The notes beneath the pieces were generated by a model. That model saw only the letters and a list, made by a program, of their open reading frames with translations, had not been told where the DNA came from and ran no database searches. From an archaeon (GTDB lineage: Archaea > Nanobdellota > Nanobdellia > SCGC-AAA011-G17 > GW2011-AR17), in assembly GCA_018656555.1 (NCBI GenBank), contig JABHZQ010000023.1:66875-130874 (forward strand): a stretch of 64,000 nt of DNA, read 5' to 3'. This document shows positions 1 to 64,000 of this stretch, piece after piece; the stretch's first letter is position 1, and the number at the start of each line of letters is the position of its first letter. The translations under genes and the position numbers were made by a program.

Positions 1-479
1 TTCTTCATTGCAAATAAATATCCAGAACAAACTATGAATTTACCTTTATTAACATATTTTCTTCTAGTATCATGAGCACCAAGATCAGTCAACAAATGAG
101 AAAAATAACCCAACATAGAAGCTCTAGAGTTTATTGAAACTGGCCGCCCAGTAACCGCACCAACCCCTTTCTTATTCAATTTTTTCATTAATTCTTCAAT
201 AGCATTATTACTTACATGTACATCTCCATCAGTTAGAATAATCTTATCTCCTCTTGCTTCCTTAAAACAAATATTCAAAGCAATTGGCTTTCCCTTCCCT
301 GGATCCTCAACATGCCTTACATTATACTTAGAATAACTATCAACTACTTTCTTTGTACCTTCATCAGGACAAGCAACTAAGATCTCAAAATCTTCATCAA
401 CTTTTTGATTAAGAAAACACTCAATTGCCCTTCCCACAGTTTTCTCTTCCTTATATGCAGTAATAATAATAGTAATCAT
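1..479 (-). CDS. GT2-family glycosyltransferase, 5' part of gene (C-terminus beyond window edge)
   Basis: Reverse-strand translation MITIIITAYKEEKTVGRAIECFLNQKVDEDFEILVACPDEG...DKIILTDGDVHVSNNAIEEL: GT-A fold start and DGD motif. Not in the ORF track because it runs off the window. ATGA overlap with the next ORF. Confidence 0.8.
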   Translation of the reverse strand, partial: MITIIITAYKEEKTVGRAIECFLNQKVDEDFEILVACPDEGTKKVVDSYSKYNVRHVEDPGKGKPIALNICFKEARGDKIILTDGDVHVSNNAIEELMKKLNKKGVGAVTGRPVSINSRASMLGYFSHLLTDLGAHDTRRKYVNKGKFIVCSGYLFAMK

Positions 480-1867
480 TTTTCAACAATCTTCTTTACT
501 CCTTTCTCAATCAATTTGGATCTTAATCTTGTGTACAATGGAACTTTTGTAAACTTCTTATCAATCAAGTCAATATAAGCTCTCTTCTTATTTGTCTTCT
601 TATACACCCTAAACCCAAACTTATCTCTTATCCTCTTTAATTGTTTTACTGTAAAATTAGGATGTTCCACATTTGAAGATTGAAAATAAGATTTTGAATC
701 AGTTTCCTTTAACCAATCATTCTCTTTACACAAATCATACAACTTTGTACCCTTAAAAGCATTAAAAATAGAAACTCCCACATAATCAGGTTGTATTTTC
801 TCATTAAGTTCAATAGTTTTCTTAATACTTATTCCATCCTCATAAGGAATCCCTATCATGTTAAAAGCATAAGTCTTCAATCCTGCTTCTTTAGCCCATT
901 TAAATGTATTAATTATCTGCTCATCTGTTTGATTTCTTGATAAAATAGTATTTCTGATATAAGGATCACCCGATTCAATACCAATAGAAACCCTAATACA
1001 CCCTGCCTGTTTCAATAATCTAAAATCTTCTTTAGTTACAGCATTAACTCTAGCATTAATATAAAATGGAATTCCAACCTCTTGAGGATATCTTTCTGCA
1101 AATTCTCTCAACCTTTCCTTATTCAAAGTAAAAGTGTCGTCGTAAAACTCAATTTCTTTTATTTTATAATTATTCTTTACATCCTTTATTTCTTTTAATA
1201 AATTGTGAATTGATCTAAATCTAAGGTACTTTCCTTTTCCTTTATACTTCTCAATTAAAACTTTGTTAATACAATAAGAACACTCAAAAGGACAACCCTT
1301 ACTTGAAATAAAAGTAGCTAATCCCCTATTTGAATTGATATAGTTTTGATAATCAAATATTTCCCTATCGGCAAAAGGAAGCTTATCTAAATCTTGACTC
1401 AATCTCCCAATCTCATTCTTAATTATCTTCCCTTCATATTTATACCAAAGATTTTTTGTCTCAAACTTACTTCCACCCTTTTCCAATTCCTTAAGAAGTT
1501 CTACAAAAGAATACTCTGATTCCCCTATTGCAGCCACATCAAAACAATCTTGCTCTAAAATATCTTCAGGAGCAATTGTTGCATGATAACCCCCACAAAC
1601 TATTGGAATAAGTTTTACCTTCTTAATTATTTTACAAATCTTAACTGCATTATCCAAATCATTTGTTGCTGCTGTTACCCCTACAACATCCGGATCAAAA
1701 GTTTTAATTAACTCAATTATCTCCTTTTTCTTAGGTTTCTTAAAAGTAGTATCTAAAAGCCTTACTTCATGCTTATTCTGTTTTAACAAAGAGGATATGA
1801 TAGCTAAACCTATAGAAATATCCTTTGGCGATTCTACAACATTAGGGTATATCAAAAGTACTTTCAT
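476..1867 (-). CDS. Cobalamin-binding-domain radical SAM protein
   Basis: N-terminal B12-binding-like domain (MKVLLIYPNVVESPKDISIGLAIISSLL...VVGVTAATNDLDNAVKICKIIKK...CGGYHATIAPED) and radical SAM CxxxCxxC (KGCPFECSYC). Confidence 0.9.
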   Translation of the reverse strand: MKVLLIYPNVVESPKDISIGLAIISSLLKQNKHEVRLLDTTFKKPKKKEIIELIKTFDPDVVGVTAATNDLDNAVKICKIIKKVKLIPIVCGGYHATIAPEDILEQDCFDVAAIGESEYSFVELLKELEKGGSKFETKNLWYKYEGKIIKNEIGRLSQDLDKLPFADREIFDYQNYINSNRGLATFISSKGCPFECSYCINKVLIEKYKGKGKYLRFRSIHNLLKEIKDVKNNYKIKEIEFYDDTFTLNKERLREFAERYPQEVGIPFYINARVNAVTKEDFRLLKQAGCIRVSIGIESGDPYIRNTILSRNQTDEQIINTFKWAKEAGLKTYAFNMIGIPYEDGISIKKTIELNEKIQPDYVGVSIFNAFKGTKLYDLCKENDWLKETDSKSYFQSSNVEHPNFTVKQLKRIRDKFGFRVYKKTNKKRAYIDLIDKKFTKVPLYTRLRSKLIEKGVKKIVEK

Positions 1868-3012
1868 TTTTTTAGTATCTCTTCCTTGTAAATATCAAGG
1901 GTCTCCTCCGCTATTTGATCCCAAGTATAACCTTTTACCTTCTTTTTATTATTTTCTGAGAACATCTTCGCTAATTTAGGATCATCTAATATTCTTAATA
2001 TATATTCCTTCATCTTCTTTCTATCACCATGTTTAAACAAAAACCCATTTATTCCACTTGTAACCTCATAAGGAATACCATTTACAGGGGTTGTAACTAT
2101 TGGTAACCCTGAAGCCATAGCTTCAAAAATGGTTAAAGGTAGTCCTTCCCTATATGAAGGTAATACATAAACATCAGCAGCCTGATAGAGTTCTGGATTC
2201 TTTTCATAGATCCATTTCCCTAAAACATGTATTCTTGGATGATCCTTTACGATTCCCTTTACCCTATCCATCAATCCTTCATCCGGCCCAACAATTGCAA
2301 ATTCCATATCTTTCCTTTCCTTAGCAATATCAACAGCAACCTCTGCAAAATGATGAGGAGACTTTGTTGGATGTAATCTTCCATAGAACAATACAAGTTT
2401 TCTTTTTGGGTCTTGCATAAATGATTTTTTTGTAGGATTATCCTTGACTTTCTTAAACAAAGATTTAGCCATTCCATTATGTAAAACCTTTATTTTCTTC
2501 TCTTTTACATATTTTTTTAGAACAGGTATCTCCCAAGGAGTAATTGCTATAATTCTATCACACAAAGGAAATGAAATATAGTTGAAAAAATTATCAGTAA
2601 AAAACAAAGCAAATCTAGCTGGCCAAGGTCTAAACTTGTCAGTCCAAGGACAATGAGTTGTGTGGATATGTGGAACACCTTTTAGTTTTGCAATAATTCC
2701 TGCAAATAAAACATAATCATGAGCACCAACATGAGAATGGATAATATCATACTTCTTAGTTATTAAATCCCAAATAACTCCTGGAAATATATGAGTATTA
2801 AAAGATAATCTTAACCAATATCTAGATCTATAAACTCTAACTCCATCTATTATCTCAAATTTCTTCTTAATTCTTTTATATTTATCACAATCACAGCAAA
2901 AAACATCCACTTTATGGCCTTGCTTTATATACTGTTTTGCAAGAACTTCAATCACTTTTTCCACTCCACCAATTGTTGGAAGATAGAACATACTAACTAT
3001 TGCTATTCTCAT
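1864..3012 (-). CDS. GT4-family glycosyltransferase
   Basis: MRIAIVSMFYLPTIGGVEKVIEVLAKQ and C-terminal ADVYVLPSYREGLPLTIFEAMASGLPIVTT motif. Confidence 0.92.
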   Translation of the reverse strand: MRIAIVSMFYLPTIGGVEKVIEVLAKQYIKQGHKVDVFCCDCDKYKRIKKKFEIIDGVRVYRSRYWLRLSFNTHIFPGVIWDLITKKYDIIHSHVGAHDYVLFAGIIAKLKGVPHIHTTHCPWTDKFRPWPARFALFFTDNFFNYISFPLCDRIIAITPWEIPVLKKYVKEKKIKVLHNGMAKSLFKKVKDNPTKKSFMQDPKRKLVLFYGRLHPTKSPHHFAEVAVDIAKERKDMEFAIVGPDEGLMDRVKGIVKDHPRIHVLGKWIYEKNPELYQAADVYVLPSYREGLPLTIFEAMASGLPIVTTPVNGIPYEVTSGINGFLFKHGDRKKMKEYILRILDDPKLAKMFSENNKKKVKGYTWDQIAEETLDIYKEEILKK

Positions 3013-3104
3013 AATTAAATTTTTGGAAAATCTTTTTATAAATATTGTGTAGGGGTAATATTTCTTTAATAAACATTATAAAGAGATAGTTGAATCTAGA
3101 TTCT

Positions 3105-4244
3105 ATGAAAATTGGGTTTATGACTAATTACTTCTATCCAGCTACTGGAGGTATGGAAGAATTAAATTTTAATCTTGCCAAAGAACTAGTTAAACAAGGT
3201 CATGAAGTTCATGTATTCACTTCTGATAGAAAAGATGGAAAAATCTTCAAAAAAGAAGAAAACATCAAAGGTGTAAGAATCCACAGAAGCAGATTATGGT
3301 TCAAATACAAATATTACTTAAAATTCAATCCAGGAATTGCATTCAAACATCTAAAGTACAATCTTGATGTTCTACACTTCCAAAGTATTGGTTTCATTTT
3401 CCAAGATTTAGCACTAGTCCTAAGAAGAATATTCACAAAAACAATGGTGATTGACACCCCCCATGGTCCTTTCATGGCCCTAGACAAATATCCTTGGTGG
3501 CAAACCATTCTAAGAAACATCTATACAACAATAGAATATCCTATTAACAAATTATATCATAAATCAGTTCAAGATAACCCCAAACAATATCCTTGGATGG
3601 AAAAATATGGATTCAAAAAAGGAACAATAACATTTATTCCACCTTGCTTACCTAATAATATATATGACAAAGCTAAAGGAAATGAATTAAAAAATAAACT
3701 TAAAGACAAGTTTGTTATCAGCTATCTAGGAAGAGTTCAAGAGTACAAAGGTTTAGAACAAGTTGTTAGAGTTCTCCCAGATCTAATAAAAGTAAATCCA
3801 AATGTAGTATTTCTTGCAATGGGTGGAGAAGTGGCTGGAGAATATAACAGATTAAAAAAAATTGCCAAAGAACTAAATGTAGAAGATCATTTAATAATTG
3901 CAGGAAGAGTTTCTGATGATGAAAAACTCCAAGGCCTTGACACTTCTGAAGTATTCATCCTACCTAGTGAGTGGGAAGCCTTTGGAATAGTTCTTGTTGA
4001 AGGTATGGCAAGGAAATGTGCAGTAGTTTCTAGTAAAACTGAAGGTGGAAGATTCTTAGTAAGTGAAAAAGAAGGTTTCTTGTATGACTATAAAGATTTA
4101 GACCAACTAAAGAAATGCCTTTTGAAGTTAATTGAAGATGAAAAATTAAGAGATAAACTAAAAGAACACAACTTCAAGAAAGCTGAAAATTATTTGGTAA
4201 AAAACCTAGTTAAAGACTTCGAGAGACTATATGCTGAAAAATAG
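3105..4244 (+). CDS. GT4-family glycosyltransferase
   Basis: GFMTNYFYPATGGMEELNFNLAKEL and VFILPSEWEAFGIVLVEGMARKCAVV. ATG at 3105 preferred over the TTG at 3090. Confidence 0.92.
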   Translation: MKIGFMTNYFYPATGGMEELNFNLAKELVKQGHEVHVFTSDRKDGKIFKKEENIKGVRIHRSRLWFKYKYYLKFNPGIAFKHLKYNLDVLHFQSIGFIFQDLALVLRRIFTKTMVIDTPHGPFMALDKYPWWQTILRNIYTTIEYPINKLYHKSVQDNPKQYPWMEKYGFKKGTITFIPPCLPNNIYDKAKGNELKNKLKDKFVISYLGRVQEYKGLEQVVRVLPDLIKVNPNVVFLAMGGEVAGEYNRLKKIAKELNVEDHLIIAGRVSDDEKLQGLDTSEVFILPSEWEAFGIVLVEGMARKCAVVSSKTEGGRFLVSEKEGFLYDYKDLDQLKKCLLKLIEDEKLRDKLKEHNFKKAENYLVKNLVKDFERLYAEK

Positions 4245-4279
4245 GAAACTTTATTAAAAGTTTTAATTTAAGATTCCTT

Positions 4280-5977
4280 ATGACTTTAAATTCTTTTAAA
4301 GAGCTTTATAAGAATAAGTTAGTTCTAATCTTATTAATTGTTATCTTAGGTCTTGGTATTTTTCTAAGAGTTTATGGTGTTGGAGATGTAGGATTAAACA
4401 ATGATCAGATAGCCACAGTCCCAACTGGACTAGTCTGGTACTATCCTCATGACTACTATCCAGGATTGGCTAGCCAAGCAGAACCAGCATTAGGAAATTT
4501 CTTCATGGCTTCAGGCTGTATGCTATCTGGTGAGGATTTCTCAGGTGTTACTGAAATCATTCCTAACTTCTATCCTGGAAGAGCTGAATTATTTGGCCAA
4601 GAAATAGTAGATGCCACAACCCACTGTAGAATCCCAGGAATTATTTTCTCAATTCTATTCCTACTTGGATTTTCCATTTTCCTTTTCTTATTCATAGATA
4701 AATATGCAGCATTATTCGGAACTGCATTCATTGCATTCAACAGGTTAATACTAAACTACAGTACAGCACTACATGTAGACATCTTCTTATACTTCTTCCT
4801 AATCTGTGCATTTATTTTCCTTTGGTTAGCATTTAAATCAGTTAAAGCATCTAACAAAGAAACACTTTACTTTGTTATCTCAGGTATTTTCCTAGGACTA
4901 TCCTTCTCAGTAAAAATGCCTGCAGCACTATGGATTTTATTTGGTGGATTTATCATCCTATTCAAATACAGAGTAGAAATATTATACTACTTCAAAGATC
5001 TTTTCAAAAAATACTTAGAAAATGTATCAAAAGAAAGCTTAAAGTATGGAAAATTAATAAGAAACTTACTATTCTATTCCATTGGAGTCATAGCTACTCT
5101 TTTCTTCACATTTGAATTCAGCCTAAGTAATATATTCCTAGTCTTTGATACTTACAGAGCCTACAACAGTGATGTATCTTCATTCATTCTAAACTGGGAT
5201 CTATTCAGCTATCTAAACAACTTCCTATTCTCTTTCAACCTATTTGATCTAGTTATATTCCTTGGAGCTATCTATGTATTTTACAAGATATTAGTTAAGA
5301 AGAACAAAACCCAATTTGAACAATTCATACTATTACTTTGCTTACCTTTAATCCTAGCCCTACTATTCACAAACACATTACAATTAGCAAGAGTATTCCT
5401 ATCTTTTGCATTCATAATCTTCATATTAATGTCCCTGGTATTCTCTGAAAGCTATGGAATTATAAAAAAGAAAAAAATTATCCTACCCTTACTAATACTC
5501 TACATTGTATTTTCTTTTGTAGCTGTATTCCAAATGGCACCCTACTACTGTAGTACTTGTTCATTCTACTGTGATAAAATAGGAGATGGTTGTTATAATC
5601 CATTAATTGCTGGATACGGAGTCAAACCAACAGCAGAATTTCTAATAGAAAACATGGAAGAAGATGAATCTTTCATTAACTTTGGAACAAGTATGATCTT
5701 CTTCTATGTTAATCCAGAAGAAGAAGCTTACAACTATATGTGGAGAGAATCTTATAATGAACAATTTGGTCACAGACCCAATTTCATAGAATGGGCTAAT
5801 TATTACACTTATGAAGATAGAACCTTAAGATATGCAGTTGTTTTCCTTTCAGTAGAACCAAATGACGATCCATCATATGTAGAATTTGACAACATCTACA
5901 CACCAAACGAAATAATACAAATAAATGATATAGATGCAGTAGAAATATATGATCTAACTAATCTCATTCCTTCTTAA
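4280..5977 (+). CDS. Multi-pass membrane glycosyltransferase-like protein (GT39/ArnT-like)
   Basis: Many TM segments and a large first extracellular loop after TM1 with acidic residues (VGLNNDQIATVPTG). Confidence 0.65.
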   Translation: MTLNSFKELYKNKLVLILLIVILGLGIFLRVYGVGDVGLNNDQIATVPTGLVWYYPHDYYPGLASQAEPALGNFFMASGCMLSGEDFSGVTEIIPNFYPGRAELFGQEIVDATTHCRIPGIIFSILFLLGFSIFLFLFIDKYAALFGTAFIAFNRLILNYSTALHVDIFLYFFLICAFIFLWLAFKSVKASNKETLYFVISGIFLGLSFSVKMPAALWILFGGFIILFKYRVEILYYFKDLFKKYLENVSKESLKYGKLIRNLLFYSIGVIATLFFTFEFSLSNIFLVFDTYRAYNSDVSSFILNWDLFSYLNNFLFSFNLFDLVIFLGAIYVFYKILVKKNKTQFEQFILLLCLPLILALLFTNTLQLARVFLSFAFIIFILMSLVFSESYGIIKKKKIILPLLILYIVFSFVAVFQMAPYYCSTCSFYCDKIGDGCYNPLIAGYGVKPTAEFLIENMEEDESFINFGTSMIFFYVNPEEEAYNYMWRESYNEQFGHRPNFIEWANYYTYEDRTLRYAVVFLSVEPNDDPSYVEFDNIYTPNEIIQINDIDAVEIYDLTNLIPS

Positions 5978-6808
5978 CAATAAATTAGTATGTTTATCAC
6001 CAGGACAAATCTTCATAATACCTTCAATATCAGAATTATACACTCTTCTTTTCTTCTCATCAATCACTTGAAAATTAAATCCCATTTCACTTAACCTCTC
6101 CAAAAAAATCCTTGGATCATGACCACACTTCTTAATTCCATTTGGCCAAAACTCAGTTAACACAATAATATTTTCATTAGCCAAAGTCTTTTCCATGCCA
6201 TCTAAAGCTAAAAACTCAGAACCTTGAATATCCATTTTAATCAAATCAATCTTCTCATTAACAAAATCATCAATCCTAACAGTCTCAATATCAATAGAAT
6301 CTCTTCCCTCACCAGAATCAAACACTTGGTGATCTCCCCTATGTTCCTCACAAATATACAACTTCCCACTCCCAGTCTCATTAGTTACAGCCTTTTTTAT
6401 AGGAATTATATTTTTAGTATTATTCTTCTCAATATTCTTAACAAGCAAACCATAATTATCTTCTTCTGGCTCAAAAGCATAGATCTTACCACTCTCACCA
6501 ATCCGATTATGTGCAATAAAAGAATAATAACCCAAATTAGCACCAATATCCAATATTTTCATATCTTTTCTTAATAATTTCTGATACAAACTTGATTCAA
6601 ACCCTTCTAAAAGATTATATCTCCATAGAATAATAGCCAATAATCTATCAATAGTCCGACCATACATAGTATAACCCTTCATTTTTAGACCAATAGGTTT
6701 CTTCAAATTAATATGTTTAAGAACATGTTTCACAACCTTTCTCAGTCTCTGAGATGCTGCAATTGTAAATGCAATATCTTTTATTGGTTTAAATATAAGC
6801 TTTAACAT
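5954..6808 (-). CDS. FkbM-family SAM-dependent methyltransferase
   Basis: MKILDIGANLGYYSFIAHNRIGESGKIYAFEPEEDNYGLLVKNIEKN...DLIKMDIQGSEFLALDGME. Confidence 0.88.
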   Translation of the reverse strand: MLKLIFKPIKDIAFTIAASQRLRKVVKHVLKHINLKKPIGLKMKGYTMYGRTIDRLLAIILWRYNLLEGFESSLYQKLLRKDMKILDIGANLGYYSFIAHNRIGESGKIYAFEPEEDNYGLLVKNIEKNNTKNIIPIKKAVTNETGSGKLYICEEHRGDHQVFDSGEGRDSIDIETVRIDDFVNEKIDLIKMDIQGSEFLALDGMEKTLANENIIVLTEFWPNGIKKCGHDPRIFLERLSEMGFNFQVIDEKKRRVYNSDIEGIMKICPGDKHTNLLLRRNEIS

Positions 6809-6905
6809 TTCTCTTTGAAATTACTTGACATTTTTAAATATTGTTGTTTAAATAAAGAGTCCACCACAGAAACTTTTATTAATAGAGGATATATCTTTCT
6901 CTCCA

Positions 6906-7586
6906 ATGAATAAGCACAAAGTTACCATTGTTATACCTACTTATAATGAAGAAAAGATGATTAAAGAGGTCATTGAGAAGGTTAGACCTCATGGAGATCA
7001 TGTTCTTGTTGTTAGTGCTAAGAAATCTACAGATAGAACTGCAGAAATTGCTAAATCTATGGGTGTAGAAGTCATTGTAGATAATGGAAAAGGAAAAGGA
7101 GAGGGGATGAGATGCGCCATTAAACACATTCAGGAGGGACTTATTGTCTTTATTGACGCTGATGGATCACATATACCAAAAGATATACCTTCTATTGTAG
7201 CACCATTACAAGCTGATGAAGCAGATATGGTTATTGCTTCTAGATTTATGGGTGGTAGTGAAGAATTACATGGAGATTTTGATAAATTCTTAAGAATGTT
7301 TTTTAGTATGGGTATTGCCCAAATCATAAATTGGAGATTTAACCAAAAAATCCAAGATACACAAAATGGTTTTAGAGCAATAAAAACAGATGTTGCTAAG
7401 AGATTAAAGTTAGAATCTAATATTTTTGATATTGAAACTGAAATGTGTATGAGATGTTTTAAGAATAAATATAGAATTTTAGAGGTTCCAAGTAGAGAAT
7501 TAAGTAGAAGATATGGTGAATCTGGAATCAGTTTATGGGGAATGGGTTATATTTATGCTTGGAGAGTATTTAAGAATCTATTTTGA
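6906..7586 (+). CDS. GT2-family glycosyltransferase (dolichol-phosphate mannosyltransferase-like)
   Basis: KVTIVIPTYNEEKMIKEVIEKVRP...VFIDADGSHIPKDIPSIVAPL...QDTQNGFRAIKTDVAKRL. Confidence 0.88.
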   Translation: MNKHKVTIVIPTYNEEKMIKEVIEKVRPHGDHVLVVSAKKSTDRTAEIAKSMGVEVIVDNGKGKGEGMRCAIKHIQEGLIVFIDADGSHIPKDIPSIVAPLQADEADMVIASRFMGGSEELHGDFDKFLRMFFSMGIAQIINWRFNQKIQDTQNGFRAIKTDVAKRLKLESNIFDIETEMCMRCFKNKYRILEVPSRELSRRYGESGISLWGMGYIYAWRVFKNLF

Positions 7587-7588
7587 AA

Positions 7589-8968
7589 ATGAAAGTTCTT
7601 GTTTTGAATCCACCAGTGAAAGGAGTGAAGTTTAGCAGAGATGGTAGATGTCAAAGTGAAGAAAACACTTGGCTAGACACCTTTCCACCTACAGCATTAA
7701 TCAGTATTGCTGGTGCAGTTCGTGAAAAGTATAATCTTAAACTAATAGATTGTATGGGTTCTGATATTAATTATGAGTCTTGTTTAGAATTAGTAAAAAA
7801 ATTCAATCCAGATTTCACTATTGTAAATACTTCTACTCCAACTATAGATACAGATGTAGAAGTTGCAAGAAGAATAAAAGAAAAAACAAATTCTAAAATT
7901 ATGATGTATGGAGAGCATGTTACCTCTCAAACCCATAAATTATTTGAAAAATATCCAAAGATTATTGACTTTGCAATTAGAGGAGAACCAGAAACTCCAA
8001 TTATGAAAGTTTTAGAAGGGAATCTAAAAGCAGAAGGTGTTGCCACTCTCACTCATGATGGAGGAGTTTGGATTGAACCAAATCTAGATGATTTACCTTT
8101 CCCTGCTTATGATTTACTCCCTAGATATAAATATCCATTAAGTGGAGAAGATTGGATGTTTGTAAGATCTGGAAGAGGATGTCCCTATGAATGTATCTAT
8201 TGTGTTATGCCACTTTTAGGAGCTAGAAGAACCAGATACCATTCTGTAGATTATATGATTAAACAAATGAAATGGTTAGCAAATGATCTAAACATTAAAA
8301 CCTTCATGTTCTGGGATGAGCTAGCCACACTAAACAAAAAAAGAATGATTGAACTCTGTAAGAAGATGAAAGGTATTGGCTTAGCAAAAAAATGCAAATG
8401 GTTCTGTACAACAAGAGTAGATCTATTTGATGATGAACTAGCTAAATACATGAAAATGGGTGGCTGTACAATGATTACCTTTGGTGTTGAATCTGGTTCT
8501 CAAAAAGTTTTAGACTTCTCGAAAAAAGGAAGTACTATTGAACAAGCTAGAAAATCTGTTAAGATTGCCAGAAAACATGGATTTAAAACTATTGGCCATT
8601 TTATTCTAGGATTACCTACTTCAACTGAAGAAGATTTACAAAAAACAATTGACCTATCTAAAGAATTAAAATTAAATTTTGTTCAATTCTACATTGCTAC
8701 TCCCTTTCCTGGAAGTGAATTCTTTGAAATGGCAAAGAAAAATGGATGGTTTGTTGAAGACAACTGGGAAAAGATAGAACAAGGCACTGTTGCTGTTTCC
8801 TATCCAGATTTAAGTGCTGAAACAATCCAAAAATATAGAAGAAAAGCATATAGAAGTTTTTACATGAGACCCTATGCAGTCTATTCCTTATTAACCTCTA
8901 TTTCTCCAAGAGTATTAATAAAACTCCCCGGATATATTTTGAAGTTTTTTGGTTGGATGAAAAAATAG
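7589..8968 (+). CDS. Cobalamin-binding-domain radical SAM protein
   Basis: B12-binding-like N-terminus and RGCPYECIYC. ATG start at 7589. Confidence 0.9.
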   Translation: MKVLVLNPPVKGVKFSRDGRCQSEENTWLDTFPPTALISIAGAVREKYNLKLIDCMGSDINYESCLELVKKFNPDFTIVNTSTPTIDTDVEVARRIKEKTNSKIMMYGEHVTSQTHKLFEKYPKIIDFAIRGEPETPIMKVLEGNLKAEGVATLTHDGGVWIEPNLDDLPFPAYDLLPRYKYPLSGEDWMFVRSGRGCPYECIYCVMPLLGARRTRYHSVDYMIKQMKWLANDLNIKTFMFWDELATLNKKRMIELCKKMKGIGLAKKCKWFCTTRVDLFDDELAKYMKMGGCTMITFGVESGSQKVLDFSKKGSTIEQARKSVKIARKHGFKTIGHFILGLPTSTEEDLQKTIDLSKELKLNFVQFYIATPFPGSEFFEMAKKNGWFVEDNWEKIEQGTVAVSYPDLSAETIQKYRRKAYRSFYMRPYAVYSLLTSISPRVLIKLPGYILKFFGWMKK

Positions 8969-9018
8969 AATTTAAGCATCAAAAACTATATAAACACATT
9001 TTTCAAAGTCTATAAATT

Positions 9019-10392
9019 ATGAAGGTTATGCTTATCTACCCAAATAGTGATACTCACTATGTTGTTCCACCTGTTAGCTTAGGCTATTTAGCCCATGCAG
9101 TGAAAAATTCTGGAAATGAACCAATAATCATAGATGGAATCAAAGATAGAGTAGATAGCAAAAAATTATTAAAATTCCTAGAAAAACACAATCCCAATTA
9201 TGTTGGAATTCAAGTTTTCTCCTGTGATGTTGGAACAGTTCAAGATTATATAAAAACAATTAAAGAATTTTCAGAAAATATTAAGATTATAATTGGTGGA
9301 GCTCATGTTTCTGGAGTTAAGGACAAGATTTTTGAAGATTTCCCCAATATTGATTGTGCTTTCCATGGTGAAGCTGAATTAGGATTAAAATTATTATTAG
9401 AAGGAAAAGAATTCAAAGAGATTCCAGGATTAATCTGGAAAGAAGATGGAATTCATATGAATGAACCCTACTTTGAAATAGACCTTGACTCATTAGGTAT
9501 GCCCTTATGGGAACTAATAGATCCTAGAACCTATCCTACAGCTCCACAAGGTGCTGTTTACAGGGGATTCCCAATTGCACCAATCTTAACCTCTAGGGGT
9601 TGCCCTTACAGATGTACCTATTGTGCAGGACATGTAGTTACAGGAAGAAGAATAAGACAAAGATCTATAAAAAGTGTAGTAGATGAAATAGAATTTTTAA
9701 AAAAAGAATATGGTGTCAAAGAAATACATATTATCGACGATACTTTCACTCAAGTTAAAAAAAGAGTTTTAGAATTTTGTGATGAAGTTAAAAAAAGAAA
9801 TCTAAAATTTCACCTAACATTTCCAAATGGAGTTAGATTAGATACTCTAGATGATGAAGTATTAAGTGAACTAAAAAAATGTGGATGCTACTCTTTAACA
9901 TTAGGAATTGAATCTGGTTCTCAAAAAATACTAGATGATATGAAGAAAAACTTAAAATTAGAAACAATAAAAGAAAAAGTTGCATTGATTGATAAACATG
10001 GAATTGATATCATGGCCTTTTTTATCGTGGGCTATCCTACTGAAACTAAAGAAGATATTGAAAAAACAATTAAATTTGCCAAGTCTCTCAAACTAAAAAG
10101 AGCACACTTTAGTACATTTTTACCTCTACCAGGAACTGATGCTACTAACGATCTAATTGCCGCTGGCAAAATAGACAAAATTGATTGGTCTGGTTTGTTC
10201 TACACAAAAGCACCAATACCTCCAGAAGGTATGACTGCTAAAGAACTTAAGGAATTACAAAGAAAAGCCTTTTTAGAGTTTTACTTAAGGCCCAAAATTA
10301 TGTATCATCTTGCTAGAGAGGTGAGATCTTGGACTCACTTTAAATCACTTCTAAAAAGATCTATTGATTACGCATTTGATAAAGAAAAATGA
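9019..10392 (+). CDS. Cobalamin-binding-domain radical SAM protein
   Basis: MKVMLIYPNSDTHYVVPPVSLGYLAHAVKNSG...SRGCPYRCTYC...TLGIESGSQKILDDMKKN. Confidence 0.9.
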   Translation: MKVMLIYPNSDTHYVVPPVSLGYLAHAVKNSGNEPIIIDGIKDRVDSKKLLKFLEKHNPNYVGIQVFSCDVGTVQDYIKTIKEFSENIKIIIGGAHVSGVKDKIFEDFPNIDCAFHGEAELGLKLLLEGKEFKEIPGLIWKEDGIHMNEPYFEIDLDSLGMPLWELIDPRTYPTAPQGAVYRGFPIAPILTSRGCPYRCTYCAGHVVTGRRIRQRSIKSVVDEIEFLKKEYGVKEIHIIDDTFTQVKKRVLEFCDEVKKRNLKFHLTFPNGVRLDTLDDEVLSELKKCGCYSLTLGIESGSQKILDDMKKNLKLETIKEKVALIDKHGIDIMAFFIVGYPTETKEDIEKTIKFAKSLKLKRAHFSTFLPLPGTDATNDLIAAGKIDKIDWSGLFYTKAPIPPEGMTAKELKELQRKAFLEFYLRPKIMYHLAREVRSWTHFKSLLKRSIDYAFDKEK

Positions 10393-11615
10393 AAATAGCT
10401 ATACTTGGTGGTGGATTGGCTGGATTAGCAGCTGCTGATGTTCTATCTAGAGATAATGATATTACTATTTATGAAAAGAATTCATATGTTGGAGGTTTAG
10501 CTGCAAGCTTTGAACATAAAGGTAAAAAAATTCCATTACATTACCATCATATTTTTGATCATGACCAAGTAACAAAGAGATATTTGAAATCCTTTGGATT
10601 AACTTCTACTTGGAGAAAAGCCAAGATGGCTATCTGTGTTAATAGAAAAATGTACAACTTCACAGATCCAATCTCTCTTTTAGGATTTAATCATCTTTCT
10701 TTAATAGGAAGAATTCGTTATGGCCTATTTGGTCTTTTTGTCTATACTTTTATGAATCCAAATAAAATACCAGATCATCTTGATGCTCAAAAATGGCTAA
10801 AAAAAGCTACAGGAAAAGAAGTAACACATAAACTATTTGTTCCATTGTATGCTGAAAATAAATTTAATATTCCTTTAAGTGAAATTTCAGCCAAACAGTT
10901 TGCCCATAGACTAAAAGCAAAAGAAGCAACTGGATTATTTGGCTACCCAAAAAAAGGATTAGATGAATTCATCAACCGATTTGAAAATAGTCTAAAAAAA
11001 AGAAAAGTTAAAATCTTAAAAGATAAACCAATATCCACCCTAGATTGTAAAAACAAAACAATAGATGGAGAATCCTATGACAAAATCATTGTCACTATTC
11101 CAGTTCCAGAATTCCTAAAAATACAAAAGAACTTTAATGAAGAAGAAGTAAAAAGAATATCTAAAATTAAATATTGTTCTTGTGTCAGTGTGGTTTTTGG
11201 TACTAAAAAGTTTCTAAGCAATCATTATTGGTTAAATATCCTTAAAGAAAAAACCCATATGCTAATGCAACATTCTTATCTATATGATGCTTACGATTCA
11301 AAAGTAAATTGGATTTTAAGATATGGAGGTTCTGAAGAAGATCTAGAACTAACAAAAGATATGATTACAGACAAATATCTAGCTGATGTTAGAAAATATT
11401 TTCCAAACTCAGATATCCAATGGGCAGAGGTTTTCAAAGAGAAATACGCAAGCCCAATTTATGACAAAAATTTCCACTTAAACATGCCAAAAATAAAAAA
11501 TGGAGATATCTATTTTGCAGGTGTTGCAGTCTCCTATCCATTGATAAGAAATATGAATACTGCCTTAATTTCTGGTAGAAAAGTAGGAAAACAGGTTCAA
11601 AAGGATTCCTTATAG
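10389..11615 (+). CDS. FAD/NAD(P)-dependent oxidoreductase (protoporphyrinogen oxidase / amine oxidase-like)
   Basis: MKIAILGGGLAGLAAADVLSRDNDITIYEKNSYVGGLAASF dinucleotide-binding motif. Confidence 0.85.
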   Translation: MKIAILGGGLAGLAAADVLSRDNDITIYEKNSYVGGLAASFEHKGKKIPLHYHHIFDHDQVTKRYLKSFGLTSTWRKAKMAICVNRKMYNFTDPISLLGFNHLSLIGRIRYGLFGLFVYTFMNPNKIPDHLDAQKWLKKATGKEVTHKLFVPLYAENKFNIPLSEISAKQFAHRLKAKEATGLFGYPKKGLDEFINRFENSLKKRKVKILKDKPISTLDCKNKTIDGESYDKIIVTIPVPEFLKIQKNFNEEEVKRISKIKYCSCVSVVFGTKKFLSNHYWLNILKEKTHMLMQHSYLYDAYDSKVNWILRYGGSEEDLELTKDMITDKYLADVRKYFPNSDIQWAEVFKEKYASPIYDKNFHLNMPKIKNGDIYFAGVAVSYPLIRNMNTALISGRKVGKQVQKDSL

Positions 11616-11655
11616 ATTAATAAATAATTTAAAGGGTGATTTATCTGAGAATTTT

Positions 11656-13059
11656 ATGAAATCTAAGTATATCTGGCTATTTGTTATTCTAATAGTATTA
11701 TTATCTGTTTTTGCTATTTTCAGACAAGACAATGAAACCAGTGATACTAATGAATACTACTTAATGGCTGAGATGTTTGCTTCTGGTGAAAGCAATATCC
11801 AAATGTATTCTGCCCATTCAGCTTTATATCCTTATATTGTTGGAAAACTAACTGGCGACTTTTATTCAGATGGTTTATACAAATTTATTGGATTCTTAAT
11901 TATTCTACTTATTTGCTTACTCTTATATCTCATTACTAAAAAAGAAATCTCTATATTTTTACTCTTACTCTGTCCAGTTACTATTGGGGTGATTGGAACT
12001 AATAGCCCAGTATTAATTGCTGCCCTATTCTTCTTATTAGCCTATTTTTTCCTAACTAAATGGGTAAAGTCAAAACATTGGGTTCTTCTAGCAATGTCCG
12101 GACTAATAATGGGATTCTGTGGTGGCTTCTACTTTTTAGTATTTATCTACATGATTTTCCTAATGTTTGTATTCTTCATCGATGTCAAATTCAAGTATTT
12201 CTTATCCTATTTGATCTTTGTTTTAATTGGATTAGTTCCTAAATTCCTATTTGATTCCTTTTACTATGGATTTCCACTTCACTCTATTTTAAGATTATTT
12301 TCATCAAATGTCGTTGCAAGAGTTTTAAACACAAGTTATAATTCAGGATCTTCTCCAATCTTTTCCTTATTTAACAATTTTCAATTTTTTATGAATGATT
12401 ATTTCTTTGCACTGATAATCATGTTTATCTCTATGTTAATCCCTTTATACTTTATTTTCAAAAAATTAGCTTACAGGAAATATAAAAAACAGTTTTGGTT
12501 TTTGGGTATCTCTTCCCTTTGTGTCTTTGTACTTGGGGGATTATATCCTTACTCTTTTGTATTCCTACCTGCACTCTTTATACTCTTTACAAAATCTGTA
12601 GCCAGAATGAGTAAAAACAGAGTTACTATTATCTTTGTTCTATTTATTGCTCTATCTGCTTTTATTATATATGATGATCTAACAGACAACATGAACCAAT
12701 TTAACTCTCAGATTAAAGCTGACTCTCTTGCAATCCAAGAAGATTTTGAAGTTAAAGAATTTGTACTAGGTTGGGATATGGTCCAAGTTGTTAGAAATTT
12801 TGACAATTCCTATCAGTTTTACTGGTGGGATGAGTATATGGCTGAAGAAGAAGGCTATGAAGTCTACACTAGTTTCTACTTTGAAGAAGAACCCAAGTTT
12901 GATATTCTCAGATTAATCTACTTCGACTTCGGTTATAAAAGAAATACTCAAGAATTACCAGAAGAGCCATATTTCATCTTTATGAGGACATATGAAGCTC
13001 CTGCCGATTTTGAGGAATTAGAGTGTTATGAAGTACTTTGTGCCTATAAGAAGCAATAG
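11656..13059 (+). CDS. Multi-pass membrane protein, GT39/mannosyltransferase-like
   Basis: Multiple TM helices; N-terminal DTNEYYLMAEMFASGESNIQMYSAHSALYPYIVGKLTG fits a GT-C first loop. Confidence 0.6.
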   Translation: MKSKYIWLFVILIVLLSVFAIFRQDNETSDTNEYYLMAEMFASGESNIQMYSAHSALYPYIVGKLTGDFYSDGLYKFIGFLIILLICLLLYLITKKEISIFLLLLCPVTIGVIGTNSPVLIAALFFLLAYFFLTKWVKSKHWVLLAMSGLIMGFCGGFYFLVFIYMIFLMFVFFIDVKFKYFLSYLIFVLIGLVPKFLFDSFYYGFPLHSILRLFSSNVVARVLNTSYNSGSSPIFSLFNNFQFFMNDYFFALIIMFISMLIPLYFIFKKLAYRKYKKQFWFLGISSLCVFVLGGLYPYSFVFLPALFILFTKSVARMSKNRVTIIFVLFIALSAFIIYDDLTDNMNQFNSQIKADSLAIQEDFEVKEFVLGWDMVQVVRNFDNSYQFYWWDEYMAEEEGYEVYTSFYFEEEPKFDILRLIYFDFGYKRNTQELPEEPYFIFMRTYEAPADFEELECYEVLCAYKKQ

Positions 13060-13826
13060 TGTTTGATAAAATTTATAAATGGGCTGATTGTTTGGAAATT
13101 ATGCCAATTTCGTCTAAAGATGGATTAAAAGAGTACTATAAAAAGCAGAAAGTAGTTGATACTTATGTTAAAGATAGATTCTCAACTCCCTTAGGAAGAT
13201 ACATGCATGTCTCTCAAGTTTTATTTCTAAATAAGTTTGTCAAGGGCAAGAGAATAATGGATCTAGCCTGTGGTCCAGCAAGATTATCTAAAGATATCCG
13301 GGGATTTGTTGAAGCCTATGCTCTAGACTATAGTGATGAAATGATCCAAATTGCAGAATCTATTCTACTGGGCTGGAAAATTAAGAAAGTAGACGCTTTT
13401 GCATTTTCATTAAAAGAAGAATTTGATTTAATCTATTCTTTTAGATTTATTAGACATTATCATCTGAAAGAAAGAGTCAAAGTTTATACTCAAATAAAAA
13501 AACATTTGAAAAAAGATGGGATTTTTATCTTTGATGCAGTTAATTATGATAAATCATATCATGTCAGAAAAAGAAAAGGATTCCACCACTATCAGATATA
13601 TGATAGATTGTACAAGAAAAAAGATTTGATCAAAGAATTAAAAGAAAATGGATTTAAAGATATCAAATTATACCCTTGTTTAAATCACCTCTATACAATA
13701 ACTGCAATTTCTAAGTTAACTGCAGCCATAAGTATCCCTGGATGGGGTTATAAATTAATTAGATCTCTTGAAAAAATACCTTCTAATAATCCATTAGAAT
13801 GGATGATAATATGTCGAAAAAAATAA
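13059..13826 (+). CDS. Class I SAM-dependent methyltransferase
   Basis: GKRIMDLACGPARLSKDIRGFVEAYALDYSDEMIQIAESI...LIYSFRFIRHY. Confidence 0.85.
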   Translation: MFDKIYKWADCLEIMPISSKDGLKEYYKKQKVVDTYVKDRFSTPLGRYMHVSQVLFLNKFVKGKRIMDLACGPARLSKDIRGFVEAYALDYSDEMIQIAESILLGWKIKKVDAFAFSLKEEFDLIYSFRFIRHYHLKERVKVYTQIKKHLKKDGIFIFDAVNYDKSYHVRKRKGFHHYQIYDRLYKKKDLIKELKENGFKDIKLYPCLNHLYTITAISKLTAAISIPGWGYKLIRSLEKIPSNNPLEWMIICRKK

Positions 13827-14776
13827 ACTTTTTTGTACAACAGTATAATCCAAAATATGAAGCCATCTCTAAAGAGGTAGCTTTATTGCACAAGAGATTC
13901 AAGTCTAGAATCTACAACCCAATTTCTGATTGGAATTTCAATTCTAAATATTTAGCATTCAAGTATAAATATTTCCCTTTTGGTTTGTTAGCTCTCCCAT
14001 TCTACAATAAAGGAATATCTCATATCTACACTTCATTGGATAATTACTTTTTCCTTAAGCTATTAAATAAAAGGCCCTTAATCCTTACTGGTGCTGGAGC
14101 CTACTCACTAAAGAAACTAAAAACCTTAATTAAATATTACAAGAAACTAGATTTTATTGTCGTTGAAACTAAAATAGATAGAAAGAATCTCTTAAATCTA
14201 GGAATAAAAGAAAACAAAGTAAAATTAATCTATCCCTCCTATGAAATTACAGAAAATAAAAATAAATTCTCAGGAAAGTTTATCTTTGCTTCTTCTCCTT
14301 TAGATAAGAGCCATTTTAAGGCTAAGGGTGTTGATCTTATTTTCGACGCTGCTAAAGAAGTAAATTATAATTTCTTGATGTTTTGGAGAACTAAAAATCA
14401 TCCAAAAATAAATCTAAAAAATGTCCATTTCCTCCCCCAAGTTCCTGGACCTGAAGACATCTTCACAAAAGGAGATGTTACATTATACTTAAACAGAGGA
14501 AATAAAGGTTCTAAGCCCTGTCCTAACTCTATTGTAGAAAGCATCTGCTTTGGAAGACCGGTTATCATCTCAAAAGCTTGTAAAATTGCAGATGTAGTTA
14601 AATCAGAAAAAGTAGGAATAGTTATTGAACCAACTTCAGAAGCATTAGTAATAGCAATGAAAAAAATGGAAAAGAACTACTCAACCTACCAAAAGAATTG
14701 TTACAAAACAGCACAAAAACATTTCTCTAATGAGAAATTCTTAAACTCTTACAAAGAAATCTACTCAACTCTTTAA
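13799..14776 (+). CDS. Glycosyltransferase (GT4-like)
   Basis: GDVTLYLNRGNKGSKPCPNSIVESICFGRPVIISKACKIADVV. Start could be M5 (13811). Confidence 0.7.
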   Translation: MDDNMSKKINFFVQQYNPKYEAISKEVALLHKRFKSRIYNPISDWNFNSKYLAFKYKYFPFGLLALPFYNKGISHIYTSLDNYFFLKLLNKRPLILTGAGAYSLKKLKTLIKYYKKLDFIVVETKIDRKNLLNLGIKENKVKLIYPSYEITENKNKFSGKFIFASSPLDKSHFKAKGVDLIFDAAKEVNYNFLMFWRTKNHPKINLKNVHFLPQVPGPEDIFTKGDVTLYLNRGNKGSKPCPNSIVESICFGRPVIISKACKIADVVKSEKVGIVIEPTSEALVIAMKKMEKNYSTYQKNCYKTAQKHFSNEKFLNSYKEIYSTL

Positions 14777-15846
14777 TTATCTACAATTCCATTCTTATAA
14801 CAAGAGTAACAAACAGTTTTAACCTTAGGTTCTTTACCTTTAGCAATTAATTTACGAGATTCTACATAGTTTTCATTATTCCACACTTTTTTGAATCCAT
14901 CAGTAAGAATATTTCCAAAATCAAACACATCTTCATAAGTAGAACAACAAGGAGATACTCCTCCATCAGGATTTATAGTCATAGAACTCCATAAGTATAA
15001 ACAATTTGTAACTTTATTACTTCTCTTCTTTTTATTATAATCAAATCTACTTAATTTTTCATCTTCAGGAAGGAACTCTTTTGCACTATCATATTTTTCT
15101 TTATCTGATTTAAGTACCTCATGACCTAAATCTGCTCTAATTGGCTTAAAATCTAAAATATCCACCCCTATTTCCTTAGCCATTTTTTTAACTTTCTCTA
15201 ATTCTCCCTCATTCTGTTTCATTACTAACAACTGCCAACAAATTACAGGAAATTTAGATTTCTTCTCTTTTTTCTTCTGCACTACTAACTTAATATTCTT
15301 GATTACTTGGTCAAAATTCCCACCAATCCTATATTGTTCATATGTTTCTTGGCTTCCCCCATCTAAAGATACAACAAGATAATCCAATCTAGAATCTACT
15401 AATTTTTCAGCATTTTTTTCATCAAATATATTTAAATTACTACTAATATGAACTATAATATTCTTTCTACGTGCATACCTTATCATCTTAAAAATATCTT
15501 TATTAAGAAATGGTTCTCCCCAATTATACAAATCAATGGAATATAGATAATCTCCCATTTCATCAATTATTTTTTTAAATTCCTCAAACTTCATAGAACA
15601 TTTTTTTCTCCCCGGACTATTAGCACCCGTAGGACAAAGAGAACATTTCAAATTACAAATATTTACTGGATCAATTATCAATCGATAAGGTTTACCATAA
15701 ACTCTTGAATTCTTGAATATTTTCATTTGAGAATAAATTAGAACAAAATTAAGAAACTTCTTTATTGTAAACCCCCTATTAAATGGTATTTTTCCTAACT
15801 TTACATCAGTATACAATATTTTTTTATTAAATAAATCTTTTTTCAT
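14773..15846 (-). CDS. Radical SAM/SPASM domain protein
   Basis: NICNLKCSLCPTGA radical SAM motif and C-terminal Cys cluster TINPDGGVSPCCSTYEDVFDFGNI...VCYSCYKNG. Confidence 0.9.
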   Translation of the reverse strand: MKKDLFNKKILYTDVKLGKIPFNRGFTIKKFLNFVLIYSQMKIFKNSRVYGKPYRLIIDPVNICNLKCSLCPTGANSPGRKKCSMKFEEFKKIIDEMGDYLYSIDLYNWGEPFLNKDIFKMIRYARRKNIIVHISSNLNIFDEKNAEKLVDSRLDYLVVSLDGGSQETYEQYRIGGNFDQVIKNIKLVVQKKKEKKSKFPVICWQLLVMKQNEGELEKVKKMAKEIGVDILDFKPIRADLGHEVLKSDKEKYDSAKEFLPEDEKLSRFDYNKKKRSNKVTNCLYLWSSMTINPDGGVSPCCSTYEDVFDFGNILTDGFKKVWNNENYVESRKLIAKGKEPKVKTVCYSCYKNGIVDN

Positions 15847-15883
15847 TTCCTAACTAACCTGTTTAAATTTATCCTTTTAAAAC

Positions 15884-17395
15884 TTACGAATCAGATTTCT
15901 CCCCAAATATTTTATCCTTTATTGTCTTAAATATCATTTTATCTTTTTCTTCAAAAGATTTAGTTATTAATAACATTCCCAAATAAATTGCTACAAACAA
16001 ACTACTTCCAACAACAAGTGATAAAATACCTCCTAAACCCACCCAACCCTGAAGGAACCACATTGCTACTCCAGCTACCAATGCAGACAATAAAACCTTA
16101 AGATAAGTAAAATCAAAAGGATTTATCTTTGAAACCTTATAAGTATAGATTATTGTTGCTATTGTTACTACAATAAAAGATATTGCACTTGCTATTGCAG
16201 CTCCAGCCAAAGAATAATCTGGAATCAAGAAAAAATTCAGTATTATATTCAAACCTGCACCCAACAAGCTCAAAAATAAAATAAATTTAGTTTCTTTCAT
16301 CACAATTAGCACAGTTTTTGCTGTCCAACTCAAAGAGGAAAGGAAATACCCCACAGTCAAAATAATAAAAGCAATAGCTCCAATTGCATATTCTGACCCA
16401 AATAAAATGTTTAATATTTGTCTTGCAAACACAACAAACAAAATTGCAACCATTATATTAATTGCATAAATCCATTTATTTATCACTTTGTAAGTTACTT
16501 TAAAATCACTCATTTCTTTCTTAGCATATAACCCACTTAAAACTGGAAAGAACATAGAAGCTATTGCAGAAGGAACCACAAACATTAATTGTGCAGTTGG
16601 ACTTGCAGCATTATATATTCCCACATCTGCAATAGTTTTAAAATATCCCAACATAAAAGTATCTGTCCATAAAACTATTAAAAATAAAAAATCTGAGAAC
16701 AACATTGGCCAAGAATACTTAAATAATTTTTTAGTTTCATTAATACTCTTAGTTTTACTCCTAAATATTGGAAAAATTCTCCATTCTAAAAAATAAAGTG
16801 CAAGTAAAGCACAGATAAATAAAGCACAAGTATAAGCCAATGCAGCCCCATATACTGCCAGCCCAATATACAAGAATATCAAAGTTAAGATAATCTTAGC
16901 AACCCCTTCTGTGATATCTTTAACATATACCATATATTCAATTTTTTTGAATCCCTTGGCTACCTTTAAAAGTAAGGACTTAGTCACTTCCAAAGGCAAT
17001 GCAAAAGAAATTATTTTTAATAATAAACTTAGATTAGGTTCATTAAATATTCCAACTGCAATCAAATCAGAGGATATATACAAACCAAATGCAAGAACTA
17101 TACTCCAAGGCAATGCTATTTTTAATGAAGATAAAATTGTTCCCTTGGTTCTAGCATCATCTTTCTTACCTTGATAAAAAGCAACATATCGAACAACACC
17201 ATAATTAAGCCCTAACAATGCAAAAGCTGTAAAAATACCAAAAACAGCCAACATTAAAGAAAGTAAACCATATTCATAGGTCCCAATCCTAGCTATTACA
17301 ATCCTATAAAAATAGCTCAATATTTTTGCTAAAAAGAATCCTAAAAACATCCATAGGGCCCCTTTTGCAATACTTTTTATTGCATCATTTGACAT
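15884..17395 (-). CDS. Polysaccharide/oligosaccharide flippase (MATE/MOP superfamily)
   Basis: 12-14 TM protein MSNDAIKSIAKGALWMFLGFFLAKILSYFYRIVIAR...GTYEYGLLSL. ATG at 17395 preferred. Confidence 0.88.
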   Translation of the reverse strand: MSNDAIKSIAKGALWMFLGFFLAKILSYFYRIVIARIGTYEYGLLSLMLAVFGIFTAFALLGLNYGVVRYVAFYQGKKDDARTKGTILSSLKIALPWSIVLAFGLYISSDLIAVGIFNEPNLSLLLKIISFALPLEVTKSLLLKVAKGFKKIEYMVYVKDITEGVAKIILTLIFLYIGLAVYGAALAYTCALFICALLALYFLEWRIFPIFRSKTKSINETKKLFKYSWPMLFSDFLFLIVLWTDTFMLGYFKTIADVGIYNAASPTAQLMFVVPSAIASMFFPVLSGLYAKKEMSDFKVTYKVINKWIYAINIMVAILFVVFARQILNILFGSEYAIGAIAFIILTVGYFLSSLSWTAKTVLIVMKETKFILFLSLLGAGLNIILNFFLIPDYSLAGAAIASAISFIVVTIATIIYTYKVSKINPFDFTYLKVLLSALVAGVAMWFLQGWVGLGGILSLVVGSSLFVAIYLGMLLITKSFEEKDKMIFKTIKDKIFGEKSDS

Positions 17396-17528
17396 TTTTC
17401 TATTATGATTGGTCCCATATTTAAAGATTATTAATGATAAGACCATCTTAAAATATATAAATAGACTAGTTAATTTCTACATAAGATAATCTTATAAAAG
17501 ATCATAAAAAGACTATATTTAATCAAAA

Positions 17529-18665
17529 ATGAAGGTATTAATCATAGCAAGAACCTATATTGACCCCAATACAGGTTTACATGAACAATTAGATATTTTA
17601 AGTAAATACAAAAATATCGACCTTCACCTATTAGTTCCTTCTAAATATGAACGTACATTAAAAACATTCTCAATTAATAGAAAAACATTTGCGAATAAAA
17701 ACTATACGGCCCATCTTACAAATCTAATCTTCTTAAAAAAAGAAAGTGCCCTATTTTTCTTCTCACCATTATTAAAATATTTACTTAATATAAATCCAGA
17801 TGTCATTCATGTTGAAGAAGAACCCTATTCCTTATTTAGTTTTCAATTAATGACACTCACCAAAATATTCTTGCCAAAAACCAAAATTATAACATTTTCC
17901 TGGGAGAATATTTATTACAAAAAAAGACCATTTCCCCTATCATTTTTTGAAAATTTTTCCCTAAATGCTGCAGATTATGCCCTTCCTGGAAATCAAGATG
18001 CTCTAAACATTTTAAGAAAAAAAGGATTTAAGAAACCCATGAAAATAGTTCCAAGATATGGAATTAATTTAAATTATTTTAAAAAAACACCAATAAAAAA
18101 ACTAAAATCCAAGTTAAAGTTAAAAGGGAAGATTATTGGCTTCATTGGTAGATTAGTTGTAGACAAGGGTATAGATACTCTAATGAAAGCAGCATCACTT
18201 CTAGACCAAGAATATACATTAGTAATAATTGGAAGAGGACCTGAAAAAAAGAATCTTATTAAGTATGCAAAAAAATTGGGAATTCTTGATAATATTAGAT
18301 TTATTGATACAGTAGAATATTCTTCTATTCCACAATACATGAGCACATTTGATGCTTTTGTCCTACCTTCAAGATCTATGCCTAAATGGAAAGAACAATT
18401 TGGCCATGTTATAATTGAAGCCATGGCATGTGAAATTCCAGTAATTGGATCTGATTCAGGAGAAATACCTCATGTAATTGCAAAGGCTGGTTTAGTCTTT
18501 AAGGAAAATGATTATACAGAATTACATGATAAACTTAAAACCTCCTTTAAACCAAACATAAAGAAATCTCTTATTAAGAAAGGCCTTAAAAGAGTAAAAG
18601 ATTTTAGCCAAGAAAAAACAATGCAGCAATTCTATGAAACCTACAAGGAAGTTCTAAAAAAATAA
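17529..18665 (+). CDS. GT4-family glycosyltransferase
   Basis: GKIIGFIGRLVVDKGIDTLMKAASLL...FDAFVLPSRSMPKWKEQFGHVIIEAMACEIPVIGSDSGEIPHVI. Confidence 0.92.
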   Translation: MKVLIIARTYIDPNTGLHEQLDILSKYKNIDLHLLVPSKYERTLKTFSINRKTFANKNYTAHLTNLIFLKKESALFFFSPLLKYLLNINPDVIHVEEEPYSLFSFQLMTLTKIFLPKTKIITFSWENIYYKKRPFPLSFFENFSLNAADYALPGNQDALNILRKKGFKKPMKIVPRYGINLNYFKKTPIKKLKSKLKLKGKIIGFIGRLVVDKGIDTLMKAASLLDQEYTLVIIGRGPEKKNLIKYAKKLGILDNIRFIDTVEYSSIPQYMSTFDAFVLPSRSMPKWKEQFGHVIIEAMACEIPVIGSDSGEIPHVIAKAGLVFKENDYTELHDKLKTSFKPNIKKSLIKKGLKRVKDFSQEKTMQQFYETYKEVLKK

Positions 18666-18920
18666 CTATTCCCTAAGGTAATCTTCGAATTCTCCCCTTG
18701 TTACTGGTTCATCCCAAAAATCTCCATATATAGATCTTCCAAAAGGAGTGCCTTCTCTCATCACATCAATAACTTCTCTTAGAGTATAACCTTCTTTACC
18801 TTTCTTAGTCCCATCAGGAGTATATATAAAAGGTGTGTCTATATCTATTCTCATAGTTTTTTTAAACACTTCATCTAAAAGCCATTCCAAGAATGGTTCG
18901 TTTGGTTTCCAATCACTCAT
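18666..18920 (-). CDS. Small protein of unknown function
   Basis: 84 codons preceded by a strong Shine-Dalgarno (AAGGAGGAATTTAGTATG on the minus strand). Confidence 0.6.
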   Translation of the reverse strand: MSDWKPNEPFLEWLLDEVFKKTMRIDIDTPFIYTPDGTKKGKEGYTLREVIDVMREGTPFGRSIYGDFWDEPVTRGEFEDYLRE

Positions 18921-19073
18921 ACTAAATTCCTCCTTAACCCAAACGATAAAAAGTCAAATAACTCACAGTAGCAAGTTCAGCAGATCTCTCCACATAGTCA
19001 AAGAAATTAAAACTTATTTTATAAATATTTCTATACTTTCTCACTATCTTAAGCAGATCACTAAAACAGTACT

Positions 19074-20372
19074 CTAACACTTAGAAAAATATTCTTTAAA
19101 TTTTGAAATGACATATTTAATCATTTCCTCAGTTACTCCTGGATGTATACCTAACCAAAAGCAATTTTTAAATAAATTATTTGTATAGTCAAGTTCACCA
19201 GTTTTAAGATAATCAATATTCTTATATGCTGGTTGATTTAATAAATTTCCCCCAAACAAAAATCTAGTAGCTATCTTATTAGAATTTAAAAACTTCATTA
19301 AATCCTGACGACTCACATCAGGGTTATTAACAATTAAAGGTAACCCAAAAAAAACTGGATCTGCCTTAGGATTTATCTCTGGTAAATTTATATAATTATC
19401 AAATTTTTCTAACTCTTGTTGGTATATCTTATAATTCCTCTTTCTTGCTTTATTAAATTGATCAATTTTTTTAATCTGTTCTAACCCCATAGCTGCCTGC
19501 AATTCTAAAGGTTTAAGATTATAACCAATTTGTGAGTAAACATACCTATGATCATAATAAATCCCTCCTAACAAATAATCAAACCTTTTATTACAAGCGC
19601 CAAGTTCTTTATGTTCATCAGACCTACAAAAACAATCTCGACCCCATGATCTTAAACTTTTAATTATTTTACAAAGTTCAGGATTATTAATAGCAATTGA
19701 CCCTCCCTCTCCAAGAGTTATATTATGTGCTGGATAAAAACTACAAGTTGAAGCAATACCAAAAGTACCACAATTCTTCCCTTCATAAGTACTACCTACA
19801 GCATCACAACAATCTTCAATTAAAAATAATCCTCTCTCCTCTGCAATTTTAGCAATTTCAGCAATCTTAGCAGGGTTTCCAAGAGTATGCGCAATCATAA
19901 TCCCTTTAGTATTCTCATTTATAGCCGAAATAATCTCTTCAGGATTCACATTTAAACTTTTATCAACATCCAAAAAATGGGGTTTAAACCCTAATTGAAT
20001 TATTGGATTAACAGTTGTTGGAAATGAACAAGCAGCAGTAATTATTTCTCCACCTTTAAGATTATTAAGTTTCTTAACACCATCCAAAGCTAGAAAGTTT
20101 GCAGATGAACCAGAATTAACTAACACAGAAGACCTAGTTCCAACATATTTGGCCCATTCTCTTTCAAATTCTTCACCTTTCTTTGAAAACCCAAACCACC
20201 CATCAAGCACAGAATTAAAAATTGCATTAAGTTCTAAATCATCATAAACTGCTAAACCAGTTAATATGTGAGTTTGACCAGGTACAAAAGTCTCATCTTT
20301 AAGTTCATAAAATTGTTTCACTAAAGAATTAATCTTTTTCCGTATTTCCAGCCTTGAATTTTCTACTTCCAT
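19074..20372 (-). CDS. RfbH/DdhC-like PLP and [2Fe-2S]-dependent dehydratase (DegT/DnrJ/EryC1/StrS superfamily)
   Basis: SFYPAHNITLGEGG: His replaces the PLP-binding Lys, as in RfbH/E1. Also Cys spacing C-X57-C-X-C (EDCC...GRDCFC) and SQIGYNLKPLELQAAMGLEQ. Confidence 0.85.
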   Translation of the reverse strand: MEVENSRLEIRKKINSLVKQFYELKDETFVPGQTHILTGLAVYDDLELNAIFNSVLDGWFGFSKKGEEFEREWAKYVGTRSSVLVNSGSSANFLALDGVKKLNNLKGGEIITAACSFPTTVNPIIQLGFKPHFLDVDKSLNVNPEEIISAINENTKGIMIAHTLGNPAKIAEIAKIAEERGLFLIEDCCDAVGSTYEGKNCGTFGIASTCSFYPAHNITLGEGGSIAINNPELCKIIKSLRSWGRDCFCRSDEHKELGACNKRFDYLLGGIYYDHRYVYSQIGYNLKPLELQAAMGLEQIKKIDQFNKARKRNYKIYQQELEKFDNYINLPEINPKADPVFFGLPLIVNNPDVSRQDLMKFLNSNKIATRFLFGGNLLNQPAYKNIDYLKTGELDYTNNLFKNCFWLGIHPGVTEEMIKYVISKFKEYFSKC

Positions 20373-21307
20373 TATCCTATATTTTTAAGATTCCTATAAA
20401 AAGCTATTGTTTTTTTAATACCTTCATCTAAAGATACTTTAGGATACCAACCCAACGATTTTAGGTCTGAAACATCTGATACAAAATCCTTAATACCAAC
20501 ACGCAAATGAAAATCAGGAGGATTTATATTGACTATTAAAACACCAGTTTCTTTCACAATTATATCAACTAATTCTTTAAATTTTACAAATTCTCCCCTC
20601 CCCACATAATAAACCTTACCAGAAATTCCTTTATCTGCCAAAGTTAAACACGCATCAATAACATCTTCAACATATATATAATCCCGATAAAATTCTCCCC
20701 CCCCATAAACCTTTAATTCATTGCCATTAACTGCCAGATTTATTAAATAATTAAACCCTGCTTTTTTCTTACTAATAATTTCCTTAGGTCCAAAAACATT
20801 TGTAAACCTTGCAATCACAATATCTAAATCAAAAATATTAGAATAGATTTGACAAAAATGTTCAGCAGCAAGTCTTGTGGCCCCATAAAGTCCCAAAGGT
20901 TTTGTTGGGGAGTTTGGTCCTACAGGTAGATCTTTTGGCCTCCCATTGACAAAAAATGTACTTGCAAATACTATTTTTGCTTTTGGGCTATAATTTTTAC
21001 AAGCTTCAAGCAAAGCTATTGTAGAATTACAGTTCATATCAATATCTTTGTAGGGTTCTCCATCAATAATTGCATAATTATCTGTGCTTCCTGCAAGATG
21101 AAATATTATGTCCTGATCCTTTACTTCTTCTCCAATATCTTTAACATCTTTAATAATTAATTTAACAGAATCTCTAATTTCCTTAATATTTTCAATTTTA
21201 GAATCCGAACGAGACAATATAGTCACATTATATCCCAATTCAACACATTTTCTAGATAAATAACCACCAATAAATCCAAGTCCCCCCAATATTAGTACAT
21301 TTTTCAT
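20372..21307 (-). CDS. NAD-dependent epimerase/dehydratase (extended SDR)
   Basis: VLILGGLGFIGGYLSRKCVELGYNVTIL; YGATRLAAE catalytic YxxxK-type region; FGPKEIISKK. Confidence 0.88.
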   Translation of the reverse strand: MKNVLILGGLGFIGGYLSRKCVELGYNVTILSRSDSKIENIKEIRDSVKLIIKDVKDIGEEVKDQDIIFHLAGSTDNYAIIDGEPYKDIDMNCNSTIALLEACKNYSPKAKIVFASTFFVNGRPKDLPVGPNSPTKPLGLYGATRLAAEHFCQIYSNIFDLDIVIARFTNVFGPKEIISKKKAGFNYLINLAVNGNELKVYGGGEFYRDYIYVEDVIDACLTLADKGISGKVYYVGRGEFVKFKELVDIIVKETGVLIVNINPPDFHLRVGIKDFVSDVSDLKSLGWYPKVSLDEGIKKTIAFYRNLKNIG

Positions 21308-21377
21308 TTAACAAGAAATAATAATAATATGGATTATTTATAAATACTTTGTTAATATTTTTACCACTTAAATGTAC

Positions 21378-22433
21378 TCACTTATTCTTATTAACTAAAA
21401 AAGAGTTAAGCGTTTTAGAAAGAGCTTGTATAGAGAAAGTAGAATGACATAAATTATACACATTCAAAGAAAGTTTTTGTTTCAGTTTTGTATCATCTTT
21501 TAAATCCATGATTGCACGTGCTAAAGACTCAGAATTTGCAGGTTCACAAAGATAAATATCTTTTTTATGTGTGAAAACTTCTTCAATTGCAGGAGTTCTA
21601 GCACTTATAATTGGCACAGATAAGGCCGCCAACTGATAAACTTTATTAGGGTTAATTATTTTTGTTTTCAAAGTGTCACCAAAGATACCAAGACCAATAT
21701 CAGCTTTAGACAAAAGAGAAGGTAAATCTTCAAATTTCTGAAGACCATAAAAAGTAACATTATTAAGATTAGATTTTTTAACAATTCCCCTACATAAATT
21801 ATATGTCTGCCCCTTACCAATAATATGGAAATGAATATTTTCATCTCTTAAGATCTTTGCTGCCCCTATTATATATTCAACACCATGTAAAGGAATAAAA
21901 CTCCCACAAAAGTAAATATTACAAGTTTTAGTCTTGACAAGAAAACTTCTCTTTTTAAATACTGTATCATCAACTCCCACTAATAATCTCCTGAAATCAC
22001 TATCTTTTAATTTACATAACCGTTTAAGATAATAAATATTTTGATTAGTATCCATTAATATAAGATTAGCAGATAAACAAGATAATTTTTCGTAATATTT
22101 AATAAATTTTTTCAAAAAATAATTTTTGATTAATTTACGATCTTCAACAAGGGTGTTATACATTGATATATATGCATCAAAAATAATCCTCTTTGAAGAA
22201 AAGAGTCTAATAAATGGTACAAAAGGTTGACCAAAAAAGCCAACAAATATCATATCTTTTTTATACCTCAGATTATAATAAAAAAGCTTAAAAAAAGTGG
22301 TTAAGATACGTATAGGATATGATTTGAATTTAGTCACACAAACCCTAACTTCATGATTTTCTTTCAAAATATTCAATATAATACTATTTCTAGAGTAAGA
22401 AATCTCTCTACCTGAAACAAATAAAATCTTCAA
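21378..22433 (-). CDS. Glycosyltransferase (GT4-like)
   Basis: NIYFCGSFIPLHGVEYIIGAAKIL...ADIGLGIFGDTLKTKIINPNKVYQLAALSVPIIS. TTG start with SD AAGGAGG. Confidence 0.82.
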   Translation of the reverse strand: MKILFVSGREISYSRNSIILNILKENHEVRVCVTKFKSYPIRILTTFFKLFYYNLRYKKDMIFVGFFGQPFVPFIRLFSSKRIIFDAYISMYNTLVEDRKLIKNYFLKKFIKYYEKLSCLSANLILMDTNQNIYYLKRLCKLKDSDFRRLLVGVDDTVFKKRSFLVKTKTCNIYFCGSFIPLHGVEYIIGAAKILRDENIHFHIIGKGQTYNLCRGIVKKSNLNNVTFYGLQKFEDLPSLLSKADIGLGIFGDTLKTKIINPNKVYQLAALSVPIISARTPAIEEVFTHKKDIYLCEPANSESLARAIMDLKDDTKLKQKLSLNVYNLCHSTFSIQALSKTLNSFLVNKNK

Positions 22434-22598
22434 AGTAAAACCTCCTTGAGGTAAACATATAAACCCTCCCCTTCAAATAGGTATTTATCCATAGCAATAA
22501 AAAAACACAATCCTAATTTAAACCTTCCTATAGTATAAATCAGTTAAATTTATAAAACAAAAATAAAAAATTTTTAAAGAAGACTAAAAGCAATTTTC

Positions 22599-23519
22599 TC
22601 AAGAATTTAATTTCCTATTTAAATAAATAACAAAAGGAACACCCAAAACCAATTCTGAAACAAATATTAATATTCTATGGCTCAAAACTATAGTAATAGC
22701 TAAAGCTGGATCAACTTCTAACAAATAGAGAATCCCCACCAAAGTTACATCTCTCACCCCAATTCCTGCAGGTGAAAAAAACAAATATGTAAAAAATTGG
22801 GATGAATAAAAAATAAACAAAGCAACAACAAAAGAAATACTAGATCCAAAGCCCAAAATAACTAAATAAAAACCCAATCCATGAAATAAAGCTACAAAAA
22901 AAGTCACTAAGAATGAATAGTAAAATGCTTTTGTTCCTCTTATCTTTCTAAATTGAAAAATTAATTTTTTAACAAATCGAAAAGGAATAAATGAGAATAA
23001 TTTAGGAAAAAACATAAATAAAGTCATCCCAGTTAAAGCTAAAATAGCAATAACTAAAGCCCAAATATTATAATCTACAATTAAAACCATAAGAATTAAA
23101 AAACAAACTGCAGCAATATACAACTCAGAAAAAAACTCAGCAAACATAGTAGAAATCTTACCATCTAAATGCCTATTGAATTTCTTACAAAACTTATATC
23201 TCATTAAATAATTAACTCCTTTTGGAGGGATATACTTGTAAAGGTTAGAAGCCAAAAAAATCATCAAAAACCTTGTAAAGTGGATTTCTTTATTAAAAAT
23301 CTTCATCAACATATACCACTTAAAACCAGAAATATACCAAATAAATAACAAAATAACAAAAGCCAATCCCAAATAAAACAAATTTACACTAGAAAAAGTA
23401 TATACTATTGTAGAATAATATTTAGTAGCATAAACTAAAAGGGCAACAAATAAAGCCAAATTCAAAAAGTAAAGTAAATACTTCCCAAATTTTTCACTCT
23501 TTAAAAACTCAAAATCCAT
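22599..23519 (-). CDS. Lysylphosphatidylglycerol synthase TM region/UPF0104-like flippase-type membrane protein
   Basis: ~8 TM; FFSPAGIGVRDVTLVGIL motif typical of the family. ATG at 23519 preferred. Confidence 0.75.
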   Translation of the reverse strand: MDFEFLKSEKFGKYLLYFLNLALFVALLVYATKYYSTIVYTFSSVNLFYLGLAFVILLFIWYISGFKWYMLMKIFNKEIHFTRFLMIFLASNLYKYIPPKGVNYLMRYKFCKKFNRHLDGKISTMFAEFFSELYIAAVCFLILMVLIVDYNIWALVIAILALTGMTLFMFFPKLFSFIPFRFVKKLIFQFRKIRGTKAFYYSFLVTFFVALFHGLGFYLVILGFGSSISFVVALFIFYSSQFFTYLFFSPAGIGVRDVTLVGILYLLEVDPALAITIVLSHRILIFVSELVLGVPFVIYLNRKLNS

Positions 23520-23575
23520 ATTTAAATTTAAGAAAACTTTATTTAAAAGAATTGTGGAGACCAAAATGTAGCTTA

Positions 23576-25195
23576 CTAACTACTTGTTTTATAGATATTT
23601 GTACCTTCTTTTCCAATTTTTATTATTTCAAGGTCTAAATCCTTTTTAGTAACAATATATTGATAATCTAAATAATTATCAACAGTATCAAGTTTAAAAT
23701 CTCCTCTCAACCAATAAGCCATTGCCAATGTTGCCCTCTCTTCTTGTTCAGTAATATCATTCTTATGAGTATAACTCAAAGAATCCTCAAATTCTTCTAT
23801 GTCAAACATAACTATTCCTTGATCTTCTATATTTTCATTAAACCATAATCCCAACTCTACAGCCTCTGTAGATTTCCATTTATATTCCGAATCATATATC
23901 ATTACAGCACAGTTCATCAAACAGATTATAATAAAATAGACAAAAAATATTCTAAAAGAGTTAGTTATTTTAAATTTCTTTATGAAAAAGAATATTACAC
24001 AGATTAAAAGCAATAATCCAGTAATTATTAAAGTATAATTCATCCCCACCAATTCTAAAAAGTACTTTGCAATTCCAATATGTGTCCAAGAAGTATTATT
24101 TATTGGGAAAAATAGATCAAATAATAATATTGGTGTGGTAATAGCTAAAAAAACAGTACTAAAAAACAAAGGGAATTTAGGTATTTTCTTAATCTTATCT
24201 AATTCAATAAACCCAGTAATTAAAATCAAAGGGAATATTGCTGCAATATACCTTCCCAAAATCCTATAATCATCATAATTCTCATATCCTCCTCCACTAT
24301 GATTAGCGGCCACTATTAAAAGAAATAACGTGGCAAAGAATAATATTTCTACTAGTAATTTTTTCTTCTTACTTAACACCAAATACTTCAACAACATATT
24401 CAAACTCAAAACAAAGAAAACTATCCCTAATGCAATAATTACATAATCAATATACAAAAAAAACCAAGAGATTCTAGCAGATATAAACAAACTTGAAGTA
24501 GTATTAGCCAGGTGAACAGAATACCCCAAAGTTTTACCCTTTATAATCAACCAAGGAGATATTGTTATAAAGGCAACAACCAAAAGAACAAGTTTCTTCT
24601 TAATTTGTTTTCTAAAATGTAACAGAGCTAATATAACCACCAAAGGAAAAAGGAATATAGCTATTATTTTAGTTAAAAAACACAAACCAATGCCAAAACC
24701 AGCCAAAACATCCCATCTCCATTCTCTTTCCTTAAAAGATTTAAATAATAAATACAAAGATAATAATACTAAAGGATAAAAAATATTCTCACTCATTATA
24801 TAAAAACTAAAAGTAAAAATAGGGGGTAAAACTGCAACTAAAGTTGCCACCATTAAACTTTTTCTTTTATTCAAAAACTCTTTTGCCAATAAATAAGCTG
24901 GAAATATAATAAGTGAAGAAAGAACTGCATTTATAATATAGATAACACCATATACCTTTTCCATATCTTCAAATAAAAATGCAGGTGAAATTAATAAAGA
25001 GTAAAATGGAGGGTATTTATTCTCATCCAATCCACTAATACTGTGAGTATCAAAAATAGATCTTCCAGAATCAATATAAGTTAAAGAATCAGAAAATCCA
25101 AGGGGAACACTTATGAAAGAACTAATAGTTATTTTAGATATTATCAATATAAAAAAGATAAGTAATAATATTTTTTTCATATAAGCTTTTTTCAA
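23576..25195 (-). CDS. GT39-like membrane glycosyltransferase
   Basis: GFSDSLTYIDSGRSIFDTHSISGLDENKYPPFYSLLISPAF: GT-C first loop followed by many TM helices. Confidence 0.75.
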   Translation of the reverse strand: MKKAYMKKILLLIFFILIISKITISSFISVPLGFSDSLTYIDSGRSIFDTHSISGLDENKYPPFYSLLISPAFLFEDMEKVYGVIYIINAVLSSLIIFPAYLLAKEFLNKRKSLMVATLVAVLPPIFTFSFYIMSENIFYPLVLLSLYLLFKSFKEREWRWDVLAGFGIGLCFLTKIIAIFLFPLVVILALLHFRKQIKKKLVLLVVAFITISPWLIIKGKTLGYSVHLANTTSSLFISARISWFFLYIDYVIIALGIVFFVLSLNMLLKYLVLSKKKKLLVEILFFATLFLLIVAANHSGGGYENYDDYRILGRYIAAIFPLILITGFIELDKIKKIPKFPLFFSTVFLAITTPILLFDLFFPINNTSWTHIGIAKYFLELVGMNYTLIITGLLLLICVIFFFIKKFKITNSFRIFFVYFIIICLMNCAVMIYDSEYKWKSTEAVELGLWFNENIEDQGIVMFDIEEFEDSLSYTHKNDITEQEERATLAMAYWLRGDFKLDTVDNYLDYQYIVTKKDLDLEIIKIGKEGTNIYKTSS

Positions 25196-25297
25196 ATTTT
25201 ACTTTATAAGCTTTATTAACCATCTCTCTAGAAGTTATTTTATAAAAACACACTCTTATCTATATAACCAGGAGTAGAATTAATTAAATATTCCTTT

Positions 25298-26176
25298 TTA
25301 TTTCTTTTGCATCTCGGCTAGGAACCCAAAGAAAATGATCTGCACACCAGTCAGTATCAAAAGAACAGAAAGTATGGTTCTTGGAATTCCTCCAGTCTGA
25401 CCAGTCAACAAAAAGGTCTGTACAATCCAAAGTCCAAGTAAAATACCTACAGTCAAAAATATAATTCCAATCTTACCAAAAAAACCTAAAGGATTGTAAT
25501 CTCTTTGAATCCTAAATAAATTAATCCAAGCCTTTATTGCATAATCAATAGGCCCTTTCATCAACTTACTCTCTCTAGTTTTTCTTGCATATATTGGAAT
25601 TTCTTTAATCTTAAACTTCAACCTTGAAGCCTTTAACAATTGCTCATGAGTATAAGTAAAATCAGTATTCAATTCTATCTCCTTTGCCACATCTTTTGTA
25701 AAGGCCCTAAAGCCAGTTGTAGAATCAGTTATTTTAGTCTTGGTCAATTGAGCAAATACTTTTGCAAATGCAATATTCCCCCATTTCTTAAGACAAGGCA
25801 TATCTTCTATCTCACCAGCAAATCTACTTCCTAAAATCAAATCATTCCCCTTTGCTATCTCTTTCAACATAACAGGGATATATTCAGCAGGATACTGGCC
25901 ATCTGCATCAGTATGAACAATAATATCAGCATTTAAATCCAAACACCTTCTCATCTCATGCTTAAAAGTCTCAGCCAATCCCCTATTTCTTAAATTAGAA
26001 TAAACAATAGCTCCTGCCTTCTTAGCTACTTTAACAGTATTATCCACAGAACCATCGTCTAGAACCATTATTTTATAGACATACTTAGTTTTTTTCATAA
26101 CCATATCTATTTCTTTAATTACTGAAGGAAGAGTTTCCTCCTCATTATATGCAGGAATAGTAATAATAGTTAACAT
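25298..26176 (-). CDS. GT2-family glycosyltransferase with C-terminal TM helices (DPM1-like)
   Basis: MLTIITIPAYNEEETLPSVIKEI...IIVHTDADGQYPAEYIPVML...DSTTGFRAFTKDVAKEI plus two C-terminal TM segments. Confidence 0.92.
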   Translation of the reverse strand: MLTIITIPAYNEEETLPSVIKEIDMVMKKTKYVYKIMVLDDGSVDNTVKVAKKAGAIVYSNLRNRGLAETFKHEMRRCLDLNADIIVHTDADGQYPAEYIPVMLKEIAKGNDLILGSRFAGEIEDMPCLKKWGNIAFAKVFAQLTKTKITDSTTGFRAFTKDVAKEIELNTDFTYTHEQLLKASRLKFKIKEIPIYARKTRESKLMKGPIDYAIKAWINLFRIQRDYNPLGFFGKIGIIFLTVGILLGLWIVQTFLLTGQTGGIPRTILSVLLILTGVQIIFFGFLAEMQKK

Positions 26177-26282
26177 AATTACCTTTTTTAATATTCTTTT
26201 TAAATAGTTTTCTAACCTTTCTTCTATTTATTTAAATACCTACTCCATAAAGTTTTAAAACGGAACATTTGTCTCAAGATTC

Positions 26283-27788
26283 ATGAAAAAAGGAATTCCA
26301 GATTCTTGGCTATTTTTATCAATTATAGCAATAGGAATATATTTCTTTATTAGATTAATTGATCAAGCTAAAATGCTCTCCTTTTTCCCATTGGATTTCT
26401 CAAATGATTACAGTTCTCACATGGCACAATTATACTTTTTAGGAGAATGTGGATTCCATAATCTTTGTGGCTATTGGTATAATGGATATACTCTATTTGA
26501 AGCCTATACACCATTATGGTACACCTATACAGATTTATTCTTCTCTGCTTTCAATAATATCTTACATAGTACTTACTTTTCTGTTATCTCTTTATTTTTA
26601 TTAGCATTTATCATTATTTTCTTATTTGGAAAATTATTCAAATTATCAATCGCCAAAAGAATTGTATTCTTCTTATTCCTATTCGCAAACCCAGTTGCTA
26701 TTGGTAACTTTATCCGATTAGGAAGAGTTACTGAGCTAATCAGTTGGGTTGTATTCTTAGTTTTAGCTTTTATGATATTTTGGTATAAAGATCACAAATT
26801 AGATTGGAAGTTTCTACTTTTCATTCCTTTCTATTTCTTACTAATGTTAGGTCATCCAATGATTACTATCTTATTCCATATTTTATTATTATCTCTCTTA
26901 TTAGTAAAAACTTGGAGAGAAAGATTAATTATTATTGGATCTATTTTATTAGGATTATTAGCCTCTGCATTCTGGTGGATTCCTTATTTAATCAGTAGTT
27001 TACAATCAACAGCTACTGAAGTTATCGTCGGTGGAAGGTTCTGGGAATTATCAGGAACCTGGTTCCTAACAAACATTGTTTCATTCATAGTCCCACTTGC
27101 TTTATGGATAGTTTTCTTCTGGTATGTTAAAGATAAAAACAAAAAAAGAGAATTTACTTTTTTCTTCCCTATCTTTATCCTAAGTCTATTAGTATTCTTC
27201 AGAATAACTCCTTTTATCCCTGGATTACAATTAATCTATCCAGATCCTTATACTCAATTCTTCCTATTCTTCCTAGTTTTCTACTTCCTTTCTATTAATC
27301 TCAAAAAAATATCTAAAATATCTAAAGTTCTAATCTTATTAGGTCTATTACTAGTTCCTATCCTATCAATTGGGATGTCATTAAATCATACACCTTGGTT
27401 CGCAGATAGTTATGATGAAATTACAGAGGAAACATTAACTCTTCTACCTTTAATTCCAACCGATGAAAAGTTTATTATCAATCAATGTGAAGATGAAGGT
27501 TGTTGTAAACTTCCAGGCTGTAGAATTCTAGCAATCTATGCCTATGCTCCAATCTATTATGATCTATCCACACCTAATGGCTATTCAAGTAATGAAATAG
27601 ACTCAGAATATTTAGAAAGATTAAATGATATTACATATTTAGGATTAACTTGTGATGAATACATAGAAGAATTAGAATACTTTGAAACAGACTATATAAT
27701 AAGTTATGTTCAAAATTGTGATGCTCTAAAAGCTTGTGGCCTAGAAGTTGTAGAATCAACAGAACATGCTTGTTTGCTAAAAGTATAA
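26283..27788 (+). CDS. Multi-pass membrane protein, GT-C-like
   Basis: ~10 TM helices; DFSNDYSSHMAQLYFLGECGFHNLCGYWYNGYTLFEAYTPLWY extracellular loop. Confidence 0.6.
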   Translation: MKKGIPDSWLFLSIIAIGIYFFIRLIDQAKMLSFFPLDFSNDYSSHMAQLYFLGECGFHNLCGYWYNGYTLFEAYTPLWYTYTDLFFSAFNNILHSTYFSVISLFLLAFIIIFLFGKLFKLSIAKRIVFFLFLFANPVAIGNFIRLGRVTELISWVVFLVLAFMIFWYKDHKLDWKFLLFIPFYFLLMLGHPMITILFHILLLSLLLVKTWRERLIIIGSILLGLLASAFWWIPYLISSLQSTATEVIVGGRFWELSGTWFLTNIVSFIVPLALWIVFFWYVKDKNKKREFTFFFPIFILSLLVFFRITPFIPGLQLIYPDPYTQFFLFFLVFYFLSINLKKISKISKVLILLGLLLVPILSIGMSLNHTPWFADSYDEITEETLTLLPLIPTDEKFIINQCEDEGCCKLPGCRILAIYAYAPIYYDLSTPNGYSSNEIDSEYLERLNDITYLGLTCDEYIEELEYFETDYIISYVQNCDALKACGLEVVESTEHACLLKV

Positions 27789-28145
27789 ACTCACTGCAGG
27801 ATGTAAATCTAATTTCTCCATTTCCCCTAAAGAAAACCAACCATACTCTGAATGATCTGAACTAAGTTTTAACTCTCCAGAAATAATCTTAGGAATAAAA
27901 TAATGAAAAATTATATCTCTTGTTTCATCATGAAACTCTTTTGTTTTAATCTCCTCACCTGAATCAATCTCAAAACAAGTCTCTTCCAATGTTTCCCTTA
28001 CAACAGATTCTTTAGGTGTCTCACCAAGATCATCTTTACCTCCAGCAAAATCCCACAAACTTGGAAAATTTCTAGAATGATCAGCTCTTTTCAAAAGAAG
28101 ATACTTTCCTTCTTTACTAATAACAGACTTAGAAACTTCTAACAT
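27777..28145 (-). CDS. NUDIX hydrolase
   Basis: Nudix box G-(x)5-E-x7-REUxEExG-like: [26 protein letters not shown]. Confidence 0.88.
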
Positions 28146-29167
28146 TTTTCATAATCAGCCCTAACCATCATCCCAACCAATTCATTAAAAGAAACCTTTC
28201 TAACCCAACCCAACTGATCTTTAGCTTTTGTTGGATCACCAACTAACAAATCCACCTCTGCTGGCCTAAAAAACTTTGGATGCATAACAACATAAATCCC
28301 TTCCTGTGTTTTCAATCTCTCAATCTCTTGATCAGCTTCTAATGGAGTTCTATCATGCAAATCAACTTCAGTATAACTTAAACCCAAAGTAGAGAAAGCA
28401 GCATCAACAAACTCTCGAACAGTATGAGTCTCACCAGTTGCAATAACATAATCTTCAGGTTTTTCCTGCTGCAGCATCAACCACATTGCTTCAACATAAT
28501 CCCCAACATAACCCCAATCCCTTTTTGAATTCAAATTACCCAATACAAGAACATTCTTCTTACCTTTCTTAATCTCTGCAACAGTTTTTGAAATCTTCCT
28601 TGTTACAAACTCCTCACCCCTCCTTGGACCTTCATGATTAAACAATATCCCATTACAAGCAAACATATCATAACTCTCTCTAAAATTAACAGTCATCCAA
28701 TAAGCATAAACTTTAGCAACACCATATGGACTCCTTGGATAAAATGGAGTATCTTCCTTTTGAGGAACCTCTTGTACCTTACCAAACATCTCAGAAGTAG
28801 AAGCTTGATAAAATCTTATCTTAGGATTAACAGCTAAAATAGAATCTAATATTCTTGTAACGCCCAAACCATTAACATCGCCAGTCAATAACTTCTGATC
28901 CCAAGAAGTAGGAACAAAACTTTGAGCAGCTAAATTATAAACCTCATCAGGATTAACTTTCCTTATAGCATTTAATATAGAGTTTTGATCATGTAGATCC
29001 ATATCAACAAAAGTAATCCTGTCTTTGATATGTTCCACATTTTTAGTATTAGGAACACTCAACCTTCTAATAGCTCCATACACTTCATAACCCTTAGAAA
29101 GCAATAACTCTGCCAAATAACCTCCATCTTGTCCAGTGATTCCTGTGATCAAAGCTTTTTTTGGCAT
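28139..29167 (-). CDS. gmd: GDP-mannose 4,6-dehydratase
   Basis: [33 protein letters not shown]...[48 protein letters not shown]...[16 protein letters not shown]. Confidence 0.95.
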
Positions 29168-29208
29168 AACCTTCTTCTATCAATTCTATTTATAAGTTTT
29201 ATTAAAGT

Positions 29209-30471
29209 CTATTCAATACCTAATATCTTATTTATTACATCCTGCTTAACTTCTACTGGTTCAGTTCTAACCTTTGCAGCAAAAACAAGAAAGTTAACAA
29301 AATTAATATTATCCATGTTATTAAGAATCTCCACAGCATCATCAGCCGGAATAAACACACTCACACCATCAGCATGTAAACCTTCCTCAATATGCACAAT
29401 TTCTCCACCAACTAGATCTGCTTTAATATTAAAATTAACATCATCTTCCAATACTAAATTAACTCTATCATAATCTTCCAAAATATAAGTAAAAAAATCA
29501 TTAGAATTGATAAACCAAACAATCCATTCTGGATCAATAAGACCATATTTTTCAGGTAACACCAATCCAACAATTTCCTCTTTAACTTCTTCAACCTCTT
29601 CAACAATCTCTTCAATTTCTTCAGGTTCTTCCTCTTCAATTTCTTCATAAACTTCAGCACACTCTAAAGAACTTAATACTTCATCACTCACATCTTCATC
29701 AAATACTGATTCAACACAAGTATAAACAACAACATAAGTTTGATAGTTACAATAATTAAAACCTGCCCTAGACTTCAAAATAGTTCCATTATAATCAGTA
29801 TTATACTCTAAAAAACCATCTCTCATCGCATAATCATCTAAAGATGCTATCAACCAATTTTGAACCTCTTCAACTCCAGCCGAATTTTCAAACAAATAAA
29901 CATTACAAAATGCATCATTCATAACCAAAGCATCATTCTGTTCAGTAATATCCCAATCAGGAAAATTAACACCCATATCTTCATCACTATAACTCACATA
30001 GTCCTGTTCTTCCTTCATTTCTTCATCACAACTAACAGAATCAAATAATCTAGAATACTCACTTTCATTGAATAGACTCTGCTCACAAGCTAATAAAACA
30101 TTATAGGCATAACCATTACAATCATAAATTTTTAATTTAGAATAAAATAAATAAATATCATGATAGGCTGCATACTCTATCTCTTTAGTCTCTCCATCCA
30201 TACTAGTAATATCAAGATCTTGTTCCTCTAAATACATACTCAACCAATCATACATAATATCACTACTTCCATCATACTTATTTACAGCAACCATACAACC
30301 AGCTTCAGCAATAGAAACCACAGACTCATTTGCTCCATCAGTCCCATTCCAATCTGGATGATCAATAGAAAATCCTTGATCATTAGAATAACTATCCCAA
30401 CTAACCTCTCTTACAACCTCTTCACAACCAACAACCAACAATAGAACCAATAATAACCATATTTTCTTCAT
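29209..30471 (-). CDS. Secreted protein with lipobox-like signal peptide and Glu-rich linker
   Basis: MKKIWLLLVLLLVVGCEEVV; acidic EEIEEEEPEEIEEIVEEVEEVKEEI spacer; no recognised domain. Confidence 0.65.
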   Translation of the reverse strand: MKKIWLLLVLLLVVGCEEVVREVSWDSYSNDQGFSIDHPDWNGTDGANESVVSIAEAGCMVAVNKYDGSSDIMYDWLSMYLEEQDLDITSMDGETKEIEYAAYHDIYLFYSKLKIYDCNGYAYNVLLACEQSLFNESEYSRLFDSVSCDEEMKEEQDYVSYSDEDMGVNFPDWDITEQNDALVMNDAFCNVYLFENSAGVEEVQNWLIASLDDYAMRDGFLEYNTDYNGTILKSRAGFNYCNYQTYVVVYTCVESVFDEDVSDEVLSSLECAEVYEEIEEEEPEEIEEIVEEVEEVKEEIVGLVLPEKYGLIDPEWIVWFINSNDFFTYILEDYDRVNLVLEDDVNFNIKADLVGGEIVHIEEGLHADGVSVFIPADDAVEILNNMDNINFVNFLVFAAKVRTEPVEVKQDVINKILGIE

Positions 30472-30506
30472 AAATTAACTCAACCATTCAATATTTAAAA
30501 AACTAT

Positions 30507-32807
30507 TCAATAAAAAGAAATATCCATACAACAACAATCTCCACCTTCATGATAAAAGACTTGTTGATTCTTAATAAACAATCCTTGCTCTTCTTTCCTC
30601 TGTAAAGGCTGTATCAAAGTAAGATTTCCATCTACTGATAACTCAACTAACCCATTCTCATCAGCATCTTCAACAGTAATATTAACATCACTAACAATCA
30701 CACTCTCACCTACTCCCAACAAATACTCTTCTCCAGCCAACAAACTCAACTTATTCCCATCTTCAAACCCTTCAATCTCAATCCACTCCCCTAAAAACCT
30801 AAAACTCAAAGAATTACTTGGAGTAACCAAAGTAGGATCTACTTCATCATCAAACATAAGATAATACCTTAACTCTCCTTGCTCAATCTCAATATAAGGA
30901 GTACTAGTATAAGCATCCTCACCAGCAGTCAAACCAGTATGTACTGTGGGTCCACCCTTATACAAAACCATAATATCTCTAAAATCTATTTCATCAGAAC
31001 CATAATTAAAAGAACCATCTTGTAATTGATCTAAACTAGTCTCATAAATAACACTGCTAAAAAATCCAGAATCAGATAAATTATTTCCTAAAGCAATCCA
31101 ATCACTAATACTTCCACCATATTCTACCTCACCAGAACTATTAGTAACAACCCACTCATACCCCTTACTTAAATTCTGTAAATCATAAAGCACATCAGTA
31201 GCACCAATCACATCTTTAGATAGTGCATCATCTCCAAATGCAACTAAAAAACTATCATAAACATAATCCTTAATAAAAGGCCAAGGATATCTCGCAACAG
31301 AAACATTTCCTTCACTATCTAATATTTCTTCAACACCATCTTCAGTAACCAAAAATTCCATCCCATATAGATTATAATCAGTATAATTCAACATAACATT
31401 GTACACTCTCTCAGTATCATCTACACTAGTCCCAGCTAACAACAAAGCATAGTTATCTCCATTCTCAACCAACTTAATTATCCCCTCTCCTTCTTCTAAA
31501 TCCCAATCCAAACAAGTATAGCCAAATAAAGCAGTAACTAAAGAATTAGCACAAGGCCCACCAACTAAAATCAAGTTATAATCTCTTGGACTAGTAACCT
31601 CAGAAGCTAAAACCACATCCCCAATTTCTTGCCATTCTCCAAACTGTTCAAAACTATAATTATACTCCAAATCTTCAGTCTTATTCCCTACACCATGAAT
31701 TGTAACTTGTACTAAAACTTGATCACTAGGCACATTAAACTTAACCTCATCAGATCCACCATTACTCTCTGGGTTCAAAATCTGAATACCATACAAACTC
31801 AAGTGGTCCTCATCCTTAGTTCCAATACTAGTTCCATCCCAAACCAACTCACCAGCCTCAGCAGTTGCAACAGTACTTCCAATAGAATCAAAATCATAAC
31901 TAGCAGTATGACCTAAAGAAATAGTAACATCATCTCTACCATCATTAGAAACCAACCCTTCATCCCCTAAAACATCCAAAACCAAATCCAAAGAATCAGC
32001 ACTTGAAAAGTCTCCTCTCAAATCAAACTGAACATTACTTCCAGTAGTATCATAATAATCCATCTCAGCAAAGTTATTATCATCAGCAGCATCATCCATC
32101 AAATAAGTCCCTAATAAAACCTTACTACTCAAAGAATCCTCATAAAAAACACTAACATAATCTCCACTATCATTAGAAACAATCCAAAACTTATCAGTAC
32201 TAACTCCTGTAGAAGTTTTCATAGAGTCTGCATCTCCAGCATAAAGATATATTGCAGTCTTACTAGTCCAAGTTGCATTAAAAGAACTCAAATCAATAGA
32301 AGTCACATCTATAGTAACTGCATCATAAGTTACTTCAGTAATCCCCGTATATTCCATACATAAATAATCTACCTCAGGAAAACAAATCTCATCACCTTCT
32401 CCCATAGACATCTGTGCAGAACCATTCAAATCATTATCAATAGAATTAGCATAAAAACTATTCTTCACCCCTAAAACAGGCCCAGCAAATATATTCACAT
32501 CATTACCATTAATATTCTCTGTTTTAGCTTTAGTATCCATATTATCAATATGCCAAATCCATTCTGGATAATCATCATCCTCATCAATATACTTTGTTCC
32601 ATCAGTATAGACATTCTCAACACTATCACTAATCACCAAATCCACCAAAGACTGTTGCTCACAATTATAACCAATATCCACTTCCTCACAAGCATCAGAA
32701 CAATATCCAGAATAATAACCTCTATCCACACACTTCTCAACACAATCAACAGCACCCACTAAATTAAATAAAAGAATAACAAATAATACAATCACCAACT
32801 TTTTCAT
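30507..32807 (-). CDS. Large secreted surface protein, S-layer-like candidate
   Basis: Sec signal MKKLVIVLFVILLFNLVGAV; ~766 aa acidic beta-rich, Thr/Ser-rich ectodomain. Confidence 0.6.
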   Translation of the reverse strand: MKKLVIVLFVILLFNLVGAVDCVEKCVDRGYYSGYCSDACEEVDIGYNCEQQSLVDLVISDSVENVYTDGTKYIDEDDDYPEWIWHIDNMDTKAKTENINGNDVNIFAGPVLGVKNSFYANSIDNDLNGSAQMSMGEGDEICFPEVDYLCMEYTGITEVTYDAVTIDVTSIDLSSFNATWTSKTAIYLYAGDADSMKTSTGVSTDKFWIVSNDSGDYVSVFYEDSLSSKVLLGTYLMDDAADDNNFAEMDYYDTTGSNVQFDLRGDFSSADSLDLVLDVLGDEGLVSNDGRDDVTISLGHTASYDFDSIGSTVATAEAGELVWDGTSIGTKDEDHLSLYGIQILNPESNGGSDEVKFNVPSDQVLVQVTIHGVGNKTEDLEYNYSFEQFGEWQEIGDVVLASEVTSPRDYNLILVGGPCANSLVTALFGYTCLDWDLEEGEGIIKLVENGDNYALLLAGTSVDDTERVYNVMLNYTDYNLYGMEFLVTEDGVEEILDSEGNVSVARYPWPFIKDYVYDSFLVAFGDDALSKDVIGATDVLYDLQNLSKGYEWVVTNSSGEVEYGGSISDWIALGNNLSDSGFFSSVIYETSLDQLQDGSFNYGSDEIDFRDIMVLYKGGPTVHTGLTAGEDAYTSTPYIEIEQGELRYYLMFDDEVDPTLVTPSNSLSFRFLGEWIEIEGFEDGNKLSLLAGEEYLLGVGESVIVSDVNITVEDADENGLVELSVDGNLTLIQPLQRKEEQGLFIKNQQVFYHEGGDCCCMDISFY

Positions 32808-32860
32808 ATATTTATTTAATAGAATTAAACTTATAAAATTAACTAAAAAAAGAAAAAAAA

Positions 32861-33886
32861 TTAAGTGGTTAGTTCTAACTCACAAGGGTCATCTGTAGTT
32901 GGTAGTTCTCCAAGATGGCTAAAGTCTCCATTATCTAAAGCCCAATGAGTCTCCAAACCATAACTTCCAGTCATATCAATTACTATTTCATCTGGAGTCA
33001 CATCTGTTAATCCAAAAGACTTAGTATATCCTGTACCTCCAGTCATCCAAATAAACAAATCTTCACTTCCAACATCTAAGGTTTGAGAGCCAAACCATTC
33101 TACAGAAGCCCCATCTTTATAGAATACAGTAACATATTCATAACTTGGATCTCCACCAAACATAGTTGCATCTCCATTATTGAACCACAACCAAATCTCA
33201 TCTGTATAAACACTTGTACCCATTGACACATCATATCTATATTCTGCCAAATAGATTCCCTCAGAAATATCTGCAACAATATGTAATGTATCTTCTGAAG
33301 TCAAACTAGGAGTCTCTGGTAGATGAGCAATATCTAGTTCATTATCAATCTCAAGTTCTAAATTTGCATCATCAAAAGTTGTAACGTTAATAAATCTTAA
33401 CTCAACTTTATCATTATTTCCATTTGTCATTGGTTGCCTTACATCAATATACATATTTATATTTGTATCAAGCTCCCAGTCACCAATACAATACTTATTC
33501 CTACACTCCTCACAAACTGGACATTCACATACTTCACCTTGACATTGCTGAAGCGCAACATCACAAATATCCAAGTCTTCATTAGAAGTATCTAAATCAA
33601 CTTCACAAATATCCAAATTATCATTAGCAGCAGCCAAACCAGACTGACAAATATCTAAATACATAGGACAATTCGCAGCAGGCACAAGTTCAGTAGCTTG
33701 AAACAAACACTTCTGAGTACATTGTCCTTTAGCAACTTTAAAGAAATTACACTTTGCCGAATCAATACAACCATCTCCATCTTCATCAACAACAACATTA
33801 CCAGTAATAAACTCAAAAACTCCTGCACTAGCAATAGAAATCATAAAAAGAGCAAGAATAATAGTAGTCAAAATAATTTTTTTCAT
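32861..33886 (-). CDS. Secreted protein with Cys-containing heptad-like repeats
   Basis: Signal peptide MKKIILTTIILALFMISIASAG; LDIC-containing repeats. GGAGGTG SD lies inside the upstream MEV codons, so the start is M6 (33886). Confidence 0.7.
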   Translation of the reverse strand: MKKIILTTIILALFMISIASAGVFEFITGNVVVDEDGDGCIDSAKCNFFKVAKGQCTQKCLFQATELVPAANCPMYLDICQSGLAAANDNLDICEVDLDTSNEDLDICDVALQQCQGEVCECPVCEECRNKYCIGDWELDTNINMYIDVRQPMTNGNNDKVELRFINVTTFDDANLELEIDNELDIAHLPETPSLTSEDTLHIVADISEGIYLAEYRYDVSMGTSVYTDEIWLWFNNGDATMFGGDPSYEYVTVFYKDGASVEWFGSQTLDVGSEDLFIWMTGGTGYTKSFGLTDVTPDEIVIDMTGSYGLETHWALDNGDFSHLGELPTTDDPCELELTT

Positions 33887-33961
33887 ATAATACACCTCCA
33901 TTAATAAGATCTAATAAGAATATATAGTATATAAAATTAACTAAAAAGAAAAAAAGAAATT

Positions 33962-34411
33962 TTACTCAGAACATTCACCAGATAATTCCTGTGTTCCAGC
34001 AAAGGTAAACTTAGTATTTCCTGCATCTAGGTTATAATACACTATAGTCACATCATATGCAAAACTATCACCTGTACTTTCACAAGCTTGTGCTACACCA
34101 ACAGATACCTCTGCACCAGGAGATAAACTAAAATTTGTAGTATTCACAACAGTACCAATTGTAACACTATCAATTACTAATGTATCCTCTTGGTTATTCT
34201 TAACACTAGTTTCTAAATAATCACCACTAACAGTGTTATAATAATCAAGTACACCTACTTCTGCAGTTGACCAATATGATTCTGATGCTTGTTGTTGTGC
34301 ATTTCCACCAATACCTGGAATACCACCTAAAACACCAATCACAATTAAAGCTATAACAATTACAATCGCAAGAATAATAAGATACTCTGTTGCACCCTGT
34401 CCTTTTTTCAT
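33962..34411 (-). CDS. Class III signal peptide major pilin-like protein
   Basis: MKKGQGATEYLIILAIVIVIALIVIGVLGGIPG: class III signal with GxxxEY; SD GGAGG upstream. Confidence 0.85.
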   Translation of the reverse strand: MKKGQGATEYLIILAIVIVIALIVIGVLGGIPGIGGNAQQQASESYWSTAEVGVLDYYNTVSGDYLETSVKNNQEDTLVIDSVTIGTVVNTTNFSLSPGAEVSVGVAQACESTGDSFAYDVTIVYYNLDAGNTKFTFAGTQELSGECSE

Positions 34412-34466
34412 AAATATACCTCCATCAATATTAAATTAATAGCATAATTTATTTATAAAGTTTTCT

Positions 34467-35432
34467 CTACAAAAACACATTTCCAACTAAATACCTTACT
34501 ACAAAAAACAAGATAACAGAACCAACAAAAATCAAAGGAAAATTTCTTAAGCCATACTTATAATCCCCTTCACTTATAGTACCCATCAAAGAACTAGCTA
34601 AAATAGAAGTAATCAGCAAAAACCCCACCGCAAAGTTTGAAAAAAACTCTGGAGTAATTGCAATAGAACTTATCAACCCCCCACCATCAACACTAGTAGA
34701 AGCATAAAGATCAGTAACCATAGCCAAAAATTGATAAGAAATACCTAATAAAAGAGGCCCACCCAAGATAACAGTAAACATAATGAACATTGAATAAGAT
34801 TTAGTATTAGTCAAAAGTTCTCTTTTCAGTTCTCTAGTCTCAGCCATATCAAAAGAAAGATGTTCTAACACATTAGCCAACTTTCCTCCTGCTTTCAAAG
34901 AACTAGTCAACAATTTCAAAGCCCTATCCAACATACCAGATTTAACATGATCTTTTATCCTCAAAAGAGAATCTCCAAAATTCTCAATACCCAAAGCCCT
35001 GGTTGTTGCATATTCTATTTCCTCTTTCAAAGGACCAAACTCTTCCCTAGCAGCTAATTTCAATGAATGGTAAGGTGTCATTCCAGCTCTTAGATTAGAA
35101 GCAACTAGTTGCAACATATCAGGTAAAGCATTTTCAATTCTCTCAGTTCTATCCTTTTGCTTATAGTAAATAGCCATGTACACAACAAAATGCATTAATA
35201 AAAATCCCAATATTGCTAAAGCAATAAATCCATAATTATAATCTCTAAAAAAAGCCCAAGGTACCAACAAAACAGCTAGCAAAACAAAAAATCCTAAAAC
35301 AAAAGAAGCACCCAACCAATAATCAACATGAGTCTTTTCTCCACCATAAACCAATTCTTTAGCTAATAAATTCTTATATTTATTAGGATAAAAATTTGCC
35401 AACCCCCGATAAAGTCTTCTCTTAAAATTCAT
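34467..35432 (-). CDS. Type II/IV secretion F-domain membrane platform protein (TadC/ArlJ-like)
   Basis: ENALPDMLQLVASNLRAGMTPYHSLKLAAREEFGPLKEEI...LLTSSLKAGGKLANVLEHLS. Confidence 0.85.
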   Translation of the reverse strand: MNFKRRLYRGLANFYPNKYKNLLAKELVYGGEKTHVDYWLGASFVLGFFVLLAVLLVPWAFFRDYNYGFIALAILGFLLMHFVVYMAIYYKQKDRTERIENALPDMLQLVASNLRAGMTPYHSLKLAAREEFGPLKEEIEYATTRALGIENFGDSLLRIKDHVKSGMLDRALKLLTSSLKAGGKLANVLEHLSFDMAETRELKRELLTNTKSYSMFIMFTVILGGPLLLGISYQFLAMVTDLYASTSVDGGGLISSIAITPEFFSNFAVGFLLITSILASSLMGTISEGDYKYGLRNFPLIFVGSVILFFVVRYLVGNVFL

Positions 35433-35433
35433 C

Positions 35434-36312
35434 TTAAAACTGTACTACTGGCCTCCTAGTTTTAATAAATCCAATAATCACAACCTGAACAAAAATAGCA
35501 ACAATCACTAAAAAGAAAAAAGTTCCAGCATTAACACCAAACCCAGCAAACCCACTTAAAACAACAAGCATAGTAACTCCTAAAGTAGGAATAGCCACAG
35601 CAAACAACATATAAATTAAAGCCCAAAGATTCAACTCTCTTGCATAATCTTTAATCTTAGACCTTTGATCTCTTGTTAAATCATCAATTATTGTTCTCAA
35701 GGCCCCCTTCAAACTAGCTCCTGCCTTTAAAGTATTAACCAACTGCCACAAACTCCTTCTAAGATATGCAGACCTTGTCCTAACTGCCATATTCTCCAAA
35801 GCCTTATCCATTGCAATTCCAGTATTAATCTCTTGAGCAGCAAGTTTAAACTCCTTACTCACTAAACCATACTTAGCATTTGCAATATTCACAAAAGCAT
35901 TATACAAAGAAACACCCGAACTAACTTGTAATAATAAGTCCTTCAAGGCATACAAAAGGGTCTTATCAACCTCTTCTGCCTTCTTACCAGCTAAAATCTT
36001 AGGATATCTCAACAAAACAATAAAAAACAACAAGCTCAAGCCTAAACCAATAGCCAATCCAAATACCAAAGATTGTACCAATTCCCTTCCAGCTATCTTA
36101 AAACTCAACAAAAATATCAAAACAAAAAATATTAAGAAATAAATAAATGAATTAAAAAAAGCAGCAGCAGCATAATGCTCAACCTTAAAATCTAAATCAG
36201 ATTCCTTCAAATCAAAATTAAGCCCAGAATGTAACTTACTCAAAAACTTCCCAATACCAAAAAAAGGCCTTACTACAGACTTTGAACTAGTCAACATCAA
36301 AGGAATTCTCAT
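35434..36312 (-). CDS. Type II/IV secretion F-domain membrane platform protein (TadC/ArlJ-like), second copy
   Basis: KTLLYALKDLLLQVSSGVSLYNAFVNIANAKYG...LVNTLKAGASLKGALRTIIDDL. Confidence 0.85.
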   Translation of the reverse strand: MRIPLMLTSSKSVVRPFFGIGKFLSKLHSGLNFDLKESDLDFKVEHYAAAAFFNSFIYFLIFFVLIFLLSFKIAGRELVQSLVFGLAIGLGLSLLFFIVLLRYPKILAGKKAEEVDKTLLYALKDLLLQVSSGVSLYNAFVNIANAKYGLVSKEFKLAAQEINTGIAMDKALENMAVRTRSAYLRRSLWQLVNTLKAGASLKGALRTIIDDLTRDQRSKIKDYARELNLWALIYMLFAVAIPTLGVTMLVVLSGFAGFGVNAGTFFFLVIVAIFVQVVIIGFIKTRRPVVQF

Positions 36313-36344
36313 AAATAAACATAAACTTAAAGAATTAATAAGTC

Positions 36345-37820
36345 TTACCCTTCTATTCTATCTAAGACTAACTTAGGATTTTTATAATACTGTTCCATTA
36401 TTTTACCTATCTCTTCAATATCTTTTTTCTTATTGTCTATCATCCATTGTATTATCCTTTCCTTATCCTTTAAATCAGCTTGAATCTCATCAATAGTCAT
36501 TCCAGTATGCAAGTTTAAATCCTCAAAAACCCTAGAACTCTGATCTACCTTTTCAACACTATCCCCTCTTGGTCTCCATCTAAATAAAGTACTAGTTTCT
36601 AAATCTTCAGAACTAACTAAAATCTCTGCAACCTCTAAAGTTCTTCTTATATTTCTTCTTCTATCTCTAAACTGGACAACAATCAAATGTAAACCTTGTA
36701 ATTCATTTTTAGGTATAGACATAGGTGGTTCCATCAACCTTCTCTTAATTTGTTCAACAGTATCAGCGTGCATAGTAGTTACAACAGAGTGTCCAGTGTG
36801 CATAGCCTCAAACATAGTTTCTGCTTGTTCCCTCCGCCTAACCTCTCCAACAATTATCCTATCTGGTCTCATCCTCAAAGAAGCAACCATCAAATCCAAC
36901 ATAGAAACTTCTCCTTGACCCTCTGGATTCTTCGCCCTAGAACTCATAGGAATCCAATTCCAATGCAAGGGTTCGGGTAAAGTAATCTCTCTAGTATCCT
37001 CAATACTCAAAACTCTTTGAAATGGTGGCATTAAAGCAGCCAATGCATTCATAAAACTTGTTTTACCAGAAGCTGTTCCACCAACAACCATAATATTCAT
37101 CTCATATTGAATACATAACCAAAGAAAAGCAACAATTTCTTTTGTTGTTGTACCATTCTCAATTAAAGAAATAATAGTCCAAGGACTTCTAGCAAATTTC
37201 CTTATTGTAATGGTATTTCCAAAAGTAGACACCGGAAACAAACTAGCAGCTACCCTATCTCCACTTAATAAATGTGCATCCATTAAAGGATTTAAAGTTG
37301 TAATTTCCCTATTGACTTTCCTACCAATCTGTGAAGCAAAATTATAAATTTCTTGTTCAGAATCTAATTTCTTTGTAGTCTTCAACCAACCATATTTTTT
37401 ATGATAAACTGCAAGAGGAGTACTTGAATTATTTATAGCAATCTCTTCTAAAAAATCATCAGCCAGAATAACCTCAACCCAACCCAACCCATACATATCA
37501 TGTAACAACATACCAGCCAAAACAGCTCGCTCTTCATTATTAACAGTGGGTAATTTTTCTTTTAATTTATCTTTTGCTTTCTCATAAAACTTTCCCTTCA
37601 AAGCATTTATCTTTCTAGGATCTGTAATCTCCTCAACAGAAATAGGAATCTCCTTAGCCATCTCCTCCCTCATCTCTTCCATTAAAGCACTAGTTCCCAC
37701 CTCTAACTCAGGAATAGTTAAATCATAAATCTGAACATTCTCATTATCATCATTAAAAATAACAACCTCTCCTACGACCCCATCAGCAGTTAGTTTATAC
37801 CTTTCTAATTCTTCTCTCAT
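36345..37820 (-). CDS. Type II/IV secretion ATPase (TadA/ArlI/GspE superfamily)
   Basis: Walker A GGTASGKTSFMN; RVLSIEDTREITLPE; RPDRIIVGEVRRREQAETMFEAMHTGHSVVTTMHAD. Confidence 0.95.
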   Translation of the reverse strand: MREELERYKLTADGVVGEVVIFNDDNENVQIYDLTIPELEVGTSALMEEMREEMAKEIPISVEEITDPRKINALKGKFYEKAKDKLKEKLPTVNNEERAVLAGMLLHDMYGLGWVEVILADDFLEEIAINNSSTPLAVYHKKYGWLKTTKKLDSEQEIYNFASQIGRKVNREITTLNPLMDAHLLSGDRVAASLFPVSTFGNTITIRKFARSPWTIISLIENGTTTKEIVAFLWLCIQYEMNIMVVGGTASGKTSFMNALAALMPPFQRVLSIEDTREITLPEPLHWNWIPMSSRAKNPEGQGEVSMLDLMVASLRMRPDRIIVGEVRRREQAETMFEAMHTGHSVVTTMHADTVEQIKRRLMEPPMSIPKNELQGLHLIVVQFRDRRRNIRRTLEVAEILVSSEDLETSTLFRWRPRGDSVEKVDQSSRVFEDLNLHTGMTIDEIQADLKDKERIIQWMIDNKKKDIEEIGKIMEQYYKNPKLVLDRIEG

Positions 37821-38653
37821 TGAATCAAACTCTCCTCTATCTCAAACAAGGATTCCTCCACCACATAAGTTCGACATTCAACACTATCCAATTCTGGGAC
37901 ATTACTACCTGGCCTAGCTGTGCTCTCTGTAACAGTTGAACTTAACCAAATACCAGAACTCTCCAAGTAGGTATAAATATTATCATCTTTTATTATAACT
38001 GTTGAATCAGATGTTCCCAAATATGTAACTAATTTTTCACTTGTGTCCAATATCCAATACTCTGTATTAAACCCAGATTTCATTGCATCACAATAATAAC
38101 TTCCTTCTCCTGAAAAAGCAACCTCCAACTCCACAACCTCTTCAACAAACGCCTCTTCAACCACTTCAACTTCTTCAACAACATCAGCAACCCCTTCAAT
38201 CTCAACATCACCAGATCCCGCATTCTGAATTAAACTTTTAATAAAAAAGATTCCCCCAATAACAATAATCAAAACCAATAAACCCAATAACACTTTTTTA
38301 TTTGTAAGAACTTTAAATATCTTATTACTACTCTTAGTTTTTTTAGTCTCTTCTTTTTTTGCACTACCTTTAATTCTCAAAACAACAGAACCAACAGGAG
38401 GATAATGAGTTTCAATCAAACCTTTCTTCTCTAAAATAGCAGCTAAATCTTCAATTTGATTAATATCTAAATTTAAAATATCTGGAACATCATCAATATC
38501 CACACTTTTAGAAGTCTGAATCAACTTTAACAATCTATCAATATCAGTTTTATATTTCTTCTTAGAGCTAACTTCTTTAGAACTATCTTTTAGAACTACC
38601 TTAGGTTTATCTTTATTATTTTCCTTATTAACTCCTTTTTCAAACAGTCCCAT
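37817..38653 (-). CDS. Winged-helix-like N-domain, single TM, extracellular C-domain protein
   Basis: TDIDRLLKLIQTSKSVDIDDVPDILNLDINQIEDLAAILEKKGLIETHYPPVGSVVLRIKG looks like a wHTH; TM VLLGLLVLIIVIGGIFFI; ATGA overlap with the ATPase gene. Confidence 0.65.
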   Translation of the reverse strand: MGLFEKGVNKENNKDKPKVVLKDSSKEVSSKKKYKTDIDRLLKLIQTSKSVDIDDVPDILNLDINQIEDLAAILEKKGLIETHYPPVGSVVLRIKGSAKKEETKKTKSSNKIFKVLTNKKVLLGLLVLIIVIGGIFFIKSLIQNAGSGDVEIEGVADVVEEVEVVEEAFVEEVVELEVAFSGEGSYYCDAMKSGFNTEYWILDTSEKLVTYLGTSDSTVIIKDDNIYTYLESSGIWLSSTVTESTARPGSNVPELDSVECRTYVVEESLFEIEESLIQ

Positions 38654-38685
38654 ATTAATATATAAACTAAATAGTTATTTAAAGT

Positions 38686-39387
38686 TTACTCAATCAGAAG
38701 AGAAGCAAGTTTTCTAAACTGTTTACTCAATCTAGCTCTTGGAAACAAAAGAACAAATGGTGTGGTCTGAGCCAAACTTTTCCCCATTCTTCTATTTTCC
38801 TGAAGAAAGGAAATAACTGGTATCCCCACAGTACCCTCAATATCCTCTCTAGATAATTCAAATTTCTTCCTTTTATACTTATTTACAACCAAACCCAAAA
38901 TAGGTTTTTTATAAGAAACAACCTCATTTACAGTCCCAACAGTGGTAGCAACAGTGGGATAATCTCCACTAGTAACAACCAAAAGATAATCCGAAGCCTC
39001 AATAGTAGCTTTTATCTCTGAATTCAAAGATGGAGAAGAATCAATCAAAATATAATCATATTTTTTCTTTAACCTACCAAGTTTGGACTTAAATTTTTTA
39101 TAATCTACCCTTCTTCTATAATTTAACCTTGCTGGAATTAAATGAAACTGGTCATCATACTCATAAATTGATTCTAAAATAGAACATTTTCCTTTCAAAA
39201 CCTCATGAATAGTCTTATCCACATCAGCAACACCCAAGTGTAATCCCAAATTAGGAGCAGAAAAATTAGCATCCACAACCAAAACCTTTTGATTATAATC
39301 TTTTGCTAAACTAGCACCAATATTACTAGTACAAGAAGTCTTTCCAACTCCCCCTTTAACAGAAATTATACCAATAACTTTTCCCAT
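38686..39387 (-). CDS. MinD/ParA-like deviant Walker A ATPase
   Basis: IGIISVKGGVGKTSCTSNIGASLA; KYDYILIDSSPSLN; D-D-A type VVDANFSAPNLGLHLG. Confidence 0.92.
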   Translation of the reverse strand: MGKVIGIISVKGGVGKTSCTSNIGASLAKDYNQKVLVVDANFSAPNLGLHLGVADVDKTIHEVLKGKCSILESIYEYDDQFHLIPARLNYRRRVDYKKFKSKLGRLKKKYDYILIDSSPSLNSEIKATIEASDYLLVVTSGDYPTVATTVGTVNEVVSYKKPILGLVVNKYKRKKFELSREDIEGTVGIPVISFLQENRRMGKSLAQTTPFVLLFPRARLSKQFRKLASLLIE

Positions 39388-39413
39388 ACTTACACTTAGA
39401 ATAAACTTACTTA

Positions 39414-40310
39414 TTAATTTTCGTATTTTTTAGTATTCTCTACTTTCTTCAATAATTTCTTCTTATCTAATTTCTCAATCTTTTTAGGTCTAAATTCACT
39501 AAATCCCAACATCTTTCTAGCCTCACTCTTTGAAAGAACTCCCTTCTCCATCAAACTCAAAACTTTATCTAACCTTTCCACATCATGATTATGTTCTTTA
39601 AGTGGCTCATGAACCTTCTTCATAACCTTCTTATAGACTTTAAAATCTGGAGACTTTACAAACTCCTCAACAATATCCTCTGGCATTTTACCTAAAAGAT
39701 CATCAGTTAATCTCAAAACCTTTTTCACATCAACAGTTAACACCTTAGGCATTTCCTCTTTAATCTCCTTCTTCAATTCTAGAAACTTCTCTTCCCTTTT
39801 CTTCAAATCATACGCATCATCAATATACTCTTGCAATTTTTCCTTATTAGTTTCTTTTACCTTCATCATATCTTTAACTCTACTCTCAATCTTTTCTTCT
39901 TCGGTAATTCTCTTTGTAGGAATAAAACCAAATAACTTTTTCTTACTCTCTCCATGTATTCTATCTAAAGCCAATCCTACTTCCTTCCTAGGCCATCCCT
40001 CTGAACTTAAAACCTCTTTAATATTCTCATCAGTATGCCCTTCATCAACAGCAGATCTTACAAAACCCAATAGTTCATTAAAAGCAGGTAAATTCTTTCT
40101 CTTTTTCTTAAACAAATCCCTACCAAAATAAATACCTACTCCCAAAATAATTAATCCACCAAAAACAACAGGAATAATCCACCATTTAAACCCTTCCTCT
40201 TCATATTCATAATTTCTCTCTATGTCATCAATAATCTCCACAGTAACATTATCTGCAGCACTAACAAGAGTAAAACTAAATAATATAATAAGTAATACTA
40301 ACCACCTCAT
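39414..40310 (-). CDS. Secreted/TM protein with long cytoplasmic helical domain
   Basis: Signal peptide, TM WWIIPVVFGGLIILGVGIYFG, then a basic cytoplasmic region with a UBA-like stretch FVRSAVDEGHTDENIKEVLSSEGWPRKEVGLALDRI. Confidence 0.65.
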   Translation of the reverse strand: MRWLVLLIILFSFTLVSAADNVTVEIIDDIERNYEYEEEGFKWWIIPVVFGGLIILGVGIYFGRDLFKKKRKNLPAFNELLGFVRSAVDEGHTDENIKEVLSSEGWPRKEVGLALDRIHGESKKKLFGFIPTKRITEEEKIESRVKDMMKVKETNKEKLQEYIDDAYDLKKREEKFLELKKEIKEEMPKVLTVDVKKVLRLTDDLLGKMPEDIVEEFVKSPDFKVYKKVMKKVHEPLKEHNHDVERLDKVLSLMEKGVLSKSEARKMLGFSEFRPKKIEKLDKKKLLKKVENTKKYEN

Positions 40311-40341
40311 ATTAAATTTTAATATATTTTAATATATAAAT

Positions 40342-41190
40342 TTATCCCTCAAACCCAACAATCTCTCCATAATGAACAATATCACTAATCCTTGGATCCA
40401 CATAAACACTACCCTCTGCCCCAAAAGCAATTGTTTCATTTAAATCCACCAAAGTATAAGTTAAATCATGAACAATAAAATCATAATCATAATTTATATG
40501 TAAGCTTCCATCTTGAGGATCATTCTCAAAATAAATATCCAAATCATCCCCAGTTAAAAAATTAACAGAAAATCTTGGATTATTTTGTTCTGGATTCTGT
40601 CTACTAGCAGCATCCAAAAGAGTAGCCCCATTTTTATCATAAACAGTAACTTGAATTAAAGGATTGGGTTCTCCATCATCAGCAGGTTCTATAGAATTAG
40701 TCCATTTAGAAACATTAAAAACAGTCATAGTCAAATTAACACCAATTATTAAATCAGGCCTATCTGTAACCACATAATAATCAGGACCATCCTGATAAGA
40801 AGTTATATTATATCCAGGAATAGCAAAAGAATATTCCAAATCTTCTAAATCTATAACTGCTCCCACTTCGCTACCATAAGTATCTTCAATAAATTCCTCA
40901 TAACCATCTAATGAAACACTATAATTTCTAGAGGTATTAAACAAATCATTAAATTGCATATAAATCAAACCACTTCCTCTTGTGATTGTTATCTCATCAA
41001 AATCAAATAATTCAAATACATCAGAAGCTATATCATCTACAATATAACTAATCTTATGAGCATTAGACAAATCAACAACAAGATTACTTTTATAACTAGA
41101 ATACCAATTAACATAAGCAATTGAAATAAATACTAAAGACACTAACATCAAAAGAGTAAATATTGTAAACAAAAACCCTTTTCTATTCAT
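40342..41190 (-). CDS. Pilin-like minor component
   Basis: MNRKGFLFTIFTLLMLVSLVFISIAYVNWY: short basic leader followed by a hydrophobic helix; inside the pilus operon. Confidence 0.65.
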   Translation of the reverse strand: MNRKGFLFTIFTLLMLVSLVFISIAYVNWYSSYKSNLVVDLSNAHKISYIVDDIASDVFELFDFDEITITRGSGLIYMQFNDLFNTSRNYSVSLDGYEEFIEDTYGSEVGAVIDLEDLEYSFAIPGYNITSYQDGPDYYVVTDRPDLIIGVNLTMTVFNVSKWTNSIEPADDGEPNPLIQVTVYDKNGATLLDAASRQNPEQNNPRFSVNFLTGDDLDIYFENDPQDGSLHINYDYDFIVHDLTYTLVDLNETIAFGAEGSVYVDPRISDIVHYGEIVGFEG

Positions 41191-41596
41191 AGTAAGCCTC
41201 CATTTTTACTAAATATACACTATCTTGAACAACGAAAGATCTTCTCACAACATCTTTCTCATCAGCCACCTCTTCACAACCCCTTTTCAAAAAACTAATT
41301 CCTAAATCAGTCATACTTGAATCATAAAAAGTAAGATTAAAACAAGTACTAGTTTTAGTATAATTTGCTAAGAAATTTAAAACTGATTCATTAGAACCAG
41401 TAACAACAGTATCTGCCAGATCTCCATTCTCTTCCATAACAGACACAACACTTCTTGAATATTCTAACAACTCATTATCGCCCATATCTCTAATATCTAC
41501 AAGATCAAAATAAAAAAATATAATTCCTAAAAGAATTATCGCTGTAAAGGTTGCAATAATTGCATCTAAAGTAAAAAACACTGCCCTCTTATCCAT
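41183..41596 (-). CDS. Pilin-like minor component
   Basis: MDKRAVFFTLDAIIATFTAIILLGIIFFYFDL. SD GGAGGTG places the start at 41596, not 41635. Confidence 0.7.
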   Translation of the reverse strand: MDKRAVFFTLDAIIATFTAIILLGIIFFYFDLVDIRDMGDNELLEYSRSVVSVMEENGDLADTVVTGSNESVLNFLANYTKTSTCFNLTFYDSSMTDLGISFLKRGCEEVADEKDVVRRSFVVQDSVYLVKMEAYYE

Positions 41597-42095
41597 CCCA
41601 CACCTCCATAACAACCTTAAAAACATCATCATCAATCATACAAACTCTCTCAATTCGAACAACTGCTTCTGCATTAGAAGGACTATCAATACCAAATCCA
41701 TAAATCTCTCCAGTCTGATTCAAAAAACTCAAATACATATCATACTTTCTAACACCCAAAGAAGATTTAATCTCTTCATAATAAGTAGCATTCCATTCAA
41801 CCAATTTATCGACCTTATCTCCATCTAAAACATAATCTCTTCCAGAAACTAAACCCAAAGAAGAAACTTCAAAAGAAGGAGAAACATACCAATTTCCTGG
41901 ATCTCCTGAAGTTGTAATCAACCCAACCATTGCATTCTGAGCAGCAAACTCCATATCTGCTCTAAGATCAATTATCTCACTTTTTGCCCTATAAAAATCC
42001 CACATAGTAATAGAAGCAACTAAAATAAAAATAAATACTGAAATTGCAATCAACATATCCCAAGAAAAAACCTGTCCTTTTTTATTCAAAAACAA
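41589..42095 (-). CDS. Pilin-like minor component
   Basis: MFLNKKGQVFSWDMLIAISVFIFILVASITMWDFY class III-like leader (KKGQ). Confidence 0.75.
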   Translation of the reverse strand: MFLNKKGQVFSWDMLIAISVFIFILVASITMWDFYRAKSEIIDLRADMEFAAQNAMVGLITTSGDPGNWYVSPSFEVSSLGLVSGRDYVLDGDKVDKLVEWNATYYEEIKSSLGVRKYDMYLSFLNQTGEIYGFGIDSPSNAEAVVRIERVCMIDDDVFKVVMEVWDG

Positions 42096-42477
42096 TCACC
42101 CCTCCAACATTTCTTATTAAATTCTCTCCTTTGTTCAAAACAGTTGTATCAAAATGCCTAGTTAACACCACAGCACTCTCTCTTTTATTCAATACTTCTA
42201 AAAAAACAGTTCCAGAATCATAAACAGTAAGATTATAATCTTGTGATTTTATTCTATCTGGTAAATAAATTGTTTTATTGGTACCTTCACCAGCAAGATA
42301 AACCTCATTAATTGCAATAGTTACCTCTTCAACTTGTTCTCTTGCTTCTAAAATAATTTCTTTATCATATCTCTCAATAAATCTATCCTTAACAACAAAT
42401 TCAAATAAAATTGCAAAAACAATTAACAAAACTGCAAGTACAATTAAAAAATCCACACTAATTTGTCCTCTTCTCAT
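42082..42477 (-). CDS. Class III signal peptide pilin-like protein
   Basis: MRRGQISVDFLIVLAVLLIVFAILFEFVVKDRF. Confidence 0.75.
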   Translation of the reverse strand: MRRGQISVDFLIVLAVLLIVFAILFEFVVKDRFIERYDKEIILEAREQVEEVTIAINEVYLAGEGTNKTIYLPDRIKSQDYNLTVYDSGTVFLEVLNKRESAVVLTRHFDTTVLNKGENLIRNVGGVIVFE

Positions 42478-44537
42478 GGTTCAACATACAACATAATATT
42501 ATCAAAAGTAAATTTAGCTCCTTCATTAGCAGCATTCCACCGATAGACTTGACCACCAAAACTCAAATAATACCAACCCTCCCCAGTAATATAACTTGAA
42601 ACATCATAGCTATTAAAAGCATTAACTCCACTACCGGGATTATTAACCCAATAAATTTCATTCCATACATCTCCCTGATTTACTGCACCATCCAAAGCAG
42701 AACCCAAATAAGAAGTACTCCCTTCATAAATCATAATCTGATCAAAATAACATTTATCATTAGCATTATTAAAATCAGGAGTATTATATGAAATCCAAAA
42801 CTCATCAGAAGAATCATAATAACTACTCAAATCATAACTATACTCTCGCCAAACTCCATCATCATCTCCATCAGTCCAAGTTTCTAACAAATACCAAGTA
42901 CTATCATCAGGACTAACTCTAAAATAAGCATGATCACTACTCTCCAAACCAGTACATTTTGCATAAAAAGTAATTTGGGGATTAGTAGCACTAGATAAAT
43001 CAACAGCCCTATCAACCCAAGTATTACCCCCATACAAATACATTGCATATATTCCAGAATATTCAGATGTACTCATTGTTTTTGTTCCAGCACCAGTTAT
43101 TGCCCAATCTGTCTTCCAACCAGAACCACCAACCCATTGATAACTAGTTCCTAAATATCTACCTTCAAAATCTTCATAAGACCAAATAGTTCCATTTCCA
43201 ATTGTAACTTTTATCCACACATTCTCACTATTATCTAACTCATTAGTCAAAGCAGTATAAGCCCATAAAAAAGACAGATTAGCTAATCCCCCCCCACTAA
43301 TAACTGAATAAGCATCAGAATCAACATAAAACTTAATACCATAAGCACCAGAACCTTGGCCTAAATCATCAGCTGATCCACACCCTTCATCTCCAACTAA
43401 AAAGAAAATATTCTCGTCCTGACCAAAAGTAACACAAGAATCTAAATTGCTAGGACTTCCCATAAAAGTTCCATTTCTCCAATCCCAGCCATCATCAGCA
43501 CCAGCATTCCAAAAAGTATTTCCTGAAGAATTCAAACCAGAAGTAAAATCCAGAGGATAAGGTAAATCACTAGTTAATTCCCAAAGATCAATATAAATCT
43601 TATTACTAATCTCCACAGTCAAACTTCTCTCCCCAGAATTAGTTGTTTGACTTACATTATCAGTACAATTAACATTCCAAGTATAAGCCGCATTATCCAA
43701 ATAAACACTAATATTCTCAGTAAGAGTCATACTAACATCCTCATCAGTAAAATTCAACACCCCATCAATAAACAAACTACAATTATCCACACTTCCATCA
43801 TCACTAACATTAAAAGTAAAGTCTATTGCATTTGTACTTGTATTAGTAACTCCATTTTCTGGATTAATCAAAGTAATAATTGGAGCACTATCTCCTGCAA
43901 CAACATCAATACAAATACTTGAACCATCACAAACACAAGGCACATCAACACAGCTTCCACTTAAAGTTGTACTATCACACTCCCCACTATCTTCAGCACT
44001 AACAATAGCAGTTTCACCACATCCACTAACACAAGTAGGATCATAACAAACATTATCAGTACATCCACCAACATCAGCAGGACAATTCTCTCCAGCAGAA
44101 CAAACTCCATCTCCACAATAACCACTAATTTCAGAAACATTGGTTGAAATTAAAACATAAGATGATCTACTCTCCACCTCAATCCAATAACTCCCATCAT
44201 CTGAAGGTAAACTTCCAGTAACATTAAAATCAATAGAAGAAACAACACTATTTCCATTCTCAAAAGTTATTGAAATATAATCAGAAGTAACATTAGTATG
44301 ACTCATAGTAGAAGGAAGAGTAACAAAAACCTCAGTCTTTGCACCTAAACCTTGTTGATAAACAAATTCAGCAGCACTAACTATATCATCCACCGCAATT
44401 CTAGCTTGATTCTCCCTATACTGATCTTTAACAGAAAACAAAGTAGTTTGTGAATTCACAACAAGAATAGCAATCACAATTAAAGCTATTCCTAAAATAA
44501 TAATCATCTCTGTAGAAGCCTGACCCCTTTTATTCAT
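42474..44537 (-). CDS. Giant class III pilin with lectin/Ig-like adhesin ectodomain
   Basis: MNKRGQASTEMIIILGIALIVIAILVV leader, then CGDGVCSAGENC Cys motif, an Ig-like region and a concanavalin-like beta domain. ATG at 44537. Confidence 0.75.
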   Translation of the reverse strand: MNKRGQASTEMIIILGIALIVIAILVVNSQTTLFSVKDQYRENQARIAVDDIVSAAEFVYQQGLGAKTEVFVTLPSTMSHTNVTSDYISITFENGNSVVSSIDFNVTGSLPSDDGSYWIEVESRSSYVLISTNVSEISGYCGDGVCSAGENCPADVGGCTDNVCYDPTCVSGCGETAIVSAEDSGECDSTTLSGSCVDVPCVCDGSSICIDVVAGDSAPIITLINPENGVTNTSTNAIDFTFNVSDDGSVDNCSLFIDGVLNFTDEDVSMTLTENISVYLDNAAYTWNVNCTDNVSQTTNSGERSLTVEISNKIYIDLWELTSDLPYPLDFTSGLNSSGNTFWNAGADDGWDWRNGTFMGSPSNLDSCVTFGQDENIFFLVGDEGCGSADDLGQGSGAYGIKFYVDSDAYSVISGGGLANLSFLWAYTALTNELDNSENVWIKVTIGNGTIWSYEDFEGRYLGTSYQWVGGSGWKTDWAITGAGTKTMSTSEYSGIYAMYLYGGNTWVDRAVDLSSATNPQITFYAKCTGLESSDHAYFRVSPDDSTWYLLETWTDGDDDGVWREYSYDLSSYYDSSDEFWISYNTPDFNNANDKCYFDQIMIYEGSTSYLGSALDGAVNQGDVWNEIYWVNNPGSGVNAFNSYDVSSYITGEGWYYLSFGGQVYRWNAANEGAKFTFDNIMLYVEP

Positions 44538-44572
44538 AATATATATCAAATAAATAATTAATATAAACCTTT

Positions 44573-45751
44573 CTAAAACACTGTTGCTTCTGGATAAATC
44601 GTTATTCCTACTCTATCAATCTTCATTGGAAAGATTTTCTGAGCATGTTCACTAGCTCTCATCTTAAAAATTTCCATACTTCTCTCTCTAACATCTCCAG
44701 TTCTCTGATTATACAACAACAAAACAGCATCAGCTTGAAACTCAACAACGGTACTTTTATGTCGTTTTGGATCTGGTTCTTGTTCAGAAATCATCATAGT
44801 AGTACAACCCCATTTTTCCATAGTTCTATACAACTTAAACACTGCTCTCCTCTTTTCAATCTCAGTAGGATACAACAAAACAAAAGCAGTCAAAGAATCA
44901 ATAACAATTCTTCTAGCTCCGATCTTATCAATAATATCTCTTACAATTCCCCCACCAGATTCTAAAAACCTTTCAACCTGTTCAGGAGTATAAGTTAAAA
45001 TAACCAATTTACCTTTATCAATCTTTTCTTGCAATTCCCAATTAAAACTCTTAAAATCTCTTAATATTTGACTCTCTTCTTGCTCAAAAGTAATATAAAT
45101 TCCAGTTTCATCATTTTCATTAATACCATTAACTAAAAACTGCATTGAAAAAATAGTCTTACCCGAACCAGCCCCCCCTCCAACCAAAACCATACTCTTT
45201 TTCAAAAATCCACCAGCCATCAAAGAATCTAAACCTGGAATTCCAGTTTGAACTCTATCTTCAGCTTCAACTTTATTTCTAGAACTCCCCCCCGCCAACT
45301 CTGCTTGAACGGATTTCTTAATATCTGCTAAAGAAAAAGCTTCTTTCTTTATTGGTTTGGGAGTATCAGAATAAGTAAGTTTTGACATGACTTCCTTCTT
45401 AATATCTGCAAATAAACTCCCTCCCTCTGCTTTCTTAACCTTCTTCTTAACCTTATTGCCATTCTCTTTAACAGCTTCAACAACATCAGCAACCTTCTCT
45501 TCAACATCTTTTAACTTTGCTTCATCTTTTTTCTTCAATTCCTCAACCTTGGGACTAACTTCACTCTTTTCTTTAGACTCAACCTTAGGAAGTTTTACTC
45601 TCTCCTCAACCTTCTTTAAGATCTCATCTTCCCTCTTCTTAAATTTATCAAGACTCGCTTGTTTAACATTAGAATCTACCTTAGGAATCTCTTTTTTTTC
45701 TAATTTTCTCACTGCTTTCTTCTTCTTTTCAACATTAGCAATCAAACCCAT
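44573..45751 (-). CDS. KaiC-like RecA-fold ATPase with long charged N-terminal extension
   Basis: TGIPGLDSLMAGGFLKKSMVLVGGGAGSGKTIFSMQFLVNG; ARRIVIDSLTAFVLLYP; ~150 aa Lys/Glu-rich N-terminus. Confidence 0.9.
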   Translation of the reverse strand: MGLIANVEKKKKAVRKLEKKEIPKVDSNVKQASLDKFKKREDEILKKVEERVKLPKVESKEKSEVSPKVEELKKKDEAKLKDVEEKVADVVEAVKENGNKVKKKVKKAEGGSLFADIKKEVMSKLTYSDTPKPIKKEAFSLADIKKSVQAELAGGSSRNKVEAEDRVQTGIPGLDSLMAGGFLKKSMVLVGGGAGSGKTIFSMQFLVNGINENDETGIYITFEQEESQILRDFKSFNWELQEKIDKGKLVILTYTPEQVERFLESGGGIVRDIIDKIGARRIVIDSLTAFVLLYPTEIEKRRAVFKLYRTMEKWGCTTMMISEQEPDPKRHKSTVVEFQADAVLLLYNQRTGDVRERSMEIFKMRASEHAQKIFPMKIDRVGITIYPEATVF

Positions 45752-45787
45752 ATAAATTATAAAAGAAATTATGTATTTAAAAGTTTC

Positions 45788-46348
45788 TTAAGGAGATTCA
45801 ACCACTTCTTTTGGTTCTTCCTTAATTTCCTCTTCCTTTTCACTAGAACCCAAGTTAACAAAAATCAAAACTAGAATCAAAATTCCAATAACTACACCAA
45901 TAATAATCAAATACTTACTCTTATCTCCATCCACCTCATCAACAACTCCCACATTACCAGTGATCTCTTGTTCTTGTTCAGCAACTTGGAATAATAGAGT
46001 CACCTGCTCAGATTCAATAGAATATAAAGCTACATTCAAATCAGTAACCCCATCCTTATCCAAATCAAGTTTAGCTACTGTATCTAATGTAACAAAACCA
46101 GGAGCAGTATCTGTACTATTACTCAAAAAAGGAGCAATCCTAAATTTAACCCAATTATCAGATACTGTAATGGCCTCTAAATAAATAGCATGTGTATCTT
46201 CATATAATTCAAATCTTACCTCATCACCAATACCCATAACCACACCAACAGTATCCTCTTCAGAAAAATCAATATCTGTACTATAACCAGCACTTACTAA
46301 AGTCATAAACAGTACAACAAATAGTCCCAAAAACAATATCCTCTTCAT
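45788..46348 (-). CDS. Type I membrane protein, unknown function
   Basis: Signal peptide MKRILFLGLFVVLFMTLVSAG, ectodomain, C-terminal TM and acidic tail. Start M29 of the listed ORF. Confidence 0.6.
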   Translation of the reverse strand: MKRILFLGLFVVLFMTLVSAGYSTDIDFSEEDTVGVVMGIGDEVRFELYEDTHAIYLEAITVSDNWVKFRIAPFLSNSTDTAPGFVTLDTVAKLDLDKDGVTDLNVALYSIESEQVTLLFQVAEQEQEITGNVGVVDEVDGDKSKYLIIIGVVIGILILVLIFVNLGSSEKEEEIKEEPKEVVESP

Positions 46349-46380
46349 AAATAAAAAAAACAAATAAGAATTTATAAGCT

Positions 46381-47250
46381 TTATGATAAAACAGGATAAA
46401 TATAAATCAAAAATATAGCTAATAACATCCATATTACAACACTAATAACCATTCCCGGGTCCTTATACACTCTATCTGGACTACGAACAATTCTTGAATT
46501 ACTCTCAATCAAATACCAATATCTCAAAACAGAATACATAACAATAGGCAAGGTAATCAACATAGAATAAGTACTCAAAAAAGAATAAAAAGCATAAGAA
46601 ACTAATAAAAGTGAAACAACAACAACCAAAAGCTTATCCAATAAATCTTTTGTATAATACTTCAACACTTTCTTATGTTTATAAGCTTCCTTTCCCAATA
46701 ATGCAAAATCTCCCTTTCTCTTTCCTATAGCCAAAAACAAACTAAGGAAAAAAGTACATACTACTAACCAAGGACTTAGATTAACCCCCAAAATAAATAC
46801 TCCTGAAATTGCCCTAATAACAAAATTAATTGCAATTGCAATCACATCTAAAAACAAAATATTCTTCAATAACAAAGAATACAATTGAGTAAACAAGAAA
46901 AATCCAATTATTAAATAGAAAAAATGCTCAGATAAACACCAAGCAATAACTAAAGAAATTACAGCAAATATACAAGCAATAAACCCTGCCCAAAAAACAG
47001 AGATCTTACCAGCTGGCAAAGGTCTCTTTTTTTTCTCAGGATGTTCTTTATCTCGTTCTATATCAAAAATATCATTCAAAATATAATTTGTAGATGAAAT
47101 CAAACATAAAGATATGAAACCAAAAAATATCAACCAAAAAGAACCAAAATTCAAAACCTGTTCAGCAAATATTAATATTAGAAAAACTAACAAATTCTTG
47201 TAATACTGCCTAACTCTAATTAAATCAAAAAACATTAATAAAAAGAACAA
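46381..47250 (-). CDS. UbiA-family prenyltransferase, decaprenyl-phosphate phosphoribosyltransferase-like
   Basis: RVRQYYKNLLVFLILIFAEQ; STNYILNDIFDIERDKEHPEKKKRPLPAGKIS (NDxxDxxxD motif). Confidence 0.85.
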   Translation of the reverse strand: MFFLLMFFDLIRVRQYYKNLLVFLILIFAEQVLNFGSFWLIFFGFISLCLISSTNYILNDIFDIERDKEHPEKKKRPLPAGKISVFWAGFIACIFAVISLVIAWCLSEHFFYLIIGFFLFTQLYSLLLKNILFLDVIAIAINFVIRAISGVFILGVNLSPWLVVCTFFLSLFLAIGKRKGDFALLGKEAYKHKKVLKYYTKDLLDKLLVVVVSLLLVSYAFYSFLSTYSMLITLPIVMYSVLRYWYLIESNSRIVRSPDRVYKDPGMVISVVIWMLLAIFLIYIYPVLS

Positions 47251-47271
47251 ATAGGCAATTTATAAGAATTA

Positions 47272-49014
47272 TTATTTCTTAAACAAACTTTTACTCCTAC
47301 TAAAGGACTTATTCAAAGCCTTATCCAAAGGATTTGTGACTTTTTTTGGTTGTACTCTTGGAGTAGGTCTTTGAGGCATAGCCCTAGGTTGCACTGGTTG
47401 CCTAGGCTGTTGAGGTTGAGCTTGTTTTTGAACTGGTTTTGGTTTACTTTTAAATTTCAACTTACCAGATTTATATAAATAGAAAACTCCCCCACCTAAA
47501 ATTACAAGAACAAATAGGACAATCAAGAAAAACATAAACCCCAATCCTCCCTCTTCGTCATTAGAATACGAAGGAACACTTGGTTCATCATCTTCATCAG
47601 TTTCTTCTTCTTCATCAGGTAAAACAACATCAACTTCAGGCGGTACCTCTGTCACTGAACTACCATTATTTACAACAGGGTCTACAACTGGATCAACTAT
47701 TCCTGTTCCACCACAATTCTCATCATCATAATCAATCTTCCCATCACAATCATTATCTAAACTATCTCCACAAACCTCTGCAAAAGATTCTATTCCCCCC
47801 ATACAATCAGCCCAAACCCCATACTCACAAGTTTGAGTTCCATTAACACACATACCCACATTTGTTCCACACTCTTGTTGTTCTAAATGTGTACAACCAC
47901 AACCCTCATCTGTCTCTCCATCACAGTCATCATCCTCTCCATTACACTCTTCTAAACTAGAAGCAGCATAACTTGCACCATAACAAATACTCCAATAGCC
48001 ATCCTCTTGACAATATTGAGTTCCAGCATTGCACACCCCTACATCAGTTCCGCAATCTCTTGTCTCACCAGAAATACAAGCCCCCTCAAAAGTTTCAGTA
48101 CCCCCACATTCAGTATCATCAAGATCTGTAAATCCATCACAGTCATCATCAAAAGTATTAGTACAATTTATCTCTGTTTCATTTCCAGAATATTCACCAA
48201 CACATCCACCCCACAAACCACCACTACAAGTTTGACTACCATACTCACAAATACCTACATTTCCCTTATCACCACAATTCTGATTATCTCCTTCAAAACA
48301 ACCACCAGCACAATCACTATCCTCACTATCCGCATCACCATCACAATCATTATCTAAACCATCGCTACAATAAGCAGACTCACTACTCAAAGTTGTATCT
48401 TCACAAAAACAATACTCTTGAGAATAGGGATCTGTTCCACAAAAACTATCATCACAATAAGCACTACTATACCACCGCCCATCATAACAATGCTCTTTAT
48501 CTTCCCAATCACAAGCCCCAGAAGAACAAGTTTCTAAAGTAGAATAATAATCAGAATCTACTAAACCACAATAATCTTCCTCTCCATAAAGATGACCCAT
48601 CATAACCCAAGCACCATTATCACAATATTTATTATTTCCTAAATCACAAGTTCCATGAGTACAAGTTTCAGCTCCCAAATGAACACCTCCCCAACAACTA
48701 ACTGGTGTAACAGTAGTTACCATGCTCACATCACCAGACACACAAGTCATCTCATGCTGATTACCTTCCCCATCTGGAGAGCAAGCATCTAAATAATAAC
48801 TACAACTAGATACCCCACAAATTCTAACATAACCAAAAGTACCAATTTGATCATTATCATAACCTTCTCCTCCAGGATTATCACTATCTGTACAAGTAGT
48901 CTCTCCTAAATTTCTATCAGGTATAACAATAAAACCAGTAAAACTTCCAATTTTAACAAGTAAAAGAAATACTGCAAAAACTAAAGCTAATACTAATATC
49001 CGCCTCTTCTCCAT
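47272..49014 (-). CDS. MopE-like Cys/Asp repeat surface protein with C-terminal TM and basic Pro/Gln tail
   Basis: Repeated CDNDCDGxxDxxDxxC motifs (CSDGLDNDCDGDADSEDSDC, CTNTFDDDCDGFTDLDDTEC, CNGEDDDCDGETDEGC, CGDSLDNDCDGKIDYDDENC). Confidence 0.85.
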   Translation of the reverse strand: MEKRRILVLALVFAVFLLLVKIGSFTGFIVIPDRNLGETTCTDSDNPGGEGYDNDQIGTFGYVRICGVSSCSYYLDACSPDGEGNQHEMTCVSGDVSMVTTVTPVSCWGGVHLGAETCTHGTCDLGNNKYCDNGAWVMMGHLYGEEDYCGLVDSDYYSTLETCSSGACDWEDKEHCYDGRWYSSAYCDDSFCGTDPYSQEYCFCEDTTLSSESAYCSDGLDNDCDGDADSEDSDCAGGCFEGDNQNCGDKGNVGICEYGSQTCSGGLWGGCVGEYSGNETEINCTNTFDDDCDGFTDLDDTECGGTETFEGACISGETRDCGTDVGVCNAGTQYCQEDGYWSICYGASYAASSLEECNGEDDDCDGETDEGCGCTHLEQQECGTNVGMCVNGTQTCEYGVWADCMGGIESFAEVCGDSLDNDCDGKIDYDDENCGGTGIVDPVVDPVVNNGSSVTEVPPEVDVVLPDEEEETDEDDEPSVPSYSNDEEGGLGFMFFLIVLFVLVILGGGVFYLYKSGKLKFKSKPKPVQKQAQPQQPRQPVQPRAMPQRPTPRVQPKKVTNPLDKALNKSFSRSKSLFKK

Positions 49015-49063
49015 ATATTAATTAATAACATAACAATTTATAAAATTAACTAAAAGAAAAAAA

Positions 49064-49984
49064 TTATTCTTCCTTCTTCAACTTCTTGATCTTATCTTTA
49101 AGATTTAACTTCTTTAACAATTCTTTATACCTATTTCTAATTGTTACTTCAGTCACACCAGCAATATCTGCAACTTCTCTTTGTGTTCTTTTCTCATTAT
49201 TCATAAGAGCAGCAACATAAAGTGATGCAGCAGCAATACCAGTTGGACCTCTTCCAGAAGTTAACTCAGAGTTTTGTGCCATCTCTAAAATATCAACAGC
49301 CTTACTCTGTGTATCTGCACTCAATCTTAAAGCTGAAGCAAATCTCGGAATATAATCAATTGGATTTGAAGGCAAAATTCTAATTCCTAACTCTCTTGTC
49401 ACAAACCTATAAGTCCTTCCAATCTCTTTCTTATCAATACCTGAAGCTTCAGAAAGTTCATCTAAAGTTCTAGGAACTTCGTGCCTTCTACATGCAGCAT
49501 AAAGAGCACCAGCAACAACAGATTCCATTGATCTACCTCTAACCAAACCTTTCTGTACAGCTAAAGTGTAAATTCTTGCAGCTTCTTCCTCTACAGATTT
49601 AGGTAATTTCAAATAAGAAGCAACTCTCTTCAATTCAGCTAAAGCCAATTTCAAGTTTCTCTCAATTGCAGTTGAAATCCGATATTGCCACTTCCTTAAC
49701 CTAAAGAACTTATTCTTTCCCTTACCAGCCAACTTGTAAATATCCTGTTTCTGTCCCACATCAGTACCTAAACCTCTGTCAAACTTAGTATAAGTCATAG
49801 GAGCTCCAGTCCTTCTCCGCTTATCAGCATCATCAGAGTCAAATTCTCTCCATTCCTGTGAAAAATCAATTAACCTCTCCTCAATAACCAAACCACAGCT
49901 CTTACAAACTACCTCTCCTTTATCTTTATTAACTATAAGATTGATACTTCCACACTCTGGACATTTTTTTATATTTTGACTCAT
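49064..49984 (-). CDS. tfb: Transcription initiation factor IIB
   Basis: Zinc ribbon CPECGS...CKSCGLVIEERLIDFSQEWREFD and two cyclin repeats (SMESVVAGALYAACRRHEVPRTLDELSE; GPTGIAAASLYVAALMNNEKRTQREVADIAGVTEVTIRNRYKEL). SD GGAGG before M13 puts the start at 49984. Confidence 0.97.
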   Translation of the reverse strand: MSQNIKKCPECGSINLIVNKDKGEVVCKSCGLVIEERLIDFSQEWREFDSDDADKRRRTGAPMTYTKFDRGLGTDVGQKQDIYKLAGKGKNKFFRLRKWQYRISTAIERNLKLALAELKRVASYLKLPKSVEEEAARIYTLAVQKGLVRGRSMESVVAGALYAACRRHEVPRTLDELSEASGIDKKEIGRTYRFVTRELGIRILPSNPIDYIPRFASALRLSADTQSKAVDILEMAQNSELTSGRGPTGIAAASLYVAALMNNEKRTQREVADIAGVTEVTIRNRYKELLKKLNLKDKIKKLKKEE

Positions 49985-50082
49985 TTTATAGCCTCCGCGA
50001 ACAGTAAACTTTATAAACAAAATTTCTCACCCTTTATAAATCTTTCGGTAAGTTTAAATAAAAATAACTCCTTCCTACCCCT

Positions 50083-50499
50083 ATGAAAAGACTACTGCCT
50101 TTGTTATTCTTATTACTTCTTACAGCCTGTACTCCAGAGCCAACTTACACAATAGAAGAAAACACAATGACAGTAGAAATCCAAGGTTATTATCAAACTT
50201 GTATAGAAGAACCAAATATATACACCTATAATCAAGGGGAGTGGGAATGGGTAAATGACTATCTACCTCATGAAGTAGAATACATAGTAGATGGAGAATA
50301 CCAAATAAACCTCTGTGATGTAGTTGTATGTCAAGAATTCACAGATCCCTTACAAATAGAACTAGTAGAATACATTGAAACAGAGGATTTAACCTATGAA
50401 ACAGTACCCTTAACAGATACACTAAAAGTTGAGATTACCTACTATACTAACAAAAAATGTACCAACCAAAAAATTCATGAAATAATTGAAACAATCTAA
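50083..50499 (+). CDS. Small lipoprotein-like secreted protein, paralog A
   Basis: MKRLLPLLFLLLLTACTPEPTYTIEEN lipobox-like leader. Confidence 0.65.
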   Translation: MKRLLPLLFLLLLTACTPEPTYTIEENTMTVEIQGYYQTCIEEPNIYTYNQGEWEWVNDYLPHEVEYIVDGEYQINLCDVVVCQEFTDPLQIELVEYIETEDLTYETVPLTDTLKVEITYYTNKKCTNQKIHEIIETI

Positions 50500-50532
50500 A
50501 AATTTATAAAAAAGAACATCTTCAAAATTCTT

Positions 50533-50982
50533 ATGAAAAGACTACTACCTTTGTTATTCTTATTACTTCTTACAGCCTGTACTCCAGAGCCAACTTACAC
50601 AATAGAAGAAAACAAAGTAATAGCAAATATAGTGGGCTATGAAGAGGCCTGCTTAGACCATACCAATATCTACACTTTAGAAGGAGAAGAATGGGTTTGG
50701 GTTAACAACTATCTTCCCAAAAGAACAGAATACACTCTAGATGGAGAGTATAACATAAATATGTGTGACCTTGCAACCTGTGTACCAATAGAATACCTTA
50801 TAGAAGTAAACCTAATAGAGTATGTTGAAGTAACTCCAGAAGGTTTGGCTGGCTGGCTTATGGAATTCCCAGCCTATGAAACAAGCTATCTAGAAGGCCA
50901 ACTAAAAGTAGAAATTCCCTACTACAAAGATGAGTATTGTATGAATCAAGAAATATTTACAGTAGAACTTACACAAGAATAG
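50533..50982 (+). CDS. Small lipoprotein-like secreted protein, paralog B
   Basis: Leader identical to the preceding gene (MKRLLPLLFLLLLTACTPEPTYTIEEN) with a diverged body. Confidence 0.65.
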   Translation: MKRLLPLLFLLLLTACTPEPTYTIEENKVIANIVGYEEACLDHTNIYTLEGEEWVWVNNYLPKRTEYTLDGEYNINMCDLATCVPIEYLIEVNLIEYVEVTPEGLAGWLMEFPAYETSYLEGQLKVEIPYYKDEYCMNQEIFTVELTQE

Positions 50983-51343
50983 CATTAACCATATTCTCTT
51001 GACCAGGTCTAGAAGTAATCTTAGCTTTACCCTTTTCAGTTTCAATAATAGTACCCTTTGTCAAAATGTTTCTTCTAACAAAATGCCTATTAGCTGTATT
51101 TTCTAATGTATTCTTAATTTTAACTTTAATATACTTTTTAGCTTTAGGATCATAAACATTCGCTTCATTAATAGAATATAAAAATTGTTTACTCCCTCCA
51201 CCCATAGTCCTTACCACTTTAGTTTTCTTATCACCAATCTTAGTCAAAGTAGGCTGTCCTCTCTTCTCAAAAACCCTTTTAGCTCTAGCAGCTTTATACC
51301 TTCCACCAGTTGCCTTCCTTTTACCTCTTAGCTTAGTTAACAT
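50969..51343 (-). CDS. rps8e: 30S ribosomal protein eS8
   Basis: RGKRKATGGRYKAARAKRVFEKRGQPTLTKIGDKKTKVVRTMGG...NTLENTANRHFVRRNILTKGTIIET. Confidence 0.93.
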   Translation of the reverse strand: MLTKLRGKRKATGGRYKAARAKRVFEKRGQPTLTKIGDKKTKVVRTMGGGSKQFLYSINEANVYDPKAKKYIKVKIKNTLENTANRHFVRRNILTKGTIIETEKGKAKITSRPGQENMVNAILV

Positions 51344-51476
51344 AGTCTTCTAGAAAAAGTAGGCCCTTTAAATAGTTTTCCATTTATTTTTTTCTACTGA
51401 ACTCTTGAAAAAGTTGGTATAGAAACATTTAAATACTGAACTCTTTTTTTCAAAGTACATTGGGAGGCTTTTAAAG

Positions 51477-51701
51477 ATGGAATCAGAAAGACCATTAGAC
51501 GCTTTAAACGAAGCAAGAGGAAAGAGAGTTATTGTTGAACTAAAAAACAAAGTTCAGTTAATCGGAAATCTAAAAGCATTTGACATTCATATTAACACTG
51601 TTCTAGAAGAAGCTGAAGAGTGGGAAAATGGCCAAATGAAAAGAAAGCTTGGAAAAGCATTCATTAGAGGAGATACAATTATACTAATCTCACCAGCATA
51701 A
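51477..51701 (+). CDS. LSm/Sm-like small nuclear ribonucleoprotein homolog
   Basis: [46 protein letters not shown]...[13 protein letters not shown] Sm1/Sm2 motifs; SD GGGAGG. Confidence 0.95.
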
Positions 51702-51703
51702 AA

Positions 51704-51877
51704 ATGTCAAAAGGAACACCATCCATGGGTAGAAAGTCTGGAAAGACTACCCATATAAGATGTAGAAGATGTGGTAAACCTTCTTACCACAAAATAAAGC
51801 ACATTTGTTCTAGTTGTGGCTATGGAAAGACAGCCAAAATTAGAAAATACAACTGGCAGAAGGAAACTAAAAGATAA
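51704..51877 (+). CDS. rpl37e: 50S ribosomal protein eL37 (57 aa; missing from the ORF track)
   Basis: [57 protein letters not shown]: CxxC...CxxC zinc ribbon; next to LSm as in many archaea. Confidence 0.95.
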
Positions 51878-51940
51878 TTCTGAAATATTTTCAATAAATT
51901 TTGAAGAATATTAATAAAGAATAAACTCTTAATTAATAAT

Positions 51941-52606
51941 ATGAATTCTACTAAAGATCTAGCTTATTTAATTGGAGTAATCTATGGTGATGGATATATC
52001 AAAAATGGAACAAAATCCAAAAAAGACAAATCTATAGACTATAAAATAAGTATAGAATTATCAAACCTTAGTTATTTAAAACAAGTTATTCATCCTTTAT
52101 TCTATAAATTTACAAAAACTAAATCAAAAGTAAGAACAAGAAAAAGAGCCAACAAAAAAGAAAGTGGCATACTTGAAATTAGAAACAAAAAATTATTTAA
52201 GTTCTTAACTGAAGATCTAAAAACTCACAAAGGTCCTAAAACTCAAAAGACTCAAGTTCCTAAAAAATTAAAAAACTGGTCAAATTCTCTCAAATATGAA
52301 TTCTTAGCTGGATATTTTGATACAGATGGTGGTCTAAGAGGAAACAGTATTGGATTCTCAACAAAAACAAAAGACTTTCAAAGCTATGCCTTTGAAATCA
52401 TTAAGGAAGCTGGAATTAAAGCATCAAAAGAAAGATGGTTAAATAAAAGTTATAGTAAACACTATTATGGTATCAGAATAAAAAAAGACAATATCGATAA
52501 ATTTTTAAAGACCTTCAAATTACGAAACAACAAGAAGATAGCTAATATTCAAGCTAAATTCCTATGCACGGGTGCCGGAGTGGTCAAACGGGCTGGAAAG
52601 GAATAA
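51941..52606 (+). CDS. LAGLIDADG-family homing endonuclease-like protein
   Basis: Two LAGLIDADG motifs: AYLIGVIYGDGYI and FLAGYFDTDGGL. The ORF reads into the tRNA-Leu gene and stops in its intron. Confidence 0.88.
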   Translation: MNSTKDLAYLIGVIYGDGYIKNGTKSKKDKSIDYKISIELSNLSYLKQVIHPLFYKFTKTKSKVRTRKRANKKESGILEIRNKKLFKFLTEDLKTHKGPKTQKTQVPKKLKNWSNSLKYEFLAGYFDTDGGLRGNSIGFSTKTKDFQSYAFEIIKEAGIKASKERWLNKSYSKHYYGIRIKKDNIDKFLKTFKLRNNKKIANIQAKFLCTGAGVVKRAGKE

Positions 52607-52679
52607 AGACTTTATTTCTTGGCCAAGCTTAGGACCCAGTGGCTTAGTGCCTACGCAGGTTCGAACCCTGTCCCGTGCA
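52566..52679 (+). tRNA. tRNA-Leu (UAG), class II, containing a predicted 30-nt intron at position 30/31 (52597-52626)
   Basis: Acceptor GCACGGG/CCCGTGC, D-arm CCGGAGTGGTCAAACGG, T-arm GCAGG-TTCGAAC-CCTGT, discriminator A. Removing AAAGGAATAAAGACTTTATTTCTTGGCCAA restores anticodon stem CTGGG-CTTAGGA-CCCAG with anticodon TAG. Confidence 0.9.
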
Positions 52680-52694
52680 GATTATTTTTCAAAG

Positions 52695-53603
52695 ATGGAA
52701 AAATACACAAAAGAGGTAAGCAAAGTAAAAAATTCTACCCTAGTTACATGTATCATTCCAGCATGGAACGAAGCAAAAAATATCAAAAGAGTTCTAAAAG
52801 TAGTAAATAAATATCCCCACTTCAATGAAATTATAGTTGTAAATGATGGTTCAGAAGATAAAACCTCAGAAGAAGTAAAAAAATTTCCAAAAATCAGATT
52901 AATAGAACACAAAAAGAACCAAGGAAAAACAGCAGCAATTCTAACTGGGATAAAAGCCAGTAGAGGTGAATTGATCTCTTTAATTGATGCAGACTTAATC
53001 CATCTTTCCAATGAAAACATTTCCAAAATGCTTTTCCTTACTCTAAACAAAGAATATGACATGACCATCCTAGACAGACAAGGTGACAGAAATGCAGTTT
53101 GGGGATGGACAAATGGTGCAAGATATTTTGGAGGAGAAAGAACCTTCTGGAAAGAAGATTTCAAAAAAATAAAAATCCCAAAAGATGGAGGCTATCTTCT
53201 TGAAATAATTATGAACCTTCATTATATTAACAATAAGAAAAAAATAAAAACCCTATACTGTAAAAACTTAAACACCGTCCACCAATATCAAAAAATTGGA
53301 AAAATAAAAGGTTATTATAGTTATATGGTCATGGCTAAGAAAATACTTGAAGTTGCAAAAATAAAAGGATATATTCAACAAATAAAATCAATAGAAGATG
53401 AACATCAAGAAATAAAAAGATTAGAAAGAAAAGAGAAGAAAATATTCAGTAAACTAAGAAAAAAGATTGGTGAAAGAAAATTCAAAGATATGGACCTAAA
53501 AGTAAATATCAATTTCAAAAAATTCATCCCTAAAATAAAAACAAAAAAACTTAAAGAATATATAATAAAACAATACAAAAAAAGAAAAAAGAAAAAAAAT
53601 TAA
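52695..53603 (+). CDS. GT2-family glycosyltransferase
   Basis: TLVTCIIPAWNEAKNIKRVLKVVNK...EIIVVNDGSEDKTSEEVKK...ELISLIDADLIHLSNENI. Start moved to ATG 52695 because the upstream part of the ORF is tRNA. Confidence 0.88.
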   Translation: MEKYTKEVSKVKNSTLVTCIIPAWNEAKNIKRVLKVVNKYPHFNEIIVVNDGSEDKTSEEVKKFPKIRLIEHKKNQGKTAAILTGIKASRGELISLIDADLIHLSNENISKMLFLTLNKEYDMTILDRQGDRNAVWGWTNGARYFGGERTFWKEDFKKIKIPKDGGYLLEIIMNLHYINNKKKIKTLYCKNLNTVHQYQKIGKIKGYYSYMVMAKKILEVAKIKGYIQQIKSIEDEHQEIKRLERKEKKIFSKLRKKIGERKFKDMDLKVNINFKKFIPKIKTKKLKEYIIKQYKKRKKKKN

Positions 53604-53806
53604 TTTAACAAATTATAAAGAAATTCTTCAGCATTAGAAAATGCACCACCTCCACCATACATTTGCACATCAGCAATATATCTTTTTACTTCATTTCTAA
53701 ATCTATCTTCACTAATATTTTCTCTCTGTTGTAAAATCAAAGAAAACTCTTCAGCTCTTTCACTCAACCTTTCTAAGGGGGTGAATACGACCAGTGCTTC
53801 GCACAT
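53600..53806 (-). CDS. Small hypothetical protein, probably frameshifted near its 5' end
   Basis: LERLSERAEEFSLILQQRENISEDRFRNEVKRYIADVQMYGGGGAFSNAEEFLYNLLN. A better SD/ATG lies upstream in another frame (see findings). Confidence 0.5.
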   Translation of the reverse strand: MCEALVVFTPLERLSERAEEFSLILQQRENISEDRFRNEVKRYIADVQMYGGGGAFSNAEEFLYNLLN

Positions 53807-53875
53807 TATCCTCTATACTACTCATTTTATATTCTCCTGTATTTTAAGTCCACACGACTCTATCTTATCATATTC

Positions 53876-53901
53876 ACAATCAATGAATACAATCAACTCT
53901 T
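53876..53901. repeat. 26-bp direct repeat, copy 1 (end of hisS)
   Basis: acaatcaatgaatacaatcaactctt, identical to 55259-55284. Confidence 0.95.
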
Positions 53902-55106
53902 TTAACAATCTTAGAAACAACTAACTTCTCTTCCTTACCTGATTTCATATTTTTCAAACTAAACTTACCTGTCTTAAGCTCATCCTCACCAATAATTAAT
54001 ACATAAGGAATCTCCATTTTATTTGCATATTTCAAATTCTTAGAAACATTTCTTCCATTAAAATCAATATCACACTTAATTCCTTTAGATCTTAAATCAG
54101 AAATTATTTTCAAACTTTCATCCAAAGTTCCAATAGGAATAACATAAAGATCAACAACTGATTTCTTACCTTCCTTTTCCTTCAACACTTCATAAATAGG
54201 TTCTAAACCAAAACTAATCCCCACAGCTGGATAGTCTCCTTTACCAATAAACCCACCAATCATCTTATCATACCTTCCACCACCAGCTAAAGATGAATCT
54301 AACTCATCACAAACAGCCTCAAAAACTGTTCCAGTATAATAACTCAAACCTCTTGCTAAAGTATAATCAATCTTATAATTCTTAACACCAAAACCTTTCA
54401 AATAACCTTCAATCTGTTTTAACTCTTCCAAACCTTCGTTATTCTTCAACTTACCTTCTTTCACAATTTTCAATACTTTCTTACCATCAATCCCTTTATC
54501 TTTAAACTCTGCTAAAACCCCTTTCTCTCCAATCTTCTCCAATTTATCTAAAGTTAAAATAGCTGTTTCAATTTTATCCTTACTAACCCCCGCCTCAATC
54601 ATAACAGCATCCAAAACCTTTCTACTATTAATTTTTATTATAACATTAATTCCTAATCTCTTAAATGCTTCAGAGGCAATTGCAACTGTCTCAGCATCAG
54701 CTAACATACCTTTAGCACCAACAATATCAACATCACACTGCCAAAACTCTCTAGCTCTTCCCAATTTCACCGGCCCATCTCTAAAAACCCTACCAATTTG
54801 ATACCGTTTAAATGGCATCTTCAATCTTGGATTCATAGCAATAACTCTAGAAAAAGGAACAGTCAAATCATATCTCAAACCTAAATCTCTCTTACCTTGA
54901 TCTTTAAAACTAAAGGTCTCCTTCAAAATCTCAGCTCCACCTGTAAATTTTGCTGACAAAACTTCAAATCTCTCAATTAAAGGAGTCTCCAAAGGTGGAT
55001 AACCATATAATTCAAAAACCTCTCTAAGAACATCAACTATCTTCTGTCTTAATATTTTCTGTTCCGGTAAAAAGTCCTTTGTTCCTCTTGCATTCATCAA
55101 TTCCAT
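53880..55106 (-). CDS. hisS: Histidyl-tRNA synthetase
   Basis: ARGTKDFLPEQKILRQKIVDVLREVFELYGYPPLETPLIE; LRYDLTVPFSRVIA; YQIGRVFRDGPVKLGRAREFWQCDVDIVG; LARGLSYYTGTVFEA; GGGRYDKMIGGF. Confidence 0.97.
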   Translation of the reverse strand: MELMNARGTKDFLPEQKILRQKIVDVLREVFELYGYPPLETPLIERFEVLSAKFTGGAEILKETFSFKDQGKRDLGLRYDLTVPFSRVIAMNPRLKMPFKRYQIGRVFRDGPVKLGRAREFWQCDVDIVGAKGMLADAETVAIASEAFKRLGINVIIKINSRKVLDAVMIEAGVSKDKIETAILTLDKLEKIGEKGVLAEFKDKGIDGKKVLKIVKEGKLKNNEGLEELKQIEGYLKGFGVKNYKIDYTLARGLSYYTGTVFEAVCDELDSSLAGGGRYDKMIGGFIGKGDYPAVGISFGLEPIYEVLKEKEGKKSVVDLYVIPIGTLDESLKIISDLRSKGIKCDIDFNGRNVSKNLKYANKMEIPYVLIIGEDELKTGKFSLKNMKSGKEEKLVVSKIVKRVDCIH

Positions 55107-55117
55107 TTTAATAAAAG

Positions 55118-55189
55118 GACGGCGAGCGGGAATCGAACCCGCGCCATAGGATCCACAGTCCTAGATTCTACCATTAAACTACCGCCGTC
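55118..55189 (-). tRNA. tRNA-His (GUG) with genome-encoded G-1
   Basis: Reverse complement GACGGCGGTAGTTTAATGGTAGAATCTAGGACTGTGGATCCTATGGCGCGGGTTCGATTCCCGCTCGCCGTC: acceptor ACGGCGG/TCGCCGT, G-1:C73, anticodon loop CTGTGGA, T-arm GCGGG-TTCGATT-CCCGC. Confidence 0.97.
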
Positions 55190-55258
55190 ATAATCCTCCA
55201 TAGATTCATCTAATCTTTTTAAAAGTTTTGTAGTCTGGCAAGTATTAAAATCAGAAAT

Positions 55259-55284
55259 ACAATCAATGAATACAATCAACTCTT
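55259..55284. repeat. 26-bp direct repeat, copy 2 (upstream of tRNA-His)
   Basis: acaatcaatgaatacaatcaactctt, identical to 53876-53901. Confidence 0.95.
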
Positions 55285-55330
55285 GCCATTTTCACATTAT
55301 TAAAGTATATTCTCTAGTATATAAGTCTTT

Positions 55331-56266
55331 CTATAGCTTAACATAAGTAACTGGAATAGTGCTTATTTCCAGTCTATTAGCGTGATATAAATCACCATCA
55401 AAAACATAAACTCCTGGGTTCTCAACAACCAATCTTTCCATTGAAGCATCAACCTCAAAATTATAACCTGTACCAGTTACACCTCCTACAAAATTCCTCA
55501 AAAACTTCCTTCTCCCTTCAAAATCAGTAGCCAAAACATGTAATCCTTCCCCTTCATGAGGTAAATGAAACCCTACAATACCAAATGGTACACTATAAGC
55601 TGCAAACCCATGAAAGTTATCTCTAACTTCCTTACCTTCCCAACCAAAAGCCATCTCCTCAAGAGGGAAATACTCCCCATATCTTTCCTGAAATAACTCC
55701 CTTAAAACAAACACAGAAGATCTCTTCCCAATCTGACCAACTGCCTTCCAAAAACCAGAATCATGAATATACTCTTCAAAATATCTTGAAACAGCACCAT
55801 TAGCAACCGTACAACCAACCCTTCTAATCTCTCCATCATCAACAGATAATAGATTACTTGTAAGAGTTTCTAGATTACCCTCTGCTAAATACCTCGAACC
55901 AATAACCTGTTCCATAATCGCTTTAGGTCTAGAAAGCAATACACCCCTATGTCCTACAGCAGAAGCATGAACATTTATAGTTCCACCAGGAAGAACAACC
56001 AAAGGAGGAATTCTAGGATCTCCCGGCTCATACATACTAAACAAAACACTCAAAAAAACATGTGTACCCCCATCCCCACTATTCAAAATCAAAGCCTTAG
56101 GTCTAATATCTTCAACAATCTTCTTAATCAAACCAGGATAATCCTCCCGATCTTTTTCAGAAAAAAACTTCATTCTAGGATACAAAACCTTAAACTCCTC
56201 TTCAAGCCCATTGTGGTTTAATCTAGAAAAAAGATTACTAACCATAACTAAATCTGATGCATACAT
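55331..56266 (-). CDS. Diacylglycerol kinase/lipid kinase-like protein
   Basis: LILNSGDGGTHVFLSVLFSM and PPLVVLPGGTINVHASAVG (GDGT- and PGGT-type motifs). Confidence 0.7.
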   Translation of the reverse strand: MYASDLVMVSNLFSRLNHNGLEEEFKVLYPRMKFFSEKDREDYPGLIKKIVEDIRPKALILNSGDGGTHVFLSVLFSMYEPGDPRIPPLVVLPGGTINVHASAVGHRGVLLSRPKAIMEQVIGSRYLAEGNLETLTSNLLSVDDGEIRRVGCTVANGAVSRYFEEYIHDSGFWKAVGQIGKRSSVFVLRELFQERYGEYFPLEEMAFGWEGKEVRDNFHGFAAYSVPFGIVGFHLPHEGEGLHVLATDFEGRRKFLRNFVGGVTGTGYNFEVDASMERLVVENPGVYVFDGDLYHANRLEISTIPVTYVKL

Positions 56267-56284
56267 AAAAAGAAGTTTAAAGCC

Positions 56285-57055
56285 CTAACTTAAAAGTTTT
56301 TTCACAAAAACAACCCTAAAATAGCCCATAATCGCCAAAAACAACAATAAAAACAAGATCATAGGAATCCACATAAACTGATAAAAAGAATCAGTAATCA
56401 ACCTAACATATAATACTCCTAAAATACTCAAACTTAACAAACCAAATAATATCATCCCTAAATAAGACAACCCTACTTTCTTCAAAGCAAAAAACATCTC
56501 CTTAAAGGATCTCAATCTAATCTTATTCACAAATAAATAAAACCAAACATAAAAAACAACAACAATCAATAGTCCTAATAACAAAGTAATAAGCAAATAA
56601 TTCCAACTATAAAGGAAATAAGCAAAATTATCAAAGAATAAACTAAACAAGAAAAACAATATCACCACAAAAGGAATTCCTAATAACAAAAACCTAACCA
56701 ATCTTTTCCAATTATACTTCTTATTCATCCCTAATGAAAAATTATAACTCTGTGATAAACAAAATACTAAAAATATTAACAAAGGAACCAAAAACACAAT
56801 AAAAATATAAGTATTAGTAACCAAAGCATTAAGTTGATCAGCAATCTGTTCAAACTGCAACAACCCAGTAACTGTTTGGTTCAATAACTCAGGTTCAATA
56901 GCTTCTAATTGAACTTGATACCCTTCAAACAAAATAAAAAAAGTCTCAACCTTCCCCTTAGCATAAACCATTAAGAAAAAAACAAAACTCAAAAACACAG
57001 AATCTACTAATAAATACTTCCAAAAATTCCTTTTGTAATTCTTTAAAGCTAACAC
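56285..57055 (-). CDS. Multi-pass membrane protein, unknown function
   Basis: ~6 hydrophobic segments; in line with downstream secreted proteins. Confidence 0.6.
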   Translation of the reverse strand: MLALKNYKRNFWKYLLVDSVFLSFVFFLMVYAKGKVETFFILFEGYQVQLEAIEPELLNQTVTGLLQFEQIADQLNALVTNTYIFIVFLVPLLIFLVFCLSQSYNFSLGMNKKYNWKRLVRFLLLGIPFVVILFFLFSLFFDNFAYFLYSWNYLLITLLLGLLIVVVFYVWFYLFVNKIRLRSFKEMFFALKKVGLSYLGMILFGLLSLSILGVLYVRLITDSFYQFMWIPMILFLLLFLAIMGYFRVVFVKKLLS

Positions 57056-57090
57056 AAAAAAAACAAAGAAGTTTTAGTTTAAATTAATAT

Positions 57091-57252
57091 CTATTGTTTA
57101 AATGGTGGTGGAGATTGTTGAGGACTCTGAGGTCTCAAAGGTAAACTCTTCTTAGGTAATAAAAGAATTATTACAAAGAAAATTACAATAACTCCACCAA
57201 TTACAATTAAAAAAATAGTCCAATTAAACCCTTGTTGACCTTCTGGATCCAT
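57091..57252 (-). CDS. 53-aa single-TM protein with Pro/Gln-rich tail (may be the 3' half of an interrupted gene)
   Basis: MDPEGQQGFNWTIFLIVIGGVIVIFFVIILLLPKKSLPLRPQSPQQSPPPFKQ. In frame with 57259-57477 after one TAA. Absent from the ORF track. Confidence 0.6.
   Translation of the reverse strand: MDPEGQQGFNWTIFLIVIGGVIVIFFVIILLLPKKSLPLRPQSPQQSPPPFKQ
57092..57180. repeat. 89-bp near-identical direct repeat, copy A
   Basis: Aligns to 60100-60188 with 3 mismatches and no gaps (hand comparison). Confidence 0.9.
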
Positions 57253-57258
57253 TATTGG

Positions 57259-57477
57259 TTATTCAATATTCTCTATAACTCCAGATTCTAGTTCTTTTTG
57301 TTGAACGTATTCCTCATATTCAGCCTCATCTTGTTCTAAGTAAGCAACATATTCTGGATCCAAATTCTCATCATCTTCATATCCCCATTCATAATCCTCC
57401 AAATATTCTTCTTCAGAAGCAGCAACAAAACTAAATAATAAAATAAAAACCAAAATAATCCATATTATTTTACTCAT
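57259..57477 (-). CDS. Small secreted acidic protein (may be the 5' half of an interrupted gene)
   Basis: MSKIIWIILVFILLFSFVAASEEEYLEDYEWGYEDDENLDPEYVAYLEQDEAEYEEYVQQKELESGVIENIE. Confidence 0.6.
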   Translation of the reverse strand: MSKIIWIILVFILLFSFVAASEEEYLEDYEWGYEDDENLDPEYVAYLEQDEAEYEEYVQQKELESGVIENIE

Positions 57478-57484
57478 TACCATC

Positions 57485-60097
57485 TTAGACCAACTCAAAG
57501 GGTTTTACTTGTCTAATGGGCCACCTTAAATCTCCAGGCCTACCGTTGGGATATTGATAAATACCAATAGCTGAAAATTTTGTTCCTGTATTTTTACTAG
57601 ACCAACCCACAAGCAACGCATCATTCACACCCACATTTTTCCTTTCTAATTCATTTATCAAATCTGTTCTAACATCTTCTCCAATTCCATCCATATTCTG
57701 AAACTGATCTAAATAAAACTGTTGTGCTCCTGGACCTACTCCCAAAAGCAAAAAAGAATGAGAATAAGGCTTTAGACTATAACAATAGTCACTACTTCTA
57801 AACCCACAAAGAGGTGCACTATAACAATGATCTCCACAAGTTTCAGAATTTCTACTTAAACATCCACAAGCCTCATTAATTACAATCGGATAACCAAAAT
57901 CTTGAATAACTTCATCTAAATTAACATAAGGAGAATCTCTTCCTGCATAACCAGTATCCACAGCATAATGATTCTCAGAATATTGTCCATTAGTTGGACT
58001 AGAAACATCACTTATAACTAAACCAGTCCAAGCACCACAACAAATTGAAGACCAAGCAGACCTATAAGGAAAATCAGAAATACCATCATCATTATAATCA
58101 GTTGTTGCCTTAGCAACAATATCTGGAGAATATGTATTCCCTTTTCTCAACCAATTCTCAGCTATTGCCTCTGCCAAATCTTCTGGATAAGGCGGAACAT
58201 GTTGTGCTCCCCAAGTATTAACTGGCTCTTTGTAAACAGAATCTCTCAAATCTAAAAAAGGTTCTTCAGATAGACTATCTTCAACCTCACCCTCTCCCAC
58301 AAACCGATCTCCTTCTTTTAATTCTTCTAAAGATCCAGTATAAACACTGCATTCCCTCTTAGATTCTAAAAGAAAGACATCTTCCTTATCAAAAAAATCT
58401 CCAGATTTAATAGCTGCTACCTCACAACCAACAATAAAAAAGTCTTCTCCTAAATAATCTCCATCTTCAAAAGAATATTCTCCCATGCAACAATCAATTT
58501 TTTCTAAATTTCCATAATCATCAACATAAAAATTATAATTATATTTATCTCCCTTTTTCAAAATATATCCTACTTGAGTATTTTGATCATAAACTACACC
58601 TGAATCAAAATTAATTAAAAGACTCCCTTCTGATATATAGGCCTCTCCTTGGGGCATAAACCTAACTCCACCAACAGAAAAACTATCTACATCCAAAACA
58701 TAATTCCAATTAGTCTCATCAAACTTCAAACTCTTAAACCCCACAATAGTATCTAAACCTAACTGGTTTGTAAACAAATCAAAATATGAATTACCACCTT
58801 GAAAATCAGAAAAATAATTCATTTCATCAAAGTAAGAATGTAAATATGCCAAAGTTCCAAAACAATCCACATAATCACAAGACCAACCCTCTCCATCATA
58901 ATAAAAATCATTCATAAATTCTCCATCTATAGTAATGATGGGTAATGGATTAGCACAAATCAATTCAAAAGATCTATCTTCCAAAGTACAAACTATTTCT
59001 GAACACTTTGAATCTACCCAATTAGCAGAAAAAAAACAAGACTCAAGATCACAAACCCACTCATCTTCAAAATAACCAATAGAAAAATTTATTTCAGTTC
59101 CCTTTCCCAAAGTTGTCGATTGTGCCAAATTAGGTTTTTTTCCACAAATAACCAACTGTTCTCGATCTTGTGCATCTTCCTGTACAATAAACAATCCATT
59201 AAAACCCCATTCACCATCTAAATTATTAGCATTAATCAAAAGAATATCTTCCTCACTCATTATAAACCCCTCTATAAACTCATCGCCAAAAGAAAAAGTA
59301 ATATTATTACCATGTGATTGAGAATAAATCTTTAAATAATCTTCATAAACTTCAAGATTTCTACTTTTCAGATAAACTAAAGTATTACATTTATCTTGAC
59401 CAACTAAATAATCAAAAGAATTTGATAAATCATATATTAACAATTCACTTTCAAATTCGTTTCTTTTTGTACAAGAAGACTGTTCATTAAGTGTAAAAAT
59501 TAAAAAATCATTAGAAAAACCAACATTAGAATTTTCAGATAAATGTAACCTATAATTATTAATAATAATTCCATCATAACTTTCTTCTGAAAAAATATTA
59601 ATTCCTTCAGTTAAAACAATCTCTAAATAATCCCTATTTTCTATATTCTTAGTCTTAAAATCAAAGTAACTCTCCTCTTCAGCAAAAAAAAGCAAATCAT
59701 CAATAATTATTTCTTCACCTATATCCAGATATATTCTAACCCAATCCTCACCAATAAAATAAATCTCAACTCCTTCTTTAAAAGTGACAGGATAACCATT
59801 TAAAAAATAAATTCCTTCTTGTGAAAAATCTTTTGTACTTTCTAAATTCAAATATTCATCTTCAATTCCTACATCAAACGCCCCATCAAAAATAAGATAA
59901 GTAATTATTTGTAAATCTGGAGATTGAACATACAAATCACAATTATTAAAATAACTAGTACCTTGGAAACCCATAACTTTAGCATTTAAATCTGAAGAAA
60001 CATCATATCTAACTTCACCACAATCCAAATAAGATGAAGCTTTAACAAAACCACAAAATAATACTACAAACAAACTAAAAATAATAATTTTTTTCAT
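57485..60097 (-). CDS. Large secreted Cys-rich protein with possible C-terminal Cys/His hydrolase-like domain
   Basis: Signal peptide MKKIIIFSLFVVLFCGFVKAS; C-terminal SICCGAWTGLVISD ... YSHSFLLLGVGPGAQQFY. Confidence 0.65.
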   Translation of the reverse strand: MKKIIIFSLFVVLFCGFVKASSYLDCGEVRYDVSSDLNAKVMGFQGTSYFNNCDLYVQSPDLQIITYLIFDGAFDVGIEDEYLNLESTKDFSQEGIYFLNGYPVTFKEGVEIYFIGEDWVRIYLDIGEEIIIDDLLFFAEEESYFDFKTKNIENRDYLEIVLTEGINIFSEESYDGIIINNYRLHLSENSNVGFSNDFLIFTLNEQSSCTKRNEFESELLIYDLSNSFDYLVGQDKCNTLVYLKSRNLEVYEDYLKIYSQSHGNNITFSFGDEFIEGFIMSEEDILLINANNLDGEWGFNGLFIVQEDAQDREQLVICGKKPNLAQSTTLGKGTEINFSIGYFEDEWVCDLESCFFSANWVDSKCSEIVCTLEDRSFELICANPLPIITIDGEFMNDFYYDGEGWSCDYVDCFGTLAYLHSYFDEMNYFSDFQGGNSYFDLFTNQLGLDTIVGFKSLKFDETNWNYVLDVDSFSVGGVRFMPQGEAYISEGSLLINFDSGVVYDQNTQVGYILKKGDKYNYNFYVDDYGNLEKIDCCMGEYSFEDGDYLGEDFFIVGCEVAAIKSGDFFDKEDVFLLESKRECSVYTGSLEELKEGDRFVGEGEVEDSLSEEPFLDLRDSVYKEPVNTWGAQHVPPYPEDLAEAIAENWLRKGNTYSPDIVAKATTDYNDDGISDFPYRSAWSSICCGAWTGLVISDVSSPTNGQYSENHYAVDTGYAGRDSPYVNLDEVIQDFGYPIVINEACGCLSRNSETCGDHCYSAPLCGFRSSDYCYSLKPYSHSFLLLGVGPGAQQFYLDQFQNMDGIGEDVRTDLINELERKNVGVNDALLVGWSSKNTGTKFSAIGIYQYPNGRPGDLRWPIRQVKPFELV

Positions 60098-60098
60098 T

Positions 60099-60521
60099 TT
60101 ATTGTTTAAATGGTGGTGGAGATTGTTGAGAACTCTGAGGTTTCAAAGGTAAACTCTTCTTAGGTAATAGAAGAATTATTACAAAGAAGATCAATACTAA
60201 AACAACAAAACCAATCAACACAAAAGCCCAAACAGGCCATTCTTGTTTTTCTAATTCTTCCTGTTCATATTCTTCGATACTTTCATATTCAAATTCTAAA
60301 AAAGTATCATATTGTTCTTCAGAATAACAACCAATAAGAGTACAACAAAGAGAACCATCTTGCATTGTTATTCCCTGACCTTCACACAAATCTCCAGCAT
60401 CACAAACCTCACCAGCTAATTCCTCACAAGTTTGATCACAAACATCCATCTCCTGACAAGTTTCAGCACTAACAAAACTAAATAACAATAAGATCATAAA
60501 AACTAATAATATCTTCTTCAT
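60099..60521 (-). CDS. Secreted/TM protein with Cys-rich head and Pro/Gln-rich tail
   Basis: MKKILLVFMILLLFSFVSAETCQEMDVCDQTCEELAGEVCDAGDLCEG ... FVIILLLPKKSLPLKPQSSQQSPPPFKQ. SD AGGAGG before M4 puts the start at 60521. Confidence 0.7.
   Translation of the reverse strand: MKKILLVFMILLLFSFVSAETCQEMDVCDQTCEELAGEVCDAGDLCEGQGITMQDGSLCCTLIGCYSEEQYDTFLEFEYESIEEYEQEELEKQEWPVWAFVLIGFVVLVLIFFVIILLLPKKSLPLKPQSSQQSPPPFKQ
60100..60188. repeat. 89-bp near-identical direct repeat, copy B
   Basis: Aligns to 57092-57180 with 3 mismatches and no gaps (hand comparison). Confidence 0.9.
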
Positions 60522-63500
60522 GTTCCACACAACCTCCTAGCCCCTACATATTTGAAAGTGTCAACTCTTCTCTTCTTAACTGGATTACCTGCATCAATCA
60601 TCATTTCATTACCCACATATAAACCAACATGAGTAATACCATCATCCAAACAAGTAGTCACACCATTACTATTAAAATCATTTGTGTCGCACATTATAAT
60701 TAAATCACCAGGTTGTAATTTATCATAATCAGGAGTTTGTGGTTCACAAGTAGAATCAACCCAGGCAGCAGGTGAATAACCTCTAGTAGCACAATCTGGT
60801 GTTCCATCGACTGCAACTCCCACATTATTACCTTGCCAAGTTGCACTCCTTGTAAAACTTTGTTGGAATTTTGGATCATCATATATATCCCCATATCTCT
60901 CATAAACCCATTTGGTAAAACTAGAACAATCAATAGGACATCTAACTCCATTTCCTTCAGTTATCATTCTTGTTCTACATTTTGAAGTTTGAGCATAGTC
61001 ACTCATTGGCTCACCATCAGGACCATAAATAACATTACTTATAATCTGACAATTTGTTGGTGGTGGTCCATCACTTGGCCATTCAGTAGCTGCTAAACAA
61101 TAAGAATGTCCACCATCACTCAAAGCTTGCTCTGCAAGTTCTACTAAATTATTTCCACATTCAGTAGACGTAGGAATACTCCCACCACTACATTGACCAT
61201 AAGTACTATCCCACTCACAATTCAATCCTGCAATCTCCTGACAAGTATCAGTAGGTATCTCACTACACCTACCTTCATCATCACCCAACTCAAGACAACT
61301 ATCAAGATCATAACAACTCTGACAATCCCCACCAATAGTTCTATCAATAAAATAACAATCCTGTCCTAAATCATGACAAGCATCATAAGAACAAGTTGCA
61401 CCAGTTCCAAAAAGACCACAACTATCACAATTAGTTTTCTCAGATTCCAAAGCCACACCCACTTTAGACTTAGTTGTAAATACAAAATTTTGATTAAACC
61501 TTTCATCACCAGCTAAAGTCACCGAAATATGTGCACTCTCATCAGTTTGATCTGGCATAGTTATTGCAAAACTACATTTATAACTATTTGAAGCAGAATC
61601 ATAATTGCAGTTATTTGAACCAAATAAATTACTATCTAAATCAGGAACATCTTGAGAAGAAATTCCAGAAATTTCTATTTCTACTTGATCACCAACACCA
61701 ACATAAATTGGATAAGCACTTCCACCAGGTGTTTCTTTTTCAATCTCATTTACTAAAAACCTAACCTCAACCTCAACACTTCCCTTAACTTCACAAGCAC
61801 TAACAATCTGCCTATAGGTATTTCCAATTAACATTTGAGCTTCAGCAGAATGAGAGTAACTCATACTCCTATCTAAGAAGTCAGACAATTGTGGAGGTAA
61901 AGTAGTCAAAGAAGCACAACTACTTGTTCCTGCAGTATTAGCAGCAGTATTATAACTAGTCTTAAGTTCTTCTAACTTCTCTGCAGCCTCTGTCTCCTCA
62001 TATAAATTACCTATACCTGCAGCTAAAGCATTATTCTTAAAGTCATTATCAGTCATCCACTGATCAACAGTCGCACTTCTCTCTAAATCTTTAACAGTAA
62101 CAGTAGCTGAATCCATCCAACAATAACCTAAGAACCTTTCCTCTCCATCATTGCCACAAGTTCCAATATTCTTCCAATCATTTGAATTACCTTGACCCAT
62201 ACCTGGATTCTCAATTGAGCAAACTCTTCTAATTCCAGATGTAAACTCACCAAACTGATAAGGTAATATTAAATTAGTACTTCCAACCTGACTAATTGTT
62301 GGTGAAGCAGTTGGATATGAAGGATAACACTGCTCTTGTGTTGATACATTCCTCATAGCTTCATCAGCAACAAACATATCTTTAACATACTCAGTACTAA
62401 ACATAGTGCTTACTTGACCAAATCCACAAGTCTCATCACCATTAATAACAATACAAACTTGATCATACTCTCCACCCGCAGTATTATCTAAAACACAATC
62501 CATAGTCTCATCAACCATCCCTTCATTCTCAATAGTTCCTGAAACTCCCCCACACTTACCAGTCATAGGATACTTCTCTCCAGTTATTGAATTATACAAT
62601 CTAACTGAATAAACTACTCTTGGAATATTTTCATTATTTCCTGCATAAATATGATAATAAACTTGGTAAGCACTCTGATCATTTGCCTCAGAATAAGGTC
62701 TTACCATCAAAGTTGCAAAAAACTGTGTTGGATCCTCTGGCTGACTTAACTTACTCATAAAATCACCAAACACCGGCATCTTTCCATAAACAGCACTCTT
62801 ACAAATAGTAGTTCCAATCTCTTTGAAACTTCTACCCTTAAATGCACCAAATGCAGTCTCAGAATACTCTGTTGTAAAATAAGTAAATGCATCTTTAGTA
62901 CTCTGAACATTCTCTTGGAATTTCAAATACTCTCCTCCACTTGCCCTTTCACCAAATGAATTCTTATTAAACAATCCAAGCAATCCCCCATGTGAATCAA
63001 AGATTGCAGCAACCTCATTAACAATAATCTCACACAAGTAAACACTCTGTAACTTATCACAAATTCCAACAGTCTTACCTTCATACTTTGAAGTTTCTAA
63101 ACAATCAACATAAGCATCCAACATAGACTTCCAATAATGTAAACTTGCTTGCACTCCAGTCAAACAAATTGGGAAAGCATCCCCATTACCCCAACCTAAA
63201 ACCAGAGATCCAATCATTCCACTCTCTATAACATTATCAACATGCCATCTTCCTTGCATTGTAAACCTTGAAGGTGGACACATAACTGGATCACAAACAT
63301 TAAACAATAATTTACAATCATTTGGATCCATCACATCAAAACAACTTGAAGTACTTCCTTCATAAGTAACTCCAGCCTTATCCTGTCTAACCTTGAAATC
63401 AATTCCCCCAATAGGCATTGTTGTTTTACCTGTAAAGTCCATTCTCACATACTTATTTGCATAACTATATAGATCCCCATAATTAGCCACTGACCCAGTA

Positions 63501-63991
63501 CCATAAGCTTGTTCATAAGCAAACTGACTCTCATGTCTAACTAAAATATCATCACCAGTACAAAGATTACCATCTGAACCAACATTCCAATATTGCATAG
63601 TCTGTATATCATTATTAGCTGAGTACTCAATTATTTTAAGGAAATCACCAACACTTGGAGTATATGGAATACAATAAGGCATTCCTTTATTTGCACCAGA
63701 ACCATAAACTACAAACTCTGCATCATCACTATACTCTCTTACTATCTCTCCAGAAGAATAAGATGGATTAGCAGCATAGATGTAAGTCTTTCCTGCTTCC
63801 TCTCTATAATAAAGTTGCATCCCCTCACTGGTCACAAGAACATCCTCTCTAGCCTCATTACTAAAACTTGGATCATTAATTGTTGCTATCTCTTGATTTA
63901 AGGAAGTTTCCAATCCAGCCCCAACTTTATGAGCATCATAAATATCATCTAATTGATGATACTTCAAAGGTTGAACATTACTATATGCCAC
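60518..63991 (-). CDS. Very large secreted/surface protein with C-terminal NlpC/P60-like domain (5' end probably beyond window)
   Basis: C-terminus CPIDCSSFTKWVYERYGDI ... LQPGDLIIMC ... GITHVGLYVGNEMMIDAGNPVKKRRV: catalytic Cys, PGDL and His of the NlpC/P60 fold. Cys-rich upstream region. Confidence 0.8.
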   Translation of the reverse strand: MAYSNVQPLKYHQLDDIYDAHKVGAGLETSLNQEIATINDPSFSNEAREDVLVTSEGMQLYYREEAGKTYIYAANPSYSSGEIVREYSDDAEFVVYGSGANKGMPYCIPYTPSVGDFLKIIEYSANNDIQTMQYWNVGSDGNLCTGDDILVRHESQFAYEQAYGTGSVANYGDLYSYANKYVRMDFTGKTTMPIGGIDFKVRQDKAGVTYEGSTSSCFDVMDPNDCKLLFNVCDPVMCPPSRFTMQGRWHVDNVIESGMIGSLVLGWGNGDAFPICLTGVQASLHYWKSMLDAYVDCLETSKYEGKTVGICDKLQSVYLCEIIVNEVAAIFDSHGGLLGLFNKNSFGERASGGEYLKFQENVQSTKDAFTYFTTEYSETAFGAFKGRSFKEIGTTICKSAVYGKMPVFGDFMSKLSQPEDPTQFFATLMVRPYSEANDQSAYQVYYHIYAGNNENIPRVVYSVRLYNSITGEKYPMTGKCGGVSGTIENEGMVDETMDCVLDNTAGGEYDQVCIVINGDETCGFGQVSTMFSTEYVKDMFVADEAMRNVSTQEQCYPSYPTASPTISQVGSTNLILPYQFGEFTSGIRRVCSIENPGMGQGNSNDWKNIGTCGNDGEERFLGYCWMDSATVTVKDLERSATVDQWMTDNDFKNNALAAGIGNLYEETEAAEKLEELKTSYNTAANTAGTSSCASLTTLPPQLSDFLDRSMSYSHSAEAQMLIGNTYRQIVSACEVKGSVEVEVRFLVNEIEKETPGGSAYPIYVGVGDQVEIEISGISSQDVPDLDSNLFGSNNCNYDSASNSYKCSFAITMPDQTDESAHISVTLAGDERFNQNFVFTTKSKVGVALESEKTNCDSCGLFGTGATCSYDACHDLGQDCYFIDRTIGGDCQSCYDLDSCLELGDDEGRCSEIPTDTCQEIAGLNCEWDSTYGQCSGGSIPTSTECGNNLVELAEQALSDGGHSYCLAATEWPSDGPPPTNCQIISNVIYGPDGEPMSDYAQTSKCRTRMITEGNGVRCPIDCSSFTKWVYERYGDIYDDPKFQQSFTRSATWQGNNVGVAVDGTPDCATRGYSPAAWVDSTCEPQTPDYDKLQPGDLIIMCDTNDFNSNGVTTCLDDGITHVGLYVGNEMMIDAGNPVKKRRVDTFKYVGARRLCGT

Positions 63992-64000
63992 ACCATCATC

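Follow-up and report, generated by a model that had tools for sequence, protein, structure and literature searches.

Collaborative homing has been described for group I introns of phages: a homing endonuclease gene (HEG) located beside the intron encodes an enzyme that cuts the intron insertion site, and both are acquired (PMC10448857, PMC2988022). In archaea, the LAGLIDADG endonucleases I-DmoI and I-Tsp061I are encoded within large bulge-helix-bulge (BHB) introns of rRNA genes. For archaeal tRNA introns homing is not an obvious candidate, because a gene does not fit into introns of their size, and a 2014 review considered the mechanism of their transposition unknown (PMC4090602). In a Caldiarchaeum population, an ORF lies beside a tRNA-Thr gene that gained an intron together with the ORF, which the authors read as an integrase (PMC3293823). 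The open-access literature yielded no description of an HEG located outside an archaeal tRNA intron, or of collaborative homing for archaeal BHB or tRNA introns; absence of reports there does not prove novelty.

The locus analysed here belongs to an archaeal genome of 1.08 Mb (G000), a reduced size that points to a lineage of DPANN type, and is found in a window on contig C3, the window being the whole 64,000-nucleotide stretch of DNA that was analysed. The neighbouring LSm, eL37 and eS8 genes of the window are of archaeal type, as judged from their Pfam matches. The features of the locus are:

51704 to 51877, forward strand: eL37 gene, upstream neighbour of the HEG (Pfam Ribosomal_L37e, 4e-22).
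51941 to 52606, forward strand: two-motif LAGLIDADG homing endonuclease ORF, 221 amino acids, ATG to TAA (Pfam, I-DmoI-like fold of the model, dN/dS).
51962 to 52000, forward strand: LAGLIDADG motif 1, AYLIGVIYGDGYI, with the catalytic-type acid D17 (G16, D17 and G18 invariant in 15 orthologues).
52301 to 52336, forward strand: LAGLIDADG motif 2, FLAGYFDTDGGL, with the catalytic-type acid D129 (among 15 orthologues, 90% or more share D127 and D129).
52566 to 52596, forward strand: tRNA-Leu(UAG) 5' exon, nucleotides 1-30, doubling as the last ORF codons (Rfam, intronless relatives).
52566 to 52606, forward strand: 41-nt overlap of ORF and tRNA, not conserved as protein (frame and stop vary among relatives; disordered in the model).
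52597 to 52626, forward strand: 30-nt BHB intron at position 30/31, holding the TAA of the ORF (comparison with intronless relatives).
52627 to 52679, forward strand: tRNA-Leu(UAG) 3' exon, with the anticodon UAG at 52630-52632 (Rfam, intronless relatives).

The ORF is a member of the LAGLIDADG family, matching Pfam LAGLIDADG_3 (2e-11) and LAGLIDADG_2 (2e-6), both above the cut-off, and its AlphaFold model (pLDDT 90.8, with most of the core above 90) has the LAGLIDADG fold; the enzyme is predicted to cleave DNA site-specifically. In a Foldseek search the model matched PI-PfuI and I-DmoI, the latter with an E-value of 2e-10 and a TM-score of 0.80 on the target. The fold and two-motif architecture are thus those of I-DmoI and I-Tsp061I, and the associated introns are again of the BHB type, but these enzymes are encoded within their large rRNA introns, whereas the HEG described here lies outside a tiny tRNA intron. 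Between G000 and G004 the ORF has a dN/dS of 0.17, indicating purifying selection; the enzyme is therefore maintained, which for a selfish gene would imply continued homing.

The tRNA-Leu(UAG) gene occupies 52566-52679, a span over which the Rfam tRNA model scores 37.1 bits, and in the window it was missed both by ARAGORN with default settings and at the Rfam gathering cut-off. With introns allowed, ARAGORN called it Pro(AGG), a call overruled by the intronless relatives, which have the anticodon UAG. Here these relatives read CTGG-G-CTTAGGA-CCCAG (...GGGCTGGGCTTAGGACCCAG...), fixing the anticodon at 52630-52632 and the intron as the 30 nucleotides from 52597 to 52626, at position 30/31. By bulge-helix-bulge criteria applied to its sequence, this is an archaeal BHB tRNA intron, predicted to be removed by the tRNA splicing endonuclease. 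The four-base-pair central helix is formed by 52591-52594 with 52621-52624 (GGCU/GGCC), flanked by three-nucleotide bulges (GG|A and AA|G), and an 11-nt inner helix pairs 52598-52608 with 52610-52620. Of the 31 genes with an intron at position 30/31, 30 can form every pair of the central helix, the third pair of which covaries between C-G and A-U. An earlier, sequence-only reading of this DNA had placed the two-motif ORF upstream of the intron, reading into the 5' exon with its last ~13 codons formed by that exon and the first 10 intron nucleotides and its TAA (52604-52606) inside the intron. The coordinates bear this out: the tRNA begins at codon 209, and residues 209-221 correspond to the 5' exon plus 10 nucleotides of intron. 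As separate observations, the tRNA-Leu(UAG) genes L061 (in G035) and L080 (in G054) have an apparent D-loop intron.

Orthologues of the HEG abut or overlap tRNA-Leu(UAG) in 17 genomes besides G000, spanning eleven family codes: G001 (N-terminal half lost), G004, G015, G052, G098, G060, G087, G211, G158, G369, G359, G206, G157, G178, G106, G187 and G184. G212, with an HEG remnant at the same tRNA, is not included in this count. An HEG adjacent to the intron-bearing gene and not inside its intron, the arrangement characteristic of collaborative homing, is thus found in G000 and 17 further genomes. In relatives without the HEG, tRNA-Leu(UAG) often lies closely 3' of eL37. A more distant group of HEGs (G323, G268 and G298) overlaps tRNA-Leu(UAG) genes without the 30/31 intron.

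Presence of the HEG and of the 30/31 intron was compared over the loci whose flanks were read or searched for an HEG. Both are present at 17 loci (two of them with a decayed HEG), only the HEG at five (G015, G098, G323, G268 and G298), only the intron at 16 and neither at at least 54. The intron is thus found at 17 of 22 loci with the HEG vs 16 of 70 without it (Fisher p=7e-6, ignoring phylogeny; the shared history of relatives makes the counts non-independent). Within a single genus, G052 has both HEG and intron while G024 and G041 have neither. The HEG of G098 is accompanied only by an intron at 37/38, and the sequence of the 30/31 site is altered; G015 has no intron, and its tRNA carries a compensated change from C11-G24 to U11-A24 that is absent from its congeners G005 and G011. 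Different stages of decay can be seen, with a truncated HEG next to the intron in G001 and G212 and the intron alone at the 16 loci mentioned, which would fit the usual life cycle of HEGs. A search for relatives in viral contigs found none.

The association is not confined to tRNA-Leu(UAG). A protein search of relatives provided 57 LAGLIDADG ORFs, chosen regardless of tRNAs and leaving out matches within long frames (mostly more than 360 amino acids, presumed inteins) and a few others; as the query is itself a tRNA-abutting HEG, this sample leans toward its relatives. With a custom intron-tolerant tRNA finder, 30 of the 57 ORFs had their 3' end at a tRNA (23 sense, 7 antisense), vs four near whose 5' end one was located. 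Five others (L089, L106, L110, L109 and L083) come from Rfam or ARAGORN, bringing the number with their 3' end on a tRNA gene to 35, and inspection adds about six intron-bearing tRNAs (~41 of 57), where ~1-2% would be expected by chance. The targeted tRNAs include those for Leu, Thr, Tyr, Arg, Ile, Val, Phe and Met (approximate isotype assignments). Inspection of the flanks of the tRNA genes of G000 revealed three more HEGs, all on intron-bearing tRNAs and one of them just under the Pfam cut-off; among the tRNAs examined in this genome, an HEG is present on five of 11 with an intron vs none of 16 without (p 0.006).

HEGs also sit on intronless tRNAs for Ala, Gly, Arg and Thr, which excludes a strict need for an intron. 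In G024, L127 overlaps an intronless tRNA-Ala (GGC) and L131 an intronless tRNA-Gly (GCC), one sense and one antisense; the intron is therefore common, not obligatory. The HEGs at L016, L017, L018, L020 and L113 overlap a Met-type tRNA in antisense, 3' end to 3' end, and many of these tRNAs resemble initiator tRNA with several introns.

The tree of the enzymes tracks the tRNA that is targeted. A quick tree built from 63 of the enzymes requires 22 changes of target label, vs 40.5 for shuffled labels, with none of 200 shuffles giving a value as low. The Leu(UAG) enzymes group together (support 80) and enzymes from one genome scatter; the tree also partly follows host families. Two enzymes encoded beside an Alba gene form a clade with support 100. 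At these loci, L098 (G036:C22:29900-32600) and L107 (G004:C9:500-3200), a LAGLIDADG ORF lies directly upstream of, or overlaps, a split Alba gene, the ORF of which is broken inside one codon (A|TG) by 30-33 nucleotides. The joined exons match Pfam Alba (4e-18), and both inserts can be fitted by hand to a BHB, making them candidate introns.

We think it fairly probable that the ORF and the tRNA intron move together, as a composite unit, by collaborative homing. In a chromosome without the intron, the tRNA-Leu(UAG) gene, uninterrupted there, would be recognised around nucleotides 30/31 and cut by the I-DmoI-like LAGLIDADG enzyme, after which homologous repair from an occupied copy would transfer the short BHB intron and the adjacent endonuclease gene together. 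The inserted intron would destroy the recognition site, and its excision from the pre-tRNA by the host splicing machinery would mean that the tRNA still works. Since BHB introns are only ~14-50 nucleotides long, the gene would have to lie outside, directly 5' of the tRNA, the nearest harmless place being right at the border of the tRNA. The stop codon of the HEG could then drift into the tRNA, the 5' exon of which is open in all frames. As expected if every paralogue with the same target were protected, the tRNA-Leu(CAA) of G000, with a 5' exon that differs from that of tRNA-Leu(UAG) by one acceptor-stem base, has a 30/31 intron and no HEG; in other genomes the site is too diverged, or the HEG too decayed, for this comparison. 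The tRNA-Leu(CAA) gene (G000:C4:44495-44624, L168/L203) apparently has three introns, at 30/31, at 37/38 and in the T loop. Of the meanings offered by the sequence-only reading, the one that fits the HEG best is a selfish element that targets the tRNA but keeps it intact.

As in the phage systems, the HEG lies beside an exon and outside the intron, and its enzyme would cut the site at which the intron is inserted, so that both elements are acquired. The differences are that the introns are archaeal BHB introns of 14-50 nucleotides removed by proteins, that the enzyme is of the LAGLIDADG family, and that the host is mostly a tRNA gene, into which the HEG runs. Collaborative homing, described for phage group I introns, would then apply also to introns that proteins splice, and in another domain of life. 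The recurrence of HEG and intron pairs on many tRNA genes across a large archaeal group suggests an unrecognised route by which archaeal tRNA introns spread, and target-specific endonucleases encoded outside the same tRNA genes offer a concrete, directly testable mechanism for tRNA intron movement. A broader proposal is that such LAGLIDADG endonucleases, encoded outside the intron and specialised by lineage for a single tRNA or for Alba, generally drive the insertion and spread of short BHB introns in archaeal genes. We hold it with slightly more doubt than belief; if true, it would explain the apparent mobility of archaeal tRNA introns.

Several observations speak against collaborative homing, namely the five HEGs on tRNA-Leu(UAG) without the 30/31 intron, those on the intronless tRNAs for other amino acids, the partial grouping of the HEG tree by host family, and the position of some HEGs at the tRNA 3' end, in antisense. 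An explanation that we consider unlikely, kept alive by the HEGs beside intronless tRNAs, is that the enzyme recognises the tRNA gene near one end and the HEG homes alone into the flank; protection would come from the insertion itself or from substitutions in the tRNA, and introns would be separate residents, perhaps favoured as they also block cutting. The HEGs do touch tRNAs with and without introns, on either side, and the intron varies more than does the contact with the end of the tRNA. There is also a precedent in SegB of phage T4, a free-standing HEG in a tRNA gene region (PMC2988022), but SegB is a GIY-YIG enzyme of a phage, with an intergenic target and no intron. Against such homing stand the strong association with an intron at one position of one tRNA, the changed target-flank sequences in the intronless tRNAs that carry an HEG in G015 and G098, and the Alba loci, where an HEG again accompanies a short intron.

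Collaborative homing has also to be weighed against simple descent, in which a single ancestor passed on HEG and intron as neighbours and the two were later lost independently of each other, without moving together. The partial agreement of the HEG tree with host families would be expected in that case, and the intron and HEG counts ignore phylogeny. Yet separate HEG lineages occur on many tRNAs and on Alba, which descent at one locus cannot explain, and congeners differ by having both elements or neither; we judge such a coincidence very improbable.

Equally improbable is a function for the fused tail, whether the tRNA exon serves as the C-terminus of the enzyme, as the sequence-only reading had entertained, or read-through or tRNA processing regulates expression. 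The overlap is found in most orthologues, but these enter the tRNA in all three frames (with tails such as GAGVVKRAG, VPEWSNG and CRSGQTG), and the position of the stop ranges from 36 nucleotides before to 173 after the first tRNA nucleotide. Four orthologues stop 0-36 nucleotides before the tRNA, those of G211 and G369 with a TGA right at the border and those of G106 and G187 upstream. In the AlphaFold model the predicted fold ends where the tRNA starts, and residues 212-221, with pLDDT below 50, are disordered. On the grounds of frame switching, upstream stops and disorder we reject a functional C-terminal fusion; the overlap reflects drift of the stop codon into adjoining open sequence, the 5' exon of tRNA-Leu being free of stops in each of the three frames. 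Comparing the interval between eL37 and tRNA-Leu in relatives, as had been proposed, therefore gives a divided answer: the overlap is incidental, given that some orthologues have their own upstream stop, whereas the placement beside the tRNA, which recurs in the 17 genomes, and the link to the intron are not.

Hardly worth considering is a tRNA-targeting integrative element with an integrase and att sites, as proposed for the Caldiarchaeum tRNA-Thr (PMC3293823): there too, an ORF of similar size (813 bp) immediately precedes, in the same orientation, a tRNA gene that acquired an intron along with the ORF, and an ORF flush against such a tRNA looks alike, but that ORF does not overlap the tRNA and was read by its authors as a pNOB8-like plasmid recombinase, whereas the adjacent ORF here, to which our survey for a recombinase gene was confined, is a LAGLIDADG protein, and no same-strand tRNA-fragment repeat of at least 11 nucleotides occurs within ~4.5 kb upstream or ~3.3 kb downstream, which argues against integrase-type insertion with tRNA repeats. 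The string GCACGGGTGC upstream of the G015 HEG, considered as a repeat, lies within a CACCCG..CGGGTG inverted repeat and was judged a chance occurrence.

For annotation, it should be kept in mind that ORFs of this kind read into tRNA genes, and that standard tools overlook or mislabel intron-bearing tRNAs of the present type. A listed glycosyltransferase ORF (52572-53603, forward strand) likewise begins within the tRNA, its true start probably being an ATG near 52695. Further along the window, a tRNA-His gene (55117-55188) immediately precedes the histidyl-tRNA synthetase gene (53880-55106; Pfam tRNA-synt_His, 2e-45), both on the reverse strand.
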